Source: Holdemania sp. Marseille-P2844 (GTDB taxonomy: Bacteria; Bacillota_I; Bacilli_A; Erysipelotrichales; Erysipelotrichaceae). From it: 64,000 nucleotides of DNA. The notes under the pieces were generated by a model. The model did not search any database and had not been told where the DNA came from. It saw only the letters and a list, made by a program, of their open reading frames with translations. Shown piece after piece: positions 1-64,000 of the stretch (positions are counted from its first letter, which is position 1; each line of letters begins with the position of its first letter). Made by a program: the position numbers and the translations under genes. The DNA lies in NCBI RefSeq assembly GCF_900120005.1, contig NZ_LT635453.1, positions 186,001 through 250,000 on the forward strand, given 5' to 3'.

Positions 1-1461
1 TTTTCCGTTTATAACGTCATAGAGCAAATCGGCGGGGAGTATGCCGATATAGTTGTAGCTGATCGTCACATCCTGCACTCGGTGTCCGCTGGACTTATCC
101 GGTGCATGAACATATACGGCGTTGACCATATCGTTCAGAATAGTGGGTGTCAGCTTCTCCAAGTACAAGTACTTCTTTGCCTGTCGGATAAACCTATCAA
201 CATTCTCCGCTTGATCTTCTTGATTCTGTATTTCGTTTTCAAGCATTTCAATCTTAGCTCTCAGGTCTGCCTGCTCCTGCTCATAATCATCAGATAACAT
301 CTGAAAGCGAGCTTCGGACAGCTTTCCGTTTACCATGTCCTCGTAAATACGCTTGAACAATCTGTCCAGTTCTACCAGACGGTTTTCGGATTTCTGCAAG
401 GTTCGTTTCTTGGCAGAAAGCTCTTTCTTTGCTTCGTCACTTCGCTTTGCGCCCAACGCTCGGCGGAACGCATCCTCGTAATCGGCAACGCATTGGATAA
501 CCAATCTCAGGTGTTGGAGCGTACCTTCTTCCAGTACCACGGCACGGATGAAGTGGGTGTCGCAGACTTCCTTGCCCTTTTTACGGGAAGTGGAGCATAC
601 GAAGTGATCTTGTCTGGTTTCAAAACTGTTGCTGGTACAGTAGTACAATTTTTCACCACAATCGGCACAGCGGACGAGACCGGAGAACATATTGGTCTTG
701 CCTGTTCTGGCAGGTCTGCGTTTGTTCTTGCGAAGTTCCTGTACACGGGCAAAGGTTTCTTCGTCAATAATGGCTTCATGAGTGTTCTCGAAAATCTTCC
801 ATTGATCGGGAGGATTTTCGAGTTTCTTTTTGCTCCTGTACGACTGCTTGCGTGTCTTGAAGTTGACCATGTGCCCAAGGTATTCCTGCTTTTCCAGTAT
901 GCCGGTGATGGTGCGTGGTGCCCAATCGTAAGGATTGTCCGGTGTCTTTGCAGGAGCATTTCGTCCCATCTTCATCCAATGAACCGTAGGACACTCCACC
1001 TTTGCTTTCTTCAGCTTCTTAGCGATCTGAGAGGGGCCGTAGCCCTCCATGCACCATGCGAAGATCTGACGAACAACGGCTGCGGCTTCATCGTCCACAA
1101 TCCAATGTTTCTTTGGATTGTCGGGGTCTTTCGTGTAGCCATAGGGCGGGTTGGTGGTCAGATACTCACCGGATTCGCCTTTCTGCTTCATGGACGCTTT
1201 GACCTTTTTGCTGCTGTCCTTGACATAGAACTCGTTGATGATATTCAAGAACGGAGTAAAGTCGTTGTCCTGCTGATTGGCGCTGTCCACACCGCTGTTT
1301 ACAGCGATGAAGCGGACATTGTGTTCGGGGAAAAGCATTTCGGTGTAAAGACCAACTTCCAGATAGTTTCTGCCGATACGGCTCATATCTTTGGCAATGA
1401 TGATACCAACCTTATCGTTCTCGACCAACTCAATCATTCGTTTCCAATCGGGTCTGTTGAA
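1..1461 (-). pseudogene. tnpX: TnpX-type large serine recombinase, C-terminal part (interrupted by the ICE)
   Basis: The minus strand is open from the ICE junction to the window edge with no internal stop (about 487 codons). It reads NRPDWKRMIELVE, then KDMSRIGRNYLEVG, the recombinase domain, the zinc-ribbon region (CADCGEKLYYC) and a coiled coil. This is the body of a Tn4451 TnpX-like large serine recombinase. The catalytic N-terminus is missing here and lies at 30771-30949. The protein looks within a few codons of its natural end at base 1, so the end of the outer element is probably just outside the window. By itself this fragment has no catalytic serine and should be inactive. Joined to the other fragment through the AA core it forms one uninterrupted frame. 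Confidence 0.9.
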
Positions 1462-1482
1462 TAATGAGGTGTGATAGCGATA
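1459..1482. other. ICE left attachment site (attL) with inner arm
   Basis: The recombinase coding sequence breaks directly after AA at 1460-1461. Eleven bases inside the element lies gatagcgata (1473-1482). The right end has the inverted copy tatcgctatc (30750-30759), also eleven bases from an AA (30771-30772). The symmetric spacing supports AA as the crossover core of a serine integrase. The exact core length is inferred. Confidence 0.8.
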
Positions 1483-1561
1483 GCGGCAAAAAGCTAATAA
1501 AATCAATGGTTTTGCGGACAGCGGATAGACAGGGAATGTGTTAAAAACTGAATACGCACAC

Positions 1562-1611
1562 AAACGGCGTTACCTTAACCCCTTTGGGGGAGAAAGTAAC
1601 GCCGTTTTTTT
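1562..1611 (+). terminator. Hairpin terminator at the left ICE end
   Basis: A 12-bp inverted repeat (aaacggcgttac / gtaacgccgttt) encloses about 22 bases and is followed by a run of T. It would stop transcription entering the ICE from the left. Confidence 0.7.
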
Positions 1612-1640
1612 ATGCCCGCAGGAAAGGAGGTGCAGCCGGA

Positions 1641-1859
1641 ATGTATTTCACAAAGGGCAAGCAGCGGGCGTTTGAATTGCTCATGCAGCAGAAGCCGGGA
1701 TTTGACCGCTATCAATCCGGTTGTGCCGGAGATGATGAAGATTGCGGCACTTGCCGTTTCTACCGCCCCGGGTGGAAATATGAGTTTTGCGTTTTCAAAG
1801 AGTGTCCCTATTGCCCCGGCAAAAGGACGCGGAAAACGCACGCCAGCATGGACAAATAG
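1641..1859 (+). CDS. Small cysteine-rich ICE protein, unknown function
   Basis: This is a 72-residue protein starting MYFTKGKQRAFELLMQQ. The ATG follows aaaggaggtg (1623-1632) at good spacing, whereas an upstream in-frame start at 1584 sits inside the terminator. Five cysteines cluster in the second half in a C...C..C and C....C..C pattern, which suggests a small zinc or structural Cys motif. It lies at the head of the ICE transfer operon, just before the DUF6017 protein. I do not recognise a named family. The position is typical of small accessory genes in Tn1549-type elements. Confidence 0.6.
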   Translation: MYFTKGKQRAFELLMQQKPGFDRYQSGCAGDDEDCGTCRFYRPGWKYEFCVFKECPYCPGKRTRKTHASMDK

Positions 1860-1937
1860 ACGGGCAAAAGCCCTTGTGCCATGCGGCTTTGCAGACGCGA
1901 AAACGGCAAAGGGCATATTGCAATACCAAAACAGCCG

Positions 1938-1963
1938 AAAACGGCTTTCTAATTGTCCACGCA
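1938..1963 (+). repeat. 26-bp repeat, copy 1 (inverted copy at 23339-23364)
   Basis: The sequence beginning aaaacggctttc and ending tgtccacgca occurs again, exactly reverse-complemented, at 23339-23364. The two copies bracket the whole rightward transfer operon. Confidence 0.85.
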
Positions 1964-1987
1964 TACCAAGAGAGGAAGTGAGGAAAT

Positions 1988-2932
1988 ATGGCAGTTTTCA
2001 GAGTGGAGCGAAATACGGGATATACCGTTATGAGCAACCACCACTTGCGAAACAAGGAATTGTCCTTAAAGGCAAAGGGCTTGTTGTCGCAAATGCTTTC
2101 GCTGCCCGAAGATTGGGATTATACCCTTGCGGGCTTATCCCATATCAACCGGGAGAAGATCGACGCAATCCGCGAAGCGGTAAAGGAACTCGAAAAAGCC
2201 GGATATATCGTGCGCAGCCGGGAGCGCGACGAAAAGGGACGCTTGCGGGGCGCAGATTACGTCATATACGAGCAGCCGCAGCCGCGAGAGCCGGAAGCAG
2301 CTACCAGCGGCGGACAGCCGCCTATATTGGATTTACCTACATTGGAAAATCCAACATTGGATAATCCAACGTTGGAAAAACCTACGCAGGAAAAACCTAC
2401 GTTGGAAAATCCAACGCAATTAAATAAAGATATATTAAGTAAAGAACAATCAATTACTGATTTATCAAGTACCGATTCCATTCCTTTCCATTCCCTAAAC
2501 CCCTTGCCCTTTGCGCATGGCGAAGCGGCTACGCCGCCGGAAAGGAAAAGAACGGAAGCGAAAAGCAATAGCGCAGTAGAGATTTACAGGGAGATTATCA
2601 AGGACAATATCGAATACGACCATCTCATTCAAAACTGCAAAATTGACAAAGACCGTTTGGACGAGATTGTTGACCTTATGCTGGAAACCGTCTGCACAGC
2701 CCGAAAGACAATCCGTATTGCCGGGGACGACTACCCCGCCGAATTGGTGAAATCCAAGTTTTTGAAGCTGAACAGCAGCCATATTGAGTTTGTTTTGGAT
2801 TGCATGAGGGAGAACACAACCAAAGTGCGCAACATCAAGCAGTATCTAAAAGCGGTGCTGTTCAACGCGCCGAGTACCATTGACAGCTACTATACCGCCC
2901 TTGTCAATCACGACTTATACGGCGGCGAATGA
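1988..2932 (+). CDS. HTH/DUF6017 replication-initiator-like protein
   Basis: This 314-residue protein opens the ICE operon. Residues 1-95 form a winged-helix module (ELSLKAKGLLSQMLSLPEDWDYTLAGL) like the N-terminus of RepA-type initiators in Tn1549-type elements. A linker near residues 115-145 consists of a degenerate repeat built on NPTLE/KPTQE. The C-terminal 120 residues match the DUF6017 type. It is probably a DNA-binding protein for ICE replication or control; that role is inferred from family and position. The ATG at 1988 is preceded by gaggaagtgagga. PcfB follows 36 bases downstream. Confidence 0.8.
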   Translation: MAVFRVERNTGYTVMSNHHLRNKELSLKAKGLLSQMLSLPEDWDYTLAGLSHINREKIDAIREAVKELEKAGYIVRSRERDEKGRLRGADYVIYEQPQPREPEAATSGGQPPILDLPTLENPTLDNPTLEKPTQEKPTLENPTQLNKDILSKEQSITDLSSTDSIPFHSLNPLPFAHGEAATPPERKRTEAKSNSAVEIYREIIKDNIEYDHLIQNCKIDKDRLDEIVDLMLETVCTARKTIRIAGDDYPAELVKSKFLKLNSSHIEFVLDCMRENTTKVRNIKQYLKAVLFNAPSTIDSYYTALVNHDLYGGE

Positions 2933-2968
2933 GCATAGCCGCACTTTACCGGGAAAGGAGTTGATACC

Positions 2969-3442
2969 TTGCAGGAGGAAGTAACCCAAAAAACGATTGC
3001 CCTATACGTCAAAGTGGGAAAAGGCGCGGCGCGGCTTACCGAACAGGCGTTACAGAAAGCAATCCAAAAGTTTTTGGAGCAGAAAAGCAAACCCGCGCAT
3101 GGGAAACAGACCATGCGGCAGCTTATGAAGCAGAACGCGGGTGTTTCCAACATCGAGATCACCGACAGCAATATTAAAGCCTTTGAGAGTACGGCGAAGA
3201 AATACAACATAGATTTTTCGCTAAAAAAGGTTAAGGGCGAGCAGACCCGTTACCTTGTGTTTTTCAAAGGCCGGGACGCGGACGTTATGACCGCAGCGTT
3301 TCAAGAGTTTTCCGCAAAGAAGCTGAACCGGGAGAAAAAGCCCTCTATCCGCAAAGCCCTTGCCGCTGCAAAGGACAAGGCGAAGCAGCTTAACGCCGCC
3401 CGCGACAAGGTAAAGAAAATGGACAGGGGGCGCGAGATATGA
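2969..3442 (+). CDS. PcfB family (DUF3801) conjugation protein
   Basis: This 157-residue, strongly basic protein carries the DUF3801/PcfB pattern: helical N-terminus (TIALYVKVGKGAARLTEQAL), a central fold with VKGEQTRYLVFFKGRDADVMTAAF, and a Lys-rich tail. PcfB proteins work with the VirD4-type coupling protein to bring relaxase and DNA to the secretion channel. Translation probably starts at TTG 2969, eight bases after aaaggag. The stop overlaps the virD4 start by four bases, so translational coupling is likely. Confidence 0.85.
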   Translation: MQEEVTQKTIALYVKVGKGAARLTEQALQKAIQKFLEQKSKPAHGKQTMRQLMKQNAGVSNIEITDSNIKAFESTAKKYNIDFSLKKVKGEQTRYLVFFKGRDADVMTAAFQEFSAKKLNREKKPSIRKALAAAKDKAKQLNAARDKVKKMDRGREI

Positions 3443-5220
3443 AGCAGATCAACTACAAAAAGCTGATACTTCCGAATATCCCCTATGTGTTCTTTGTCTA
3501 TCTCTTTGATAAAGTCGGACAGGCGGTGCGGCTTGCCCCCGGCGCGGATATTTCTGCAAAGATACTGAATATCACACAAGGATTTTCCGCAGCCTTTGAA
3601 AACGCCTTGCCGAGCGTTTACCCGTTGGATTTGCTTGTCGGCATTGTCGGTGCGGTGATTATCCGCTTGATAGTCTATGTCAAAGGGAAAAACGCGAAGA
3701 AATACCGCAAGGGCGCGGAGTACGGCTCTGCCCGATGGGGAAACGCCGAAGATATAAAGCCCTACATAGACCCGGATTTCCAAAACAACATCATTTTGAC
3801 GCAGACGGAACGGCTTACCATGAACAGCCGCCCGAAGCAGCCGAAGTACGCGAGAAATAAGAACGTCGTCGTGATCGGCGGCAGCGGCAGCGGAAAAACA
3901 AGATTTTTTGTCAAACCTAATCTAATGCAGCTTCATTCCTCTTACGTCTTAACCGACCCGAAAGGTACGGTTTTGATTGAGTGCGGGAAGCTGCTGCAAC
4001 GGGCGGGCTACCGCATTAAGGTACTGAATACGATTAACTTCAAAAAATCTATGCACTACAACCCCTTTGTGTATATCCGCAGCGAGAAAGATATTTTGAA
4101 GCTGGTAAATACGTTGATAGCGAATACCAAAGGTGAGGGAGAAAAAAGCGCGGAGGATTTTTGGGTAAAGGCAGAACGGCTTTTGTATTGCGCGTTGGTG
4201 GGCTACATCTGGTACGAAGCCCCCGCCGAGGAAATGAACTTTATTACCCTGTTGGAACTTATCAACGCCAGCGAAGCCCGCGAGGACGACGAGGAATATC
4301 AAAGCCCCGTCGATTTGCTGTTTGCCGACTTGGAAGAACGCGACCCCGACCATTTCGCGGTGAAGCAGTACCGAAAATATAAATTGGCGGCGGGCAAAAC
4401 CGCAAAATCAATCCTCATTTCTTGCGGTGCGAGGCTCGCTCCTTTTGATATAAAGGAATTGCGCGATCTTATGTCCTACGACGAATTAGAACTTGACACG
4501 TTAGGCGACAGAAAAACAGCTTTGTTTTTGATTATGAGCGATACGGACAGCACGTTTAATTTTGTTATCGCTATGCTGCAATCGCAGTTATTTAATCTCT
4601 TGTGCGACAAGGCCGACGACGAATACGGCGGCAAGCTGCCGGTTCATGTTCGCTGCCTGTTAGACGAGTTTGCAAACATTGGACAAATCCCGCAGTTTGA
4701 AAAATTGATTGCCACAATCCGCAGCCGGGAAATCTCGGCTTCTATCATTCTGCAATCGCAGAGCCAGCTAAAAGCCATTTACAAGGACGCGGCAGAAATC
4801 ATACTTGACAATGCCGACAGCACCTTGTTTTTGGGAGGGCGCGGGAAAAATGCAAAGGATATTTCGGAGAACTTGGGACGTGAAACAATCGACAGTTTCA
4901 ACACTTCCGAAAATCGCGGCACGCAGGTTTCTCATGGCCTCAATTATCAGAAATTGGGAAAGGAGTTGATGACACAGGACGAAATCGCAGTTATGGACGG
5001 AGGAAAATGTATTTTGCAGTTGCGCGGCGTGCGCCCCTTTTTCAGCGATAAGTACGATATAACGCAGCACCCGAACTACAAATACCTTTCCGACTTCGAC
5101 AAGAAAAACGCTTTTGACGTTGAACGGTATATGTCCACCCGTCCGGCAATCGTAAAGCCCGACGAACCCTTTGACATATACGAAATAGATTTGTCCGACG
5201 AGGACGCAGCCGCCGAATAA
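3439..5220 (+). CDS. VirD4-like type IV coupling protein (TraG/TraD)
   Basis: This 593-residue ATPase couples relaxase-bound DNA to the conjugation channel. Two hydrophobic segments near residues 12-25 and 60-80 are membrane anchors. The Walker A GGSGSGKT is at 147-154, followed by the VLTDPKGT motif. The Walker B-like region reads VRCLLDEFANIG, and the TraG-type IRSREISASIILQSQSQLKAIY segment follows. The length fits PcfC/VirD4 proteins of Tn1549-type ICEs. It overlaps pcfB upstream. A hairpin covers its stop codon. Confidence 0.95.
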   Translation: MKQINYKKLILPNIPYVFFVYLFDKVGQAVRLAPGADISAKILNITQGFSAAFENALPSVYPLDLLVGIVGAVIIRLIVYVKGKNAKKYRKGAEYGSARWGNAEDIKPYIDPDFQNNIILTQTERLTMNSRPKQPKYARNKNVVVIGGSGSGKTRFFVKPNLMQLHSSYVLTDPKGTVLIECGKLLQRAGYRIKVLNTINFKKSMHYNPFVYIRSEKDILKLVNTLIANTKGEGEKSAEDFWVKAERLLYCALVGYIWYEAPAEEMNFITLLELINASEAREDDEEYQSPVDLLFADLEERDPDHFAVKQYRKYKLAAGKTAKSILISCGARLAPFDIKELRDLMSYDELELDTLGDRKTALFLIMSDTDSTFNFVIAMLQSQLFNLLCDKADDEYGGKLPVHVRCLLDEFANIGQIPQFEKLIATIRSREISASIILQSQSQLKAIYKDAAEIILDNADSTLFLGGRGKNAKDISENLGRETIDSFNTSENRGTQVSHGLNYQKLGKELMTQDEIAVMDGGKCILQLRGVRPFFSDKYDITQHPNYKYLSDFDKKNAFDVERYMSTRPAIVKPDEPFDIYEIDLSDEDAAAE

Positions 5221-5237
5221 AAACGGCGGCATTTTTA
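5209..5237 (+). terminator. Hairpin with T-run at the end of virD4
   Basis: gccgcc (5209-5214) pairs with ggcggc (5225-5230), followed by attttta. It overlaps the stop codon and may partly lower expression of downstream genes. Confidence 0.5.
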
Positions 5238-5287
5238 TTTCCAACAACATTTTTTGAGCCGTTTTAGCGGCAGAAAGCGAGGTTTAT

Positions 5288-5503
5288 ATGGATTTTTTCA
5301 ACAGCGCAGTTGACGTATTGCAGACTTTGGTAATCGCGCTTGGCGCAGGACTTGGCATTTGGGGCGGCATTAACCTCATGGAGGGGTACGGCAACGATAA
5401 CCCCGGCGCGAAGTCGCAGGGCATGAAACAGTTGATGGCGGGCGGCGGCGTTGCCCTTATCGGCCTTACCCTTGTCCCGCTGCTCTCCGGCCTGTTTGGA
5501 TAA
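5288..5503 (+). CDS. Maff2-family small membrane protein
   Basis: This 71-residue protein has two hydrophobic helices (LQTLVIALGAGLGIWGGI and LMAGGGVALIGLTLVPLLSG) separated by a short polar loop (MEGYGNDNPGAKSQG). It matches the Maff2 family found between VirD4 and the TrbL-like protein in Tn1549-type elements, and its topology resembles VirB2/TrbC-type pilin subunits. The ATG at 5288 has only a weak upstream ribosome site. Confidence 0.85.
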   Translation: MDFFNSAVDVLQTLVIALGAGLGIWGGINLMEGYGNDNPGAKSQGMKQLMAGGGVALIGLTLVPLLSGLFG

Positions 5504-5524
5504 TGCCACAAACTAACACTACCC

Positions 5525-5558
5525 GCCGCGCTCTCCCGCTTCACGCGGGAGGGCGCGG
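5525..5558 (+). promoter_or_regulatory. GC-rich hairpin between the Maff2 and TrbL-like genes
   Basis: A 14-bp stem (ccgcgctctcccgc with its near-perfect complement) with a ttca loop lies directly before the ribosome site of the next gene. There is no T-run. It may act as an mRNA processing or stability element. Confidence 0.5.
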
Positions 5559-5576
5559 GAAAGGAGGGATTAGCTT

Positions 5577-6440
5577 TTGATATGGCAGATGATTGAAGAT
5601 TGGTTTCGCGGCATTTTGACAGACGGAATACTCTCTAATCTCTCCGGGCTGTTCGACAGCGTAAATACAGAGGTTGGAGAAATCGCAACGCAAGTCGGCA
5701 CAACCCCCGCCGGGTGGAACGCGGGCATATTCAATATGATACGCAGCCTATCGGAAAACGTCATTGTGCCGATTGCGGGCGTTATCATTACCTTTGTCAT
5801 GTGCTACGAACTAATCCAGCTTGTAATTGAGAAAAACAATCTGCACGATCTCGACACTTGGATTTTCTTCAAGTGGATTTTCAAAACCTTTGTTGCGGTG
5901 CTGCTGGTAACAAATACTTGGAACATCGTCATGGGCGTATTTGACATTACACAGAGCGTCGTCAACGACAGCGCGGGCGTTATCATATCCGACACAAGCA
6001 TAGATATTGCAACCGTTATCACCGATATAGAAGCAAAGCTGGACGCTATGAGCGTCGGCGGGCTTTTGGGGCTATGGTTTCAATCACTCTTTGTGGGGCT
6101 TACCATGAAAGCGTTGTCTATCTGTATCATGCTGGTGGTGTACGGGCGCATGATTGAAATATACCTTGTAACGAGTATCGCCCCTATCCCCGTTGCGACA
6201 ATGGTAAATCGTGAATGGGGCGGCATGGGACAGAACTACTTAAAATCCTTGCTTGCCCTCGGTTTTCAGGCTTTTCTAATTCTTGTGTGCGTCGGTATTT
6301 ATGCGGTTTTGATACAGACAATCGCAGCAACCGATGACATATCCGGCGCGATCTGGTCTTGCATGGGCTATACCGTCCTCTTGTGTTTTACGCTTTTCAA
6401 AACGGGAAGCCTTGCAAAATCCGTATTCAGCGCGCATTAA
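5577..6440 (+). CDS. TrbL/VirB6-like conjugal transfer membrane protein (CD1112 type)
   Basis: This 287-residue integral membrane protein has about five to six hydrophobic segments, for example IVPIAGVIITFVMCYELIQL and ALSICIMLVVYGRMIEIYLV. It has the typical VTSIAPIPVATMVNREWG stretch of VirB6/TrbL-like channel proteins of Gram-positive ICEs. Translation likely starts at TTG 5577, eight bases after aaggaggg. It belongs to the mating-pore core with the flanking Maff2, PrgI and VirB4 genes. Confidence 0.85.
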   Translation: MIWQMIEDWFRGILTDGILSNLSGLFDSVNTEVGEIATQVGTTPAGWNAGIFNMIRSLSENVIVPIAGVIITFVMCYELIQLVIEKNNLHDLDTWIFFKWIFKTFVAVLLVTNTWNIVMGVFDITQSVVNDSAGVIISDTSIDIATVITDIEAKLDAMSVGGLLGLWFQSLFVGLTMKALSICIMLVVYGRMIEIYLVTSIAPIPVATMVNREWGGMGQNYLKSLLALGFQAFLILVCVGIYAVLIQTIAATDDISGAIWSCMGYTVLLCFTLFKTGSLAKSVFSAH

Positions 6441-6450
6441 GGGGGTGCAG

Positions 6451-6999
6451 ATGAAGAAATACAAAATCATTTACGCCGATCCCCCTTGGAGATACGCGAG
6501 AAGCAAGGTACAGGGCGCAGCGGAAAAGCACTATCCCACTATGAGTATTGAGGAACTTTGCGCTTTACCCGTCAAAGAAATTGCGGATAAGGACTGTATT
6601 TTATTCCTATGGGCGACGTTCCCGCAGCTTAAAGAAGCGTTGCAGTTAATCAAGGCTTGGGGATTTACCTATAAATCCGTTGCCTTTGTATGGTTAAAGC
6701 AAAATCGGAAATCGCCCACTTGGTTTTATGGCTTGGGCTTTTGGACGCGAGGAAATGCGGAAATCTGCTTGCTTGCTACCAAAGGACACCCGAAGCGACA
6801 ATCAAACAAGGTACATCAATTTATTATTTCCCCTGTTGAGCAGCACAGCAAAAAGCCGGATATAACGCGGGAAAAGATACTTGCCCTTATGGGCGACCTA
6901 CCGCGTATTGAACTGTTTGCAAGGCAGCATACCCCTGGTTGGGACGTATGGGGAAATGAAATCAAAAGCGACATACGGTTTGCCGGAAAGGAGGTTTGA
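6451..6999 (+). CDS. MT-A70 family adenine methyltransferase
   Basis: This 182-residue protein begins MKKYKIIYADPPWRYARSK. The DPPW catalytic motif at residues 10-13 identifies an MT-A70-type SAM-dependent N6-adenine methyltransferase. It has the usual FLWATFPQLKEAL and EHSKKPDITREKI-like features, here QHSKKPDITREKILALMG. In ICEs such enzymes may modify the element DNA against restriction; this is an inference. It is embedded between channel genes, with 10 bases to the gene before and 1 base to prgI. Confidence 0.85.
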   Translation: MKKYKIIYADPPWRYARSKVQGAAEKHYPTMSIEELCALPVKEIADKDCILFLWATFPQLKEALQLIKAWGFTYKSVAFVWLKQNRKSPTWFYGLGFWTRGNAEICLLATKGHPKRQSNKVHQFIISPVEQHSKKPDITREKILALMGDLPRIELFARQHTPGWDVWGNEIKSDIRFAGKEV

Positions 7000-7000
7000 A

Positions 7001-7393
7001 ATGGCGTATGTAACCGTCCCAAAGGATTTAACCAAAATCAAGAGCAAGGTAATGTTCAACCTTACCAAAAGACAATTACTCTGTTTCGGCGCGGCGGTGG
7101 CTATCGGGCTACCGCTATTCTTTTTGACAAAGGACAGCGCGGGAACGACAACGGCGGCTTTGTGCATGGTGCTTGCCATGCTGCCCATGTTCCTACTCGC
7201 TATGTACGAGAAGAACGGGCAACCGCTGGAAGTGATTATACGGCAATTTGTGGAAGTGAAGTTTCTTCGCCCCAAAGAGCGACCTTATCAGACCAACAAT
7301 TTTTATACCGCCCTTGCGCGGCAGGAGCGATTAGATAAGGAGGTACGGGCGATTGTCAAAGGAAAAGGGAAAGACCCAAAACAAAAAGCGTAA
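7001..7393 (+). CDS. PrgI family conjugation protein
   Basis: This 130-residue protein has two adjacent membrane helices (LLCFGAAVAIGLPLFFLT and AALCMVLAMLPMFLLAMY) followed by a cytoplasmic tail ending in a basic segment. It is the PrgI family, a partner of the VirB4 ATPase, similar in topology to VirB3. The ATG at 7001 follows ggaaaggagg. Its 3' end overlaps the virB4 start by 41 bases, which indicates tight coupling. Confidence 0.85.
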   Translation: MAYVTVPKDLTKIKSKVMFNLTKRQLLCFGAAVAIGLPLFFLTKDSAGTTTAALCMVLAMLPMFLLAMYEKNGQPLEVIIRQFVEVKFLRPKERPYQTNNFYTALARQERLDKEVRAIVKGKGKDPKQKA

Positions 7394-9311
7394 ACTTACG
7401 CGGCAGGAAAAGAAACAGATCGACGCGCTTATCCGGCAGTCAAAGGGCGACGGGAAGCCCCATACGGCGCAGGACAGCATACCGTTTGAACGAATGTATA
7501 AGGACGGGATTTGCCGCCTTGCAAACGGGCGGTATTCCAAGTGCATTGAGTTTGAAGATATTAACTATCAGCTTGCGCAGCCGGACGACAAGACCGCCAT
7601 TTTTGAAGCCCTTTGCGATATGTATAACTCTTTTGACGCTTCTATCAGTGTGCAGCTTTCCTTAATCAGCCGCCATGCGAACAAGGAGGATTTCAAGAGC
7701 AGTATCACGATTGCCCCACAGAATGACGACTTTGACAGTATCAGAGCCGAATACACCGAAATGCTGCAAACACAGCTTGAACGCGGCAACAACGGGCTTA
7801 TCAAGACAAAGTTTCTCACCTTTACCATTGAAGCAAAAGATATTAAATCGGCGCGGGCGCGGCTTGCCCGTATCGAAACGGACACCCTCAACCATTTTAA
7901 GGTGATCGGCGCGGCGGCGCGGGTATTGGACGGGAAGCAGCGGCTTGAAGTGCTGCATGGGCTTTTCCACCCGGACGGGGAACGCTTCAACTTTGCGTGG
8001 GAATGGCTACCCGTAAGCGGCCTTTCCGTCAAAGACTTTATTGCCCCGTCCTCTTTCCGTTTTGGCGACGGGCGAATGTTTCAAATGGGCGGGAAGTTTG
8101 GCGCGGTTTCCTTTTTGCAGATTGCCGCGCCGGAACTTTCAGACCGTATGCTTGCCGACTTCATGGAAGCGGAAAACGGGATTGTCGTCAATCTGCACAT
8201 TCAGAGTATCGACCACAACGAAGCGATCAAGACGATCAAGCGGAAAATCACCGACCTTGACCGTATGAAAATCGAGGAACAGAAAAAGGCAATCCGCAGC
8301 GGCTACGATATGGATATAATTCCGTCCGACCTTGCCACCTACGGCGGCGAAGCGAAAAACCTTTTGCGGGATTTGCAGAGCCGGAACGAGCGAATGTTTT
8401 TGCTTACGCTGTTAGTTTTGAATGTGGCAGACACAAAGCAGAAATTGGACAACGACGTATTTCAGGCCGCAAGTATCGCACAGAAATACAACTGTATGCT
8501 CACCCGCCTTGACTACCGGCAGGAACAGGGGCTTATGTCCTCTATCCCATTGGGCGAAAACCTAATCCAAATCCAGCGGGGCTTGACGACTTCCAGCACC
8601 GCCATTTTCGTCCCCTTTACGGTACAAGAGCTGTTCCAAAGCGGCGAAGCGTTGTATTACGGCTTAAACGCATTATCGAATAACATGATTTTGTGCGACA
8701 GGAAAAGGCTGAAGAACCCTAACGGCTTGATACTCGGCACACCCGGCAGCGGCAAGAGTTTTTCGGCAAAGCGCGAGATCACCAACGCTTTTCTCATTAC
8801 CGCAGACGATATTATCATTTGCGACCCGGAAGCGGAATATTACCCCCTTGTGGAACGGCTGAAAGGGCAGGTTATCAAGGTTTCGCAGAACAGCACGCAG
8901 TACATTAACCCGATGGATATAAACCTCAATTACAGCGAGGGCGACACGCCCATAGCCTTAAAGAGCGATTTTATCCTTTCCTTTTGCGAGTTGATTATGG
9001 GCGGCAAAAACGGGCTGGAAGCGGTTGAAAAGACTTTGATTGACCGCGCCGTTATCAGCGTGTACCGCAGCTACCTTGCAGACCCGAAGCCGGAGAATAT
9101 GCCGATTTTGGGCGACCTCTACAATGAAATCAAGAAGCAGCCGGAAAAGGAAGCGCAGCGTATCGCGTCGGCATTGGAACTCTATGTAAATGGCAGTTTG
9201 AACGTGTTTAACCACCAAACAAACGTTGACATTCACAACCGCCTTGTCTGCTTTGATATTAAAGAACTCGGCACCCAGCTACGAAAACTCGGTATGCTCA
9301 TTGTCCAGGAT
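7353..9311 (+). CDS. VirB4-like conjugation ATPase, exon 1 (split by a group II intron)
   Basis: This is the first 653 codons of a 798-residue VirB4/TraE ATPase that powers assembly and transfer. It starts at TTG 7353 after aaggagg. The Walker A GTPGSGKS lies near residue 462, and the segment IIICDPEAEYYPLVERL is characteristic. The frame reads LGMLIVQD up to 9311, then the intron begins with gtgcg. Unspliced RNA gives a short read-through peptide (VRFVSC) and a stop at 9332. The rest continues in frame at 12045-12482. Confidence 0.95.
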
Positions 9312-12044
9312 GTGCGCTTTGTTTCTTGTTAATCTCCATAGAAATATGGAACAAAGCAAGACAGATTTCTAATGAAATCTGAACTCTATATTCGATTTGA
9401 CAGGGGAAGTTCCTGTCTGACCCGGTGTGACGGGTTACAAAAATTCTAATTTCCGACGTGCATTTCATTGTGACAGGTGAATTGTACGAAGCTCGGTGAA
9501 AAGCGGGGAAGAAGCTTGAGACAGCTTGGATAACCGCAAGAAGCTATAAATTAGTCATGTCCAGTATATTTTGTTGCAATCGACAAAAGTCCTGAGTGTA
9601 AGGCTCGTAAACGATGGGATGATAACACAGCCATCCTCCCCATGTGGGGTGCTGTCGCCGTTGAAATATGTCTTGGTGGAAAACGGCAGAAAACCGGAAT
9701 GGTCGAATGTCACTGGCAATCAATCACACAAGCCAGTGATGGCAGCCGGGTCAGAGGGACGGGCTAAAACTAAATGTAAAGCTAGAATATAGGGAACAAA
9801 GGAACCGTGGACGGCGCTCCGGTACATGCCGGTGCAAGTAAGGTGTCACCCTTGCCGCACAGGTAGGAAATGACCTGTTAATCCACGGGGCATCAGCCCG
9901 TAGTAGTGATGAAGCTCCTGTAATGGGAGTGGAGCGAAGGGGCATAGTCAATATGGATTCGTATGTGAACAGAAAGTCGAGGAAGCCGTAGGCAAACCTG
10001 ACTAAAACCAGAAACACAACCTCGGAAGGAGGTGGTGCGTATGGCACAACAATTCGACTGCCCAAAAACTGAAACTGAATTACGCACTTTGTTAGACGAA
10101 TTGTATCAACAAAGCAGGAAAGCCAGACAGGAAGGGAAATACCCTGCCTTCAAAGGCTTACTGGAAATTATGTCAGCAGAAACAACGATTGTGACTGCAA
10201 TTCACAATATCAAGAGCAATCATGGGAGTGATACTCCCGGTGTCGATAACAAGACTATGCGGCGGGAATATCTGCAAAAACCCTACCGATGGGTTATTAA
10301 CGACATCCAGAGAGCTTTTGAAAAGTTTGAAGCACAGAAAATACGCAGGAAATATATTGACAAACCGGGGAAAAAGGAAAAGCGTCCGTTAGGTATTCCT
10401 ACAATACGGGACCGCATTGTACAGGAATGTATGCGTATCGTGTTGGAACCCATTGTAGAAGCGCTATTCTTTGAACATTCTTATGGTTTCCGCCCAATGA
10501 GGGATACGGCAATGGCGCTGGAAAGACTGAATTTCATCACTTTCCACACAGGTTATTACTGGTTTGTGGAAGGAGACATCAGTAAATGTTTCGACTATAT
10601 CGACCACGCTATACTTCTTCGCAGACTATATCATTTGGGAATTAAAGACCGGCGTGTGCTTCAAATCATCAAACAAATGCTGAAAGCAGGCGTTCTTGAT
10701 GAATGTGAAGTAAATGAAGAAGGCACTATGCAGGGCGGGATTATCAGCCCTCTGCTTGCAAATGTCTATCTCGACATTATGGATGAATGGGTAACAAAAC
10801 AGTGGGAACTGAAAAACACCACCCACAAATACAATCAGGATTCCGCAAAAAGAAGGGCATTGAAAAAGACCAGACTGGTGCCGGGATTCCTAGTGAGGTA
10901 TGCCGACGATTTTGTAATTATTACAGATAGCCGGGAACATGCTGAATTTTGGAAATCATCGTTAAAGGAATTTCTGGAAACAGAGATGAAGCTGACATTG
11001 TCCAAAGAGAAAACACTGATTACGGATGTAAGAAAGAAACACGCCACATTTCTCGGATACGAGTTTAAGGTAGTAAAGGGGAAAGGCGAACATGGTTATG
11101 TTACCAGAACACAGCCGGACAGAGAAAGACTGAAACGCAAAGTTGATGTGATAGCGGATAATATTAAGAAAATCCCACGGGATACAAGCCGTGAAAAGCT
11201 GATTGATGAAATCAATCGGATTAACAGCCAGATACGAGGGGTCATCCAGTATTATCAATGCTGCACATGGGTTAGCGTGAGCATGGACAAATATGGCAGA
11301 AAGATACAACTTGCAGCGAGCCGCCGGCTCAAACAGTATAAAGGGAAATGGATTCGAGCCAAAGATACGCAGAACCTTCCCCGAATACACCAGAATTACA
11401 GGCAAAAGATACCTTCTGTCAAATACCGTGACATCTATGTTGGAGTTACATCGCTCACGTTCTGTAACTGGCAGGAAACGAGAGGGAAAAATCCAAAAGA
11501 AACGCCCTATACTGCCGAAGGACGGGAAATCAATTTCAGGCGCACTAAGAAGAAGCGCATACAAGCCAGATTGGATGATGTGTATTCAGAAAATGCGTCA
11601 ATCGCTGTCTTAAAGGGTAAATGGGGCTATCTGAACAATTTTGAGTTTGTCATGAATAAGGCATACGCCCTGAACCGTGACCGGCTCAAATGCAGGGTTT
11701 GCGGAAAATGGTTGATAGACCATGCTCCATACACCCATAGAATTAACCCATATCTTCCGCTGGATAAAGTAAACCGTGTCAACAACCTTATATCAGTACA
11801 CAAGAAATGCTCTATGGCGATTAACACGCCGGGCATGGACATCAGTGATTATGAAAAACAAGTGCAAAAGAAGATTTTAAGTTATAGGGAAAAACTGGTA
11901 GCTTCACATACACGCAACAACTAATCCGTATTGATGGAGCGCCGTGTGCGACGAAAGCCGCACGCACGGTGCGACGTGGGGGAAAATCCGTCCTGACTAC
12001 CATATCGGGAGATATGGCAAAAGCGGCGGATTACCTATCACAAT
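9312..12044 (+). mobile_element. Group II intron inserted in virB4 (2.73 kb)
   Basis: The 5' end is gtgcgctttg, matching the group II consensus GUGYG. The 3' end (…ctatcacaat) fits the usual AY ending. A domain V-like helix, gagcgccgtgtgcgacgaaag with its complement, is at 11937-11972, followed by a domain VI-like stem. The intron carries a maturase gene at 10041-11924. Removing exactly 9312-12044 joins VQD to QVWNRVT in frame, giving the sequence expected of VirB4 homologues, which fixes both splice sites. The roughly 730-base 5' part is intron domains I-IV and holds no other gene. Confidence 0.95.
10041..11924 (+). CDS. ltrA: Group II intron reverse transcriptase/maturase
   Basis: This 627-residue multifunctional protein contains a reverse transcriptase with the YADD active site at 287-290 (RYADDFVII) and the MQGGIISPLLANVYLD block. 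A maturase domain X follows (INSQIRGVIQYYQCCTWVS). The C-terminus is HNH-like and starts CRVCGKWLIDHAPYTHRINP. The last conserved region reads VHKKCSMAIN where HNH nucleases normally keep a CH..IH pattern, so the endonuclease may be weakened. The ATG at 10041 follows aaggaggtgg. It promotes splicing and retrohoming of the host intron. Confidence 0.95.
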   Translation: MAQQFDCPKTETELRTLLDELYQQSRKARQEGKYPAFKGLLEIMSAETTIVTAIHNIKSNHGSDTPGVDNKTMRREYLQKPYRWVINDIQRAFEKFEAQKIRRKYIDKPGKKEKRPLGIPTIRDRIVQECMRIVLEPIVEALFFEHSYGFRPMRDTAMALERLNFITFHTGYYWFVEGDISKCFDYIDHAILLRRLYHLGIKDRRVLQIIKQMLKAGVLDECEVNEEGTMQGGIISPLLANVYLDIMDEWVTKQWELKNTTHKYNQDSAKRRALKKTRLVPGFLVRYADDFVIITDSREHAEFWKSSLKEFLETEMKLTLSKEKTLITDVRKKHATFLGYEFKVVKGKGEHGYVTRTQPDRERLKRKVDVIADNIKKIPRDTSREKLIDEINRINSQIRGVIQYYQCCTWVSVSMDKYGRKIQLAASRRLKQYKGKWIRAKDTQNLPRIHQNYRQKIPSVKYRDIYVGVTSLTFCNWQETRGKNPKETPYTAEGREINFRRTKKKRIQARLDDVYSENASIAVLKGKWGYLNNFEFVMNKAYALNRDRLKCRVCGKWLIDHAPYTHRINPYLPLDKVNRVNNLISVHKKCSMAINTPGMDISDYEKQVQKKILSYREKLVASHTRNN

Positions 12045-12482
12045 CAAGTTTGGAACAGAGTTACCATAAACCGCAGCGAAGGCAAGGCGACGCGGTACTA
12101 TATCGACGAGTTTCATTTGCTGCTCAAAGAGGAACAGACCGCAGCGTACAGCGTTGAGATTTGGAAGCGTTTTAGAAAATGGGGCGGTATTCCGACAGGT
12201 ATCACCCAAAACGTGAAAGATTTGTTATCGTCCCGCGAGGTGGAGAACATTTTTGAAAACAGCGATTTTGTGTATATGCTCAACCAAGCCCAGGGCGACA
12301 GGGAAATCCTTGCAAAGCAGCTTAACATTTCGCAGCAGCAAATGACCTATGTAACCCATTCCGACGCGGGCGAGGGGCTTATCTTCTATGGCAACGTGAT
12401 TTTGCCCTTTATTGACCGTTTCCCGCAAGATACGGAACTCTATCGTGTAATGACGACCAAACCCGGCGAGGTGTCGGCATGA
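12045..12482 (+). CDS. VirB4-like conjugation ATPase, exon 2
   Basis: This holds the last 145 codons and stop of the VirB4 ATPase interrupted at 9311. It reads [29 protein letters not shown], with the Walker B-type YYIDEFH, then the [18 protein letters not shown] sensor region. Without splicing these motifs are lost, so transfer should depend on intron removal. The stop overlaps the start of the next methyltransferase (ATGA). Confidence 0.95.
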
Positions 12483-13435
12483 GGATAGAAATGGACAAAA
12501 TCTATTGCGGCGACAGCTTGCAGGTGCTTCAAACCTTGCCGGAAAATGCAGTTGATTGTTGCGTAACGTCCCCACCCTACTATGCCTTGCGGGACTACGG
12601 CGCAGACGGGCAGATCGGACGGGAAGCAACGCCGGAGGAATATGTTTCCCGTATTACGGCGGTATTCCATGAGGTAAAGCGGGTGCTTACGCCGGAGGGT
12701 ACTTGTTGGCTGAATATCGCGGACACTTATTGCGGCACAGGCAGCAAAGCCGACCACCAAGACCCCAAATACCCCAAAGGCAGGAACGGGCAGCAAGTGG
12801 CGTTTAACCACCGCGCCCCCGGCTGCAAGCCCAAAGATTTAATTGGTATTCCGTGGCTTGTAGCCCTCGCCTTGCGGGGCGACGGTTGGTATTTGCGCAG
12901 TTCTATCATTTGGCACAAAACAAACCCCATGCCGGAAAGCACGCGGGACAGGCCGACCCGCTGCTATGAATATGTGTTTCTGCTTACCAAGTCAAAGAAG
13001 TATTATTACGATTGGCAAGCAGTAGCCGAGCCGATAGCCCCCACAACGGCGGGGCGGCTGAAAAGCGGAGTTAGCAAAGGAAATAAGTATAACGTTACTG
13101 TTCCGGGGCAAAACCAACCGCAGAAAATCAACCGCCCCCGCGAAAAGGGCGCATACGCCGACGAGTTGATTTCTCCCGTCCGCAGCCGCCGCAACGTTTG
13201 GCAGATTAACAATGTCGGCTATCATGGCGGGCATTTCGCAGCGTTCCCGCCGAAACTTGCGGAAACGTGCATTTTGGCGGGCTGTCCCATCGGCGGGATT
13301 GTCCTTGACCCCTTTTTCGGCAGCGGCACGACGGGCATGGTAGCAAAACGGCTTAACCGCCGCTATATCGGCATTGAGTTAAACCCCGACTATTGCGAAC
13401 TTGCAAAACAGCGGATTGGAGGTGATGAAGATTGA
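12479..13435 (+). CDS. Site-specific DNA methyltransferase (N4-cytosine/N6-adenine)
   Basis: This 318-residue protein has the catalytic [12 protein letters not shown] near residue 30 and the SAM-binding [10 protein letters not shown] near residue 285, in the beta-class motif order (catalytic motif first). TSPPY is most typical of N4-cytosine enzymes, although adenine specificity cannot be excluded. No restriction partner is adjacent, so it is an orphan methylase of the ICE, probably for self-protection. It is coupled by ATGA overlap to virB4 and by four bases to the hydrolase gene downstream. Confidence 0.85.
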
Positions 13436-15402
13436 GCAAGGAACTGAAAGCCCCCGACAAGGTAACGCAAAAAATGACCCGCGACGGTGCGGTTGCGGAA
13501 AACCTCACGACGGGCGAAACGTCCAGTATCAGCGAAAGGCCGCAGGAAGAAAACTATTCAGCCCCCGCAGGGGTGGCAGCGGAAAAGGTTGTGCAGCATA
13601 TCGGCGCAGAGATTGAGCGACACGCAGCAAAAGGCGCGGAGAAAAAAGCCCTTGACGCGACGCAGCCTAAAACCCATTCTTCCCGCTTGCAGTTTTCCGA
13701 AGCGGAACGGGCAACGCCGGAACTTCAAAAAGCGATCAAGAAATCGGATAAGGCGGCAGACTGTTTAGACGCAGCGCGGGCGGCTATCCCCAAGCAGACC
13801 AAAATCAAGAAAGAGCGCGTTTTTGACGAAGCGAAAGGCAAGGCAAAGACGCGCCTTTCCTTTGAAAAGACGGATAAGCCCCCAAACGGCAAGTTGCGGC
13901 ATAACCCCTTATCCCGTCCGGCACAGGAGTTAAACAGTACCGTACATGGGAAAATCTACGAGGTAGAGAAAGAAAACGTCGGTGTGGAAAGCGGGCACCG
14001 GGTAGAACTTGCCGGAGAGAAAGCGGGCGGCATGGCGGCGCGGGCAGTTAAGGGCGGCATACGCCGCCATAAGCTGAAACCCTACCGGGCAGCGGCGGCA
14101 GCGGAAAAACAAGCGGTAAAGGCAAACGCAGATTTTCTCTATCAAAAGGCGTTGCACGATAACCCCGCGCTTGCGCACTCCAACCCCATTTCCCGTTTTT
14201 GGCAGAAGCAGCGCATTAAAAAGCAGTATGCAAAAACGCTGAAAGCGGGCGGCAAAGCGAAAAAAACCGCTGAAGCCACCGCAAAGGCGGCGAAGAAAAC
14301 CGCGCAGGAAACCAAACGGGCGACGTTCTTTGTTGTCCGGCATTGGAAAGGCTGCTTGATTGTGGGCGGGATTGCCTTTATCGTGCTGCTGCTTTTCGGC
14401 GGGCTGTCCTCTTGCTCCCTCTTTGGCGGCAACAGCGGCAGCGGCTTGATTGCGTCGTCCTATCTCTCCGAGGACGCGGATATAACGGGCGCGGAAAGCG
14501 CGTATGCCGCTATGGAAGCCGAGTTACAAGATATGCTGGACAATATCGAAAGCGAATACCCCGGCTATGACGAATACCGGGTAAACGCGGACGAGATCGA
14601 GCATGACCCCTATGTGCTAATTTCTATCCTTTCCGCGTGGCATGAGGGCGTGTTTACACTCGATGAAGTGCAAAGCACCCTTGAAATGCTCTTTGAGAAA
14701 CAGTATATCTTGACGGTCGAGGAAGAAGTACAGGTACGCTACCGCACCGAAACAAGGACGGACAGCGAGGGCAACCCCTATACGGTTGAAGTCCCCTATA
14801 ACTATTACATTCTTCATGTGGATTTGGAAAACTTCAACCTCTCCCATGTCCCCGTTTACATCATGGGCGAAGAACAGCTATCCATGTACGCTATGTATAT
14901 GTCGTCGCTGGGAAACAGACCCGACCTTTTCCCGCAATCCGGCTATGTGTCTAAATACTATGAAACCCCGCCCGCCGATTATGAAGTACCCGCCGCGCTG
15001 CTGGGTTCCGATGAAAAGTTTGCGCGGCTCATGGAGGAAGCAGATAAATACGTCGGTTTTCCCTATGTGTGGGGCGGCAGCACCCCGGAAACCTCTTTTG
15101 ATTGCAGCGGCTTTGTGAGTTATGTGTTGACGAACAGCGGCCTATACAATACGGGCAGACTTGGGGCGCAAGGGCTTTACAACATCTCAACCCCTGTTTC
15201 TAACCCGCAGCCGGGGGATTTGGTGTTCTTTACGGGTACATACGACACCCCCGGCGTTTCCCATGTGGGGATTTATGTGGGCGAGGACGGGGACGGAAGC
15301 CCCGTCATGCTGCATTGTGGCGACCCTATCCAGTATTCAAAGCTGGACACCAGCTATTGGCAATCCCACTTTTACGCCTACGGGCGGTTAAATTACAATT
15401 AA
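13432..15402 (+). CDS. CD1108-type conjugation cell-wall hydrolase (NlpC/P60)
   Basis: This 656-residue protein starts at TTG 13432 after ggaggtgatgaag. A long basic, Ala-rich cytoplasmic part (about 1-300) is followed by one membrane helix ([19 protein letters not shown]). The extracellular part ends in an NlpC/P60 (C40) peptidase domain with the catalytic Cys in FDCSGFVSY, His in SHVGIYVG and the PGDLVFF motif. It locally opens peptidoglycan for the mating channel. The family is a standard member of Tn1549-type transfer operons. Confidence 0.9.
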
Positions 15403-15415
15403 AAGGAGTTGAAAA

Positions 15416-16138
15416 ATGAATATTGTATCTTTTGGCGGCGGCACGAATAGTGCCGCCTTACTTATTGGCCTATACAAGCACAAAATCCCGATTGACCTTA
15501 TCACCTTTGCCGATACGGGCGCGGAACACCCGCATACCTATCAATTTATCGAGATAATCAATCAATGGCTTGCGGAACACGGTATGCCGCAGATTACCGT
15601 TGTGCAGTATGTTGACCGCTACGGCAACCGCCTATCTCTTGAAACCGAGTGCTTGCGCTCTCATACGCTCCCGTCGATTGCCTACGGGCATAAGCGTTGT
15701 TCGCAGAAACACAAAATCGCACCGCAGGAAAAGTTTTGCAACCACTATGCGCCTTGCCGCGAAGTATGGCAGCGCGGCGAGAAAGTCAACCGCTATATCG
15801 GCTATGACGCGGGAGAAGTGAAACGGTATGAACATTCCCGCAAGTACAACGAAGCCGACAAAAAATATCATAACCGCTACCCCCTCATTGAAGAATGGGG
15901 CTGGAACAGGGACGATTGTATCCGGGAAATCAAAGCGGCAGGATTGCCGCAGCCGGGTAAATCGTCCTGTTTCTTTTGTCCGAGCATGAAGAAACAAGAG
16001 ATTTTATATCTCAAAGAACACTATCCCGATCTATTTAACCGGGCGGCGACTTTGGAAGAAAACGCTATGCCCTATCTTAAAACCGTTAAGGGATTGGGGC
16101 GCAGCTATTCATGGAAAGAACAGTTTGGAAAGGAGTAA
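15416..16138 (+). CDS. PP-loop (PAPS-reductase-like) protein
   Basis: This 240-residue protein begins MNIVSFGGGTNSAALL, a variant of the SGGxDS PP-loop of ATP-pyrophosphatases of the adenine nucleotide alpha-hydrolase/PAPS reductase superfamily. It also has FADTGAEHPHTYQF, typical of that family, and paired cysteines GHKRCSQKHK and SSCFFCPSMKK that could hold a metal or Fe-S cluster. No sulfate assimilation genes are near. Its setting among DNA methylases and transfer genes suggests a nucleic-acid or defence-related role, as for DndC-like relatives, but this is speculative. The ATG follows aaaaggag. Confidence 0.75.
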   Translation: MNIVSFGGGTNSAALLIGLYKHKIPIDLITFADTGAEHPHTYQFIEIINQWLAEHGMPQITVVQYVDRYGNRLSLETECLRSHTLPSIAYGHKRCSQKHKIAPQEKFCNHYAPCREVWQRGEKVNRYIGYDAGEVKRYEHSRKYNEADKKYHNRYPLIEEWGWNRDDCIREIKAAGLPQPGKSSCFFCPSMKKQEILYLKEHYPDLFNRAATLEENAMPYLKTVKGLGRSYSWKEQFGKE

Positions 16139-16144
16139 ATGACT

Positions 16145-16411
16145 ATGGCGAACACGAAACTTGACCGTATCGAAAGGGATATTGAGAAAACGAGGGCAAA
16201 AATCCTTGAACAGCAAAAGAAGCTGAAAGACCTTGAAGCGCAGAAAGTCGAGGAAGAAAACGCGCAGATCGTGCAAATGGTAAAGGCGGTACACCTTGAC
16301 GGGACGCAGCTTGCCGCGTTCCTCTCCGCTTACGCCAGCGGCGAAATCACCTTGCCGCAGCCGGAAGCCACTTACCCCGCCGAACAGGAGGACAACGACA
16401 ATGAAGAATAA
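16145..16411 (+). CDS. DUF4315 family protein
   Basis: This 88-residue protein has an N-terminal coiled coil (KLDRIERDIEKTRAKILEQQ) and an acidic tail. It belongs to DUF4315, found just before DUF4366 proteins in Tn1549-type elements. ATG 16145 lies nine bases from aaggag; an ATG at 16139 is too close to that site. It overlaps the next gene by 11 bases. Confidence 0.8.
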   Translation: MANTKLDRIERDIEKTRAKILEQQKKLKDLEAQKVEEENAQIVQMVKAVHLDGTQLAAFLSAYASGEITLPQPEATYPAEQEDNDNEE

Positions 16412-17150
16412 AAAGATAATCCGAAAGTTTACCGTATTGCTTGCCGCACTGGTTATCATGTGCGGCTTTTCTGTTACCGCTTATGCGGGCGGTGGCGATG
16501 AAAGCGACGACACGCCTACCCCCGTAACCGAGGAAACCCCCGCGCCGGAAACCGAGCCGGAAGAAACGACGGGCGGCTATGAGCCGCAGCCCCTTACCCC
16601 GGACGGGAATATGTCCCTTGTGGACGATATAACGGGTGAAGCGTCCGGCGACAAGCAGTTTATCACCGTCGTTACCAAAAGTGGCAACTATTTTTACATC
16701 ATCATTGACCGCGCCGAGGACGGGGAAAATACCGTCCATTTCCTTAACCAAGTGGACGAAGCGGATTTAACCGCCCTTATGGAGGACGGGCAGACCGAAG
16801 CCCCCGTTTGTAGCTGCACCGATAAATGCGTTGCCGGAAGCGTCAACACCGCTTGCCCGGTTTGCAGCGTCAACATGAGCGAGTGCGCGGGTGTGGAAGC
16901 CGAGCCGGAGCCGGAAGAAACCGAGCAGCCGCCGGAAGAAGAAAAAGGCGGCGGCATGGGTATTCTGCTTGTCGTGCTGCTTGTTGCCGCAGCGGGCGGC
17001 GGCGCGTTCTACTACTTTAAGATTTTGAAGCCCAAAAAGGACGCGGCGAAAGGCAGCAGCAGCCTTGACGACCTTGATTTTGACGAGGACGACGAGGAAA
17101 CGGAAGTAGTCGAAACCGAACAGACCGAGCAGGAGGACGATAATCTATGA
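16401..17150 (+). CDS. DUF4366 (CD1107-type) surface-anchored ICE protein
   Basis: This 249-residue protein has a signal peptide (FTVLLAALVIMCGFSVTAYA), a Pro/Glu/Thr-rich extracellular stretch, a central domain with six cysteines (VCSCTDKC, CPVCSVNMSEC), a second membrane helix (GILLVVLLVAAAGGGAFYYF) and a very acidic cytoplasmic tail. It is the CD1107 family of mobile-element proteins and probably part of the cell-surface mating apparatus. It overlaps topB by four bases. Confidence 0.85.
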   Translation: MKNKKIIRKFTVLLAALVIMCGFSVTAYAGGGDESDDTPTPVTEETPAPETEPEETTGGYEPQPLTPDGNMSLVDDITGEASGDKQFITVVTKSGNYFYIIIDRAEDGENTVHFLNQVDEADLTALMEDGQTEAPVCSCTDKCVAGSVNTACPVCSVNMSECAGVEAEPEPEETEQPPEEEKGGGMGILLVVLLVAAAGGGAFYYFKILKPKKDAAKGSSSLDDLDFDEDDEETEVVETEQTEQEDDNL

Positions 17151-19222
17151 AACTTGTAATTGCAGAAAAACCGAGCGTCGGGGCGGCGATTGCCGCCGTT
17201 ATGGGCGCGAATGAAAAGCGCAGCGGATATTTTGAGGGCGGCGGCTACCTTGTGTCGTGGTGTATCGGGCATTTGATTAGCCTTGCAGACGCGGCGACCT
17301 ACAATGAACAATTCCGTAAATGGAAGTACGACGATCTTCCCATTGTCCCGCAGGAGTGGCAGTTTATTGTTGCCAGCGGCAAGGAGCAGCAGTTTTCCAT
17401 TCTCAAAGACCTTATGCACCGCAGCGACGTTACCGAGATTATCAATGCTTGCGACAGCGGGCGCGAGGGGGAACTCATTTTCCGCTTTGTCTATGAACAG
17501 GCGAATTGCAAAAAGCCCTTTTCCCGCCTTTGGATTAGCAGCATGGAAGCAAGTGCAATCCGCGAGGGCTTTTCAAATCTCAAAGACGGGCGCGGCTATG
17601 ACAACCTCTATCAATCCGCGCTTTGCAGAGCAAAGGCCGATTGGCTCATTGGCATTAACGCGACCCGCCTTTTCTCTATCCTCTACCATAAAACATTGAA
17701 TGTCGGCAGAGTGCAAACGCCCACCCTTGCTATGCTGGTAAACCGCGACTATGCAATCAGCAGCTTTAAGAAAGAGAAATATCATGTCGTCCGGCTGGAC
17801 GTTGGCGGCGTTGCCGCCCTTTCCGAAAGGCAGGACGACGAAGCGGCGGCGCGGCAGATGAAAGCGGCTTGCGAGAAATCGCAGGCCGTTTGTACTTCCC
17901 TTAAAAAAGAGAAAAAGACCGCAGCCCCGCCGAAACTGTTTGACCTCACCGCCTTGCAGCGGGAAGCAAACCGTTTGTATGGGTTTACGGCGAAACAGAC
18001 CCTTGACTATGCGCAAGCCCTTTATGAAAAACGGCTTTTGACCTATCCCCGCACCGACAGCAAATATATCACTTCCGATATGGAGGGCAGCACAAAGGAA
18101 CTTATCACCGGCCTTTGCGCTGCTCTCCCCTTTATGCAGGGCGTGAAGCTGCAAGCCGACCTTGCGAGGATTTGCGACAACAGCAAAGTAACCGACCATC
18201 ACGCCATTTTGCCGACAGCGGAGTTTGTGAAAACGGGCTTTTCTTCCCTTGCCGAAAGTGAGAAAAAGCTAATGACCCTTGTGTGCGCAAAACTGCTTTG
18301 CGCCGTTGCCGCGCCCTATGAGTATGAAGCGGTTACGGCGGTTTTCACTTGCGGCGGCTATACCTTTACCGCAAAGGGCAGGACGACGCTTTGCGAGGGT
18401 TGGCGCGAGATTGAAAGACTATCCCGCGCCGCGTCCGGGGAACAGGACGAGGACGCAGAGCCGGAAGCGGTTTTACCCCCGCTTGCCGAGGGGCAGACCT
18501 TTGACAATCCGGCAGCGGAGATCTCCGAACGTTACACGCAGCCCCCAAAGGCATTTACCGAAGATACGTTACTTTCGGCTATGGAGAGTGCGGGAAAGGA
18601 GGACACGCCGGAGGACGCGGAGCGCAAAGGGTTAGGCACCACCGCGACGCGGGCGGGTATCATTGAAAAACTCATTAGCGCGGGCTTTGCCGAGCGCAAG
18701 GGCAAAAAGCTAATCCCCACAAAGGACGGGTATAACCTTGTCGCTATTCTGCCCGACAGCCTTACGTCCCCGCAGATTACGGCAGAATGGGAAACGCGCC
18801 TTACCGGGATTGCAAAGGGCAGCGACAGCCCCGCCGACTTCATGCGCGGGATTGAGGAAATGACAGCGGGGCTTGTCAAGACCTATTCCGCGATTTCCGA
18901 GGATAAAGCGAAGCTGTTTACCCCGCAGCGGGAAGCAATCGGCACTTGCCCCCGTTGCGGCGCGGCGGTTTACGAGGGCAAGAAAAACTTTTACTGCTCC
19001 GACAGGGCTTGCAGCTTTGTGATGTGGAAGAATGACCGCTTTTTTGAGCAGCGCAAAAAGGCTTTCACAAAGGCGATTGCCGCCGCCCTTTTGAAAGACG
19101 GAAAGGTAAAAATCAAAGGTATGTACTCGACCAAGACGGGAAAGACCTTTGACGGAGTTGTGCTGCTTGCCGACACAGGCGGCAAGTATGTAAACTTCCG
19201 CGTCGAGCAGAACCGAAAATGA
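17147..19222 (+). CDS. topB: DNA topoisomerase III (type IA)
   Basis: This 691-residue type IA topoisomerase has an N-terminal TOPRIM domain (MKLVIAEKPSVGAAIA and ACDSGREGELIF). The catalytic Tyr300 is in LTYPRTDSKYI, and a zinc finger (CPRCGAAVYEGKKNFYCSD) sits near the C-terminus. TopB-like enzymes are regular components of Tn1549-type conjugation modules and probably resolve DNA topology during transfer or replication. It overlaps both neighbouring genes by four bases. Confidence 0.95.
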   Translation: MKLVIAEKPSVGAAIAAVMGANEKRSGYFEGGGYLVSWCIGHLISLADAATYNEQFRKWKYDDLPIVPQEWQFIVASGKEQQFSILKDLMHRSDVTEIINACDSGREGELIFRFVYEQANCKKPFSRLWISSMEASAIREGFSNLKDGRGYDNLYQSALCRAKADWLIGINATRLFSILYHKTLNVGRVQTPTLAMLVNRDYAISSFKKEKYHVVRLDVGGVAALSERQDDEAAARQMKAACEKSQAVCTSLKKEKKTAAPPKLFDLTALQREANRLYGFTAKQTLDYAQALYEKRLLTYPRTDSKYITSDMEGSTKELITGLCAALPFMQGVKLQADLARICDNSKVTDHHAILPTAEFVKTGFSSLAESEKKLMTLVCAKLLCAVAAPYEYEAVTAVFTCGGYTFTAKGRTTLCEGWREIERLSRAASGEQDEDAEPEAVLPPLAEGQTFDNPAAEISERYTQPPKAFTEDTLLSAMESAGKEDTPEDAERKGLGTTATRAGIIEKLISAGFAERKGKKLIPTKDGYNLVAILPDSLTSPQITAEWETRLTGIAKGSDSPADFMRGIEEMTAGLVKTYSAISEDKAKLFTPQREAIGTCPRCGAAVYEGKKNFYCSDRACSFVMWKNDRFFEQRKKAFTKAIAAALLKDGKVKIKGMYSTKTGKTFDGVVLLADTGGKYVNFRVEQNRK

Positions 19223-19587
19223 TAAGGCTTGATGAAAAGCAATACCGCGCCGTAAAGAAAATGACCCGCGCCGCTTGTGCAAACAACGATTGCGGGAATT
19301 GTCTGCTGCTGGACGACGGGGAAACTTGCGTTTGTGTGCAGAGTATCAGCTATTCGCTGCTATGCCGCTATTTCCGCGAAGCGGTATTACCCGCCGACAG
19401 GCAGCTTTGCGAACAGATCACCCGCAGCGGGGAAACCGATTTGAAGCGTTGCGCGGTATGCGGCAGCACGTTTGCGGCGGGCAGCAACCGGGCGAAATAC
19501 TGCCCCGATTGCGCGGCAAAGATACGCCGCAGACAGAAAGCCCAAAGCGAGAGAAACAGGCGTTTACGGATAAAAACAACTACATAG
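19219..19587 (+). CDS. Cysteine-rich VLP-type protein
   Basis: This 122-residue protein has eleven cysteines. The N-terminal half has CANNDCGNCLLLDDGETCVC, typical of the 'cysteine-rich VLP' family of ICEs, and the C-terminal zinc ribbon reads CAVCGSTF...KYCPDC followed by a basic tail. A DNA-binding or regulatory role is plausible but not shown. It is the last gene before the terminator at 19621. Confidence 0.75.
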   Translation: MIRLDEKQYRAVKKMTRAACANNDCGNCLLLDDGETCVCVQSISYSLLCRYFREAVLPADRQLCEQITRSGETDLKRCAVCGSTFAAGSNRAKYCPDCAAKIRRRQKAQSERNRRLRIKTTT

Positions 19588-19684
19588 CAAGCACAGCAAA
19601 CGAGTACCCGTTTGCGAGAAATGCCCGCGCTTCCCATAGAGAGCGCGGGCATTTTGCTTGTTGGGATAGTCCCAAACCCTTATA
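19584..19684 (+). repeat. oriT-like repeat, copy 1 (inverted copy at 25119-25186)
   Basis: Bases 19584-19616 are identical to the reverse complement of 25154-25186 (33 bases, containing gcaaacg/cgtttgc arms). Bases 19655-19684 nearly match the reverse complement of 25119-25148, including the ttgggata.tcccaa palindrome. In this copy a terminator hairpin is inserted between the halves. Confidence 0.85.
19621..19657 (+). terminator. Terminator after the topB/Cys-rich operon
   Basis: The 11-bp perfect stem atgcccgcgct/agcgcgggcat is followed by tttt. It separates the main transfer operon from the large anti-restriction gene. Confidence 0.75.
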
Positions 19685-19712
19685 TGACCGAGAAAGGACG
19701 TGATGAAAGAAT

Positions 19713-22700
19713 ATGCCGTATTCCTCATACGACCATGACAAATTAGAAGCCGCCGAAACCATGCGGATAGAACGCCGGATATATTTTGAAGCAAAGGACA
19801 GGGAGATTGCCCCTTATGCTTCCTTGCCGATTGCGCAGCTACTTTCCATGCGCAGCGAAAGCGCGGCGGCAGAACAGGCGATTTTTGACGACCTTAAAGA
19901 ACGCGCCGCCGCATGGGAAGAACAGGCGGGAAGAACGCTTTTGCTGGATAAAACACTTGAATATGTGAGAACGCCGCACGTCCAGCACACCGCTAACGAG
20001 TGGCAGACCACCGAGCATAACCGCCATATTCGCAGCAATCGGGTATATCAGATGAATTACTACATTTACGAGAATACCCGCTACGACAAAGAAGCGCAGA
20101 AATCTATCCCGTATTCATGGACGCTTACATGGAGCGTGCGCACCAACAGCCCAAGCAGAACCCAAGCGAAGATTGCCGGACAAGATAGAAAGGTTTTCAC
20201 CGACAAGGCAGCTATGGAAAAGTATCTGAATGGGCGTATCAAAGCGTATGACCGCTTGTTTACGGAAATCTCCCCGCCTATCCCGCAGGAGTACGCCGAC
20301 TATTTCAAAGTAAACGGTATGCTCATGCCGGACTACACCATAGAGGGCGAAGAACCCCCGCAGCAGCAACAGGCGGCAGCTATCCCCGAAAATACCGGGC
20401 AGGAAAAGGAGCGTGAACACATGAGCGAACAGTTTTCTATTATGATAGGCAACCGCAGCCGCTTTGACGCGGGCGACCCCGGCGGCTATTGGTTGGATAT
20501 GCCCGCCACAAAGGAGCAGTTGCACGAAGCTATGCGGAACGTCGGCATTACCGCCGACAACCCGCAGGATTTTTCCATTCGCGGCTATTCCGACGACCCG
20601 GAGAAACATATTGCCTTGCCTTATGAAATGGTATGCGCCGCCGACGTGGACGAACTCAATTTTCTTGCGGCGCGGCTCGAACAGCTTGACCCCGCCGAGG
20701 TTGGCAAGCTGAACGCAGCTTTGCAGCAGAAAAACGGGCTTGCAAATATTGGACAGGTAATTGACTTCACCTACAACGTGGATTTTTACGTCCATATCCC
20801 CGAAGTACATAACTACCACGATTTGGGCGACTATTACTTAAATCAATCCGGCATGGTACAAATGCCCGAAGAATGGAAAGGCGGCATTGACCTTTCTACT
20901 TTTGGCAGGAACGCTGCCGCGCAGGAAAAAGGCGCGTTTACCGAGTACGGCTATATCGTGGAAAGCGGCGACGAGTGGGAACGGCAGTTTGAGGGGCGCG
21001 AAGTGCCGGAAGAATACCGCATTATGAGTTACCCGCAGCCGGAGCGCGGCGAACAGGACAAAGCCTATATGGACGCAGCCGAAACGCAGCAAGCAGACGC
21101 ACAGGCCGCAGAGCCGCAGCAGCCCCGCCCCGTCGTCCCCATTATCCTTACTTCCGAAAAGCCCGCCGAAAAGGTAAAGGAGATCACCGCGCGTTTGGAA
21201 CAGGGCGTACAGGCGATTTTTGACAGCGACCGCTACAAAGAGTTTCTAACCGCTATGTCAAAGTTCCATGATTATAGTTTGAATAACACTATCCTAATTG
21301 CTATGCAGGGCGGCAATTTGGTAATGGGCTTCCGTCAATGGGAAAAGGAGTTTGACCGCCATGTAAAGAAAGGCGAGAAAGGCATTAAAATCTTTGCCCC
21401 CGCGCCCTACAAGGTGAAAAAGCTGGTTGATAAAATCGACCCCGAAACGAGAAAGCCCATGCTTGACCGCGAGGGAAAAGTGGTAAAGGAAGAAAAGGAA
21501 ATCACCGTCCCCGCCTTTAAGGTTATAACCGTCTTTGATATTTCGCAGACCGAGGGCAAGGAGTTTCCCGACCTTTCCGTTAAACCGCTGCTTGCCGATG
21601 TGGAGCAGTACGAGGATTTTTTCGCCGCCCTTGAAAAAGCGTCCCCCGTCCCGATTGCATTTGAGCAGATCACAAACGGCGCAAATGGGTATTTCAGTTT
21701 GACCGACAAGCGTATTGCAATCAAAGAGGGCGTGAGTGAATTACAGGCGGTAAAGACCGCCATTCACGAAATCGCCCATGCGAAGCTGCACGACGTAGAC
21801 TTAAACGCCCCGCCGGAGCAGCAAAACCGCGTTGACCGCCATACCTGCGAGGTAGAAGCGGAAAGCGTCGCTTATACGGTTTGCCAGCATTTCGGCCTTG
21901 ATACTTCCGATTACTCTTTCGGCTATGTGGCTGGTTGGAGCAGCGGCAAGGAAATGACCGAGTTAAAAGCGTCCCTTGAAACAATACAGACCACCGCAAA
22001 GGAACTCATTACCGAGATTGAGGGGCATTTTACCGAGTTGCAGCAGCAGCGGCAAGCCGAGCAGGAGCAGGGCGATACCTTTTCCATTTATCAGTTAAAG
22101 CGCGGGGACGAAACAAGGGACTTGCGCTTTGAGCCTTATGACCGTCTGCAAGCGGCTGGACTTACCATTGACCGGGTAAATTATGAACTCGTCTATACTG
22201 CACCGCTTACAAAGGATATGACGCTGGGCGACATTTGGGAAAGGTTTAATATCGACCACCCCGCCGACTTTAAGGGGCATAGCCTTTCCGTTTCCGACAT
22301 TGTTGTGCTTCATCAGAACGACGAGGACACCGCCCACTATGTAGACAGTATCGGTTTTCAGCAAGTGCCGGAGTTTTTGCAGGAGCAGCAGACCCCCGTA
22401 TTTGACAAGCTGCCGCCCGAACAGCAGCAAGCCTTGTCCGACACCGTACAAGACACTTTGCAAATGCTGGTTGACGCAGACAAGCGGATTTATGGCGACG
22501 TTACGGGCAAGACCCTTGAAGCAATCGCGGCGCAAGGATATTCCTACAAGGACGGGCAGCTTGAAAAGCAGCAGCCGGAAGCGACCCCCGACAGCCTTTT
22601 GACGGGTGAAACCGTTAGAACGCCGAGGGGCAATTTTCATATTACCGATATGAGCCGTGAACAGATCGAAGCGGCGGGATTTGGTTTTCACCATGCGTCG

Positions 22701-23060
22701 GAGGACGGGAAGTATCTCATTATGGGGAATGGCACACAGGCTTATGCCATAGCCGCCGAGCAGCCGCAGCGGGATAATCCCTTAAAGCACGTCGAGGACA
22801 CCATAGAGCAGAACGACAACAATTTTGACGGGCTTATCAACAATACGCCGCAAACGCCCACCGTTGCAGATTTTGAGCAGCGGGCAAAGGCGGGGGAAGC
22901 GATTTCCGTTACCGACCTTGCAAAAGCGGTAAAAGCCGAGAAACGGGAACAGCCGCAGAAAAAACCGTCCATTTTGAAGAAGCTGGACGAATACAAGAAA
23001 CAGGCGGCGCAGCAGCCGAAAGATAAACAGAAAGAGCATAAAAAGGATTTGGAGGTTTGA
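19713..23060 (+). CDS. Giant ArdA/ArdC/YodL multidomain anti-restriction protein
   Basis: This 1115-residue protein has several modules in order. An N-terminal DUF3849-like region covers 1-225. An ArdA-type DNA-mimic antirestriction module covers about 237-450 (acidic, with GYWLDMPATKEQLHEAM). An ArdC-like ssDNA-binding N-domain lies near 490-640 (FHDYSLNNTILIAMQGG), followed by a zincin with HEIAHAKLH at 685-693. YodL/DUF4316-type modules form the C-terminus. It probably protects incoming ICE DNA from type I restriction. An internal ATG at 20421 with aaaagga upstream could also give an ArdA-first product. The best ribosome site (aaagga, 19692) is better spaced for an 11-codon frame at 19703 than for ATG 19713. 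Confidence 0.8.
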   Translation: MPYSSYDHDKLEAAETMRIERRIYFEAKDREIAPYASLPIAQLLSMRSESAAAEQAIFDDLKERAAAWEEQAGRTLLLDKTLEYVRTPHVQHTANEWQTTEHNRHIRSNRVYQMNYYIYENTRYDKEAQKSIPYSWTLTWSVRTNSPSRTQAKIAGQDRKVFTDKAAMEKYLNGRIKAYDRLFTEISPPIPQEYADYFKVNGMLMPDYTIEGEEPPQQQQAAAIPENTGQEKEREHMSEQFSIMIGNRSRFDAGDPGGYWLDMPATKEQLHEAMRNVGITADNPQDFSIRGYSDDPEKHIALPYEMVCAADVDELNFLAARLEQLDPAEVGKLNAALQQKNGLANIGQVIDFTYNVDFYVHIPEVHNYHDLGDYYLNQSGMVQMPEEWKGGIDLSTFGRNAAAQEKGAFTEYGYIVESGDEWERQFEGREVPEEYRIMSYPQPERGEQDKAYMDAAETQQADAQAAEPQQPRPVVPIILTSEKPAEKVKEITARLEQGVQAIFDSDRYKEFLTAMSKFHDYSLNNTILIAMQGGNLVMGFRQWEKEFDRHVKKGEKGIKIFAPAPYKVKKLVDKIDPETRKPMLDREGKVVKEEKEITVPAFKVITVFDISQTEGKEFPDLSVKPLLADVEQYEDFFAALEKASPVPIAFEQITNGANGYFSLTDKRIAIKEGVSELQAVKTAIHEIAHAKLHDVDLNAPPEQQNRVDRHTCEVEAESVAYTVCQHFGLDTSDYSFGYVAGWSSGKEMTELKASLETIQTTAKELITEIEGHFTELQQQRQAEQEQGDTFSIYQLKRGDETRDLRFEPYDRLQAAGLTIDRVNYELVYTAPLTKDMTLGDIWERFNIDHPADFKGHSLSVSDIVVLHQNDEDTAHYVDSIGFQQVPEFLQEQQTPVFDKLPPEQQQALSDTVQDTLQMLVDADKRIYGDVTGKTLEAIAAQGYSYKDGQLEKQQPEATPDSLLTGETVRTPRGNFHITDMSREQIEAAGFGFHHASEDGKYLIMGNGTQAYAIAAEQPQRDNPLKHVEDTIEQNDNNFDGLINNTPQTPTVADFEQRAKAGEAISVTDLAKAVKAEKREQPQKKPSILKKLDEYKKQAAQQPKDKQKEHKKDLEV

Positions 23061-23064
23061 TAGC

Positions 23065-23274
23065 ATGAATACCCGCTTTACCATTGAGGAAGAAAACATT
23101 GTTGCGATCTACGCCGAGGACAGCCGGGAAACAACGCTTGAAAATATCCTTGCCGCCATGCCCTACATGGACGAGGATATGCGCCAGCTTGCCGCCGCAG
23201 CGGTGAACAAGCTGCAAGCCATGACGGACAGCGAGTTTTCCGAAAGGGAGTTTATCTTGACCGACGAGGAATAG
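23065..23274 (+). CDS. Transposon-transfer-assisting (TTRAP) family small protein
   Basis: This 69-residue acidic protein starts MNTRFTIEEENIVAIYAED and ends FILTDEE. It fits the small transfer-assisting family that follows the ArdA/DUF3849 gene in Tn1549-type ICEs. It lies four bases after the giant gene and ends at a strong terminator, so it closes the rightward operon. Confidence 0.75.
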   Translation: MNTRFTIEEENIVAIYAEDSRETTLENILAAMPYMDEDMRQLAAAAVNKLQAMTDSEFSEREFILTDEE

Positions 23275-23282
23275 CCCATAGA

Positions 23283-23333
23283 GAACAGGGGCGCGGTTGC
23301 CGATTTCCGGCACCGCGCCCCTGTTCTTTTTTT
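23283..23333 (+). terminator. Strong terminator ending the transfer operon
   Basis: The long GC stem gaacaggggcgcggt.gcc / ggc.accgcgcccctgttc is followed by seven T. Confidence 0.85.
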
Positions 23334-23338
23334 GTCCT

Positions 23339-23364
23339 TGCGTGGACAATTAGAAAGCCGTTTT
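23339..23364 (-). repeat. 26-bp repeat, copy 2 (inverted relative to 1938-1963)
   Basis: Begins tgcgtggacaat and ends aaagccgtttt. It is an exact reverse complement of 1938-1963 and lies right after the operon terminator. Confidence 0.85.
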
Positions 23365-23475
23365 TGCGGGTTTGAATATACTTTATCGTCTATGTCGTTT
23401 TCATGCGCTGGAAGCCGCAGAAACACAGGCGTTTTCAGCCCTTAACATTCCACTTGCCACCCCATGTTTTGCGCC

Positions 23476-24810
23476 TTATCGCTCCTGCTCCCGCGCCCTG
23501 CTTTGGGACGGGTAAAGAATACTATCGACGTTCTTTTTGACAACGCCGTATTCCTGCATTTGCTTCTTGGCTTGCCGATAATCTTCATACAATTTGGTTT
23601 TCCTGTCGTTTAAGCTTCTATACTCCTTGCGCAGCGCGGCGAGATCGGGCAGCTTCTTTATCTGCATTTCCTTTAATGCCCTTGCCGCAGCTTCAAACAG
23701 GATAATTTCGCTTTCATGCCCCCGCAGATACTTTTCCTTGTCCGGCGATTTTCGGTATTCATCGTAAATCGGTTTTAACTGTCGGTATGTGGTGGTGTGC
23801 TTGATAAGCAGCGACAAATCAGACATACGCTGTTCCACTTCCTTAACCGCCTTTGCCGCCGCGTCATGAGCGGTCATAATATCGGCTATCTTGCTTTCAA
23901 GTTCGCTATAATACTCAATCTTGTTTTCGGTTAGGAAGTTCATGCTTTTAGCAGCCTGTTTCAGATTATGGATTTTTGCCCACCGTTCATAGCCCGCCGA
24001 CTGTTGGGCTTTGATACTGTTTTCAAGATCGACGACAAGCCGGATTTTCTTATCTTCCCGCAGCGTTTTTGTTTTGGCAACATACACGCCCTTGATACGC
24101 TCCTTTATCGCTTCTTCCGTATAGGCCGCGCCGAGCGTCTTTGTGCGGGTAAACCGTTCCTGTCCGGCAGCGCGAAAGGAAATGTATTTGCCCTGTTTGA
24201 TTTCATACCCCATTTCCTGCAAGCGGCGCAGCAGTTCGTCAAAATCTTTCACTTGGGGAATGAGAGTATCTATCGCCGTTTTCAGCTTTGCTTTGTAGCT
24301 TGTCCCTTGCTTTTCGGCGGTGTATTCTGCATAGCTTTTTCCCTTGTCCTGTCCCGGTACGACGACGGATAGCCCATGCTCTTTACATATCCTGTCGCTG
24401 GTGCGCCGGATAAAGTGATAGCTTTGCTTGTTGGAATGGTACTTTTTGTAGTCAACGAAGCTAACCGCGTTGAAAATCAAGTGATTATGCAGATGGTCTT
24501 TATCGACGTGAGTTGTCAAAACAAACTCATACTTGCCGCCTAATACCGCCCCGGCAAGTTCCATGCCGATTTTGTGCGCTTCTTCCGGTGTGGTTTCTCC
24601 CACCGCAAAGGATTGTATCAAGTGCCGCCCTAAATGTGTGCCGCGATCTCCGGCAGCTTCCCGCGTCCATGCAAACTCAATATCGGCGGTTTCCAGCCCG
24701 CAGCCGAAAGAGGACGCAAGCAGCTTCCCGTCTGTCTTTTCGGGATTTAAGATATAGTCTATCGCAGCCTTTAAGGTTGATTTAATAGGGTGCGTCTTTG
24801 TAACCGCCAT
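23476..24810 (-). CDS. Relaxase of the ICE (MobP type, PF03432-like)
   Basis: This 444-residue relaxase nicks the ICE oriT and leads the T-strand. The N-terminus has a candidate nucleophile Tyr19 (AAIDYILNPEKT) and the metal-binding HVDKDHLHNH at 101-110 (HxDxxHxH). The C-terminal half is a long coiled coil with basic segments. It matches relaxases of the Tn1549 group. It is transcribed leftward in an operon with mobC, which it overlaps by 40 bases, and converges on the transfer operon. Confidence 0.93.
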   Translation of the reverse strand: MAVTKTHPIKSTLKAAIDYILNPEKTDGKLLASSFGCGLETADIEFAWTREAAGDRGTHLGRHLIQSFAVGETTPEEAHKIGMELAGAVLGGKYEFVLTTHVDKDHLHNHLIFNAVSFVDYKKYHSNKQSYHFIRRTSDRICKEHGLSVVVPGQDKGKSYAEYTAEKQGTSYKAKLKTAIDTLIPQVKDFDELLRRLQEMGYEIKQGKYISFRAAGQERFTRTKTLGAAYTEEAIKERIKGVYVAKTKTLREDKKIRLVVDLENSIKAQQSAGYERWAKIHNLKQAAKSMNFLTENKIEYYSELESKIADIMTAHDAAAKAVKEVEQRMSDLSLLIKHTTTYRQLKPIYDEYRKSPDKEKYLRGHESEIILFEAAARALKEMQIKKLPDLAALRKEYRSLNDRKTKLYEDYRQAKKQMQEYGVVKKNVDSILYPSQSRAREQER

Positions 24811-25100
24811 ATCTCGTCCACCGCCTTTTTAATGTCCTCTATATCCTGCCTGTAAACCGTCCCCGTCGCATTGGCGCGTTTTGCAATTTGGTTGATGTTC
24901 CGGCTCACCGCTTGCAGTTCCCGGATATATGCTTTTGTGTCGCTTCGGTCAACGACAAGAATATACCCGTCTATCGCCATTTTACGGAAGTATGCCCCAT
25001 ACTGCTTTATGGGAAGCTGCTTCATCTTCTCGTCGATCAGCCGCTTTTCTTCTTCCGTAACGTAAAACTTCATCTGTATATTTCTCTTTCGGTTTTCCAT
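24771..25100 (-). CDS. mobC: MobC-type relaxosome accessory protein
   Basis: This 109-residue basic protein has an N-terminal ribbon-helix-helix-like segment (IQMKFYVTEEEKRLIDEKM) and a helical C-terminus (ELQAVSRNINQIAKRANATG) typical of MobC (PF05713-like). MobC binds oriT and assists the relaxase. It sits directly downstream of the oriT-like repeat and overlaps the relaxase gene. Confidence 0.9.
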   Translation of the reverse strand: MENRKRNIQMKFYVTEEEKRLIDEKMKQLPIKQYGAYFRKMAIDGYILVVDRSDTKAYIRELQAVSRNINQIAKRANATGTVYRQDIEDIKKAVDEIWRLQRRTLLNQP

Positions 25101-25118
25101 TTCCGCACCGCCTTTCGG

Positions 25119-25186
25119 TATAAGGGTTTGGGATTATCCCAACAAGCATTTTCCGCAAACGGGTACTCGTTTGCTGTGCTTGCTAT
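25119..25186 (-). other. Candidate ICE oriT (copy 2 of the inverted oriT-like repeat)
   Basis: It lies 19 bases before mobC, the usual oriT position. It contains the near-palindrome ttgggattatcccaa (25129-25143) and a 7-bp inverted repeat gcaaacg/cgtttgc (25155-25174). The whole block recurs in opposite orientation at 19584-19684. The nick position is not determined. Confidence 0.65.
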
Positions 25187-25301
25187 CTACTCCATACCCC
25201 CACCGAAAGGCGGTATTTGTTGCGCGTTCCTTTGATTTTGGACGCAAAAAAAGATTGCAGCCGCCATGCGCTGCAATCTCCCGATTTCTCATATTGTGAG
25301 G

Positions 25302-25664
25302 TTAATCCTCTGCTTTTTCGACTTCCGTTATCTCCCTTGCTGTTGCGGTTACAATCCGTATGCCTTTATCGCTCATACCGTCCAGCAGCGCGTCAAGCTG
25401 CCGCCGCCCGGTGGATTTCTCCGCATTGCTGTTCGGGAAGAAAAATTGATCTACCGAAATATGATACCGGGTTACAAGGTCATAGAATACCTGTAAACTC
25501 GGCTGTTGTCCCTTGTTCTCGATATTCGCAAGGTAGCGCGGGGAAATATATAACTCGTCGCTTACCTTTTTGCGGCTCTCGCCGTATTCATTTCTCGCGG
25601 CTTTTATAGCTGCCCCGAAAGCCTTAAAGTCGTACAATGGTACGGGTCTTTTTGCCATTTTCAT
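25302..25664 (-). CDS. XRE-family transcriptional regulator
   Basis: This 120-residue protein has a helix-turn-helix (FGAAIKAARNEYGESRKKVSDELYI) followed by YLANIENKGQQPSLQVFYDLV, typical of the XRE/Cro fold. Its C-terminal tail ends TAREITEVEKAED. It resembles the regulators that precede the cargo and integrase modules of Tn916/Tn1549-type ICEs. It is divergent from the cargo promoter at 25752 and may act there. Confidence 0.85.
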   Translation of the reverse strand: MKMAKRPVPLYDFKAFGAAIKAARNEYGESRKKVSDELYISPRYLANIENKGQQPSLQVFYDLVTRYHISVDQFFFPNSNAEKSTGRRQLDALLDGMSDKGIRIVTATAREITEVEKAED

Positions 25665-25751
25665 TCACCCTGTTACATTTTACAGTTCACCTTTCTTTTT
25701 GGATATGTCCACACAATTCATATCATTAGGTTAAATACTTCCTGTTGTGTA

Positions 25752-25780
25752 TTGACAGTAGACTGATTTTCTGATAAAAT
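25752..25780 (+). promoter_or_regulatory. Promoter of the cargo block
   Basis: TTGACA (25752-25757) and TAAAAT (25775-25780) are separated by 17 bases. It is followed by a ribosome site and a short leader frame. Confidence 0.75.
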
Positions 25781-25808
25781 AAAATTTATGTAAAAGGAGG
25801 CGGCGTTT

Positions 25809-25835
25809 ATGTTGCATAGCATGCGTATTAGATAA
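25809..25835 (+). CDS. Leader peptide MLHSMRIR upstream of the Cfr/RlmN-like gene
   Basis: This eight-codon frame (25809-25835, TAA) sits eight bases after taaaaggagg (25791-25800), a strong ribosome site. Its coding sequence (atagcat… gataagcat) is complementary to atgcttat…atgctat downstream (25883-25904). That pairing encloses the terminator-like hairpin at 25856-25872. The layout is that of drug-sensing leader peptides in which ribosome stalling changes RNA folding. No homologue is assumed. Confidence 0.65.
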   Translation: MLHSMRIR

Positions 25836-25855
25836 GCATTGAAAAAAAGGATTTT

Positions 25856-25880
25856 CCCATTTTCAACATGGGCTTTTTTG
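25856..25880 (+). promoter_or_regulatory. Attenuator hairpin 1
   Basis: cccat/atggg stem with loop tttcaac, followed by c and six T (25874-25879). It lies between leader peptide and KTR gene and is nested in the alternative leader pairing. Confidence 0.6.
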
Positions 25881-25986
25881 TCATGCTTATTTTGCGGATG
25901 CTATACAAAAAACTAACGACGTATAGATATAGTATAGACATAGTGCAAGCTATGCCTTAGTTTTGTTGTACTGCTCTGTGCATTAT

Positions 25987-26031
25987 AAATGCAGGTCAAT
26001 GCTCATGTTGAGGATTGACCTGCATTTTTTT
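25987..26031 (+). promoter_or_regulatory. Attenuator/terminator hairpin 2
   Basis: The 14-bp near-perfect stem aaatgcaggtcaat/attgacctgcattt is followed by T residues, 26 bases before the KTR gene start. It looks like a full intrinsic terminator inside the leader, so downstream expression needs readthrough. Confidence 0.75.
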
Positions 26032-26056
26032 GTGTAAAAAGGACGAGTGAAATATA

Positions 26057-26242
26057 ATGCTTAAAAAATATTGGATAAAATGTCCGATTTGTAACGGAAA
26101 GACGAGAGTTCAAGTATTTCATAATACTGTATTAAAAGATTTTCCTCTTTTCTGCCCTAAATGCAAATTGACGCATATCATTGATGTAGAAAAATTAGAG
26201 ATTGTAATCAAAAATACAGAAAAACAAACTTTTATTATTTAG
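26057..26242 (+). CDS. Cysteine-rich KTR-domain protein
   Basis: This 61-residue protein has two Cys pairs (CPICNGKTRVQVF and FCPKCKLTHIIDV) and the KTR motif after the first pair. It is the small zinc-ribbon family often found just before resistance genes in Tn916-like elements. It is AT-rich, unlike the transfer genes. It precedes the radical SAM gene by 16 bases, so both should be co-transcribed. Confidence 0.85.
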   Translation: MLKKYWIKCPICNGKTRVQVFHNTVLKDFPLFCPKCKLTHIIDVEKLEIVIKNTEKQTFII

Positions 26243-26258
26243 AAGAAAGGATATAAAA

Positions 26259-27242
26259 ATGAAACGTTTACCTAAATATACGCCTGCGGAAGTACGGAAT
26301 GATCCATACGGATTTACTTACAAAGAAATGTCGGAAGTTATTGGCGAGAATGAAGCAAAAGCCTTATATGAAGAATTATATAAGCAATTACCACGCAAAA
26401 AAAATCTATCAATGTTGGTAAAAAATATTTGCAAAAGCAGTGATACTGAAAAGTATGTTTACGAACTGAAAGACAACAAATACATTGAAACGGTTTTTAT
26501 CAAGCGGCGAGATGGTGGAACTGTTTGCGTGAGCACACAAGTCGGTTGTCCTGTTGGTTGTATTTTTTGTGAGTCCGGGCGAAATGGCTTTGTTCGTAAT
26601 CTAACATCGTCAGAAATCGTACAACAGATTATATTGTTGCGTCGAAAAGTAAACCGTATCGTTTTTATGGGTATGGGAGAGCCTTTATTCAATTATGACA
26701 ACTTGATAAAAGCAATCCATATTCTCCGAGATAGATATGGGCTCAACTTTCCAACCGACGGCATTACCATATCAACAGTTGGTCCGGTCGATCAATTAAA
26801 AAAATTGCGCGAGGAACATCTTAAAATTCAGTTGACAATATCTTTACACGCAGCAACACAATCTGCAAGAAATCGTATTATTCCTCACATGCGCATATAT
26901 GCTATTGAAGATGTTGTTAAGCAAGCCTTATCCTATTCTGAAAGGCATAATCGCAAAATTGTCTTTGCGTATTTGCTTTTACCGGGTATAAATGACCGGC
27001 CCTCAGATGTAAGACAACTTGCAAAATGGTTTCGGGGCAAAAAAGTTATGATTAACGTGTTACAATACAACCCAACAAGCAATTCAAGAATTAAAGCACC
27101 ACAGAAACGGGAAATAGTTGCATTCAAACATCAATTAGAGCAAGCAGGACTTGAAGTTACTATGAGAGTTTCTCATGGCAGAGAGATTAACGCGGCTTGT
27201 GGACAGTTAGCTAACACATATAATAAATTCAAAAAAAAATGA
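26259..27242 (+). CDS. Cfr/RlmN-family radical SAM 23S rRNA methyltransferase-like protein
   Basis: This 327-residue protein has the radical SAM cluster motif C97-x3-C101-x2-C104 (CPVGCIFC), the FMGMGEPLFNYDNL block, SLHAATQSARNRIIPH and the C-terminal Cys314 in EINAACGQL that is catalytic in RlmN/Cfr. These enzymes methylate A2503 of 23S rRNA: RlmN at C2, Cfr at C8 (drug resistance). The NAACGQL ending and short length leave the choice open. A mobile, AT-rich, leader-controlled copy points to a resistance-type role, but this is inferred. The ATG follows aagaaagga. Confidence 0.85.
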   Translation: MKRLPKYTPAEVRNDPYGFTYKEMSEVIGENEAKALYEELYKQLPRKKNLSMLVKNICKSSDTEKYVYELKDNKYIETVFIKRRDGGTVCVSTQVGCPVGCIFCESGRNGFVRNLTSSEIVQQIILLRRKVNRIVFMGMGEPLFNYDNLIKAIHILRDRYGLNFPTDGITISTVGPVDQLKKLREEHLKIQLTISLHAATQSARNRIIPHMRIYAIEDVVKQALSYSERHNRKIVFAYLLLPGINDRPSDVRQLAKWFRGKKVMINVLQYNPTSNSRIKAPQKREIVAFKHQLEQAGLEVTMRVSHGREINAACGQLANTYNKFKKK

Positions 27243-27715
27243 TTAAAAGTGCCAGACGCATAGACGCAGAGCCGATAACGCATTAGGTCAAAAAACCTAT
27301 GTGTTATCGGCTTTTTTATTTAATATTGCGCAAAAGCCGCTGTTCCCTATTATAGAATGGATTGCGGGTAGTGTATTAAAGTCGCCCTTTTTTAAGGATA
27401 CGGCGGTATCGGGGAGGTATCGCCGTGTCCATTTTTATTTACTGTAACCCGCCTAATGCTTTGCGGTCAAAAAAAGCTATGCTCCGCAAGCGGGATATTC
27501 CGGCTATGAATGTGAACTGTCAATACATTTAGCTACTGCTTACATTTCCTTTGCGCCCGTCCGCGTCTTGCGGACGGGCGCATTTTGCTTTTTTCAACTT
27601 TTTTCTGAAAAGCGCACTCAAGAGCCATCTCCCGAACGGGTACGGAGCGAAAGGGGCAGAGAGGACAAGCCCTTAACTCCCGTCCTCTACTCCACGCGGG
27701 AAGGAGGTGAACTCT
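27243..27715 (+). other. Intergenic region with three terminator-like hairpins
   Basis: No gene is supported here. Hairpins lie at 27270-27317 (agccgataacgcattaggt and its near complement, then seven T), 27396-27438 (ggatacggcg/cgccgtgtcc, then atttttattt) and 27553-27597 (gcgcccgtccgc/gcggacgggcgc, then T-rich). The first ends the cargo operon. The GC jump across this region marks the right edge of the AT-rich cargo. Confidence 0.7.
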
Positions 27716-28153
27716 ATGGAGCTATCTTCTTCCGACAAGGAAAGAATACAACATCAGTACGACGCATTAGCAAAGAAAACTTTGGTCGGCGAAGCGAAAA
27801 GCCACCGCCGCACTCTTGCGAAACGCGCAGCACGCGAAGTTACTTTTTCGGATTTGAGCGAAAGCGAACTCGCGCAGCTTTTCACAACGGACGAATACGA
27901 AAGCGATTATTTCCGTTTTCAAGTGTCCGGCTTTGATGTACTCGTCAAAAATGAACTGCTTGCCGAAGCCCTTAACGCTTTGCCCGAAAGGAAACGCGAC
28001 ATTATCCTTTTGTCCTACTTCTTGGATATGAGCGACGCGGAAATTGGCGAACTGCTGAATGTTGTACGCACGACGGTTTTCCGGCACAGGAAATCCGCGC
28101 TTGCGAAAATCAAACAGTATTTGGAGGGAAAAGCAGATGATGAATACCGTTAG
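27716..28153 (+). CDS. Sigma-70-family regulator of the ICE (Tn916 orf7-like)
   Basis: This 145-residue protein starts at ATG 27716, eight bases after aaggagg. Its C-terminal half is a sigma region 4-like helix-turn-helix (NALPERKRDIILLSYFLDMSDAEIGELL followed by RTTVFRHRKSALAKIKQ). Related genes in Tn916/Tn1549 elements act as positive regulators upstream of excision and integration genes. It overlaps the next gene by 17 bases. Confidence 0.85.
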   Translation: MELSSSDKERIQHQYDALAKKTLVGEAKSHRRTLAKRAAREVTFSDLSESELAQLFTTDEYESDYFRFQVSGFDVLVKNELLAEALNALPERKRDIILLSYFLDMSDAEIGELLNVVRTTVFRHRKSALAKIKQYLEGKADDEYR

Positions 28154-28379
28154 GAAGTCTGAAAATCTGTTGCCGTTCCCTGTCATTTCCGCAGCGGCAA
28201 ACGGCGACACAACCGCCATGTGCGCGATCTTGAAGCACTACGAGGGTTACATAGCGAAACTTTGTACCCGCACGCTGAAAGACGACGCGGGCAATACCTA
28301 TTCCTATGTGGACGAGGAAATGCGTAACAGGCTGCAAGTGCGCCTTATTACCCGCACCCTTGCTTTTCATGTAGGATAA
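28137..28379 (+). CDS. Helix-turn-helix (HTH_16-type) ICE regulator
   Basis: This 80-residue protein begins MMNTVRKSENLLPFPVISAAANGD and contains AILKHYEGYIAKLC, the segment seen in small HTH proteins that follow the sigma-like gene in Tn916/Tn1549-type elements (orf8-like). Its start overlaps the sigma gene, so coupling is likely. It ends just before the structured region at 28386. Confidence 0.8.
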   Translation: MMNTVRKSENLLPFPVISAAANGDTTAMCAILKHYEGYIAKLCTRTLKDDAGNTYSYVDEEMRNRLQVRLITRTLAFHVG

Positions 28380-28837
28380 TCTTTTAGCCCATGCGGGGAG
28401 CGTGTCCCCTTTCCACGCTTCCCGTTATGGGCTATTTGTCGTTCCGCAAAAGCATATCCGCTGTTGATGTGCTTTTGCAGGCCGACAAAGCCTATTGTTC
28501 TTTGACAAAGAAAGCGGCCTTTGGTGCGCAGCATAACAGGCAAACGGGTACATTCCGTCTGTACCGAGCCAGTCGGCGGGTACGCCATGACAGCTTTTCC
28601 CCATAGGGGAAAAGCCGAGCGAGAACTACCGCGCCGTAAAACAGGTTTAGCAGCTTGTGGGCGACGACATACAAGGCGGCACAATGATACTCCCGCGTTG
28701 AACACCCTCAAAGTATTGCGCGGCGCACCCATAAGCATGGGCCGGGGTGAAACTCCCGTGAGGTTGCAGCTAACAACCGCCCGTTTTTGCCTTTTGACGA
28801 ATATAGTTTATCCATACAGGAAAAGGAGGTTTTTCTA
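28380..28837 (+). other. Structured non-coding region before the recombination module
   Basis: No convincing gene is seen. A long hairpin at 28386-28435 pairs tagcccat.gcggggagcgtg with its near-complete complement. A perfect 10-bp stem gcttttcccc/ggggaaaagc with loop ata lies at 28593-28615. The rest is GC-rich and rich in short stems. It could be an untranslated regulatory RNA or processing region between the regulator and integrase genes. Confidence 0.5.
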
Positions 28838-29011
28838 ATGGATAAAAAACAGACAATTACAACCGAACGCAAAATAGGGAAAATCACCTATCTTGTTCAA
28901 GCGTTGCCGAGTGAAAAGGCAACCGATACAATCCATAAAAAGATTGAGAAACTCATTGTAAAGGATTTGCAGAAAAAGCCCGGAAATCCGGGATTTTTAG
29001 CGTCCGAGTAG
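28838..29011 (+). CDS. TnpW-like small protein of the ICE
   Basis: This 57-residue protein (MDKKQTITTERKIGKITYLV...) has the KIGKITYLVQ pattern and a helical end (IHKKIEKLIVKDLQ), as in TnpW-type transposon proteins. ATG 28838 follows aaaaggagg. It lies directly before the integrase, as in other serine-recombinase elements. It could aid excision, but no function is established. Confidence 0.65.
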   Translation: MDKKQTITTERKIGKITYLVQALPSEKATDTIHKKIEKLIVKDLQKKPGNPGFLASE

Positions 29012-29033
29012 TGCATTAGGCGGCGGGATATGG

Positions 29034-29039
29034 TATAAT
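29034..29039 (+). promoter_or_regulatory. Candidate -10 box of the integrase gene
   Basis: A perfect TATAAT lies 50 bases before the integrase start. No good -35 is seen. Confidence 0.4.
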
Positions 29040-29088
29040 GATAGCAACACATTATACCTGTTTATTCGGCTGTCGGAAAGGAGGACTA

Positions 29089-31245
<2,157 letters not shown>

Positions 31246-31299
31246 TTAATCGTCCTTTCTTGTTTTGGAATGGAATGGAATCGAAAGGAAAGGAATGAA

Positions 31300-32769
31300 T
31301 CAGCGTTCCTCTTGCTTTCGATGATCTTTTTTCTGGTTGCTCTGCTCGGCATGGCATCCTTTTTCCACGCAGGCGTGAATGTGATAAATCTTCTGGTGTT
31401 CTTCACGGATAGCTTTGAATTTTGCATAGGTTTCTGCATGAGCCTTTTCAAGCGCTGTATACTCCTTGTCTAAAAGCTTTTGGTCGTGCTTGCCGTCGGG
31501 GCATGCCTCCAAGAGCTTTCGCCTTACGGCGTAGTACTGCTTCAATTCCTTTTCGTGTTCTGCCTTGTACTTCGCCTTCGCCTTATCGAACTTGATTTTC
31601 TGCAAGCCGTCCACAATCGGTTTCAGATCTCTCAGAACGGAAAGGTATTCGGGAACCTTGCGAATTTCTTTCATACGGGTGACTTCCTTATCCATGGTGA
31701 CTTTCAATTCATCCACGGTGTTCTTCAAATCAGACACACGGCTTTCCAAATCCTCGATGGTGTAAATCTCATGGGCTTTGAGATAGTTTGCCATCAGGTT
31801 CAGTTCTTTCAGATTGTTGACCCTGGCTGTCTGGGAATAAGCCTTTGCGTTACGCATATCAAAATATCTCTGCAGCGGAATGATGACGGGATCGGATTGC
31901 GGCTTATCCAGCTCAGCCTTGATCTCCTTGATGGCTTCAAGGAGCGCCGACAGATTCTTACGGAGATTGCGAATAAAGGCATTGGTGGCTCTGATCCAAC
32001 GATTAAACTCGCCCTTTTCAGTTTTAATTCCTTTCTTCTCCATGGCTCGGACGGTGGAGCCTTCGTGTCGTGTGGGTAGCAGCTCTACGCCTTGGCGTTC
32101 ATAGCTGCGATGGTCGATGCGAACATCCAAGCCCTTTTCTTCAAACTTGGCGTTGCACATCACTGCCCATTGCTCACGCCAGAACTCCAAAGTTTCAGCA
32201 GAGCCCCAATCGGTAGTGGGAACGGCGTTGAACACATAATCACCTTTGCCATCGGGGATGCGGTTGCCGTTTTCATCAAGCACATACTCTCGTCTTTGCT
32301 TCAAACCCCATTTGCCGTTTTGCTCGATAGGACGGATTGGACAGAGGAAGTGGAAGTGCGGATTATTGATACCACCTTCTTCTCGCTCCGGTTCGTGAAC
32401 GGCAAAGTCCACCACCATGCCACGGCTGACAAAATGCTCGGTGAGGAATTGTCTGGCAAGGGCGATATTTTCTTCCTGGCTAAATTCATTCTGAAAGGAA
32501 ATATCGAAGCTGTAGGCAAGCTGCGCTTTCTTTCCTTTCTCTGCTTTCTCAACTGCGTTCCATAAAGTTTCCCGGTCTGCATACTCTCGTGGCGCATGGG
32601 GTGGCAGAAAGATTTCTGTATAAATCACGCCGCCCTTATTGGTGTAATCGCTGTCCTCACCGTAATAATCGCTGTGCAGTTTTTCGCCTGCCCGGTAGGC
32701 AGCGGATGCCACAACCGATTGCCCCTCGCTGCGTTTGATCTGATCTACATGGAAATGATATAAAGCGAT
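31300..32769 (-). CDS. mobA: MobA/MobL (MobQ) relaxase
   Basis: This protein of about 489 residues opens with ALYHFHVDQIKRSEGQSVVASAAYRAGEKL, the classic MobA/MobL N-terminus with the relaxase Tyr region. The metal-binding motif is NNPHFHFLCPIRPI. The C-terminal part is a long coiled coil. It should nick the oriT at 33317. The frame matching the family starts at codon ATC (32767-32769), placed 7 bases after aaaggagg. No ATG, GTG or TTG lies between the upstream stop and that point, and the first standard start (GTG 32712) would remove the conserved HFH segment. Confidence 0.85.
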   Translation of the reverse strand: MALYHFHVDQIKRSEGQSVVASAAYRAGEKLHSDYYGEDSDYTNKGGVIYTEIFLPPHAPREYADRETLWNAVEKAEKGKKAQLAYSFDISFQNEFSQEENIALARQFLTEHFVSRGMVVDFAVHEPEREEGGINNPHFHFLCPIRPIEQNGKWGLKQRREYVLDENGNRIPDGKGDYVFNAVPTTDWGSAETLEFWREQWAVMCNAKFEEKGLDVRIDHRSYERQGVELLPTRHEGSTVRAMEKKGIKTEKGEFNRWIRATNAFIRNLRKNLSALLEAIKEIKAELDKPQSDPVIIPLQRYFDMRNAKAYSQTARVNNLKELNLMANYLKAHEIYTIEDLESRVSDLKNTVDELKVTMDKEVTRMKEIRKVPEYLSVLRDLKPIVDGLQKIKFDKAKAKYKAEHEKELKQYYAVRRKLLEACPDGKHDQKLLDKEYTALEKAHAETYAKFKAIREEHQKIYHIHACVEKGCHAEQSNQKKDHRKQEER

Positions 32770-32771
32770 AC

Positions 32772-33098
32772 TTACCCCTCCTTTGCTCGTCTAACTTTTG
32801 AGTCGTGGTTGATCTTCATGCGGTGCACCAACTTCTGTATTTCTTCCTTGTGGAAGATATATTCCAGAAGCTCCATCACCTCGGTGATGTCCAGTTCCTT
32901 GATCTCCGGTGCGATACTTTCCAAAGTTCCTGCGATGGTGCAAAGTCTGTGAGTGCGGCGCTTGCGTTCGCCGTCCACAAAATACTTCTGGCGATTTTCC
33001 AGCCGAGTGATTTTGTGGGTGAGCTGTTCAATCTCCTTTTCGTTTTTCTCTTTTTCAGCTCGGAGCTTTTCAAGCTCGGGGTTAGATGTGTATTCCAT
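32772..33098 (-). CDS. DUF3847 family protein
   Basis: This 108-residue protein is mostly coiled coil (LEKLRAEKEKNEKEIEQLTHKI) followed by a basic segment and LDITEVMELLEYIF. It matches DUF3847, the usual partner gene before MobA/MobL relaxases in Firmicutes transposons. It may be a relaxosome accessory. It is two bases from the relaxase start. Confidence 0.8.
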   Translation of the reverse strand: MEYTSNPELEKLRAEKEKNEKEIEQLTHKITRLENRQKYFVDGERKRRTHRLCTIAGTLESIAPEIKELDITEVMELLEYIFHKEEIQKLVHRMKINHDSKVRRAKEG

Positions 33099-33293
33099 AG
33101 AACCTCCTTTGAGTGTTGTTATTTTCAGCCTTGTGGGTACGGAATGATTTGAAAAATCGTTTCGTACTCATAAGGGCGCTGGGATAGCTGCATAGCAGCG
33201 CAAGGGGTGCAGCCCCTTGTTCGGAACAAAGTGACGGAAGGACAGATACAACTTCGGAGTTGTTGTCTGTCAGCCTCGCAGAGCGCACATACG

Positions 33294-33330
33294 AGGTGTG
33301 GAACACACCCGTATAGAAGTGCGCCCTTAG
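33294..33330 (+). other. oriT: RSF1010/MobQ-type origin of transfer
   Basis: The inverted repeat ggtgtg-gaa-cacacc (33295-33309) is followed eight bases later by aagtgcgccctta (33317-33329). This matches the nick region TAAGTGCG/CCCT of RSF1010/R1162-type oriTs. It lies about 200 bases upstream of the DUF3847-mobA operon. Nicking at TGCG/CCCT on the plus strand would send the strand to the right of the nick, including the repeats and hsd genes, first, and the mob genes last. Confidence 0.85.
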
Positions 33331-33934
33331 TAAACTAAGGGTTAAAATCGCTTTCGCCGTTCTACCCGAATGTCGTTCCTGCCCGGGAGTCTCACCCCAG
33401 CGTTGCTTCGCTCATGTCATCGCAAAGTCATATCCCATTCGGACGGTCATTTAGTTGTTGGATGTAGAAGAAAACAAAAAGAGCCGATTACACAGAGCAC
33501 CAAGAATCGGCGGGAGCATAGCTCTCGCTTCAAAGTGATGTTCTATGTAATCGGCTCTGAAAATTCAAAGTCGGGTTCTGCTTTCTACAGCTCCTGCCAA
33601 CAAAACCAAAGGCGTGGTGGAGCAGTTCGGCACTTCCGGTGTGCCGATACCGTGTCGGGTGAAACCGACTTATGGTGGAACATTGGTATTCAGTTGTTTA
33701 TGTAGCGGATCACCGCTGTGCCACCATTATACAGATACATCACTTGACCGTCAAGTTTCTGAATGTCTCTCACTATATTCAGAATTTCAAAGAGCAGTTT
33801 TCAACGGGATCGAAAAAAAGATCCCTCTACTGGTTAGGATATTTAGGAGCGAATTATCAACGGTTTTTGAAAGCCTTTCTTCATATACCTCCAGAAAAAA
33901 CTTTCACATTCGCACCTTGCACAGAAGAATTTAC

Positions 33935-34134
33935 TTTCAAGTGGAGCCGGTGAGAAACGCTTTTTGTCCATAGTTGTTTTCAAATGGTAGCCGGGGAAAC
34001 CAAACTTTTTATGCGTGCGTCGTTTGCAATTTTTCAAAATGTTTCTTCAAGTGGTAGCCGACGGGATTTGCGTTTTGGGGAGTGCCCACAGAAAAAATCT
34101 CTCCCAGTGGTAGCCGACGAGAAAGGCATTTTTA
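33935..34134 (+). repeat. Four dispersed direct repeats (GTGGTAGCCGACGAGA type)
   Basis: The units begin near 33935, 33977, 34046 and 34103. They share tcaagtggtagccg-acgaga followed by a GC and a T-run (gcttttt, actttttat, gcgttttg, gcattttt). Spacing is about 42-68 bases. Confidence 0.75.
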
Positions 34135-34165
34135 GAATCATTTCAAGAAAAAATTCCAAAAAAAT

Positions 34166-34362
34166 AATTCTGCCCAAGTTGGACAGAATTTTCAAAATCA
34201 ACTTCCCGACAACTTGTCGGGAAGAAAAACCCAACCTCCAACCAAGTTGGTCGGAAGTCCAAAATCCAACTTCTGCCCAACTTGGGCAGAAGTTAAAAAT
34301 CACTTCGCCGTAACTTGCGGAGAAGTGAAAATTGCAACTTCGACACAGGTTGTGTCGAAGTT
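34166..34362. repeat. Array of six evenly spaced palindromes
   Basis: Palindromes of 23-27 bases lie at 34166-34190, 34202-34224, 34234-34258, 34268-34294, 34301-34327 and 34336-34362, with start-to-start period 32-36. The consensus is acttc-n5-aacttg-n5-gaagt, separated by A-rich spacers. Stem sequences differ between units but change on both arms (for example tgccc/gggca, cgaca/tgtcg), which indicates conserved structure. Confidence 0.85.
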
Positions 34363-34380
34363 AAATATTCGCAAAAGAAG

Positions 34381-34412
34381 AAAGGCACTAACCGCATCAG
34401 TTAGTGCCTTTT
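34381..34412 (-). terminator. Terminator at the end of the hsd operon
   Basis: Stem aaaggcactaac/gttagtgccttt with loop cgcatca, 12 bases after the hsdR stop. It is symmetrical and could work in both directions. Confidence 0.75.
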
Positions 34413-34423
34413 GTGAATTGTGC

Positions 34424-37400
34424 TTACTTGTTACTGTCTTCCGCAAAAGATTCCCCAGCGTTGACCAGCCCGAAATACTTTTCAAAGAATGCTTTCAGTT
34501 TTTCAATAACTGTCTGCTTCTTTTTATCACGTGAACCACCGCCACCAAAACGGGAGACGGGCGGCATCAGACGGTCAACATCTGTGCCTGTTGTTTTGAG
34601 TACGCCATCACGAAAAGCGTTTTCAACAAACTTTCTGGTTTCTTCAGGCTTCAACTTTTCTTCTGCGATCAAGGCCTGAATATCGGTTTCACGCTGTTCT
34701 TTTACAAAACGCTGCCAATCTGCATTGACATCGGTTTTGGTGTTGATAGTAGCAATAAAGTTCTCGATCAGCTCTTTTTTCGATCTGAGCTGCAAACTCG
34801 ACTTAATCGCCTTATCAATCGCAACGAGGATTTCTTTGTCTTCGCAGTTGCCGTCATGGTATTTCGCAACCAGCATCAGAATATAGTCGATGTTGACTTC
34901 AACCTGTTTGACAAGTTCCATTTCAAAGACAACATCATCCATGATGCTGTCTTTGCTTCCCGGCTTCGGCTTGATCTCATCGTACACATCGTGGTATGTA
35001 CCAGTGTAGTCTTGGAAATCGATAGGAGACAAAATTTCGTTTCCGGCAAAGCGGTCAAAAGCTGACAGGATATTTCTCAGACGGAGAATATTACCGAACA
35101 GAACAATAAAATCTTTTTTATTCTGCTCGCCGATGATAGGCTGCCCCAATGGGTATTTCTGCAGTAGCTCTGCGATACGCTCTTCGTAGCCTTTCTGCTC
35201 ACGTCCCTTGTCGTCAACACAGCCATAGTAATAGTCTTCGTAGGATTTCAGAAGAACAATGCCATTGGCTTCTTTGTCGCCGAATAAGGCGATGGCTTCG
35301 TTTGTCTCTTTTTCAAGATCACGGAAACAGACAATATTACCAAAGGTCTTAACGGAGTTCAGGATGCGGTTGGTTCTTGAAAACGCCTGAATCAGACCAT
35401 GCATTTTCAAGTTTTTGTCTACCCAAAGGGTGTTGAGTGTCGTTGCATCAAAGCCCGTCAAGAACATATTGACCACGATAAGCAAATCAACTTCACGCTT
35501 TTTCACTTTGTCAGAGAGGTCTTTGTAATAGTCCTGGAAGCCCTTGCTGGATGTGTCAAAGTTGGTCTTGAAAGTCTTGTTGTACTCGTCAATCGCCATG
35601 TCCAGAAAATCACGAGAACTCTGGTCAAGTCCATCGGTATCAAAACTTTCATCATCCAAGATGCCATCTGCGCTATCTGCTTCGTTGGGGGCAAACGAGA
35701 AGATGGTGGCAATCGTCAGATCACGATGCTGTTCTGCAATCTGCTTTTTCAGTTCCAGATAGTATTTTTGGCAAACGGAGATGGAGCTGACTGCAAGCAT
35801 GGAGTTGAAACCATTCACACGCTGACCCTTAAGACTGTAATAGGAGTTTCGCATAGTCTTTTGGTCAAAGTGTTCCAGAATGTACTTCACAACTTCGGAT
35901 ATACGTTCCTGAGAAGCAAGGGCTTCCTCGGTATCAATAGCAGCAACTTGCTTATCCTGTTTTCCGTCCTTTTGCTTTACCGTATTGATATAGTCAATGC
36001 GGAACGGCAAAACATTTCCGTCATTGATGGCGTCAACGATGGTGTAGGTATGGAGTTTATCACCAAATGCCTGCTCAGTAGTTTTCAGATTTGGATTTCC
36101 GCCAGTACCTGCATTGACCGAGAAAATCGGAGTGCCCGTAAAACCAAAGATGTGATAGTTTCTAAAGTATCTGTGTACTTTAACAACCTTTTCACCTTTT
36201 TTGATCTGACCGCCCACAATTCTCGTATGCATATCACCGAACTGGCTTCTATGGCATTCATCAAACACCAAAACAATATGCTTATCCCTAATGGGATGCA
36301 TGGGGTTCTTCTGAATAAAGACATCCAACTTCTGAATTGTAGTTACAATAATTCGAGAAGTAGAGTCCTCAAGCTGCTTTTGCAGAATCGCTGTGCTCTT
36401 ATTGCTGTTGGCAGCACCTTTTTCAAATCGGTCATACTCTTTGATGGTCTGATAGTCTAAGTCCTTGCGGTCAACAACAAAGAGTACCTTGTCAATGTAC
36501 GGCAAGTTGGTAGCGAGTTGTGCCGTTTTGAAAGAGGTGAGGGTTTTACCGCTGCCCGTAGTATGCCAAATGTATCCGCCTGCTTCGATCTTTCCGGTTT
36601 TCTTGCTGTTGGAGGATGTCTCGATTCTGTTCAAGATGCGTTCTGTTGCAACGATCTGATAAGGACGCATGACAAGCAGCAATTCCTCAGATGTAAACAC
36701 GCAGTACTTTGTTAGAATATTCAGCAGAGTATGCTTGGCAAAGAACGTTTTTGTAAAGTCAACAAGGTCTGCAATGACTCTGTTGTTACCATCTGCCCAA
36801 TAGGAAGTGAACTCAAAACTATTGGAAGTTTTCTTGCTGTGTTTTTTGCTGCTGCCGTCATTCTCCTTGATATGGCTTGCTCTCGTGGTATTGGAATAAT
36901 ATTTCGTGAATGTGCCGTTGGAAATGACAAAAATCTGCACATACTCGTAAAGCCCGGAGCCTGCCCAAAAGCTGTCTCTCTGATAGCGGTTGATCTGGTT
37001 AAATGCTTCCTTGATCGCAACACCACGGCGTTTCAGCTCCACATGAACCAACGGCAGACCGTTCACAAGAATCGTCACATCATATCGGGTGTCGTGATTG
37101 CCGGCACCTTCTTCATACTGATTGATGACCTGCAAACGGTTGTTATGGATATTCTTTTTATCAATCAGATAGATGTTTTGAGTTTTGCCATCTTCGCAAG
37201 TCAGGTTCTGTACATAATCTTCCTGAATCTTACGAGTCTTTTCTACGATACCTTCGTTGGCATTGGCAATCTTAGATTTGAAGAATGTCTCCCATTCTTT
37301 GTCGGTGAAGCTGTACTGGTTAAGGCGCTCAAGCTGCTTGCGAAGGTTAAGCACGAGATCTTCTTCGTTGTGAATGGACACGTACTCATAACCTTGTTCG

Positions 37401-37531
37401 CCAAGCATTTTGATGAAGGCTGCCTCCAAAGCAGCTTCACTCTGATACGCATCGGAACGTTTCGCTTGCGGCTCATATTCAGTTACAACGGTACTTTCAT
37501 TGGTTGAAAGCACAATGTTATATGTACTCAT
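34424..37531 (-). CDS. hsdR: Type I restriction enzyme, R subunit
   Basis: This 1035-residue restriction/translocase subunit has an N-terminal PD-(D/E)xK nuclease: D151 and E165-L-K167 in VHVELKRRGVAI. The SF2 helicase motor has Walker A TGSGKT at 325-330, DECH at 424-427, GFTGTP and the VDKNLKMHGLIQAFSRTNR region. It is the last gene of the hsd operon and appears intact. It cuts unmodified DNA far from the HsdS recognition site after translocation. Confidence 0.95.
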   Translation of the reverse strand: MSTYNIVLSTNESTVVTEYEPQAKRSDAYQSEAALEAAFIKMLGEQGYEYVSIHNEEDLVLNLRKQLERLNQYSFTDKEWETFFKSKIANANEGIVEKTRKIQEDYVQNLTCEDGKTQNIYLIDKKNIHNNRLQVINQYEEGAGNHDTRYDVTILVNGLPLVHVELKRRGVAIKEAFNQINRYQRDSFWAGSGLYEYVQIFVISNGTFTKYYSNTTRASHIKENDGSSKKHSKKTSNSFEFTSYWADGNNRVIADLVDFTKTFFAKHTLLNILTKYCVFTSEELLLVMRPYQIVATERILNRIETSSNSKKTGKIEAGGYIWHTTGSGKTLTSFKTAQLATNLPYIDKVLFVVDRKDLDYQTIKEYDRFEKGAANSNKSTAILQKQLEDSTSRIIVTTIQKLDVFIQKNPMHPIRDKHIVLVFDECHRSQFGDMHTRIVGGQIKKGEKVVKVHRYFRNYHIFGFTGTPIFSVNAGTGGNPNLKTTEQAFGDKLHTYTIVDAINDGNVLPFRIDYINTVKQKDGKQDKQVAAIDTEEALASQERISEVVKYILEHFDQKTMRNSYYSLKGQRVNGFNSMLAVSSISVCQKYYLELKKQIAEQHRDLTIATIFSFAPNEADSADGILDDESFDTDGLDQSSRDFLDMAIDEYNKTFKTNFDTSSKGFQDYYKDLSDKVKKREVDLLIVVNMFLTGFDATTLNTLWVDKNLKMHGLIQAFSRTNRILNSVKTFGNIVCFRDLEKETNEAIALFGDKEANGIVLLKSYEDYYYGCVDDKGREQKGYEERIAELLQKYPLGQPIIGEQNKKDFIVLFGNILRLRNILSAFDRFAGNEILSPIDFQDYTGTYHDVYDEIKPKPGSKDSIMDDVVFEMELVKQVEVNIDYILMLVAKYHDGNCEDKEILVAIDKAIKSSLQLRSKKELIENFIATINTKTDVNADWQRFVKEQRETDIQALIAEEKLKPEETRKFVENAFRDGVLKTTGTDVDRLMPPVSRFGGGGSRDKKKQTVIEKLKAFFEKYFGLVNAGESFAEDSNK

Positions 37532-37543
37532 CGTATTATTTCC

Positions 37544-38311
37544 TTACCCCCATTCTGTATAGGATTTAATCTTCATGTAAGTCGGGCTGGATGTTTCCTT
37601 TATGGTTTCCACAAGCTTTAGTTCGTTTCCGCATACCTCAGCAAGCACGAAATGTCCTGCATATATGAATGTGAAGTACACATCGAATTGTGCGGCAACA
37701 TCCTTACGATATTTGAATACTTCGGAGAAATCTTGTGTCAAGGCCTCGATAATATCTGCTACCACGGCAGAAAAGTCATTATTGGTTTCCGTAAAAAACT
37801 CATACGGAAAGAACATTAAAATGTGTTTTTGAGTTTCAAGTGTATCCAATAAGGCTTTGATATCAGTTTCGATTCCTTGCTTTTTCTCCTTACTGTTTCG
37901 AATTGACTTCAATTCAGCAAGATCAATTGATCTCAATGCCGCAAAGATGCGTGTTGCCTGAATAGGTTTGTACTTGGGATTATCGGCCTCTATTTTAGGA
38001 CCGCAATAAGCAGTAACACCTTCTGCCATTTGATAAATTCTGCCCGAAAACAAATTTCTGGCCCGCAGCGAAGTTTCGCTGGCAATTAACTTGAAATCAA
38101 GGGAATAGTTTTCAGAAATGCAATCCCATTCACCATGAGATTCGTCCGGTGGCGCTGTATACACCAATCCGTTGGACTTGCTTTTGAAATACGCAGATGC
38201 ATTGACTATTTCACGCAGATAAATTTCATAATCGCAATCTGCCATTCCGGTTATGTAGCCTTTGCAGATCAGTGCTGCAGGAAGCAATTTTGCAGTAAGT
38301 GTTTTGTCCAT
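37544..38311 (-). CDS. Unknown protein embedded between hsdS and hsdR
   Basis: This 255-residue soluble protein starts MDKTLTAKLLPAALICKGYITG. ATG 38311 lies seven bases from aaagga; an upstream in-frame start at 38329 overlaps hsdS. It has no membrane segment. Recognisable stretches are HGEWDCISENYSLDFKLIAS, which resembles a restriction-endonuclease-like beta core, and a C-terminal FDVYFTFIYAGHFVLAEV. I do not recognise a family. Its place within the restriction operon suggests a modulator or a second defence activity. Confidence 0.75.
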   Translation of the reverse strand: MDKTLTAKLLPAALICKGYITGMADCDYEIYLREIVNASAYFKSKSNGLVYTAPPDESHGEWDCISENYSLDFKLIASETSLRARNLFSGRIYQMAEGVTAYCGPKIEADNPKYKPIQATRIFAALRSIDLAELKSIRNSKEKKQGIETDIKALLDTLETQKHILMFFPYEFFTETNNDFSAVVADIIEALTQDFSEVFKYRKDVAAQFDVYFTFIYAGHFVLAEVCGNELKLVETIKETSSPTYMKIKSYTEWG

Positions 38312-38325
38312 TTGTATTTCCTTTC

Positions 38326-39543
38326 TCAAGGAATCTGCTTGAAAGTTAGAAGCTTGTCTCGATAATACGCATATTGTTTTTGCCTCATTTCGATTTCTGC
38401 AGGCAAACCGGTGGAAACATTATTACATAATGCATCAAATTTTCTCACCAAATCGACAACTCGTTCTTGCTCTGTTAGGTTTGGTACGGGAATTTTTACA
38501 TCAAGCAAGTCTTTTACTTTCAGATGCGGAACTGAACCTTTGGATATTTTGGGTTCGAATTGTCTTTTGGCACTTTGTGTATACAATGCGTACATCAAAT
38601 AGTATGGGTTAATAACATCCACTTTGGGTTTTAGGCAAAACATGGTTTCACTTACAGCCCATGTATTGTCGTAGTTGTCTACCACGGCCATTCTTCCAAC
38701 AGTTCCAGTACCCGTACTCGCAAAAAGGACGTCGTTAGTTGCCAAGCATGCTCTGCGGTTAATTAGTAAAACAACATCATCTGTAATGAGATCTGTTTTA
38801 TCAGAAACATTGATCGAATTGTTATATATGTCTTTTCCTGTGATGTATGGTTTATCACCGCCTACATTCAATTTGAAGTTCTGTCGAGGATTGAGTCCAG
38901 TCTTGAGAGAAATAATTATTTCTCCAACGGCCATCCACTCGTTTGGGGGAATATCAGATACGAACAGGTAATCCGCATAATGTTCATACTGCTTTTTCCT
39001 TGCAATAAGTTCAAGTCCAAGGTTATTACCAAGAGATTCAAACTTATCGAAAATACGAACAATCTCGCGTTGGACAGATATCGGAGGGACCGGAACTTTG
39101 ACTCTTTTCAAAGAATCAACTGTAAGAGATACATTTGCTCCTCCTCGCATGAGCGGAACAATAAGAGTATCCTTTTTATGATTCAAGTAATAGAACAGGA
39201 ATTTTGCAGACAGCTCATCACTATTAACAGGAGTAACACCACAAAGGATATTACCGAGAGCAAACTTCCCCTCCTGATAATACAAGCTATTCAAAGACGC
39301 AACACCGTGACCTCTGGACGAAACCAACGGGATACAAACAGTTGGTTTGTCAAACTGATATGTATTGCAAGACTTGCGTTCTTCGGTTGTCACAACTAAA
39401 GGAAATTCTCCAGGTATTGCTTTCTGAATGGGCGTGTTTCCCTTTTCCAACACACAGCAATCTGCGAGTTTTTTGTACTCAACACCATTAGGGCAAAGCT
39501 CATGTATCAAGTCCTTTAATTTATTCACTTTGCTCACCCCCAT
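38326..39543 (-). CDS. hsdS: Type I restriction enzyme, specificity subunit
   Basis: This 405-residue S subunit has two target recognition domains, each followed by a conserved helical spacer (QREIVRIFDKFESLGNNLGLELIARKKQYEHYADYLF and a second copy near the end with EQERVVDLVRKFDALC). It sets the DNA site for HsdM and HsdR. A GTG at 39528 is an alternative start after ggggtgag. It overlaps the next upstream gene by 23 bases. No second hsdS or invertase is present, so specificity switching is not evident. Confidence 0.93.
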   Translation of the reverse strand: MGVSKVNKLKDLIHELCPNGVEYKKLADCCVLEKGNTPIQKAIPGEFPLVVTTEERKSCNTYQFDKPTVCIPLVSSRGHGVASLNSLYYQEGKFALGNILCGVTPVNSDELSAKFLFYYLNHKKDTLIVPLMRGGANVSLTVDSLKRVKVPVPPISVQREIVRIFDKFESLGNNLGLELIARKKQYEHYADYLFVSDIPPNEWMAVGEIIISLKTGLNPRQNFKLNVGGDKPYITGKDIYNNSINVSDKTDLITDDVVLLINRRACLATNDVLFASTGTGTVGRMAVVDNYDNTWAVSETMFCLKPKVDVINPYYLMYALYTQSAKRQFEPKISKGSVPHLKVKDLLDVKIPVPNLTEQERVVDLVRKFDALCNNVSTGLPAEIEMRQKQYAYYRDKLLTFKQIP

Positions 39544-40396
39544 TGCTAAATCCTATTGCCGCCAATGCCTTCTTGATTTCGGCATTTCGTTTAATTTCTT
39601 CCTCGTTTTTTCTAACGTTCTCAATCACGCCAACAACCAATCTGCGCAAAGGTTCATACTCTTTCAAAGCAGTTTCCTCATCAGAGTTACCGTGAGCAAT
39701 TTCACTCAGCTTTTGAAAGAGTTTATAACCGTTATCTGAATAAATCGTTGGGATGATAGAGCATTGGGCATCTACGGCCTGTAACACCTGATTAAAAGGT
39801 TTGGTACGACCGTTAGGTTGATAAATATCAACGCCTGCATCATTGCCCACTTTTATTGTAATCTGTTCCAAGATAGATCTTAGATAAATAACTGAACCGG
39901 CACCAAGTCTTTCTTTGTGCGCAATTTCCGCTTTTGCCAACCACTCAGTAAATTTGTCTTCTGTTTCAACTGGCAGCTTTATGTTTGCAGGTAGCTTGAA
40001 ATTCTGCTTGATCAGATAGACGTTGGGCGTTGCCGAAAAAATATCGTCTGCTCCTACCAAAAACCATGCTTGGATGCAGTGGCTGCACTCTTTGCACGCT
40101 TGATTACTATCATCATAATCCATGCACTGCAACTGGCAATCAATGCTGATCATTTTCTCACTGATTATCAGGCAATGCAGATTTTTGGGAGATACAAAAG
40201 AAACACTATCATTGCATTTGGTTGAGTAAAACGGCAAGGTGATTTTACCAATCTGAATATCAATGAAATCACCGGCAGAGATCAATTGAAGATCTTCCGA
40301 TTCTTCAGGAGAAATCGTGTACTTTTCCCAATCAATGAAAGATTCGATTTCACCGTGGTTTTTACTTTTATCAGATAATCTACTGCTGAGTCTCAT
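39521..40396 (-). CDS. Unknown protein embedded between hsdM and hsdS (DUF4145-like C-terminus)
   Basis: This 291-residue protein has a beta-rich N-terminal half with a possible zinc site (CMDYDDSNQACKECSHC). The helical C-terminal half (YLRSILEQITIKVGN, KLFQKLSEIAHGNSDEETALKEYEPLRRLVVGVIENV) resembles DUF4145-type modules often found in defence loci. The assignment is tentative. It is four bases from hsdM and overlaps hsdS, so it is clearly part of the operon. Confidence 0.75.
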   Translation of the reverse strand: MRLSSRLSDKSKNHGEIESFIDWEKYTISPEESEDLQLISAGDFIDIQIGKITLPFYSTKCNDSVSFVSPKNLHCLIISEKMISIDCQLQCMDYDDSNQACKECSHCIQAWFLVGADDIFSATPNVYLIKQNFKLPANIKLPVETEDKFTEWLAKAEIAHKERLGAGSVIYLRSILEQITIKVGNDAGVDIYQPNGRTKPFNQVLQAVDAQCSIIPTIYSDNGYKLFQKLSEIAHGNSDEETALKEYEPLRRLVVGVIENVRKNEEEIKRNAEIKKALAAIGFSNGGEQSE

Positions 40397-40399
40397 AAA

Positions 40400-41971
40400 T
40401 TATCCCTCTAATTCTGCAATGATTTTTGCAATTTCTGCTCTCAGCACCTGCTCCCTTGCAACAATTTCTTCAATCTCCTTATTGAGCTTTACGATATCAA
40501 TTTCTTCTCTGGTATCCTCTTGCTCAACATAGGAGCTGACAGAAAGGTTATAGTCCTGTTCCACGATTTCTTCGTAAGGAACACAGCGTGCAAAATGCTC
40601 CTTATCCGCACGAGAAACGAAAGCATCAACGATATGTGCGATATTTCCGTCAGGGCCGTCGGTTAGTTTGTTGTTGTTCGTTACCTTTACGCACTCGTTA
40701 GTAGCATCAATGAACAGGGTTCGGTTGTCAGCCTTGCTGCGCTTCAAAACCATAATACAGGTAGCGATAGTAGTTCCAAAGAACAGATTGCTCGGCAACT
40801 GGATGATACAGTCGATAAAGTTGTTGTCGATCAGATACTGGCGGATTTTCTTTTCAGCACCACCACGGTACATGATACCAGGGAAACAAACAATCGCAGC
40901 CGTGCCGTTAGTAGCAAGCCAAGACAAAGAGTGCATAATAAACGCAAGGTCAGCTTTGGACTTAGGTGCAAGTACACCGGCAGGAGAGAAGCGGGGATCG
41001 TTAATCAAAACAGGGTTATCATCGCCTTCCCATTTGATGGAGTAGGGCGGATTGGAAACGATGACTTCAAAGGGTTCATCGTCCCAATGCTGCGGATTGA
41101 GCAGAGTATCCTCATGTGCAATATCAAACTTGTCGTAGTCAATATCGTGCAGGAACATATTGATACGGCAAAGGTTATAGGTGGTGAGGTTGATCTCCTG
41201 ACCATAGAAACCTTGACGAACATTCTCTTTGCCAAGGATCTTCGCTGCTTTCAAAAGAAGCGAACCAGAGCCGCAGGCGGGGTCGTAGACTTTGTTTACT
41301 TCAGTCTTTCCTACAACAGCAATGCGGGTCAACAGTTCGGAAACTTCCTGCGGGGTGAAGAATTCGCCGCCGCTCTTTCCTGCGTTGGATGCGTACATGC
41401 TCATCAGGTATTCGTAAGCATCACCAAAAGCATCAATGGAGTTGTCCTTGTAGTTGCCCAGCTTCATGTCCGCAACGCCCTCAATTAACTTGACGAGATT
41501 GGCATTACGCTTGGCAACGGTGGCACCCAGTTTATTGCTGTTGACATCAATGTCATCAAACAGGCCTGCGAAATTATCTTCGCTCTCGCTGCCTTTGGCG
41601 GAGTCCTCAATGTTTTTGAAGATCGTTTCCAACGTCATATTCAGGTTTTCATCGCCCGCAGCCTTTTTTCTGAGGTTGCAGAAAAGTTCGGAGGGGAGAA
41701 TGAAAAAGCCCTTTGTCTTGACCATGTCTTCACGAGCCTGTTCTGCATCTTCGTCAGACAGTAAGGCATAATCAAAGCCCTCATTGCCGGCTTCAATCTC
41801 ACCCTCGTTAATATAGTTGGTCAGATTCTCAGAGATATAGCGATAGAACATCATGCCCAGCACATAGGACTTGAAGTCCCATCCGTCTACGCTTCCACGC
41901 AGGCCGTCAGCAATCGCCCATATTGCACGATGGAGTTCATCTCTTTCTTGATCTTTTCTAATGTCAGCCAT
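40400..41971 (-). CDS. hsdM: Type I restriction enzyme, M subunit
   Basis: This 523-residue N6-adenine methyltransferase has an N-terminal HsdM helical domain (about 1-150), the SAM motif DPACGSGS at 230-237 and the catalytic NPPY at 307-310. The C-terminal tail is a coiled coil used to contact HsdS. It overlaps the ribbon-helix-helix gene by eight bases, so the regulator and hsd genes are one operon. Confidence 0.95.
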
Positions 41972-42173
41972 TGCTCTTTCCTCCGTTTATGTTTCCAACT
42001 GTTTTTCTGTATTTGTCAGGATTTTTCAGATAGGCTTCTGCCGCTTCATTGAAAAAATCAGCAAGTGAGCTATCATCCTGTATTAGTGCCAATTTCAACT
42101 GCTTGTGTAGTGACGCAGGTAAACGCACCTGTACCTGCTTATCACGATCCGATTTCAGATCTGTTTTCTGCAT
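41964..42173 (-). CDS. Ribbon-helix-helix regulator of the hsd operon
   Basis: This 69-residue protein starts [34 protein letters not shown]. The [14 protein letters not shown] strand-helix is typical of Arc/CopG-type ribbon-helix-helix DNA binders. ATG 42173 has ggaggtg seven bases upstream. A longer frame back to 42314 would be translated through the operator palindrome and is unlikely. It probably binds the 16-bp inverted repeat at 42190-42223 and controls its own operon, including hsdMSR. Confidence 0.8.
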
Positions 42174-42189
42174 CACTTGCCACCTCCAA

Positions 42190-42223
42190 ATGATATCATT
42201 ATATCTCGATATAATGATATCAT
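42190..42223. promoter_or_regulatory. Perfect 16-bp inverted repeat operator before the hsd operon
   Basis: atgatatcattatatc (42190-42205), two bases, then its exact complement (42208-42223). It is 17 bases upstream of the regulator start and contains several TGATATCA half-sites suited to a ribbon-helix-helix protein. Confidence 0.8.
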
Positions 42224-42262
42224 ATTTTAGTGAAAAAGTCAATAGAACTGAGGAAAACGCAG

Positions 42263-42308
42263 AAAAAAGCCGCTCTATGCTACCCATAAAAGCAACATAG
42301 AGCGGCTT
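42263..42308 (-). terminator. Terminator after the DUF6809 gene (leftward)
   Basis: The 13-bp stem aagccgctctatg/catagagcggctt is followed on the minus strand by six T. It separates the TnpV/DUF6809 genes from the hsd operon. Confidence 0.8.
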
Positions 42309-42323
42309 CGTCAACTTGTGAAA

Positions 42324-42590
42324 TTAGAGTTCTTCCATGACTTCCAACATCATTCTTGCGCCCAGCTTAAAGCCATTCTGGAAAATCAAACAGTCTGTAT
42401 TGGTTTGATGCTCTCGCACACAATCGGTATATTTCTCAAACAGTTCTTTCTGCTCGTCCGTCATAGTGGCTTTGAGCTTTTCTTCATTCCTGCAAATCAG
42501 CTCCAGCAGCTTTTTATATTCCTTGTAAGAGGACGTGTCATATTCGGTTGGCTCGATGTTGCCGTGCCAAAATTCTTCGAGGATTCTCAT
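42324..42590 (-). CDS. DUF6809 family protein
   Basis: This 88-residue, mainly helical protein (MRILEEFWHGNIEPTEYD...) has the EKLKATMTDEQKELFEKYTDC and FKLGARMMLEVMEEL segments typical of DUF6809, a small family common in TnpV-bearing transposons. It overlaps tnpV by four bases. Confidence 0.75.
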   Translation of the reverse strand: MRILEEFWHGNIEPTEYDTSSYKEYKKLLELICRNEEKLKATMTDEQKELFEKYTDCVREHQTNTDCLIFQNGFKLGARMMLEVMEEL

Positions 42591-42952
42591 ACCGCATCCT
42601 CCTCATAGATCATCTCACGCAGAACAATTTCCTCGGCTCGGTTGCGGATGCTATTCATGGCTCCAACCCACGCCATCTGATCGTGCTGCTTCATGCGCTC
42701 TGTCATGCCCTCAGAGTCTTTTATTTGCTCAATGATAAGTTCAAGGCGGTTTTGTGCCTGTTCGTTCAAGTCAGCCAAGTACGTCCACAATTCGCCGCTG
42801 AGACAAAGATCGTTGATGCGGATAGGGTTGTGCTCCTTGATATAATCTCTGTGCATACGTCCCCACCGACCAATAGGTCTATTTTCCTCCGGTAAACGAA
42901 TATCGGGAATATAGTAATCACCGCAACGGATATAGTTGAGTTCCTGCATCAT
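42587..42952 (-). CDS. tnpV: Transposon-encoded protein TnpV
   Basis: This 121-residue protein starts MMQELNYIRCGDYYIPDIRL. ATG 42952 fits the ggagg site, which overlaps the first codons of a longer frame. It contains RPIGRWGRMHRDYIKEH, LSGELWTYLADLNEQAQNRLE and MNSIRNRAEEIVL, all hallmarks of TnpV from Tn4451-like elements. The function is unknown. It marks the right end region of the outer element. Confidence 0.9.
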   Translation of the reverse strand: MMQELNYIRCGDYYIPDIRLPEENRPIGRWGRMHRDYIKEHNPIRINDLCLSGELWTYLADLNEQAQNRLELIIEQIKDSEGMTERMKQHDQMAWVGAMNSIRNRAEEIVLREMIYEEDAV

Positions 42953-43389
42953 ATGTACCTCCAATAAGATTCAAACATTCTGTTAACGATAGAAAAAGGC
43001 GATACCTGGTTGTGAAAACCAAGTATCGCCAATTTTTCTTGTCGCACTCCTGTACGGCAGCTACCCTATGTCAGTAATGTTCTCATACTGTCTTATTGGA
43101 AACTACCCGAGGCTGGGTTTTTTGTGGTTTTGGGCATTGGAAATCAGAAATCCAGATCAGGCTGAACAGGAAGATCAAAATTTCTCAGCTTCTTTCTTCA
43201 CCTTGGGGTTGATGCCGTAAATCAGAAAGCTTGATTCAAGTCACAACTAAGATCTCAGAATGAAAAGTTCACAAAAAGCGTCCATTAATTATTACTTTTT
43301 GAAATTTTAGGTGAAAGCGCTTTAAGTATAATGATGATGTTGAAATCAACGGAAATCACCGCTGATGAAAAAAGAGGAGGAAAGGAAGA
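42953..43389. other. Boundary region between the outer transposon and the chromosome
   Basis: No gene. It holds a hairpin at 42998-43030 (ggcgatac…gtatcgcc with inner tggtt/aacca) and the PTS promoter region at 43312-43332. The outer transposon probably ends between 43030 and 43300. Confidence 0.6.
43312..43332 (+). promoter_or_regulatory. cre-like site overlapping the first PTS promoter
   Basis: tgaaagcgctttaa (43312-43325) resembles the CcpA cre consensus. A TATAAT follows at 43327-43332, 57 bases before the IIB start. No good -35 is seen, so activation or repression by a DNA-binding protein is likely. Confidence 0.65.
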
Positions 43390-43872
43390 ATGATTGTTCA
43401 ACTTAGAATCGACGAACGTCTGATCCATGGACAGATTACCACTGCCTGGTCACGCTATCTCGATGTCAGCCGGATTGTCGTCGCGAGCGATAAGCTGGCT
43501 AAGGATCCGCTGACCACCCAGACGTTGCTGATGTCGGCGCCTGCAGGCAAAAAGGTCGCGGTGAAGACGATTCCCGACGCGATTAAGCTGCTGTCCGATC
43601 CGCGCGTGGACACGGTGCGCGTGCTGATCATTGTCGACAATCCGAAAGACGCGGTCGCTTTGGTCAAAGCCCTGCCGATCACGGAGGTCAACGTCGCCAA
43701 CTACGTCAAGAAAAAATCCGCCAACAAGGTCAATCTGACAAGGGGAGTCAATTCCGATCCGGAAGATCTGGTCTATTTCAAAGAACTGGCCCAGATCGGC
43801 GGGCATGTATTCTCACAGCTGATTCCATCCAATCCGATTGAAAACTTCGCCGAGATCGTTTCCAAACTTTAA
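43390..43872 (+). CDS. PTS mannose-family EIIB component
   Basis: This 160-residue EIIB of the mannose/fructose/sorbose superfamily carries the phosphorylated His13 in RIDERLIHGQITTAW. It passes phosphate from an EIIA to the sugar bound by IIC/IID. It is the first gene of a rightward IIB-IIC-IID operon; no IIA is present in this operon. A strong ribosome site (aggaggaaagg) precedes it. Confidence 0.93.
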   Translation: MIVQLRIDERLIHGQITTAWSRYLDVSRIVVASDKLAKDPLTTQTLLMSAPAGKKVAVKTIPDAIKLLSDPRVDTVRVLIIVDNPKDAVALVKALPITEVNVANYVKKKSANKVNLTRGVNSDPEDLVYFKELAQIGGHVFSQLIPSNPIENFAEIVSKL

Positions 43873-43890
43873 AGAAAAAGGGGGTTCCTC

Positions 43891-44685
43891 ATGACCAACG
43901 CATTATTGATCGCGTTCGCCTATCTCTTATGGCAGGTTGCTGACAACTGGCTGGGATGGCAAACGTTTACCCGTCCGTTAGTTTTATGTACATTAACCGG
44001 TTTAATGTGCGGCGATATCACCACCGGCGTCATCATTGGCGCTGAACTGGAAGCTGTTTACATGGGCGTCTCCGCCATTGGCGGCGAAGCACCGTCCAAC
44101 TATCAGGCCGCTTCCGTTCTGGCTGTCGGCTTTGTTGTTCTGTCCGGTGCGGATCAGGGCGTCGGCTTGGCGCTGGCTGTTACCGTCGGCACGCTGATCA
44201 ACGCCGTGAAGCCGTTCACGCAGGCCATTGCCTTAGCGCTACATCCGTGGTTTATGAAAATTGCGGAAACCGGCAATGTTAAGAAATTCCGCATCGCCAT
44301 GTGGATGCAGGTCATCTTCGTTTCTCAGCTGCTGAACACGATCGTCGTCTTCTTGGTCGCGTTGGGCGGCGAAGCGGGTTTGCAGACGTTTATCTCGATC
44401 TGCCCGGCCTTTATCATCAATGGTCTCAACGCTTCCGCGAACATGCTGGTAGTCGTCGGCTTATGCTTGACGACGCAGGCGATCTGGAATGGAACAACAA
44501 CCGTCATGTATGTCATTCTCGGTTTTGTCGCCGTCAAATATCTGGCGCTGGGCACGCTGCCGCTGGCGTTGATCGGCATCGTCATTGCCTTCGCGCATTT
44601 CCAGAACAGCTATAAATTAGCGCAGAGCCGCTCTGCCGCGGCGATTGGCACGAATGCTCAGGAAGGGGATGATTTCTATGAATAA
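43891..44685 (+). CDS. PTS mannose-family EIIC component
   Basis: This 264-residue membrane permease subunit has many hydrophobic segments and the EIIC-Man signature region (GLMCGDITTGVIIGAELEAVYMG). It forms the transport channel with IID. It lies 18 bases after IIB and overlaps IID by eight bases. The substrate cannot be told from sequence alone. Confidence 0.92.
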   Translation: MTNALLIAFAYLLWQVADNWLGWQTFTRPLVLCTLTGLMCGDITTGVIIGAELEAVYMGVSAIGGEAPSNYQAASVLAVGFVVLSGADQGVGLALAVTVGTLINAVKPFTQAIALALHPWFMKIAETGNVKKFRIAMWMQVIFVSQLLNTIVVFLVALGGEAGLQTFISICPAFIINGLNASANMLVVVGLCLTTQAIWNGTTTVMYVILGFVAVKYLALGTLPLALIGIVIAFAHFQNSYKLAQSRSAAAIGTNAQEGDDFYE

Positions 44686-45502
44686 GGCGCCGAAACTGAC
44701 TCCGGAAGAACGGAAAATGTTGAATAAATCGTTCTACTTCTCCTTAGGCACCAATATGGCAAGCAGTAAGGTTTCCCAGCAGTCCAAGTGCTTCGCGATG
44801 GCGATGGCGCCGGGATTGGAAATGTTCTATGACGATCCCGAAGACCGCCGTAAGGCTTTCTACCGCCACGCCGGCGAATTCTTCAATACCCATCAGGTAT
44901 TCTTGGGTTTGTTGGTCGGCATCGCGCTGGCGATGGAAAAGCAGCAGGCTGAACATCCGGAAGACGATATTACGGAAACCATTTCCACGCTGAAAGCGTC
45001 CCTGATGGGACCGACTGCCGGCATCGGCGACAGCTTCTTCTTCAACTGCTACCGCGTCATCATCGCCGGTCTGTGTATTGGATTATCCGCCAACGGCAGT
45101 CTGCTGGGCGTCATTCTGTTCGTCCTGTTGTACGGCTGCCTGCTGCTGGTCTACAAATATATCTTCTTAACGGCCGGCTACCGCTACGGCACCAGCCTGA
45201 TCACGGAAGCCTTTGAACGCGGCATCGTTCCGTTAATTACGGAAGCAGCGGGCATCCTGGGTGCGATCATGGTCGGCGCGCTGATCGCGCAGAACGTTTC
45301 GATCAAAATTGCGCTGCAGCCGGTGATCGGCGGTGCGACGATCGACTTCCAGGGCATGCTGGACTCGATTATGCCGGGCCTGCTCTCCCTGTTATTGTGG
45401 GGCTGGAGCTTCTCCCAGGTCCAGAAGGGCTGGTCGCCGACGAAATTGATCTTCATGATCATGGGCGCCTGCGTCGTGCTCGCTTTCTTCGGCATCCTCT
45501 AA
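44678..45502 (+). CDS. PTS mannose-family EIID component
   Basis: This 274-residue protein (ATG 44678) has the EIID layout: a soluble N-terminal half (EFFNTHQVFLGLLVGIALAMEKQQ, SLMGPTAGIGDSFFF) and a membrane C-terminal half ending ACVVLAFFGIL. It completes the transporter. Followed by a bidirectional terminator. Confidence 0.92.
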   Translation: MNKAPKLTPEERKMLNKSFYFSLGTNMASSKVSQQSKCFAMAMAPGLEMFYDDPEDRRKAFYRHAGEFFNTHQVFLGLLVGIALAMEKQQAEHPEDDITETISTLKASLMGPTAGIGDSFFFNCYRVIIAGLCIGLSANGSLLGVILFVLLYGCLLLVYKYIFLTAGYRYGTSLITEAFERGIVPLITEAAGILGAIMVGALIAQNVSIKIALQPVIGGATIDFQGMLDSIMPGLLSLLLWGWSFSQVQKGWSPTKLIFMIMGACVVLAFFGIL

Positions 45503-45508
45503 AAAACC

Positions 45509-45548
45509 AAAGGCTGTCACGCAAATTCCAACCCGTGACAGCCTTTTT
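45509..45548. terminator. Bidirectional terminator between PTS operon and PRD regulator
   Basis: The 12-bp stem aaaggctgtcac/gtgacagccttt has A-runs and T-runs on both sides. It serves the convergent IID and regulator genes. Confidence 0.85.
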
Positions 45549-47495
45549 TAAAGCACATGGAAAATCCCGACGACATCCTTATAGGAGCGGTCATACAGAG
45601 TGTTGATAAACAGCTCGTTCTGATGGATGAACTGCTTCAGCAGGTAGGAAATGATCTGAACGTTCTCTTTGCTTCCATTGCCCTGTTGATAAAAGATGTA
45701 GACGCTCGCTTTCGCCCGTTCCCACAGCATCGGCTTCTTGTTGACGAACACCTCGAAGACCGGCTGCGCGATCCGCAGCGCCAGCGGCGTGATCAGGATG
45801 ATATTCTTTTCCTTCTCATAGCTGATGAAGCTGCTGCGCATCTTTAAATCATGGATGAAATGTTCATAATCGCCTATTTCATTCTGATACAGCTTGTAGA
45901 TTGCGTCATAGACCTGCATCTGCGAGGTGAAGCTGCATTTGTGGAAGTTCTTTTCACGGAACAAGGTCCGCGCTTTCGCGTTGAAGCGCTGAATCAGAAA
46001 TGTGGAAAGAGAATTGAGATCCGACTGGATGTGATTCAGGTTGCAGTCGATCAAGGCTCCGGCGTAATTCTCCGGCAGGATGTGTCTGTTGACGTCTGTA
46101 AGCAGCGCGTCATAAGCGTCAAGCTCATGATTGAACAATTCCGTATATTCCAACACGTCAATGGATTGGATATAGCGCCCATACTGCATGCGTATTCGAT
46201 CGGACAGATTTTCGCTGTAATACCGACCATGCCGGGAAACGACCGCAAATTTCATTTTGTTATAATAAGTGTTATTTTTAAATAGCGCGGAATTGAAGAT
46301 GTAATAGGCATCCACTAAATCGACCTCCTGCAGATACACGCCGTGTTTCACCTTGTAAAACAAAGCGAACAGCGAGCTGATATCCGCGGATAACAGGCCG
46401 ATTTTTGTCGAACCGGGAAGCTTCTCGGAATCGGAAGTGAAATCAAACTCTTTTTTCAAATTCAAGCCGTACAGATAACAGGCAAAATCCCGATAAAAAA
46501 TCGTGTCGAATATGCCGTCGACTTCGTAATATTTGGCAATAAAATCGACAACCTCCTGGACTTCCTCCTGAATTGCGTGCCGGTCTGCGTCAGGAATCCA
46601 ATCCGGCTGTCTTATCGTCATACAACAGGCGATCAGCGCGGCAAAAGATAAAATGTCAGTTTCGCTTACGCCTTCCTGAAAATAAACTGGAAGCTGAGCG
46701 TAGATTGCCTGGGCAGCTGGATAAACCGGCAGCGAATGCAGCCGCTGGATCTGGGAGGGGGGTCAAGTGAAGATCTTTGCTGAAAGGGGAGCGGGTTCTG
46801 GCAAGCAGAAGATACTGCGCCAGTTTGATAAAGTGGATGTTTGGAATGGTGATCGCCTGTTGAGCGCTGAAATAACGCAGCACGCAATCGCGGACTGCCG
46901 TGGGATAGTCGGTATGATTGAGAAACAGCGCGTTGAAAATACTGGTGCGGACAAGCTGCGGATTTTCATGAACGAAGACCTTATGCATAAAAATCAGGCA
47001 GATTCGTTTCGACCATTCGGTACCTTCAATATATAACCCGTAATTGCGTTTGTTTTTCAAGTCGAGATGGAATTGATCGAGGATCAGCTGTGTCGAATCC
47101 AGCGTGCGCAGCACGGTGCTTTTGGAACAATATAAACTGTTCATCAGTGAGTCAATCGTCGTATAGGATGAAGCTGTTAACAGCTTCATCGCAATCGTAT
47201 ATGCGGTAGAAAATTCAGAGTAGTTCAAGTAGCGAAACTGGCGGAATTCTTTCAGGATCTGCGCTAAAAATGGCTGTGCCTGTTCCGGCCGGACCATCGT
47301 TAAACAATAACCGGAGGCAATCTTGGTGTCGATGAAGCAGCCATGTCCGCGGAGATAATCGTTGATCAAATCAATTTCCTTGCGGATCGTGTTGATCGAA
47401 ACGTTGCATATTTTACTGAGTTCTTCGCTGCTGATGTAATCATGACAGGCCGCGATTTGCTGCAAAAGTGTTTTTCCAAGTTCGTTTAGCATCAT
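45548..47495 (-). pseudogene. PRD/BglG-type transcriptional regulator with a frameshift in a C6 tract
   Basis: Two frames form one regulator of about 640-650 residues. The 5' part (from 47495) has a helix-turn-helix (SSEELSKICNVSINTIRKEIDLIN) and a Mga-like domain. The 3' part has PRD-like and C-terminal modules ending VVGIFHVL. The frame changes at the run of six C on the coding strand (complement of 46757-46762). Removing one C joins DLHLTPSQIQRLHSLPVYP and continues without stop. It is either inactive, switched by slippage, or a sequencing artefact. It is placed to control the adjacent PTS operon. Confidence 0.8.
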
Positions 47496-48165
47496 TATTT
47501 CTCCTGAACTTCATTATAAAGGATTTTCAGGATTATTGCATGTGCATGGTGAGCAGACGGGTTATTATGGCCGTTTCGTGGTTTCGTTTGTTTCCGATTC
47601 TCCTGATCGTATTTCCAAGAACGCAGGGATCAGGAAGTGAATTTTTGAACAGCTGCAGGCTCTGCAAAATAAAAATGACGAGGCATATCGCAAATGGATT
47701 CATGTCCGGAGCGCGGCGCTTTTTCTCAAACTTCAATTTGATCCTGCTGCTGTAAAGTCTGACAAGGATGGATCTAAGCCATTTAGACAATGAAGCAAAA
47801 TAGTCTTTTTACAAACAACGCCGTAAAATTTTACTGCGCCCATCGAAGAAACATTGCAGATCTTACTTCCTTTCACTCACCGCTGGCATCATTGCCGCAA
47901 AAGAAGAGGTGTTGTAAGATTTTATCTTCTGATTGTTATAACATTGTTTTCCCCGAGGCATGTTACTATAACACATTCCGGATGAGTTTGGCAGAGGAAA
48001 GTCAGGAAGAAAGCAGGGACTTAAAATAAAACAAAAATCATAGGTCCAAGTGAGGAAAATGATTTTCGAGGCTGTGCTTAAAGCGCTAAATAACGGATTG
48101 TGCAGGGAGATCAAGGAAGTTATAATAAGTTTAGATGAAGAATCTGGGCATGGGAGAAACAGCTG
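47496..48165. other. Intergenic region without a supported gene
   Basis: Small frames on both strands have no ribosome site, no family resemblance and low-complexity composition. The only clear element is the promoter at 48098-48126. Confidence 0.6.
48098..48126 (+). promoter_or_regulatory. Promoter of the DUF3788 gene
   Basis: TTGTGC and TATAAT separated by 17 bases, 39 bases before the ATG. Confidence 0.6.
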
Positions 48166-48585
48166 ATGATTGATATCCGGGACAGAACCGCTTGTCCAAC
48201 TTTGGAAGAAATTGGAGAGTACGTCAAGAATCCCCTATTTATTCAATTTTGCGAAGACATTAAAAACAGATATAAGGGCAAAGAAAAAATAGAATTTAGT
48301 TCCTGCAGTTGGAAATTCGGTTGGAATGTTAAGTGGAGAAAGGCGGGAAAGAATCTATGTACGATCTATCCTGAAAAAGGATATTTTTCCGTTTTAATCG
48401 TTATTGGACAAAAAGAGAAAGAAGCGGTTGAGGCTGTTCTGGAAGAATGTACCGCAGAATTAAGAGAGCTTTATTATCAGACGCAAATGGGGAATGGACA
48501 AAAATGGCTGATGATCGATTTAGAGGAGAAATCAAAAATGTATGCCGATATATTTCATTTGCTTGATATTCGCAAAGGCAGATGA
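48166..48585 (+). CDS. DUF3788 family protein
   Basis: This 139-residue protein has the DUF3788 pattern: a W-rich core (WKFGWNVKWRKAGKNLCTIYPEKG), then FSVLIVIGQKEKEAVEAVL and a C-terminal helix ending DIFHLLDIRKGR. DUF3788 proteins are small cytoplasmic proteins of unknown function found singly in Firmicutes. Confidence 0.8.
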   Translation: MIDIRDRTACPTLEEIGEYVKNPLFIQFCEDIKNRYKGKEKIEFSSCSWKFGWNVKWRKAGKNLCTIYPEKGYFSVLIVIGQKEKEAVEAVLEECTAELRELYYQTQMGNGQKWLMIDLEEKSKMYADIFHLLDIRKGR

Positions 48586-48668
48586 TTTCGGTTCAGTTGG
48601 ACCAGCCCTGCATCTGGGAATTGAAATATAAATGGAAAAGAGGCAGATGAAAAGGCTGTCGAAAAGTA

Positions 48669-49130
48669 TGGGGCAATTATATCGGCGGCACAGACGACAG
48701 TTTGACTTTGCTGGATTATCTCATTGGAAAGCAGAAAGATGAAATTTCATTAAGTGAAATCTTGGCGGATACAGGTCTGGATTAGCTGAATTGGAACTTC
48801 CAAATTACGGAATGGCCGCTTGAATTGAAAGACGAAGACGGTCTGGAACATGAATTTGATTTTTCGATCAGCCTTATAACCGATCTGGCCGCTCTTTTGT
48901 TGGAGTGTCAGGTTAATGGCAATGTGCCTTTAGGGCTAATTCAAAACAATGCGGATGACTGTACAATTCGAATTATTTCCACTTCCAAGGAAAAAGCTTG
49001 TATGAACAAAACACTGGCTGATTTGTCGAAGGACCCGCTGGCTCATGATCTCTATGAAATGGTTCCAGAGGAAGAAATGAAGGAAATAGCTCGCGACTGC
49101 GAAAATCTGCGTAAGGAATTATTTGGGTAA
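48669..49130 (+). pseudogene. Decayed gene, unknown family
   Basis: A continuous frame from 48669 reads WGNYIGGTDDSLTLLDYLIG…ADTGLD, a TAG at 48783-48785, then LNWNFQITEWPLELKDEDGL to a stop at 49130. The upstream part is out of frame. An intact downstream half (from TTG 48825) would have no ribosome site. It looks like one coding gene broken by a nonsense codon and a 5' frameshift. A further small frame near 49160-49278 (LIEELAEVLMDFNDVLRCYG…) may be another remnant. Confidence 0.65.
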
Positions 49131-49368
49131 GCGGCCAGTCAGAATGAAAGGATGAAGAAAAGATCTGATTGAAGAACTTGCCGAGGTTTTGATGGATTTT
49201 AACGATGTTCTTCGATGTTATGGTATCTCTTCGGAAGAATTAAATCGGCTTATATCACAAAGTTTGAAAAAAATATGAAGCGTGGGTAAGCAAACCTCAG
49301 AAAAGAGAACCGGGCTCTCTAAAAGCAAGGTAACTGCTACACTACGGCATAGAAAGGAATGGAATTCG

Positions 49369-49635
49369 ATGAAGACTGAAGAAGAATCCGGATGGGTTGA
49401 GAAAATTAACAAGATCTCAGGAAAAGAAGCTTTCATTCAATTTCTTGAAGACCTGTCTTTAGATTATCAACAACATCTTGAAGCATGGGAAAATACGACA
49501 ATCCCTGACTATTTGCAACAAATGGCAAGCTGGATAGAAGACGATTCAGCCAGTCCCACCAAGAATATAGTCTGGGCGGAAGTGGATTTTCAGGTTTTGG
49601 CTAAAATTCTCTATATGGGAAAGCTCTATGAATAA
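49369..49635 (+). CDS. DUF7660-like small protein
   Basis: This 88-residue protein starts MKTEEESGWVEKINKISGKEAFIQFLEDL; ATG 49369 follows agaaagga. The pattern FIQFLEDLSLDYQQHLEAWENTTIPDYLQQMASWIED resembles DUF7660, small acidic proteins often found near immunity-type genes. It is tentatively an immunity or housekeeping protein. It lies in a small island with DUF3788 and decayed genes. Confidence 0.65.
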   Translation: MKTEEESGWVEKINKISGKEAFIQFLEDLSLDYQQHLEAWENTTIPDYLQQMASWIEDDSASPTKNIVWAEVDFQVLAKILYMGKLYE

Positions 49636-49954
49636 AAGCTTTGCCCGGATTTCATCCTTCTCAATACGTTGGTTTCAAAAACATAATCAATTTGAAGCTG
49701 ACGGACTGCAGCGAATCAATTCATTCGCTGTTTTTTATGGAAAAGAATGCGGCGAAGCGCTCAGTGTTCCGGAGGTCTTTTCTAGTTCAAAGCTCAGCTC
49801 ATTGTTGAGTCGGAAAAGCAAAAGGAACGTTTTAAAATTGAGTTCAGTGGAAATCAGTTTCCGGATGTTTTAGCAGAAACCCAAACATGAACGCTTATCC
49901 GGATCCCATAAAAAAAGCGCCGCCGTTTATGGCTTTGCGCTTTACGAATTCAGT
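49636..49954. other. Intergenic region with a terminator
   Basis: No convincing gene. A hairpin aaagcgc/gcgcttt at 49914-49943 with A-run lies just beyond the HAD gene and would end the leftward operon. Confidence 0.55.
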
Positions 49955-50797
49955 TCAGGCATGCTTTGCATTATAATCAAGACACCAGTTGATCGCATCC
50001 GCTGCGGATTCTACGATGTGCCCGGCGATGCGCTGCAGCTTGGGACTGCCGCTTTGCATCGCGAAGGTATGTCCCGCCCCGGCAAACATTTCCGCATCGT
50101 TCTGAGCGTCGCCGATCACCGCGATTTCCTCCGCTTTCAGCTTATATGCGGTCTTCAGATAGTCGATAAAGACACCTTTATGCGCCGCTCCGTTTCCAAT
50201 TTCCAGAAGCTGTTTTCCGCTCTGAGTGACAAAGCATTGTCCCTGCAGCCGTTCACGCAGCCGCAGAAGGGCCGCAAGACAGACTTCCGGCGAAGGCAGC
50301 GTCAGCGACAGCTTGCCGGCGAGAATCCCGCGGTCATCGTTGAGGAACTCATCCAGTGTAAAATCCATGACCTGACCGATTCCAAGCTCAGCGCATTCCT
50401 TTCGGTAACGCTGCGCCGTTGGATGAAGAGGATCCGCAAAGATCCGTTCGGAATTCATGCCCTGAACCTGAATCATAGTCCATTGCGGAAACTCGCCGTC
50501 AAGGATGGCGACGATTTCGCGAAGCTGGCGGACCTGCAGCGGATCAGTGACGACGAACTGTCCCTGATCATAACAAACGGCGCCGTTAAATCCCGCGGCC
50601 CGGATGGCGCGAAACCCATATTTTTCTAACAAATGAATACCGTAGCCGATCATCCGTCCGCTGGCAACGCAAAACTCGATCCCCTGACGCTGAAGTGCTT
50701 TCAGCGCCGCTTCATTGGCCGGACATAAATCAAAGACCGTTTCTCCATGCCCTTCAAATAATGTGCCGTCAAGATCGCTGACAATCCATTTAATCAT
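49955..50797 (-). CDS. HAD-superfamily Cof-type phosphatase
   Basis: This 280-residue hydrolase has the nucleophile motif DLDGTLFEG at residues 8-16, motif III/IV GDAQNDAEMF and a Cof-type cap domain. It probably dephosphorylates a sugar phosphate or related metabolite of the PTS operon in which it is the last gene. Substrate not assigned. Confidence 0.88.
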   Translation of the reverse strand: MIKWIVSDLDGTLFEGHGETVFDLCPANEAALKALQRQGIEFCVASGRMIGYGIHLLEKYGFRAIRAAGFNGAVCYDQGQFVVTDPLQVRQLREIVAILDGEFPQWTMIQVQGMNSERIFADPLHPTAQRYRKECAELGIGQVMDFTLDEFLNDDRGILAGKLSLTLPSPEVCLAALLRLRERLQGQCFVTQSGKQLLEIGNGAAHKGVFIDYLKTAYKLKAEEIAVIGDAQNDAEMFAGAGHTFAMQSGSPKLQRIAGHIVESAADAINWCLDYNAKHA

Positions 50798-50919
50798 AAT
50801 CGCTCCTTCTCCCCCCCCCTGTTTTTTTTCTCTTTGCTTCTTATTTTACTCTGAAATCGGGCCTGAACGGAAGTTGAGATTTCCGCTTATCCGTCGCCGT
50901 TTCCGCTTCAGTATGCAGC

Positions 50920-51333
50920 TTATTCATCTTCATCATCATACTGCGGGAACTGATAATCGTTCATGCAGACGACCGCTTCTCTGCCGACGTCGGCCAGCGC
51001 TTTGATCTCAGCCTCCGTTGCATTTTCATCCAGGCAGGTCAGCTGCAGCAACATGGGAAAATTCATTCCGGTAAACAGATAAGTGTTCGGCCGGGAAAGG
51101 TAGGGCAGAGCCAGCTGATTGACGCTGCCGCCCAGAATATCGGTGCACAGGATGACCTGATCGTCGTCGTTAACACTTGCCCAGAACGATTCCAGTTCCG
51201 CCTTGGGATCACAATCGTCAACATAAGCACTGATCGCTGTGATCTGGTCGATATTGGCTGTGAAAATACTTAAGGTGTTCAGGAGGCCCTTCGCCATCCC
51301 GCCGTGACTTAAGAGTACAATTTTACGCATCAT
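50920..51333 (-). CDS. PTS mannose-family EIIA component
   Basis: This 137-residue EIIA-Man-like protein carries the phosphorylatable His10 in KIVLLSHGGMAKGLL and the DILGGSVNQLA segment. It accepts phosphate from HPr and donates it to EIIB. It belongs to the second, leftward PTS gene cluster and may also serve the first operon, which has no IIA. Confidence 0.9.
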   Translation of the reverse strand: MMRKIVLLSHGGMAKGLLNTLSIFTANIDQITAISAYVDDCDPKAELESFWASVNDDDQVILCTDILGGSVNQLALPYLSRPNTYLFTGMNFPMLLQLTCLDENATEAEIKALADVGREAVVCMNDYQFPQYDDEDE

Positions 51334-51464
51334 TCTTCCTTCTTTCTTTCATTTTTTCAGTTTTATGAGCTGAAGCCCGCAAGGCAGCGCAGCCGCAGCT
51401 CGCCGATGCCGGTTTGGGGTCTGGATCCGATGAAGACCGATGATCGGAAATGAATGAAAATCAT

Positions 51465-53489
51465 TTACCGGAAGCTGCTTCCCAGCGTCAGCACCGCGAA
51501 ATGATATTCCAGAATTACATCCATCAGATGCTCATAATCCGGATTTTTAACCAGTTCGTCGATCACAAGCCGGTCGTGAAACACCGTTTCCAACAGATGC
51601 GGCACGTATTCATTTTCAAACCGTTCCGCATCCTTCGCGACCTGTCCGCGATCCCAATACACGATGATCTGCGCTTTATGCAGGCTGTGATTCCAGGGGA
51701 TCGGCCGTTTCAGGACAAAGACGCCGATGATGACGTTGGCGGTGTGAGAATGCAGGCCGCTGAGAATGACGACGTTATCCCGCGGCTGTGACGCCATGAT
51801 CTCCTCGCAGGTACGCAAGTCCTCTTCTAACGCCTGAGGGCTGTCCAACAGAACCGGCTTCAGCGATTCACTGATTTTTTTCAGACAGGCGTCCTCGCTG
51901 GCCGCCTCTACCCCGGTAAAGATCAACTCTGGCCGCAGATCACTGCGAATCTTGAAATTGCTGTGATGATTGCCGTTGACGAATAAGGAACGGATCTTGC
52001 GCTTGGTGCTTTCATCAAAGAACAGATCCAGCTGGAAAACCGTCAGCGACTTGGGAAGAAACGTTAATTCTTCAGGACTGTAAGAGGTAAATAACAATTC
52101 ATACAGGCTTAAGTCAGCGTCTTTTAATTCATACAATTCCAAAACGTCGATCTGTTCCATGAACCGGCCGAAATTGCGCATCAATCGTTCCGCGATTCCG
52201 CGGCCGACACTTTTGTCGATGTTGGATACGCAGCAGGCGCGGATCTTTTTAAACTTCCATGGGAAGCGGCCGAAGACCGGGTGGATTACCAGCGCCAGCC
52301 GCGTGATTTCCTCCGCGCTGATTTCGATTTCATACTTCTCATGCAGATACACCATCGCCTGCATCGCCATTTTCCGCGACATCAGCGAGCTTTCCACCTG
52401 CACCTCGCTGGCAAACTGCGTCGTGCGCAGATGATAGCGGGAACGGGTAAACAAACCGTCAAGGTGCAGCGCGATGTCGTCGACCAGCTTGATATCCTTG
52501 TTGATCGAGCTGAACTGATTGGTCTGCGCCAGATGCTGAACGAGATCGAATGCGATATCCTTGCTTTCCAGAAACCCGTCGCGAAACATTTCGTCCGGAC
52601 TCAGCGCGATCCGGAAACCGACGAAACCGATTGCCAGTAAAATGATATCTTCACGGATAAAGGTGCATTGAAGTAATTCGGCGCACTGGTTCAGCACCAG
52701 CTTGGCGACGTAATACGAATTCCGGTTCGTGAACCGGATAATGGTCGATTCAGGATAGTCCAGCGGATGACCGTTCTTGCTGCGGACGGCGGAGATCAGA
52801 ATCAGCCGGCTCAGGGAAGCCAGACTGGAGACCGACAGGTTGTAGCTGATGAACATTTCCTGCAGCGACCGGATGATCCGCTCAATCCGCTGCTGAATCT
52901 GCGGATCAAATCGGTAAAGCCGGCCATATTCTTCCGGTTGGGCCAGGTGCAGTGAGGTCGTGGAATAATTGCCGTATTCATAATTCAGGCACAGCCGGAG
53001 ATCATGTTCCCGGCCGCTGATTTTCATTCCGTGGCGGCTTTTGGAAACGATCTTTAAATCGAACAGCTTCAGGATTTCACGAGCCCGGTTCAGAATCTGT
53101 TTGACACTGGTCAGGTTCATGAAAAGCAGATCTTCCAGCTCCTCAATGCGGGTGTAATCCTGCCGGCAGAGCAGCGTGCGGATAATGAAATGCGCGCGGT
53201 CAACCTGAATCGGATTGAGGATATGCTGCGAAGGGCGAACGGATGTGTTCTGCATAAACTGCTCGAAGCGTTCCCGATCTTCAATGATCAGCCAGTACCC
53301 GCTGCCCGTTTTGGAGGCGATCGCCGCACCCTGATCGCTCAGCGCAAGATTCAGCTGGCTGAGGTTTTTACGGATTGTCTTGCTGGAAACGCCCAGACTG
53401 TTGGCAAGAAATTGGGAACTGACGGGTTCCTTAGTCCGGTTCAGCCGGTCGAGCAGCTGTATTTGAATCGGAAGCAGTTTTTCCTTCAT
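51465..53489 (-). CDS. PRD-containing BglG-type transcriptional regulator
   Basis: This 674-residue protein has an N-terminal helix-turn-helix (VSSQFLANSLGVSSKTIRKNLSQLN), a second HTH/Mga-like part, two PRD domains, an EIIB-like domain (IRACCVSNIDKSVGRGIAERLMRNFG) and a C-terminal EIIA-like domain. Phosphorylation by the PTS sets its activity. It probably activates the adjacent IIB-IIC-IID operon. It is the intact counterpart of the broken regulator at 45548-47495. Confidence 0.88.
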   Translation of the reverse strand: MKEKLLPIQIQLLDRLNRTKEPVSSQFLANSLGVSSKTIRKNLSQLNLALSDQGAAIASKTGSGYWLIIEDRERFEQFMQNTSVRPSQHILNPIQVDRAHFIIRTLLCRQDYTRIEELEDLLFMNLTSVKQILNRAREILKLFDLKIVSKSRHGMKISGREHDLRLCLNYEYGNYSTTSLHLAQPEEYGRLYRFDPQIQQRIERIIRSLQEMFISYNLSVSSLASLSRLILISAVRSKNGHPLDYPESTIIRFTNRNSYYVAKLVLNQCAELLQCTFIREDIILLAIGFVGFRIALSPDEMFRDGFLESKDIAFDLVQHLAQTNQFSSINKDIKLVDDIALHLDGLFTRSRYHLRTTQFASEVQVESSLMSRKMAMQAMVYLHEKYEIEISAEEITRLALVIHPVFGRFPWKFKKIRACCVSNIDKSVGRGIAERLMRNFGRFMEQIDVLELYELKDADLSLYELLFTSYSPEELTFLPKSLTVFQLDLFFDESTKRKIRSLFVNGNHHSNFKIRSDLRPELIFTGVEAASEDACLKKISESLKPVLLDSPQALEEDLRTCEEIMASQPRDNVVILSGLHSHTANVIIGVFVLKRPIPWNHSLHKAQIIVYWDRGQVAKDAERFENEYVPHLLETVFHDRLVIDELVKNPDYEHLMDVILEYHFAVLTLGSSFR

Positions 53490-53511
53490 CCGTTCACCTC
53501 CTGTTGTTCAA

Positions 53512-54558
53512 TCAATCCAGTTCAAGGACTTCCAGCTGCGCATGCGCTGCGGCCCAGGTCTTTATGGCATCCAGGGCGGCCGGGTCGTAGACCAGAAAAT
53601 CAACGTAACTATGCGCGTTGCCCAGCGCGGCGTTGATCAACATCCCGCTTTGTCCCTCGCTCAATATCCGGCTGACTTCTTTTTCCACCTGTTCCCGATG
53701 CGCGATCTTTTCCTTTTTCGCCAGCGCAGGCGCCTCGTTGACGACAACGCTGCAATAGCCTGCCTGACACGCACGGACAAGGTTTGTTGATCCTTGTTTT
53801 TCAGTCGCTTCGCCTTCTTCGTTTAACAGCGGCAGGCAGAAGCTGATGCCTTCGATGATATCCTGCCGCAGCTGCAGCTTCTTTGTCCGGCGGGTGTAAT
53901 TCTCAGCGATAAAGACGATATCGCGAGGATCAATCCAGCCACGTTTTTCCCATTCTTCATGCAGCACGGCTTCCAATTCGAGCAGCGACACCCGTTTTTT
54001 CCCCCGGCTTGTCAGCTTCCCGACCCCGTCCAGAAACTGAAGGGAGCCAAGATAAGCTTCGACCACAATTTCCCCCAACGCGTCAGAAAGCATCATATAT
54101 AATATCATGAAGCAGTCTTCCTCACGGAGGTCTTTAAATTTCGGATGTTTTTCGACTTTGAGGTTCAGCCGGTGACGCTTGTTGTCCAGCGTGGGGATAA
54201 CCTGAATTTCTTCTGGTCTCCAGGTCCGGCCGTTGTATGTGAAATTGCCTTTGAGCGCCGGGTGGCTGGCGTCGAAACACCAGCGGGATTTCAGACTGTC
54301 AGGCAGCCGGGAACAAAAATAATAGGCCAGAATCCTGCGCACCGGATCCAGCGTCGTTGTCAGTTCCAGATGAATTTCCCGGCTGTTCTGCGGTTGGAAC
54401 AATCGGAATGCAAAGCCGGGCAGCACCCGTTCCATCATTTGCAGCAGCTCCGGGTTCACCTCTTCAAATCGCCCCTGGCCGATCAGGCGTTCAAAGCGGT
54501 CATGCTTCTGGACGAATTCGTCCATAAATTGTGCAACGTTTTCTTTTAATCGAATCAT
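53512..54558 (-). CDS. Conserved protein of unknown function in the PTS cluster
   Basis: This 348-residue soluble protein starts MIRLKENVAQFMDEFVQKHD at ATG 54558, after aaaggaga; an upstream in-frame start overlaps the hairpin. It has no membrane segment. Notable parts are CFMILYMMLSDALGEIVVEAYLGSLQFLDG and a terminal ALGNAHSYVDFLVYDPAALDAI. I do not recognise its family. It sits between IID and the regulator and may be an enzyme or partner specific to this sugar system. Confidence 0.7.
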   Translation of the reverse strand: MIRLKENVAQFMDEFVQKHDRFERLIGQGRFEEVNPELLQMMERVLPGFAFRLFQPQNSREIHLELTTTLDPVRRILAYYFCSRLPDSLKSRWCFDASHPALKGNFTYNGRTWRPEEIQVIPTLDNKRHRLNLKVEKHPKFKDLREEDCFMILYMMLSDALGEIVVEAYLGSLQFLDGVGKLTSRGKKRVSLLELEAVLHEEWEKRGWIDPRDIVFIAENYTRRTKKLQLRQDIIEGISFCLPLLNEEGEATEKQGSTNLVRACQAGYCSVVVNEAPALAKKEKIAHREQVEKEVSRILSEGQSGMLINAALGNAHSYVDFLVYDPAALDAIKTWAAAHAQLEVLELD

Positions 54559-54577
54559 CGGGTTCTCCTTTAAGAAA

Positions 54578-54606
54578 GGAAGCACGCAAGAGTCCTGCGT
54601 GCTTCC
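54578..54606 (-). terminator. Hairpin between EIID and the unknown gene
   Basis: The 11-bp stem ggaagcacgca/tgcgtgcttcc is followed on the minus strand by tttctt. It probably separates strong PTS expression from the regulator part. Confidence 0.65.
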
Positions 54607-54627
54607 TGTTCATCCTGATTTTGCGGC

Positions 54628-55425
54628 TCAGGCAAGAATGCCGATCGCCGAAAGAACGATGGCGGCCACCAGCACGATGACGATCATCTTGCCGGACGTC
54701 ATGCTCTTGCGGCCTAACCCCCAGTAGATCAGGGCGACGGTGACCACGTTGCCGAAATGCGGAATGATCGAATCCAACAGATCGTTGACCGGCTGGACGA
54801 CTTCGCCATAGCTCATCGTAATGCCGAATTTGACGTTGACGGTCGAAGCGACCAGCGCGCCGACAACGGACAGGCCGAGTACAGACGCCGCTTCCGTGAT
54901 GTGCTGCAGCTGCGCGCTGCGGGTGGTGACGAAGGTAACGCCTTGTTCATAGGCGACGAAGAACAATTTGTAGAAGGCAAACCAGATGACCAGCTGAATC
55001 ACTTCGGCGATGACCCAGCCGACAATGCTGCCTTCCAACGCCATATACGCGGCAATCGCGCCCAGGATTGTCATAAACATGATCCAGATGATCGCATCGC
55101 CGATGCCGGCCAGCGGTCCCATCAGCGCGGTCCGCATTTCAACGGCCTGTTTGGTTGCGTCCGGATCCTTCGTGGATTCGATCGCGATGCATGCGCCGAG
55201 GATGATGTTGCCCATCCACGGATGTGTATTATAGAATTTGAAATGATCCTTGTACTTTTCCGCTAACAGATCGGCGTCGCCGTCATAGATCTTTTCCATC
55301 GCCGGATGGATGGAGTAGACCCAGCCGCCCGACTGCATCGTTTCATAGTTAAACGGCGACTGACGTGTGAAAATATAACGGTTTAAGCAGCGCCGGAGAT
55401 CTTTTTTGGTTAATACATTACTCAT
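54628..55425 (-). CDS. PTS mannose-family EIID component (second system)
   Basis: This 265-residue EIID has the typical N-terminus (SPFNYETMQSGGWVYSIHPAMEKIY), TALMGPLAGIGDAIIW and a membrane C-terminus ending VLSAIGILA. It overlaps IIC by eight bases. It is closer to canonical EIID than the first system. Confidence 0.93.
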   Translation of the reverse strand: MSNVLTKKDLRRCLNRYIFTRQSPFNYETMQSGGWVYSIHPAMEKIYDGDADLLAEKYKDHFKFYNTHPWMGNIILGACIAIESTKDPDATKQAVEMRTALMGPLAGIGDAIIWIMFMTILGAIAAYMALEGSIVGWVIAEVIQLVIWFAFYKLFFVAYEQGVTFVTTRSAQLQHITEAASVLGLSVVGALVASTVNVKFGITMSYGEVVQPVNDLLDSIIPHFGNVVTVALIYWGLGRKSMTSGKMIVIVLVAAIVLSAIGILA

Positions 55426-56203
55426 CGTAGTTCCCTCCGTTTCCGGCCGCTGCGGCGGTATTGCCCTTTTCCAAGCCTTTATAGACCATGTAGGCGGCGA
55501 CGAACGCGAACATTGAAATCGCGACCATCGACAGTCCCAGGTAGGAGGCGGCGGCGAAGCCGAAGATCATAAAGACGCCGTATTCGCGGATCGGCAGATA
55601 TTTCATCAGGATCGCGAAGCCCACGGCCGGAAGCATCCCGGCGGCGGTATTCAGGCCCTTGGTCAGCCAGACTGGCATGTTCGCCAACAGGGTGGTAATA
55701 ATCCCGGAGCCGACGGTCATAACCAGTAAGATCGGCAGCGTGTAGAGCGTAGCGCGGAAAATATTCCAGCCGTGCGCCCAGATACCCATTTTATCGAACT
55801 GGTGTTTTTCAACGCAGTCCATCTGTTTGTGAATGAAGAAGGAACCGCACATTTTCGCAAGGATATCAAACTGCGTGCCTAAGGTCGCAACCGGAATTCC
55901 GGTCGCCAGGCCCGCTTCGACCCCGCCGCCGGTCGCAATCGCGAAGACGGTACCGACGACAGTACCCATCGCGTAATCCGGAACGGAGGATCCGCCGTAA
56001 CCGCCGACCCCCAGACCCATTAAGCATAACGTGCCGCCGACGGTCAGGCCGGTCGCAACGTCGCCCATGATCAAGCCGGTAACGAAGCCATGCAGAACCG
56101 CCACGCCGTAGCTGAAAAGCTGAACGCTCATTCCGATCACGGTGAATCCCCACATCCACGCGCAGACCAGAATGATTTGAATTGGAGTAAACATTTCTCT
56201 CAT
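55418..56203 (-). CDS. PTS mannose-family EIIC component (second system)
   Basis: This 261-residue membrane permease has EIIC-Man features (GLIMGDVATGLTVGGTLCLMGLGVGGYGGSSVPDYAMG). It lies between IIB and IID and forms the transport channel. It is not closely similar to the first IIC, so the two systems likely carry different sugars. Confidence 0.93.
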   Translation of the reverse strand: MREMFTPIQIILVCAWMWGFTVIGMSVQLFSYGVAVLHGFVTGLIMGDVATGLTVGGTLCLMGLGVGGYGGSSVPDYAMGTVVGTVFAIATGGGVEAGLATGIPVATLGTQFDILAKMCGSFFIHKQMDCVEKHQFDKMGIWAHGWNIFRATLYTLPILLVMTVGSGIITTLLANMPVWLTKGLNTAAGMLPAVGFAILMKYLPIREYGVFMIFGFAAASYLGLSMVAISMFAFVAAYMVYKGLEKGNTAAAAGNGGNYDE

Positions 56204-56259
56204 CCTTTCTTAATCCAGTTTATTGATTGAGTTGTAAATGAAACCGAGATAAATTGAAG

Positions 56260-56763
56260 CTAAGAGTCCAGAACTTCCTTGCAGACTTTTACCGGATCGT
56301 CGGTGCGGAATTGACAGGTGATCTGAATTCCGGCATCGCGCATTTCGCGAAGCATCGCTTTTTCTTCGGCGTTGACCCGCACGGTTTTGTCAAGGATCAA
56401 TGTTTCCCCGGTATTCTGGGTGACGTTGCCGAGATTGACCCGGGCAAATTGGACGCCGGCCTTATATAAGGCGTAAACATCCTGAATTTCACGACCGACA
56501 ATAAACACGCGCTGATCGGCGTAATTGCCGTTTTTAATGTTGCCCGCGGCTTTTTCCGGAGCTAAGACCGACAGGCTGACGCCGGCCGGCACGGACATTT
56601 TCAGCGTGCTGCGAATCACCTGATTGTTGGAAGCATCTTCATTCACAACCATGACCCGGGTGCAGTGATTCTCTGGAATCCACATGGTAGCGACGATACC
56701 GTGAACCATCCGGTCGTCGACACGGACGTCTACAATACCGCTGCTCTGTAGATATTCGTTCAT
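56260..56763 (-). CDS. PTS mannose-family EIIB component (second system)
   Basis: This 167-residue EIIB has phosphorylated His21 in RVDDRMVHGIVATMW. It is the first gene of the leftward operon IIB-IIC-IID. A promoter and cre-like site lie about 52 bases upstream. Confidence 0.93.
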   Translation of the reverse strand: MNEYLQSSGIVDVRVDDRMVHGIVATMWIPENHCTRVMVVNEDASNNQVIRSTLKMSVPAGVSLSVLAPEKAAGNIKNGNYADQRVFIVGREIQDVYALYKAGVQFARVNLGNVTQNTGETLILDKTVRVNAEEKAMLREMRDAGIQITCQFRTDDPVKVCKEVLDS

Positions 56764-56814
56764 AAATAATCTCCTTTCGTATCAATCAAATATGCATATT
56801 TATCTGATAGGTTA

Positions 56815-56830
56815 ATTATAAACGCTTACA
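56815..56830 (-). promoter_or_regulatory. cre-like site and -10 of the second PTS operon
   Basis: On the minus strand, tgtaagcgtttata (56817-56830) overlaps TATAAT (56815-56820), the same cre-over-promoter layout as the first PTS operon. Confidence 0.6.
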
Positions 56831-57331
56831 TTTTCTAATTATAGGATATCAAGTTCCACTAGGATTTAGCCTTTTCCAAGCTTGTTTTTAAGCGTCTGAT
56901 GCCAAATAATGGAAAACATTTCCATTCGGACAGAAAAGTTCCGCACCGTTGTGATCTTGGACTGATCAAGCGGCAAATTGCGGGAAAACGGATGGCGGAA
57001 TGTGTCGTTTCCCTGAAAAGGGGGAAGCGGGATATCGTTCCTTTTTGTCGAAGTTGTCGGGAAAGTCAGTCCGCGCACTTTGTCATGGATGTTCAGAGAC
57101 CATGAAAATCTGAGGGTGAGCGTATCGGGATATCCATGCGCTATCCGTTCATCGCAAGCCGCAAGAAGCTGCAAAGGCGGAAGACTGCGATTTTGCGGCA
57201 GAAACAAGCTCACGGCAGCACTGCGCGGTCGATTCGGTTTCATGGATAACAGGGTCAGAAGCACAAGGGGAAATCCCTCCAGCAGTGTTTCAAAAAGGAT
57301 GACGGCGGCGATCAAACGGGCTAGTCTTTGG

Positions 57332-57401
57332 AAGAGACTTACAAAGAGACTCTTACAAAGAGACTTATAAAGAGACTTACAAAGAGACTTACAAAGACAC
57401 T
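57332..57401 (+). repeat. 12-bp tandem repeat (aagagacttaca), five to six units
   Basis: Units begin at 57332, 57344, 57358, 57370, 57382 and a partial at 57394. The second has a 2-base insertion and the third one change. It lies downstream of the ceramidase-like gene. Confidence 0.85.
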
Positions 57402-57528
57402 AAAAAGGCGCAGGAATGGAATCGGGATCAACGAAAACGGCAAGATCCAGAACAAAAAAGTTCCGGAAGGACACCGGGATGGGATCCTTTCAGAACTTGA
57501 TTGTCAGGAAGCGTCAGGGAAAAAGAAA

Positions 57529-58755
57529 TCAGAACAGATTCTGGATCAGTCTGGCGACGTATTCCTCGGCCTGTCCGCGCAGAAGTCGGGTGGAGATGCC
57601 GTCGTGACCACCGTTAAACTCGCTCGCTTCAACGACATAGGTGCTGCAGCCATTGGCGTAACCCCAGACTAAGCAGAGTTTGGCGTTGGAGCTGCGCTTG
57701 ATCTGACGGCCGAAGGCGCTGGCCAGCTCACAGGGAACGATCACCAGCTCCAGATCACCTAACCGCAGGATTGTACTGTTGAGGCAGACGTGCACATGAT
57801 CCTGAGCCAACTTGCGCCGGGTACCGGAAATTTCCGAAAGCAGCCATTTGCGGGCGTCGAATTCCGTGGCGAAAGAAAGCTGCCGCTCAAGCTTTGCCAG
57901 CGCCTCCGTCAGCGCTTCTTTATCAGTATCATAGTCGACTTCAAAGCCGACTTCATGGTATCGGACCGGCGTCAGGCACAGGGAGGCGCCGTCATGGAAA
58001 CCAGCGATATGCGCCGCAATCCCGGAGGTCACGCGCTTCAGTTCGTTAAAATCATTGCCATGCCGGTACAGCCGGTTGGACAGATCGCCCGCATTGCCGT
58101 TGCTCATGAGCGGAACGACGCCCAGATACGGCGCTAATTCCCGCCGGACATTCCCCAGCATATCGGCGCTTAATCGGGTTTCCAGCGGATTCATGATGGT
58201 GGAGTGGCACGACATGTTGACGAAGGCCGCGACGGTCTTGCCGTTTTCATCGCGGAATTCCAGAACGGTGATGACTTCGTCGCCCGGTTTATCCAACCCG
58301 TTGCGGTTGCCATAGAATCCTTTAACTTCACCCTGACGCACGACGACATCGCTAAAGGGCACGAAGTGTTTCGCGGCGTCCAGCACCGCTTCAATCGTTT
58401 TATCCAGCACTTCGTCTTCATATTGAGCTTCCGCTTCGGTTTTGGTTCCCGTCATTGCGGAAAGTCCGAAATAAGGCCCAGTGTGGGTATGGGTGACGCT
58501 GAAGATGGTCAGGGCCGGATCAATACCCAATAATTCATGGACGGTCGCCTGAACACGGCGGGCAAAGTCAAAGCCGACGCCGATCACATCGGCATTGATG
58601 AAGCAACATTTTGTATCTTCAAGATTGAGAAGCAGGACATGAACTTCCAATTCATCGTGGACGCCGGTGGAACTTTCCGTCCGCATTGCGTGGCCGGCGA
58701 TTGGCACAGAGCCGGCAGGGGTGATGGCGCGGGAACTTTTTGCGACTTCTAACAT
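57529..58755 (-). CDS. Neutral/alkaline ceramidase-like hydrolase, paralogue B
   Basis: This 408-residue protein starts at ATG 58755 after aaggagg. It has the family zinc motif in SVTHTHTGPYF, a second histidine in MSCHSTIMNP and GNAGDLSNRLYRHG. It has no signal peptide, so it acts in the cytoplasm. Bacterial short versions of this N-terminal domain occur in sugar-use loci and their substrate is unknown, so true ceramidase activity is not implied. It pairs with the neighbour at 58990. Confidence 0.82.
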   Translation of the reverse strand: MLEVAKSSRAITPAGSVPIAGHAMRTESSTGVHDELEVHVLLLNLEDTKCCFINADVIGVGFDFARRVQATVHELLGIDPALTIFSVTHTHTGPYFGLSAMTGTKTEAEAQYEDEVLDKTIEAVLDAAKHFVPFSDVVVRQGEVKGFYGNRNGLDKPGDEVITVLEFRDENGKTVAAFVNMSCHSTIMNPLETRLSADMLGNVRRELAPYLGVVPLMSNGNAGDLSNRLYRHGNDFNELKRVTSGIAAHIAGFHDGASLCLTPVRYHEVGFEVDYDTDKEALTEALAKLERQLSFATEFDARKWLLSEISGTRRKLAQDHVHVCLNSTILRLGDLELVIVPCELASAFGRQIKRSSNAKLCLVWGYANGCSTYVVEASEFNGGHDGISTRLLRGQAEEYVARLIQNLF

Positions 58756-58989
58756 GATTTTTTTTCCTCCTTGAACTAACGGAGATCTCCGTTGGTTTTT
58801 CTGATTGGAACTCTGATGATGACTTCGCCGGTCAATCGTAACTCTGCCGATCAGGGGCAATTATTTTTTATAACCGGGATTTTATGAATCAATTCTTATC
58901 GGGAGCGTCAGCGAAGGGCTTCTCAACAGAGCTGAAGGATTGCGGAACATTTCTGTTTTGTAAGAAATAATGGTATGAAGGCGCAGCGA

Positions 58990-60231
58990 TCAGCGCAGGG
59001 CCGCGATTTCATTGAGAATTTCAGCGACGATTTCCTCAGTTGTGCCTTCCGGGATGGATCCCGCAGCGCTTTCAAATGATCGCCCATATTCGGCGCGGTC
59101 GACCAGATAACCGACGGAATAATTGGAATATCCCCAGACGATCGGACACACGGCGGCCATCGCCTGTTTCATTTCCAAACCGAAGCGAGAAAACAGCTCG
59201 GCCGGGATCGTCAGGATAAATAAATCATTCATTTTATATAACGTGTATTCCAAGTCGAAATCCGTTTCCTCTTCCCCTGTCTGATGGCAAAGAACCGCCA
59301 GACTGGAGGTATAAACTTTCTTTTCATCGAAGGTCTTCGCTTCGGCAATTCTTTTTTCCACCTCCGCGATCAAGGCTTTCTGCTTCTGCGGATCTTTTCT
59401 GAACGTGCGTTGGAATCGCCCAGTTCGCATCGTTACCGGCGCGAGGTTCAGCGACGTTCGCTCCGGATGGGCGTCCCATTGCGCCATGATCGCCTCGCTG
59501 ATTCGCTGCAATTCATGAAAATCGTTACCCTGGCGGTATAACCGGTTGGACATATCGCCGGCCGCGCCCTGCATCACTAAAGGATACACGCCCCAGCGCT
59601 GCTGCAGAGAACGCGCCAGACTGCCGGCCAGATCGCCGCTGACAAAACAATTCTGCGGTCCTAACACCGTCGGATGGCAGGTGAAGCTGAGAATGCCGCC
59701 GACAATCCGCTCGCCAGATCGGAATTCAATCGTCGTCAGGTTTTTATCCGCCGGCTTGTCCTTACCGTTGCGGTTGCCGTAACACCCTTCAATCTGGAGG
59801 GTGGACGCATAAGCCTGAACTTCCTCAAAGCCCTTTTCAAAGCATTGGGCAACTGCTTTGAGAATCTGAGACTGGACGAATTCCATATATCCGGGAATCC
59901 CGGCTTTTTCCGTTCCGAAAAACGGGGAGACCGAATCATATTCCGGTCCGGAATGGGTGTGGGTGAAGCTGATCGTGATCGCTTCTTTCGCCACGGAATA
60001 CTGATGGGAAAGCTCGGCGCGAAGGTGATCACTGGCGGTTTTGCTGAAGCCGGCCAGATCGACGGTGACCCAGATCAGGGTCGTTTCTTCGATCTTTAAG
60101 ACGAGGGCGGTAGCCCAGAGATCGTCCGCGACGCCGGTGGCTTTTTCTGTTCGGATCGCATGGCCGAGAAGATAACATGGGAAAAACGGACCTTCCGGCG
60201 TGATGCGGGTGCGGCTGCTGCTGATCTGCAT
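58990..60231 (-). CDS. Neutral/alkaline ceramidase-like hydrolase, paralogue A
   Basis: This 413-residue protein (ATG 60231 after aaaggagg) is a diverged paralogue of the downstream gene. It has SFTHTHSGPEYD, FTCHPTVLGPQN, GAAGDMSNRLYRQGNDFHELQR and WGYSNYSVGYLVD. No signal peptide is seen. The pair lies upstream of the second PTS operon on the same strand, suggesting one pathway. Confidence 0.82.
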   Translation of the reverse strand: MQISSSRTRITPEGPFFPCYLLGHAIRTEKATGVADDLWATALVLKIEETTLIWVTVDLAGFSKTASDHLRAELSHQYSVAKEAITISFTHTHSGPEYDSVSPFFGTEKAGIPGYMEFVQSQILKAVAQCFEKGFEEVQAYASTLQIEGCYGNRNGKDKPADKNLTTIEFRSGERIVGGILSFTCHPTVLGPQNCFVSGDLAGSLARSLQQRWGVYPLVMQGAAGDMSNRLYRQGNDFHELQRISEAIMAQWDAHPERTSLNLAPVTMRTGRFQRTFRKDPQKQKALIAEVEKRIAEAKTFDEKKVYTSSLAVLCHQTGEEETDFDLEYTLYKMNDLFILTIPAELFSRFGLEMKQAMAAVCPIVWGYSNYSVGYLVDRAEYGRSFESAAGSIPEGTTEEIVAEILNEIAALR

Positions 60232-60616
60232 TTCTTTTCCTCCTTTAACCAGGCAAAACAGCGGCGCTGCAGCTTCTGTTTTAATCCTGTTTGTTATCCA
60301 AATTATAAGCATTTTAAAAATCGGATGAAATACACTTTAATTCCAGAAGCTTACGGACCTGAAGCGATGGTCTTGTTCTGAAATGGGAAGGAGTATCGGA
60401 TGAAAACGCCAGATTTCGGCGGACTTTCTAACGAATGGATGAGTTCTGAAAACGAACATCGTTGAAATCAAATCAGGAAAATGCCGTACTCCCCTTCGAT
60501 TCCTTTCAGGGGATGATGAAAATTTCTAATTTCATGGTCATGATGAATTACTTATTGAAATTTTAGTCGAACAGATCCTTGTTAAAATAAGCCTGTTTAT
60601 GGGAGGTGTTTCATTT
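60232..60616. other. Divergent intergenic region without a gene
   Basis: It separates the leftward ceramidase-like gene from the rightward MATE gene. Only degenerate promoter-like sequences are seen (for example taaaat at 60583-60588). Confidence 0.5.
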
Positions 60617-61999
60617 GTGACACAAGTGATAAAAAAAGGCCAAGTCGGAATGAACCTGACGGAAGGTTCCATTCTGCGCTGCCTGTTGATTTTTGCGATT
60701 CCGATCGTGCTGACCAATCTGGTCCAGCAGCTGTATTCGATGGTCGATCTGGCGGTCATCGGTCAGTATGTCGGCACGCTGGGAACGATCGGCGTCAATA
60801 CCGGCGGCGAGATCGCCGATCTGGTTGCGCCGGTTGCGATGGGGTTTTCCACAGCGGGGCAGATTTACATTTCCCAGCTGTTCGGGGCTGGGGAAGAGGG
60901 GAAGATCAAGAAAACCGTCGGTACGTTGCTGAGCTTCATGATTCTCATTTCAATCGTGCTGGCAATCGTGGCGATTTTCTTTCATACACCGATTCTGAAT
61001 CTGATCAACTGTCCGAAGGAAGCGATGGATCAGGCGAGCGCCTACATGGTGATCACGGCAATCGGATTTCCGTTTATCTTCGGTTATTATGCCGTCTGCG
61101 GAATCTTGCGGGGGATGGGTGAATCCAAGCGTCCGCTGATTTTCATTATCGTAGCGGCGGCGATCAATATCATTCTGGATCTTGTACTGGTCGCGGGCTT
61201 CCACATGGAAGCGGCCGGGACGGCCATCGCGACCGTGCTAGCCCAGATCGGATCGTTCGGCGCGGCGTTGATTTTCATGCTCAGAAACCGGGAAAAGTTT
61301 GATTTTGAAGCCAAGCTGTCCTATTTTAAACTGGATGGCGAAGTCATGAAAATTATTATTAAGCTCGGTATTCCGCAAGTAGTGCGCAGTCTGTTAGTCC
61401 GGTTCTCCATGTTGTGGGTCAATTCGACGGCCAATTCCTACGGCGTCATCGTTTCCAGCACTAACTCCATCGGCAACAAGCTGCAGAAGTTCCTGGAAGT
61501 CTTCGTTCAGGGCGTCGATACCGCATCCGCTTCAATGGTGGGGCAGAATCTGGGGGCGCATCAGGTGGAAAGGGCTGGCAAAACGACGATCTATACGCTG
61601 GGCTGCACGTTAGTCTGCGCGACGGTGACCAGTCTGTTATGCCTGTTCTGTCCAAAGGTGATCTTCGGTCTGTTTACTAAGGATCCGCTAGTGCTGGATC
61701 TGGGCGTGACCTTCTTACGCATCTTCATCCTGCATTTCTTCGTTTCCGCGGTGATCGGAGCGTTTCAGGCCATGGTTACCGGCTGCGGTTTCGTCGAGCT
61801 GGGATTTGCGATCGGTATCCTTGACGGCGTTGTCTGCAAGATCGGTCTCAGCCTGATCTTCGTCAATCTCTTCCAGATGGATTATCAGGGCTTGTGGTGG
61901 GGCGTCGCCTGTTCGCGGATTATTCCATGTCTGATCTGTATCGGCTATTACTGCAGCGGGAAGTGGAAAACCCGGAAACTGCTGACATCCGGTTCCTGA
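60617..61999 (+). CDS. MATE family multidrug/sodium efflux transporter
   Basis: This 460-residue protein has twelve hydrophobic segments in two homologous halves, typical of MATE exporters (PIVLTNLVQQLYSMVDLAVIG in half one; GIPQVVRSLLVRFSMLWVNS in half two). The start is probably GTG 60617, eight bases from gggaggtg; an upstream ATG at 60599 lies before that site. Substrate unknown. Confidence 0.92.
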   Translation: MTQVIKKGQVGMNLTEGSILRCLLIFAIPIVLTNLVQQLYSMVDLAVIGQYVGTLGTIGVNTGGEIADLVAPVAMGFSTAGQIYISQLFGAGEEGKIKKTVGTLLSFMILISIVLAIVAIFFHTPILNLINCPKEAMDQASAYMVITAIGFPFIFGYYAVCGILRGMGESKRPLIFIIVAAAINIILDLVLVAGFHMEAAGTAIATVLAQIGSFGAALIFMLRNREKFDFEAKLSYFKLDGEVMKIIIKLGIPQVVRSLLVRFSMLWVNSTANSYGVIVSSTNSIGNKLQKFLEVFVQGVDTASASMVGQNLGAHQVERAGKTTIYTLGCTLVCATVTSLLCLFCPKVIFGLFTKDPLVLDLGVTFLRIFILHFFVSAVIGAFQAMVTGCGFVELGFAIGILDGVVCKIGLSLIFVNLFQMDYQGLWWGVACSRIIPCLICIGYYCSGKWKTRKLLTSGS

Positions 62000-62315
62000 A
62001 GGGAACGATCAAGCGGTCAATCCGGGATCGGCGAATGAACCTCCCTTTCTAAACCGATCCCGGTTCCGACTGACTTGACAGGCAAAGGAATTGAAGAAGA
62101 ATTCTAGAAGAAAAAAGGAAAATCAGAGAAAAATATGGAAGGCGCGGTCTGTAACAAAACAGCCCGCCTTTTTTCCTGGCTTTTAGAATTCGGCGGAGGC
62201 GGGATGAGGTTAGCGGCGTTAATCTTAACTTTTCCTGTTCGCAAGTGTCAGATCCTACAAGAAAAAAGGAAGGAAACGGCGTACAATAAAGCCAGAAGAA
62301 AAAAGGGGGAAGTCC
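62000..62315. other. Intergenic region with two terminators
   Basis: Hairpins at 62022-62063 (ccgggatcgg/ccgatcccgg) and 62139-62174 (aaggcg.gg / cc.cgcctt, followed by T) lie between MATE and the AraC regulator. No gene is seen. Confidence 0.7.
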
Positions 62316-63167
62316 ATGCCATCGACACAGGAACAGCGGCATGTCTACTATGACCGCGATTTGGAAATCGAAGCGTACAATCTGGGCGGGATTGTTCAGA
62401 AGTTTCCCAATCATTTTCATGAATTTTATGTCCTTGGTTTTATCGAAGGGGGAAAACGGCATCTGTGGTGCCGGGGCGAGGAATATGACGTGAGTGCCGG
62501 GGATCTGATTCTGTTCAATCCGCGGGATAACCATTACTGCGCGCCGATCAACGGCGAGATTCTGGATTACCGGGCAGTGAACATCAATCCGGACGTTATG
62601 CGCAAAGCCGTCAGGGAAATTACCGGACACGATCAGCTGCCGCGGTTTACGCGGAATGTCGTGCCGCAAAGTGAAATCGCCGCACTGATCGGGGATTTGT
62701 ACGACGCAATCTTAAGCCGTGCGCCGAAGCTGAAAAAAGCCGAAGCTTTTTACTTTCTGATCGAACAGGTGCTGCAGGAGTGTGCGGTGGATTATGATCA
62801 AAGTCCAATTCCGCAGCCCAATCCGCTGATTCAGGCGTTATGCCAATATATTGAGGAACACTTTGCGGAGAATATCACACTGGAAGAACTGGCCGCTCGG
62901 GCCGGGTTTGGCAAGTCGTATCTGCTGCGCTGTTTTACCCAGCAGATTGGCGTGTCTCCGTACCGCTATTTGCAGACCATCCGGATTGATCGGGCAAAGA
63001 AACTGTTGGAACAAGGCGCAGCGCCGGTGGAGGCGGCAGGAATGACGGGATTTGCGGACCAGAGTCACTTCACTAATTATTTTAAAGAGTTTATCGGTCT
63101 GACACCGAAGCAGTATCAGCGGATTTTTACCCCGCCGCAGGAAAGCGCAAAAACGGATGAGGAATAA
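62316..63167 (+). CDS. AraC-family transcriptional regulator
   Basis: This 283-residue regulator has an N-terminal cupin-like sensor (FPNHFHEFYVLGFIEGGKRH, AGDLILFNPRDNH) and a C-terminal double helix-turn-helix (ITLEELAARAGFGKSYLLRCF, GFADQSHFTNYFKEFIGLTPKQY). It overlaps the following transporter gene and probably controls it. Confidence 0.92.
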   Translation: MPSTQEQRHVYYDRDLEIEAYNLGGIVQKFPNHFHEFYVLGFIEGGKRHLWCRGEEYDVSAGDLILFNPRDNHYCAPINGEILDYRAVNINPDVMRKAVREITGHDQLPRFTRNVVPQSEIAALIGDLYDAILSRAPKLKKAEAFYFLIEQVLQECAVDYDQSPIPQPNPLIQALCQYIEEHFAENITLEELAARAGFGKSYLLRCFTQQIGVSPYRYLQTIRIDRAKKLLEQGAAPVEAAGMTGFADQSHFTNYFKEFIGLTPKQYQRIFTPPQESAKTDEE

Positions 63168-64000
63168 CAAATCGCTGCGGTCAGGTCAGGCTGCGGCGCT
63201 GGTGACAATTTTAATCTGGGGCACGACGTTCATTTCCACTAAGGTCCTGCTGAACACGCTCTCCCCGGTGGAAATTCTGTTTTTACGGTTTGGCATCGGC
63301 TATCTGGCTTTGTGGCTGGCCGCTCCGCGAAGGCTGCGGTTAACAGAGGGGCGGCAGGAAGGCTTATTCGCATTGGCTGGACTGTGCGGCGTTACCTTGT
63401 ATTATGGCTTTGAAAATCTGGCGCTGAGCGCAACCCGGGCATCGAACGTCGGCGTGATCATTTCCATCGCACCCTTCTTCACCGTTCTGTTCAGCAGTGC
63501 TTTCTTAAAAGAGAAACGGCCGGGCCTGCGGTTTTTTCTGGGCTTTGTGATCGCGATGGCGGGCATCATGTTGATCAGCTTCCATCAGGATGCGGTTGAG
63601 CTTCATCCTTTAGGCGATGGGCTGGCGGTGATCGCCGCGATGATCTGGGCGGTCTATTGCTTGTTAAGCCGGCGAATTTCCGAGCTGGGCTATAACGTGC
63701 TGTTAGCGACGCGAAGAACCTTTTTTTATGGCTTACTCTTCATGCTTCCGTTAGTTTACACACAATTCCCAATCCGGATCCAGACGATTCTCAGCCCGGA
63801 GGTCCTGTTCAATTTAGTCTTTTTAGGGCTGGGCGCTTCCGCGCTGTGCTTTGTCACCTGGAATCTGGCAGTCGGGATTTTGGGCTCGGTGAAGACCAGC
63901 GTTACCATTTATATCGTCCCGGTGATCACCGCGGTGGCTTCGGCTCTGGTTCTTCATGAACCGCTGACGGCGAAGGTGATCCTGGGGCTGGCTTTAACGC
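63157..64000 (+). CDS. EamA/DMT-superfamily transporter (cut by the window edge)
   Basis: It starts at ATG 63157, inside the end of the AraC gene, and reads MRNNKSLRSGQAAALVTILIWG. There are two repeats of the EamA type with multiple membrane helices (VTILIWGTTFISTKVLLN, GLFALAGLCGVTLYYGFENL, TIYIVPVITAVASALVLHEP). No stop occurs before the window ends. Likely a small-metabolite exporter; substrate unknown. Confidence 0.9.
   Translation, partial: MRNNKSLRSGQAAALVTILIWGTTFISTKVLLNTLSPVEILFLRFGIGYLALWLAAPRRLRLTEGRQEGLFALAGLCGVTLYYGFENLALSATRASNVGVIISIAPFFTVLFSSAFLKEKRPGLRFFLGFVIAMAGIMLISFHQDAVELHPLGDGLAVIAAMIWAVYCLLSRRISELGYNVLLATRRTFFYGLLFMLPLVYTQFPIRIQTILSPEVLFNLVFLGLGASALCFVTWNLAVGILGSVKTSVTIYIVPVITAVASALVLHEPLTAKVILGLALT

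Follow-up and report, generated by a model that had tools for sequence, protein, structure and literature searches.

The 64,000-nt stretch of Holdemania sp. Marseille-P2844 DNA analyzed here, referred to as the window, holds a row of six different palindromes beside the relaxase gene of a mobilizable element, and the question is what reads these palindromes and what they do for the element that carries them. The genes of the carrier that matter here are the following.

29038..30762, plus strand: large serine recombinase of the mobilizable element (Resolvase, Recombinase, DUF4368)
31300..32712, minus strand: MobQ relaxase of the array-bearing mobilizable element (NF041496 above cut-off; PF03389)
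32772..33098, minus strand: DUF3847 protein adjoining the relaxase (PF12958)
34424..37531, minus strand: HsdR of a type I restriction system, cargo across the array from the relaxase (HSDR_N, EcoR124_C)

The array sits between the relaxase module (31300-33098, minus strand) and the restriction gene (34424-37531, minus strand); the same HsdR neighbor, at 98% identity, is found beside the array in a homologous element (L039). A DNA search of a plasmid collection returned no relative of the array locus. The initial annotation had placed the palindromes next to a MobQ oriT; the MobQ relaxase is confirmed by its profile matches, while the oriT was not located.

Other repeats surround the array. Immediately before it, at 33938-34117, are four direct repeats around CAAGTGGTAGCCG, ~43-67 bp apart, which are missing from several homologous elements (alignment gap 33863-34160). 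Between the relaxase module and the array, a 23-nt inverted repeat at 33480-33558 (AGAGCCGATTACA...TGTAATCGGCTCT, with a 33-nt loop) is a candidate oriT or terminator, and a 12-nt perfect inverted repeat at 34381-34411 (AAAGGCACTAAC/GTTAGTGCCTTT), directly after hsdR, resembles the terminator of that gene.

The array itself is composed of six palindromes, P1 to P6, to which no strand is assigned.

34166..34190, no strand: P1, parS-like palindrome AATTCTGCCCAAGTTGGACAGAATT, half-sites TGCC / TGTC, 11/12 pairs
34201..34225, no strand: P2, parS-like palindrome, half-sites CCGA / CCGA, 11/12 pairs
34234..34258, no strand: P3, parS-like palindrome, half-sites CAAC / CGAC (CRAC), 10/12 pairs
34269..34293, no strand: P4, perfect parS-like palindrome ACTTCTGCCCAACTTGGGCAGAAGT, half-sites TGCC, 12/12 pairs
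34302..34326, no strand: P5, parS-like palindrome, half-sites GCCG / TCCG, 10/12 pairs
34337..34361, no strand: P6, parS-like palindrome, half-sites GACA / GACA, 11/12 pairs

Each palindrome is 25 bp long, the starts are 33-35 bp apart with spacers of 8-10 bp, and the arms are complementary at 10-12 of 12 positions. Dinucleotide shuffles of 34140-34380 (n=2000) gave a mean of 0.02 such palindromes and a maximum of 1, i.e., the six palindromes at 34166-34361 that the initial annotation had described are real, as are the inner stem bases that it saw varying on both arms; its period of 32-36 bases was right as to regularity and slightly too wide in range. The conserved parts are the outer bases and the center, and the inner arms of all six differ, so that the near-identical repeats expected of a CRISPR or iteron array are not found.

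The family to which these palindromes belong is described by ACTTC-N4-CAANTTG-N4-GAAGT. A survey pattern in which ACTTC, CAA, TTG and GAAGT were fixed and both inner N4 were left free was matched in three surveys, of related genomes (17 of 98), Lachnospiraceae (44 of 299) and Clostridia (22 of 291), and a reversed control pattern gave 0 matches in all three. The matches are found in three settings.

In the first, the palindrome occurs as a single copy, nearly always within a parB-like gene of a clostridial parAB operon, where it is read in frame as TSxQ[V/L]xxK in the loop preceding the helix-turn-helix. The palindrome-bearing parB lies directly behind parA, i.e., the site is associated with parAB genes as is a parS, and plasmid records hold the same palindrome-bearing genes. 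The location of a parS of B. subtilis within spo0J is a parallel. One parB-like gene (L058, 1006-2088) contains three different tandem palindromes in its reading frame (TSSQLGTKL, TSGQIGPKF, NSAQLGRN), which indicates that arrays can grow within a gene too.

In the second setting, five integrative and conjugative elements (ICEs), two of them in Faecalicatena contorta and the others in the genomes G163, G250 and G267, each harbor about 15-20 dispersed copies, most of which lie between genes and which occupy corresponding positions in both F. contorta ICEs. The inner arm is GGGC or GGGT in nearly all of these sites. IncC plasmids have 14 dispersed parS sites, and the F. contorta ICEs resemble these plasmids and the KorB operators of IncP plasmids in that one ParB/KorB site is present in many copies over a conjugative element.

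The third setting is that of the window. Mobilizable elements of several lineages, which differ in their relaxases and serine recombinases and lack parB, bear 3-21 copies gathered in arrays in which the inner arms are mixed. This mixture of specificities sets the arrays apart from the IncP and IncC sites, which are of a single specificity. Elements homologous to that of the window have the same sites in roughly the same order, and identity to the window in these homologous arrays is 93% for the outer arms, 87% for the center, 76% for the inner arms and 71% for the spacers. Several arrays (L059/L072, L004/L012, L076, L053, L081) are apparently split or flanked by cargo, as if it had been inserted between palindromes.

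The parB genes that contain their own palindrome made it possible to ask what the variable bases follow. When 86 distinct parB genes were compared, N4 of each palindrome was found to vary with residues in the DNA-binding domain of the encoded ParB. In a scan of 255 ParB alignment columns, a single recognition-helix residue came out on top for N4 base 3 once the residues encoded by the palindrome were set aside (z=18.8; next column 5.6). It also leads for base 4, while for bases 1-2 the associated positions are the beginning of the first helix in the helix-turn-helix and a second recognition-helix residue. When each 70%-identity cluster was represented by one sequence (44 lineages), Arg/Lys at the helix position against G at base 3 gave counts of 14/0/0/30 (p=9e-12), Asp against G at base 4 gave 4/0/0/40, Asp at the first helix against G[T/C] at bases 1-2 gave 11/0/1/32, and Lys against GG gave 8/0/3/33. 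Furthermore, among ParB pairs that are 40-70% identical outside the domain, N4 is shared in 88-91% if the three key residues agree and in 1-2% if they do not. Column scan, lineage-controlled tables and matched pairs thus all find that a site matches the specificity residues of its ParB, as is expected of a parS.

A covariation of this kind could in principle reflect constraint on the protein alone, which is ruled out by the synonymous positions. Within the palindrome, Thr is encoded by ACT in 82/82 cases (18% elsewhere in the same genes), Gln by CAA in 85/86 (31%) and Val by GTT in 60/60 (30%); because these synonymous positions are fixed, it is the DNA and not the peptide that is under selection. 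In a predicted ParB structure, helix 169-176 has key residues at its beginning and helix 180-191 contains the others, and the model matches structures of Noc, ParB and KorB, including those of DNA complexes (Z 13-16). By sequence, the code residue of the first helix aligns with Q162 of Caulobacter ParB, which contacts parS (PMC7383237). Because N4 covaries with residues of the helix-turn-helix, the palindromes are best described as parS-like ParB-binding sites, and their recognition by ParB is strongly supported by these sequence data.

The code also holds outside the set of genes from which it was made. From the inner arms of the dispersed sites, the ICEs with GGG[C/T] sites were predicted to encode a ParB with an N...K...Q key, and they do encode a ParB with this key; in each ICE, the protein with the ParB domain has Asn and Lys where the code requires them. 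Genes for ParBs with another site center or outer arm had been left out when the code was made, and they mostly obey it: Arg/Lys goes with G at base 3 in L288, L290, L164 and L181, Asn with CC in L291, L297, L308, L163 and L179, and Lys with GG in L186. Exceptions among them are L289 and L314 (Asn with GACA) and, partly, L292; L284 is a further exception to the code.

Two further explanations of the palindromes are to be weighed against this code. The first is that pairing itself is selected, in RNA or single-stranded DNA (ssDNA) hairpins that serve in priming, as ssDNA promoters or in RNA regulation. In favor of this, the arms change on both sides and pairing is kept. However, G.T and A.C mismatches in the arrays are balanced in number and show no consistent strand, from which it follows that neither strand is preferred; the bias of G.U over A.C expected of a structured RNA or hairpin array is absent. 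Among 90 dispersed ICE sites, roughly half have a mismatch at pair 9/17, whereas the neighboring pairs hardly change (pairs 6 and 8 are constant), which is understandable for an operator with an unread position and cannot be explained by a hairpin. Moreover, N4 follows the ParB residues, and Rfam gave no family at the array and none on the palindromes of one ICE. Selection for hairpins is therefore very improbable, and a ParB dimer of changing specificity that reads the half-sites symmetrically accounts for the two-sided changes. The suggested roles in single-strand initiation or as ssDNA promoters are not supported, whereas the third role suggested at the time, that of iteron-like protein sites, came near the mark, since ParB proteins are predicted to bind the palindromes as double-stranded DNA. 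Copies of a terminator were considered separately and ruled out, as the palindromes have no T-runs.

The second explanation is a functionless selfish palindromic repeat, like the Rickettsia palindromic elements, whose pairing is maintained by hairpin-templated repair. Such a repeat would fit the in-frame insertions in coding loops and the tandem copies within a single parB gene (L058), but it predicts neither that N4 should follow ParB residues nor that sites should keep their positions in diverged ICEs, and the recognition code contradicts it; we regard it as highly unlikely.

If the palindromes are sites for ParB, the next question is which ParBs those in the window would serve. Matches to sites in known parB genes exist for P1 and P4 (TGYC), P2 (CCGA), P5 (GCCG-like) and P6 (GACA), i.e., the half-sites TGCC, CCGA, GCCG and GACA match ParBs of other genomes. 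The arms of P1 correspond to the TGCC and TGTC classes of parB genes, and the complete 25-mer of P4 has an identical copy within parB genes of two genomes (G060 and G086). The N4 of P2, a site retained in most orthologous arrays, is also found in the parB genes L159, L215 and L188, each of which encodes Arg at the code position, and the GCCG arm of P5 is the N4 of L156, L229 and L269, which encode Asp there without exception. The GACA arm of P6 is the site in the parB of L289 (F. contorta) and of L314 (Subdoligranulum plasmid OY725878). P3 is retained in orthologous arrays, and when a ParB with the site of P3 was specifically looked for, only an array was found. Over all arrays, 61 of 96 perfect sites have an N4 seen in a parB gene, compared to 29.5 +- 4.6 in the null. 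The window array is thus predicted from sequence to place at least five specificities side by side. P1, P3 and P5, with their unequal half-sites, may be weakly bound or in decay. Elsewhere (L033, L039, L055, L065), array sites have arms of different ParB classes (e.g., GTGC/TCGC or GCCG/GGTG) and are possible dual half-sites.

No parB of this family was found in the window or in 32 array loci by a search that found its positive control; elements whose arrays are on short contigs may encode a parB farther away. The sole such ParB in the host genome, encoded elsewhere (L290), reads TGGC, and the array has no TGGC. Because the window has no parB, the six sites would serve the ParBs of other plasmids and ICEs in the cell.

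Taken together, we consider it quite probable that the array brings together parS-like sites of several specificities and with them recruits the ParB(-ParA) machinery of co-resident elements, for partition of the carrier and/or to destabilize these elements; a carrier that has no partition genes of its own probably uses or upsets the inheritance machinery of others. In the proposed mechanism, ParB dimers would read each site as double-stranded DNA through the helix-turn-helix, the outer ACTTC/GAAGT and central CAANTTG being common to the family and the inner N4 of each half-site selecting the ParB. The ParB of a visiting or helper plasmid or ICE would bind at the matching site of the array and load there in a CTP-dependent manner, upon which ParA would distribute the mobilizable element to its presumed benefit, and competition from the array site may destabilize the other element (centromere incompatibility).

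Hijacking of parS by a mobilizable element is already known from SGI1, which carries two copies of the IncC parS and no matching par genes, and for which experiments showed that ParB is bound, SGI1 stabilized and the helper expelled (PMC10954446). Like SGI1, the element in the window, with its MobQ relaxase and recombinase, is a mobilizable element whose sites are predicted to serve the ParBs of other elements and that has no parB beside them. It differs in that SGI1 has two sites of one specificity for one helper family, whereas the present array combines 6 sites (up to 21 in other arrays) of mixed specificities, and in that it is found in Bacillota and belongs to an unrelated 25-bp site family.

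The array could also be mainly a weapon that draws ParB away from plasmids or ICEs entering the cell and causes their loss, a centromere-incompatibility defense beside type I restriction. The restriction cargo adjoining the array, the many different specificities instead of copies of one, and the destabilization of the helper by the parS copies of SGI1 (PMC10954446) are all in line with such a role, but an integrated, single-copy element that offers each specificity once competes poorly and SGI1 exerts both effects together; a predominantly defensive role is thus possible and rather unlikely. Alternatively, ParB bound at the array could regulate transcription of the relaxase or recombinase, or transfer, in response to the presence of a helper. 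Arrays are often found near relaxase or recombinase genes, and the ParB fold is common to KorB, a plasmid regulator; nevertheless, the position of the arrays relative to promoters is inconstant and some arrays are split by cargo, which makes regulation doubtful. In sequence, a regulatory or purely hostile role would look the same as hitchhiking on partition.

Compared to other known sites, the palindromes resemble the parS of Spo0J-ParB and the NBS of Noc in being read by the same helix-turn-helix, with the one code residue that aligns with Caulobacter Q162. However, parS and NBS are 16-bp sites that differ at 2 positions (PMC7383237), whereas the present family has 25 bp, of which four in each half-site are variable. 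The iteron arrays at plasmid origins share the regular spacing of tandem protein-binding repeats, but these are near-identical direct repeats for one initiator, located beside its gene, in contrast to palindromes of different specificities with no adjoining reader gene. In the open-access literature searched, no polyspecific parS array, 25-bp site family or recognition code of this kind was found, and the ParB-parS family, which is widespread in gut Bacillota, appears to be uncharacterized.

The recognition code could make it possible to predict the matching centromeres of plasmids and ICEs from their sequence, and cell biologists could employ orthogonal ParB/parS pairs to label DNA. The arrays suggest hitchhiking elements with sites for the partition systems of many hosts at once, which would turn the single case of SGI1 into a general strategy. 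In its broadest form, this would mean that in gut Clostridia and Erysipelotrichia mobilizable elements maintain changing collections of parS sites, with one site for each circulating ParB specificity, by which the partition machinery of an arriving element is captured or upset, and that ParB/parS pairs follow a readable amino-acid-to-base code; we see the chances for and against this generalization as evenly balanced.

Some features elsewhere in the window concern the surrounding mobile DNA. A radical-SAM methyltransferase resembling RlmN/Cfr is encoded on the mobile segment at 26259-27242 and scores under all curated cut-offs (RlmN, 277.6 of 290 bits; Cfr, about 199 of 530); its gene is preceded by a match to Rfam sRNA_1300 at 25811-26032. 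Two group II intron matches are located within 9379-12044, and a match to the Rfam 'pemK' RNA motif is found at 28681-28761, among mobile-element genes.
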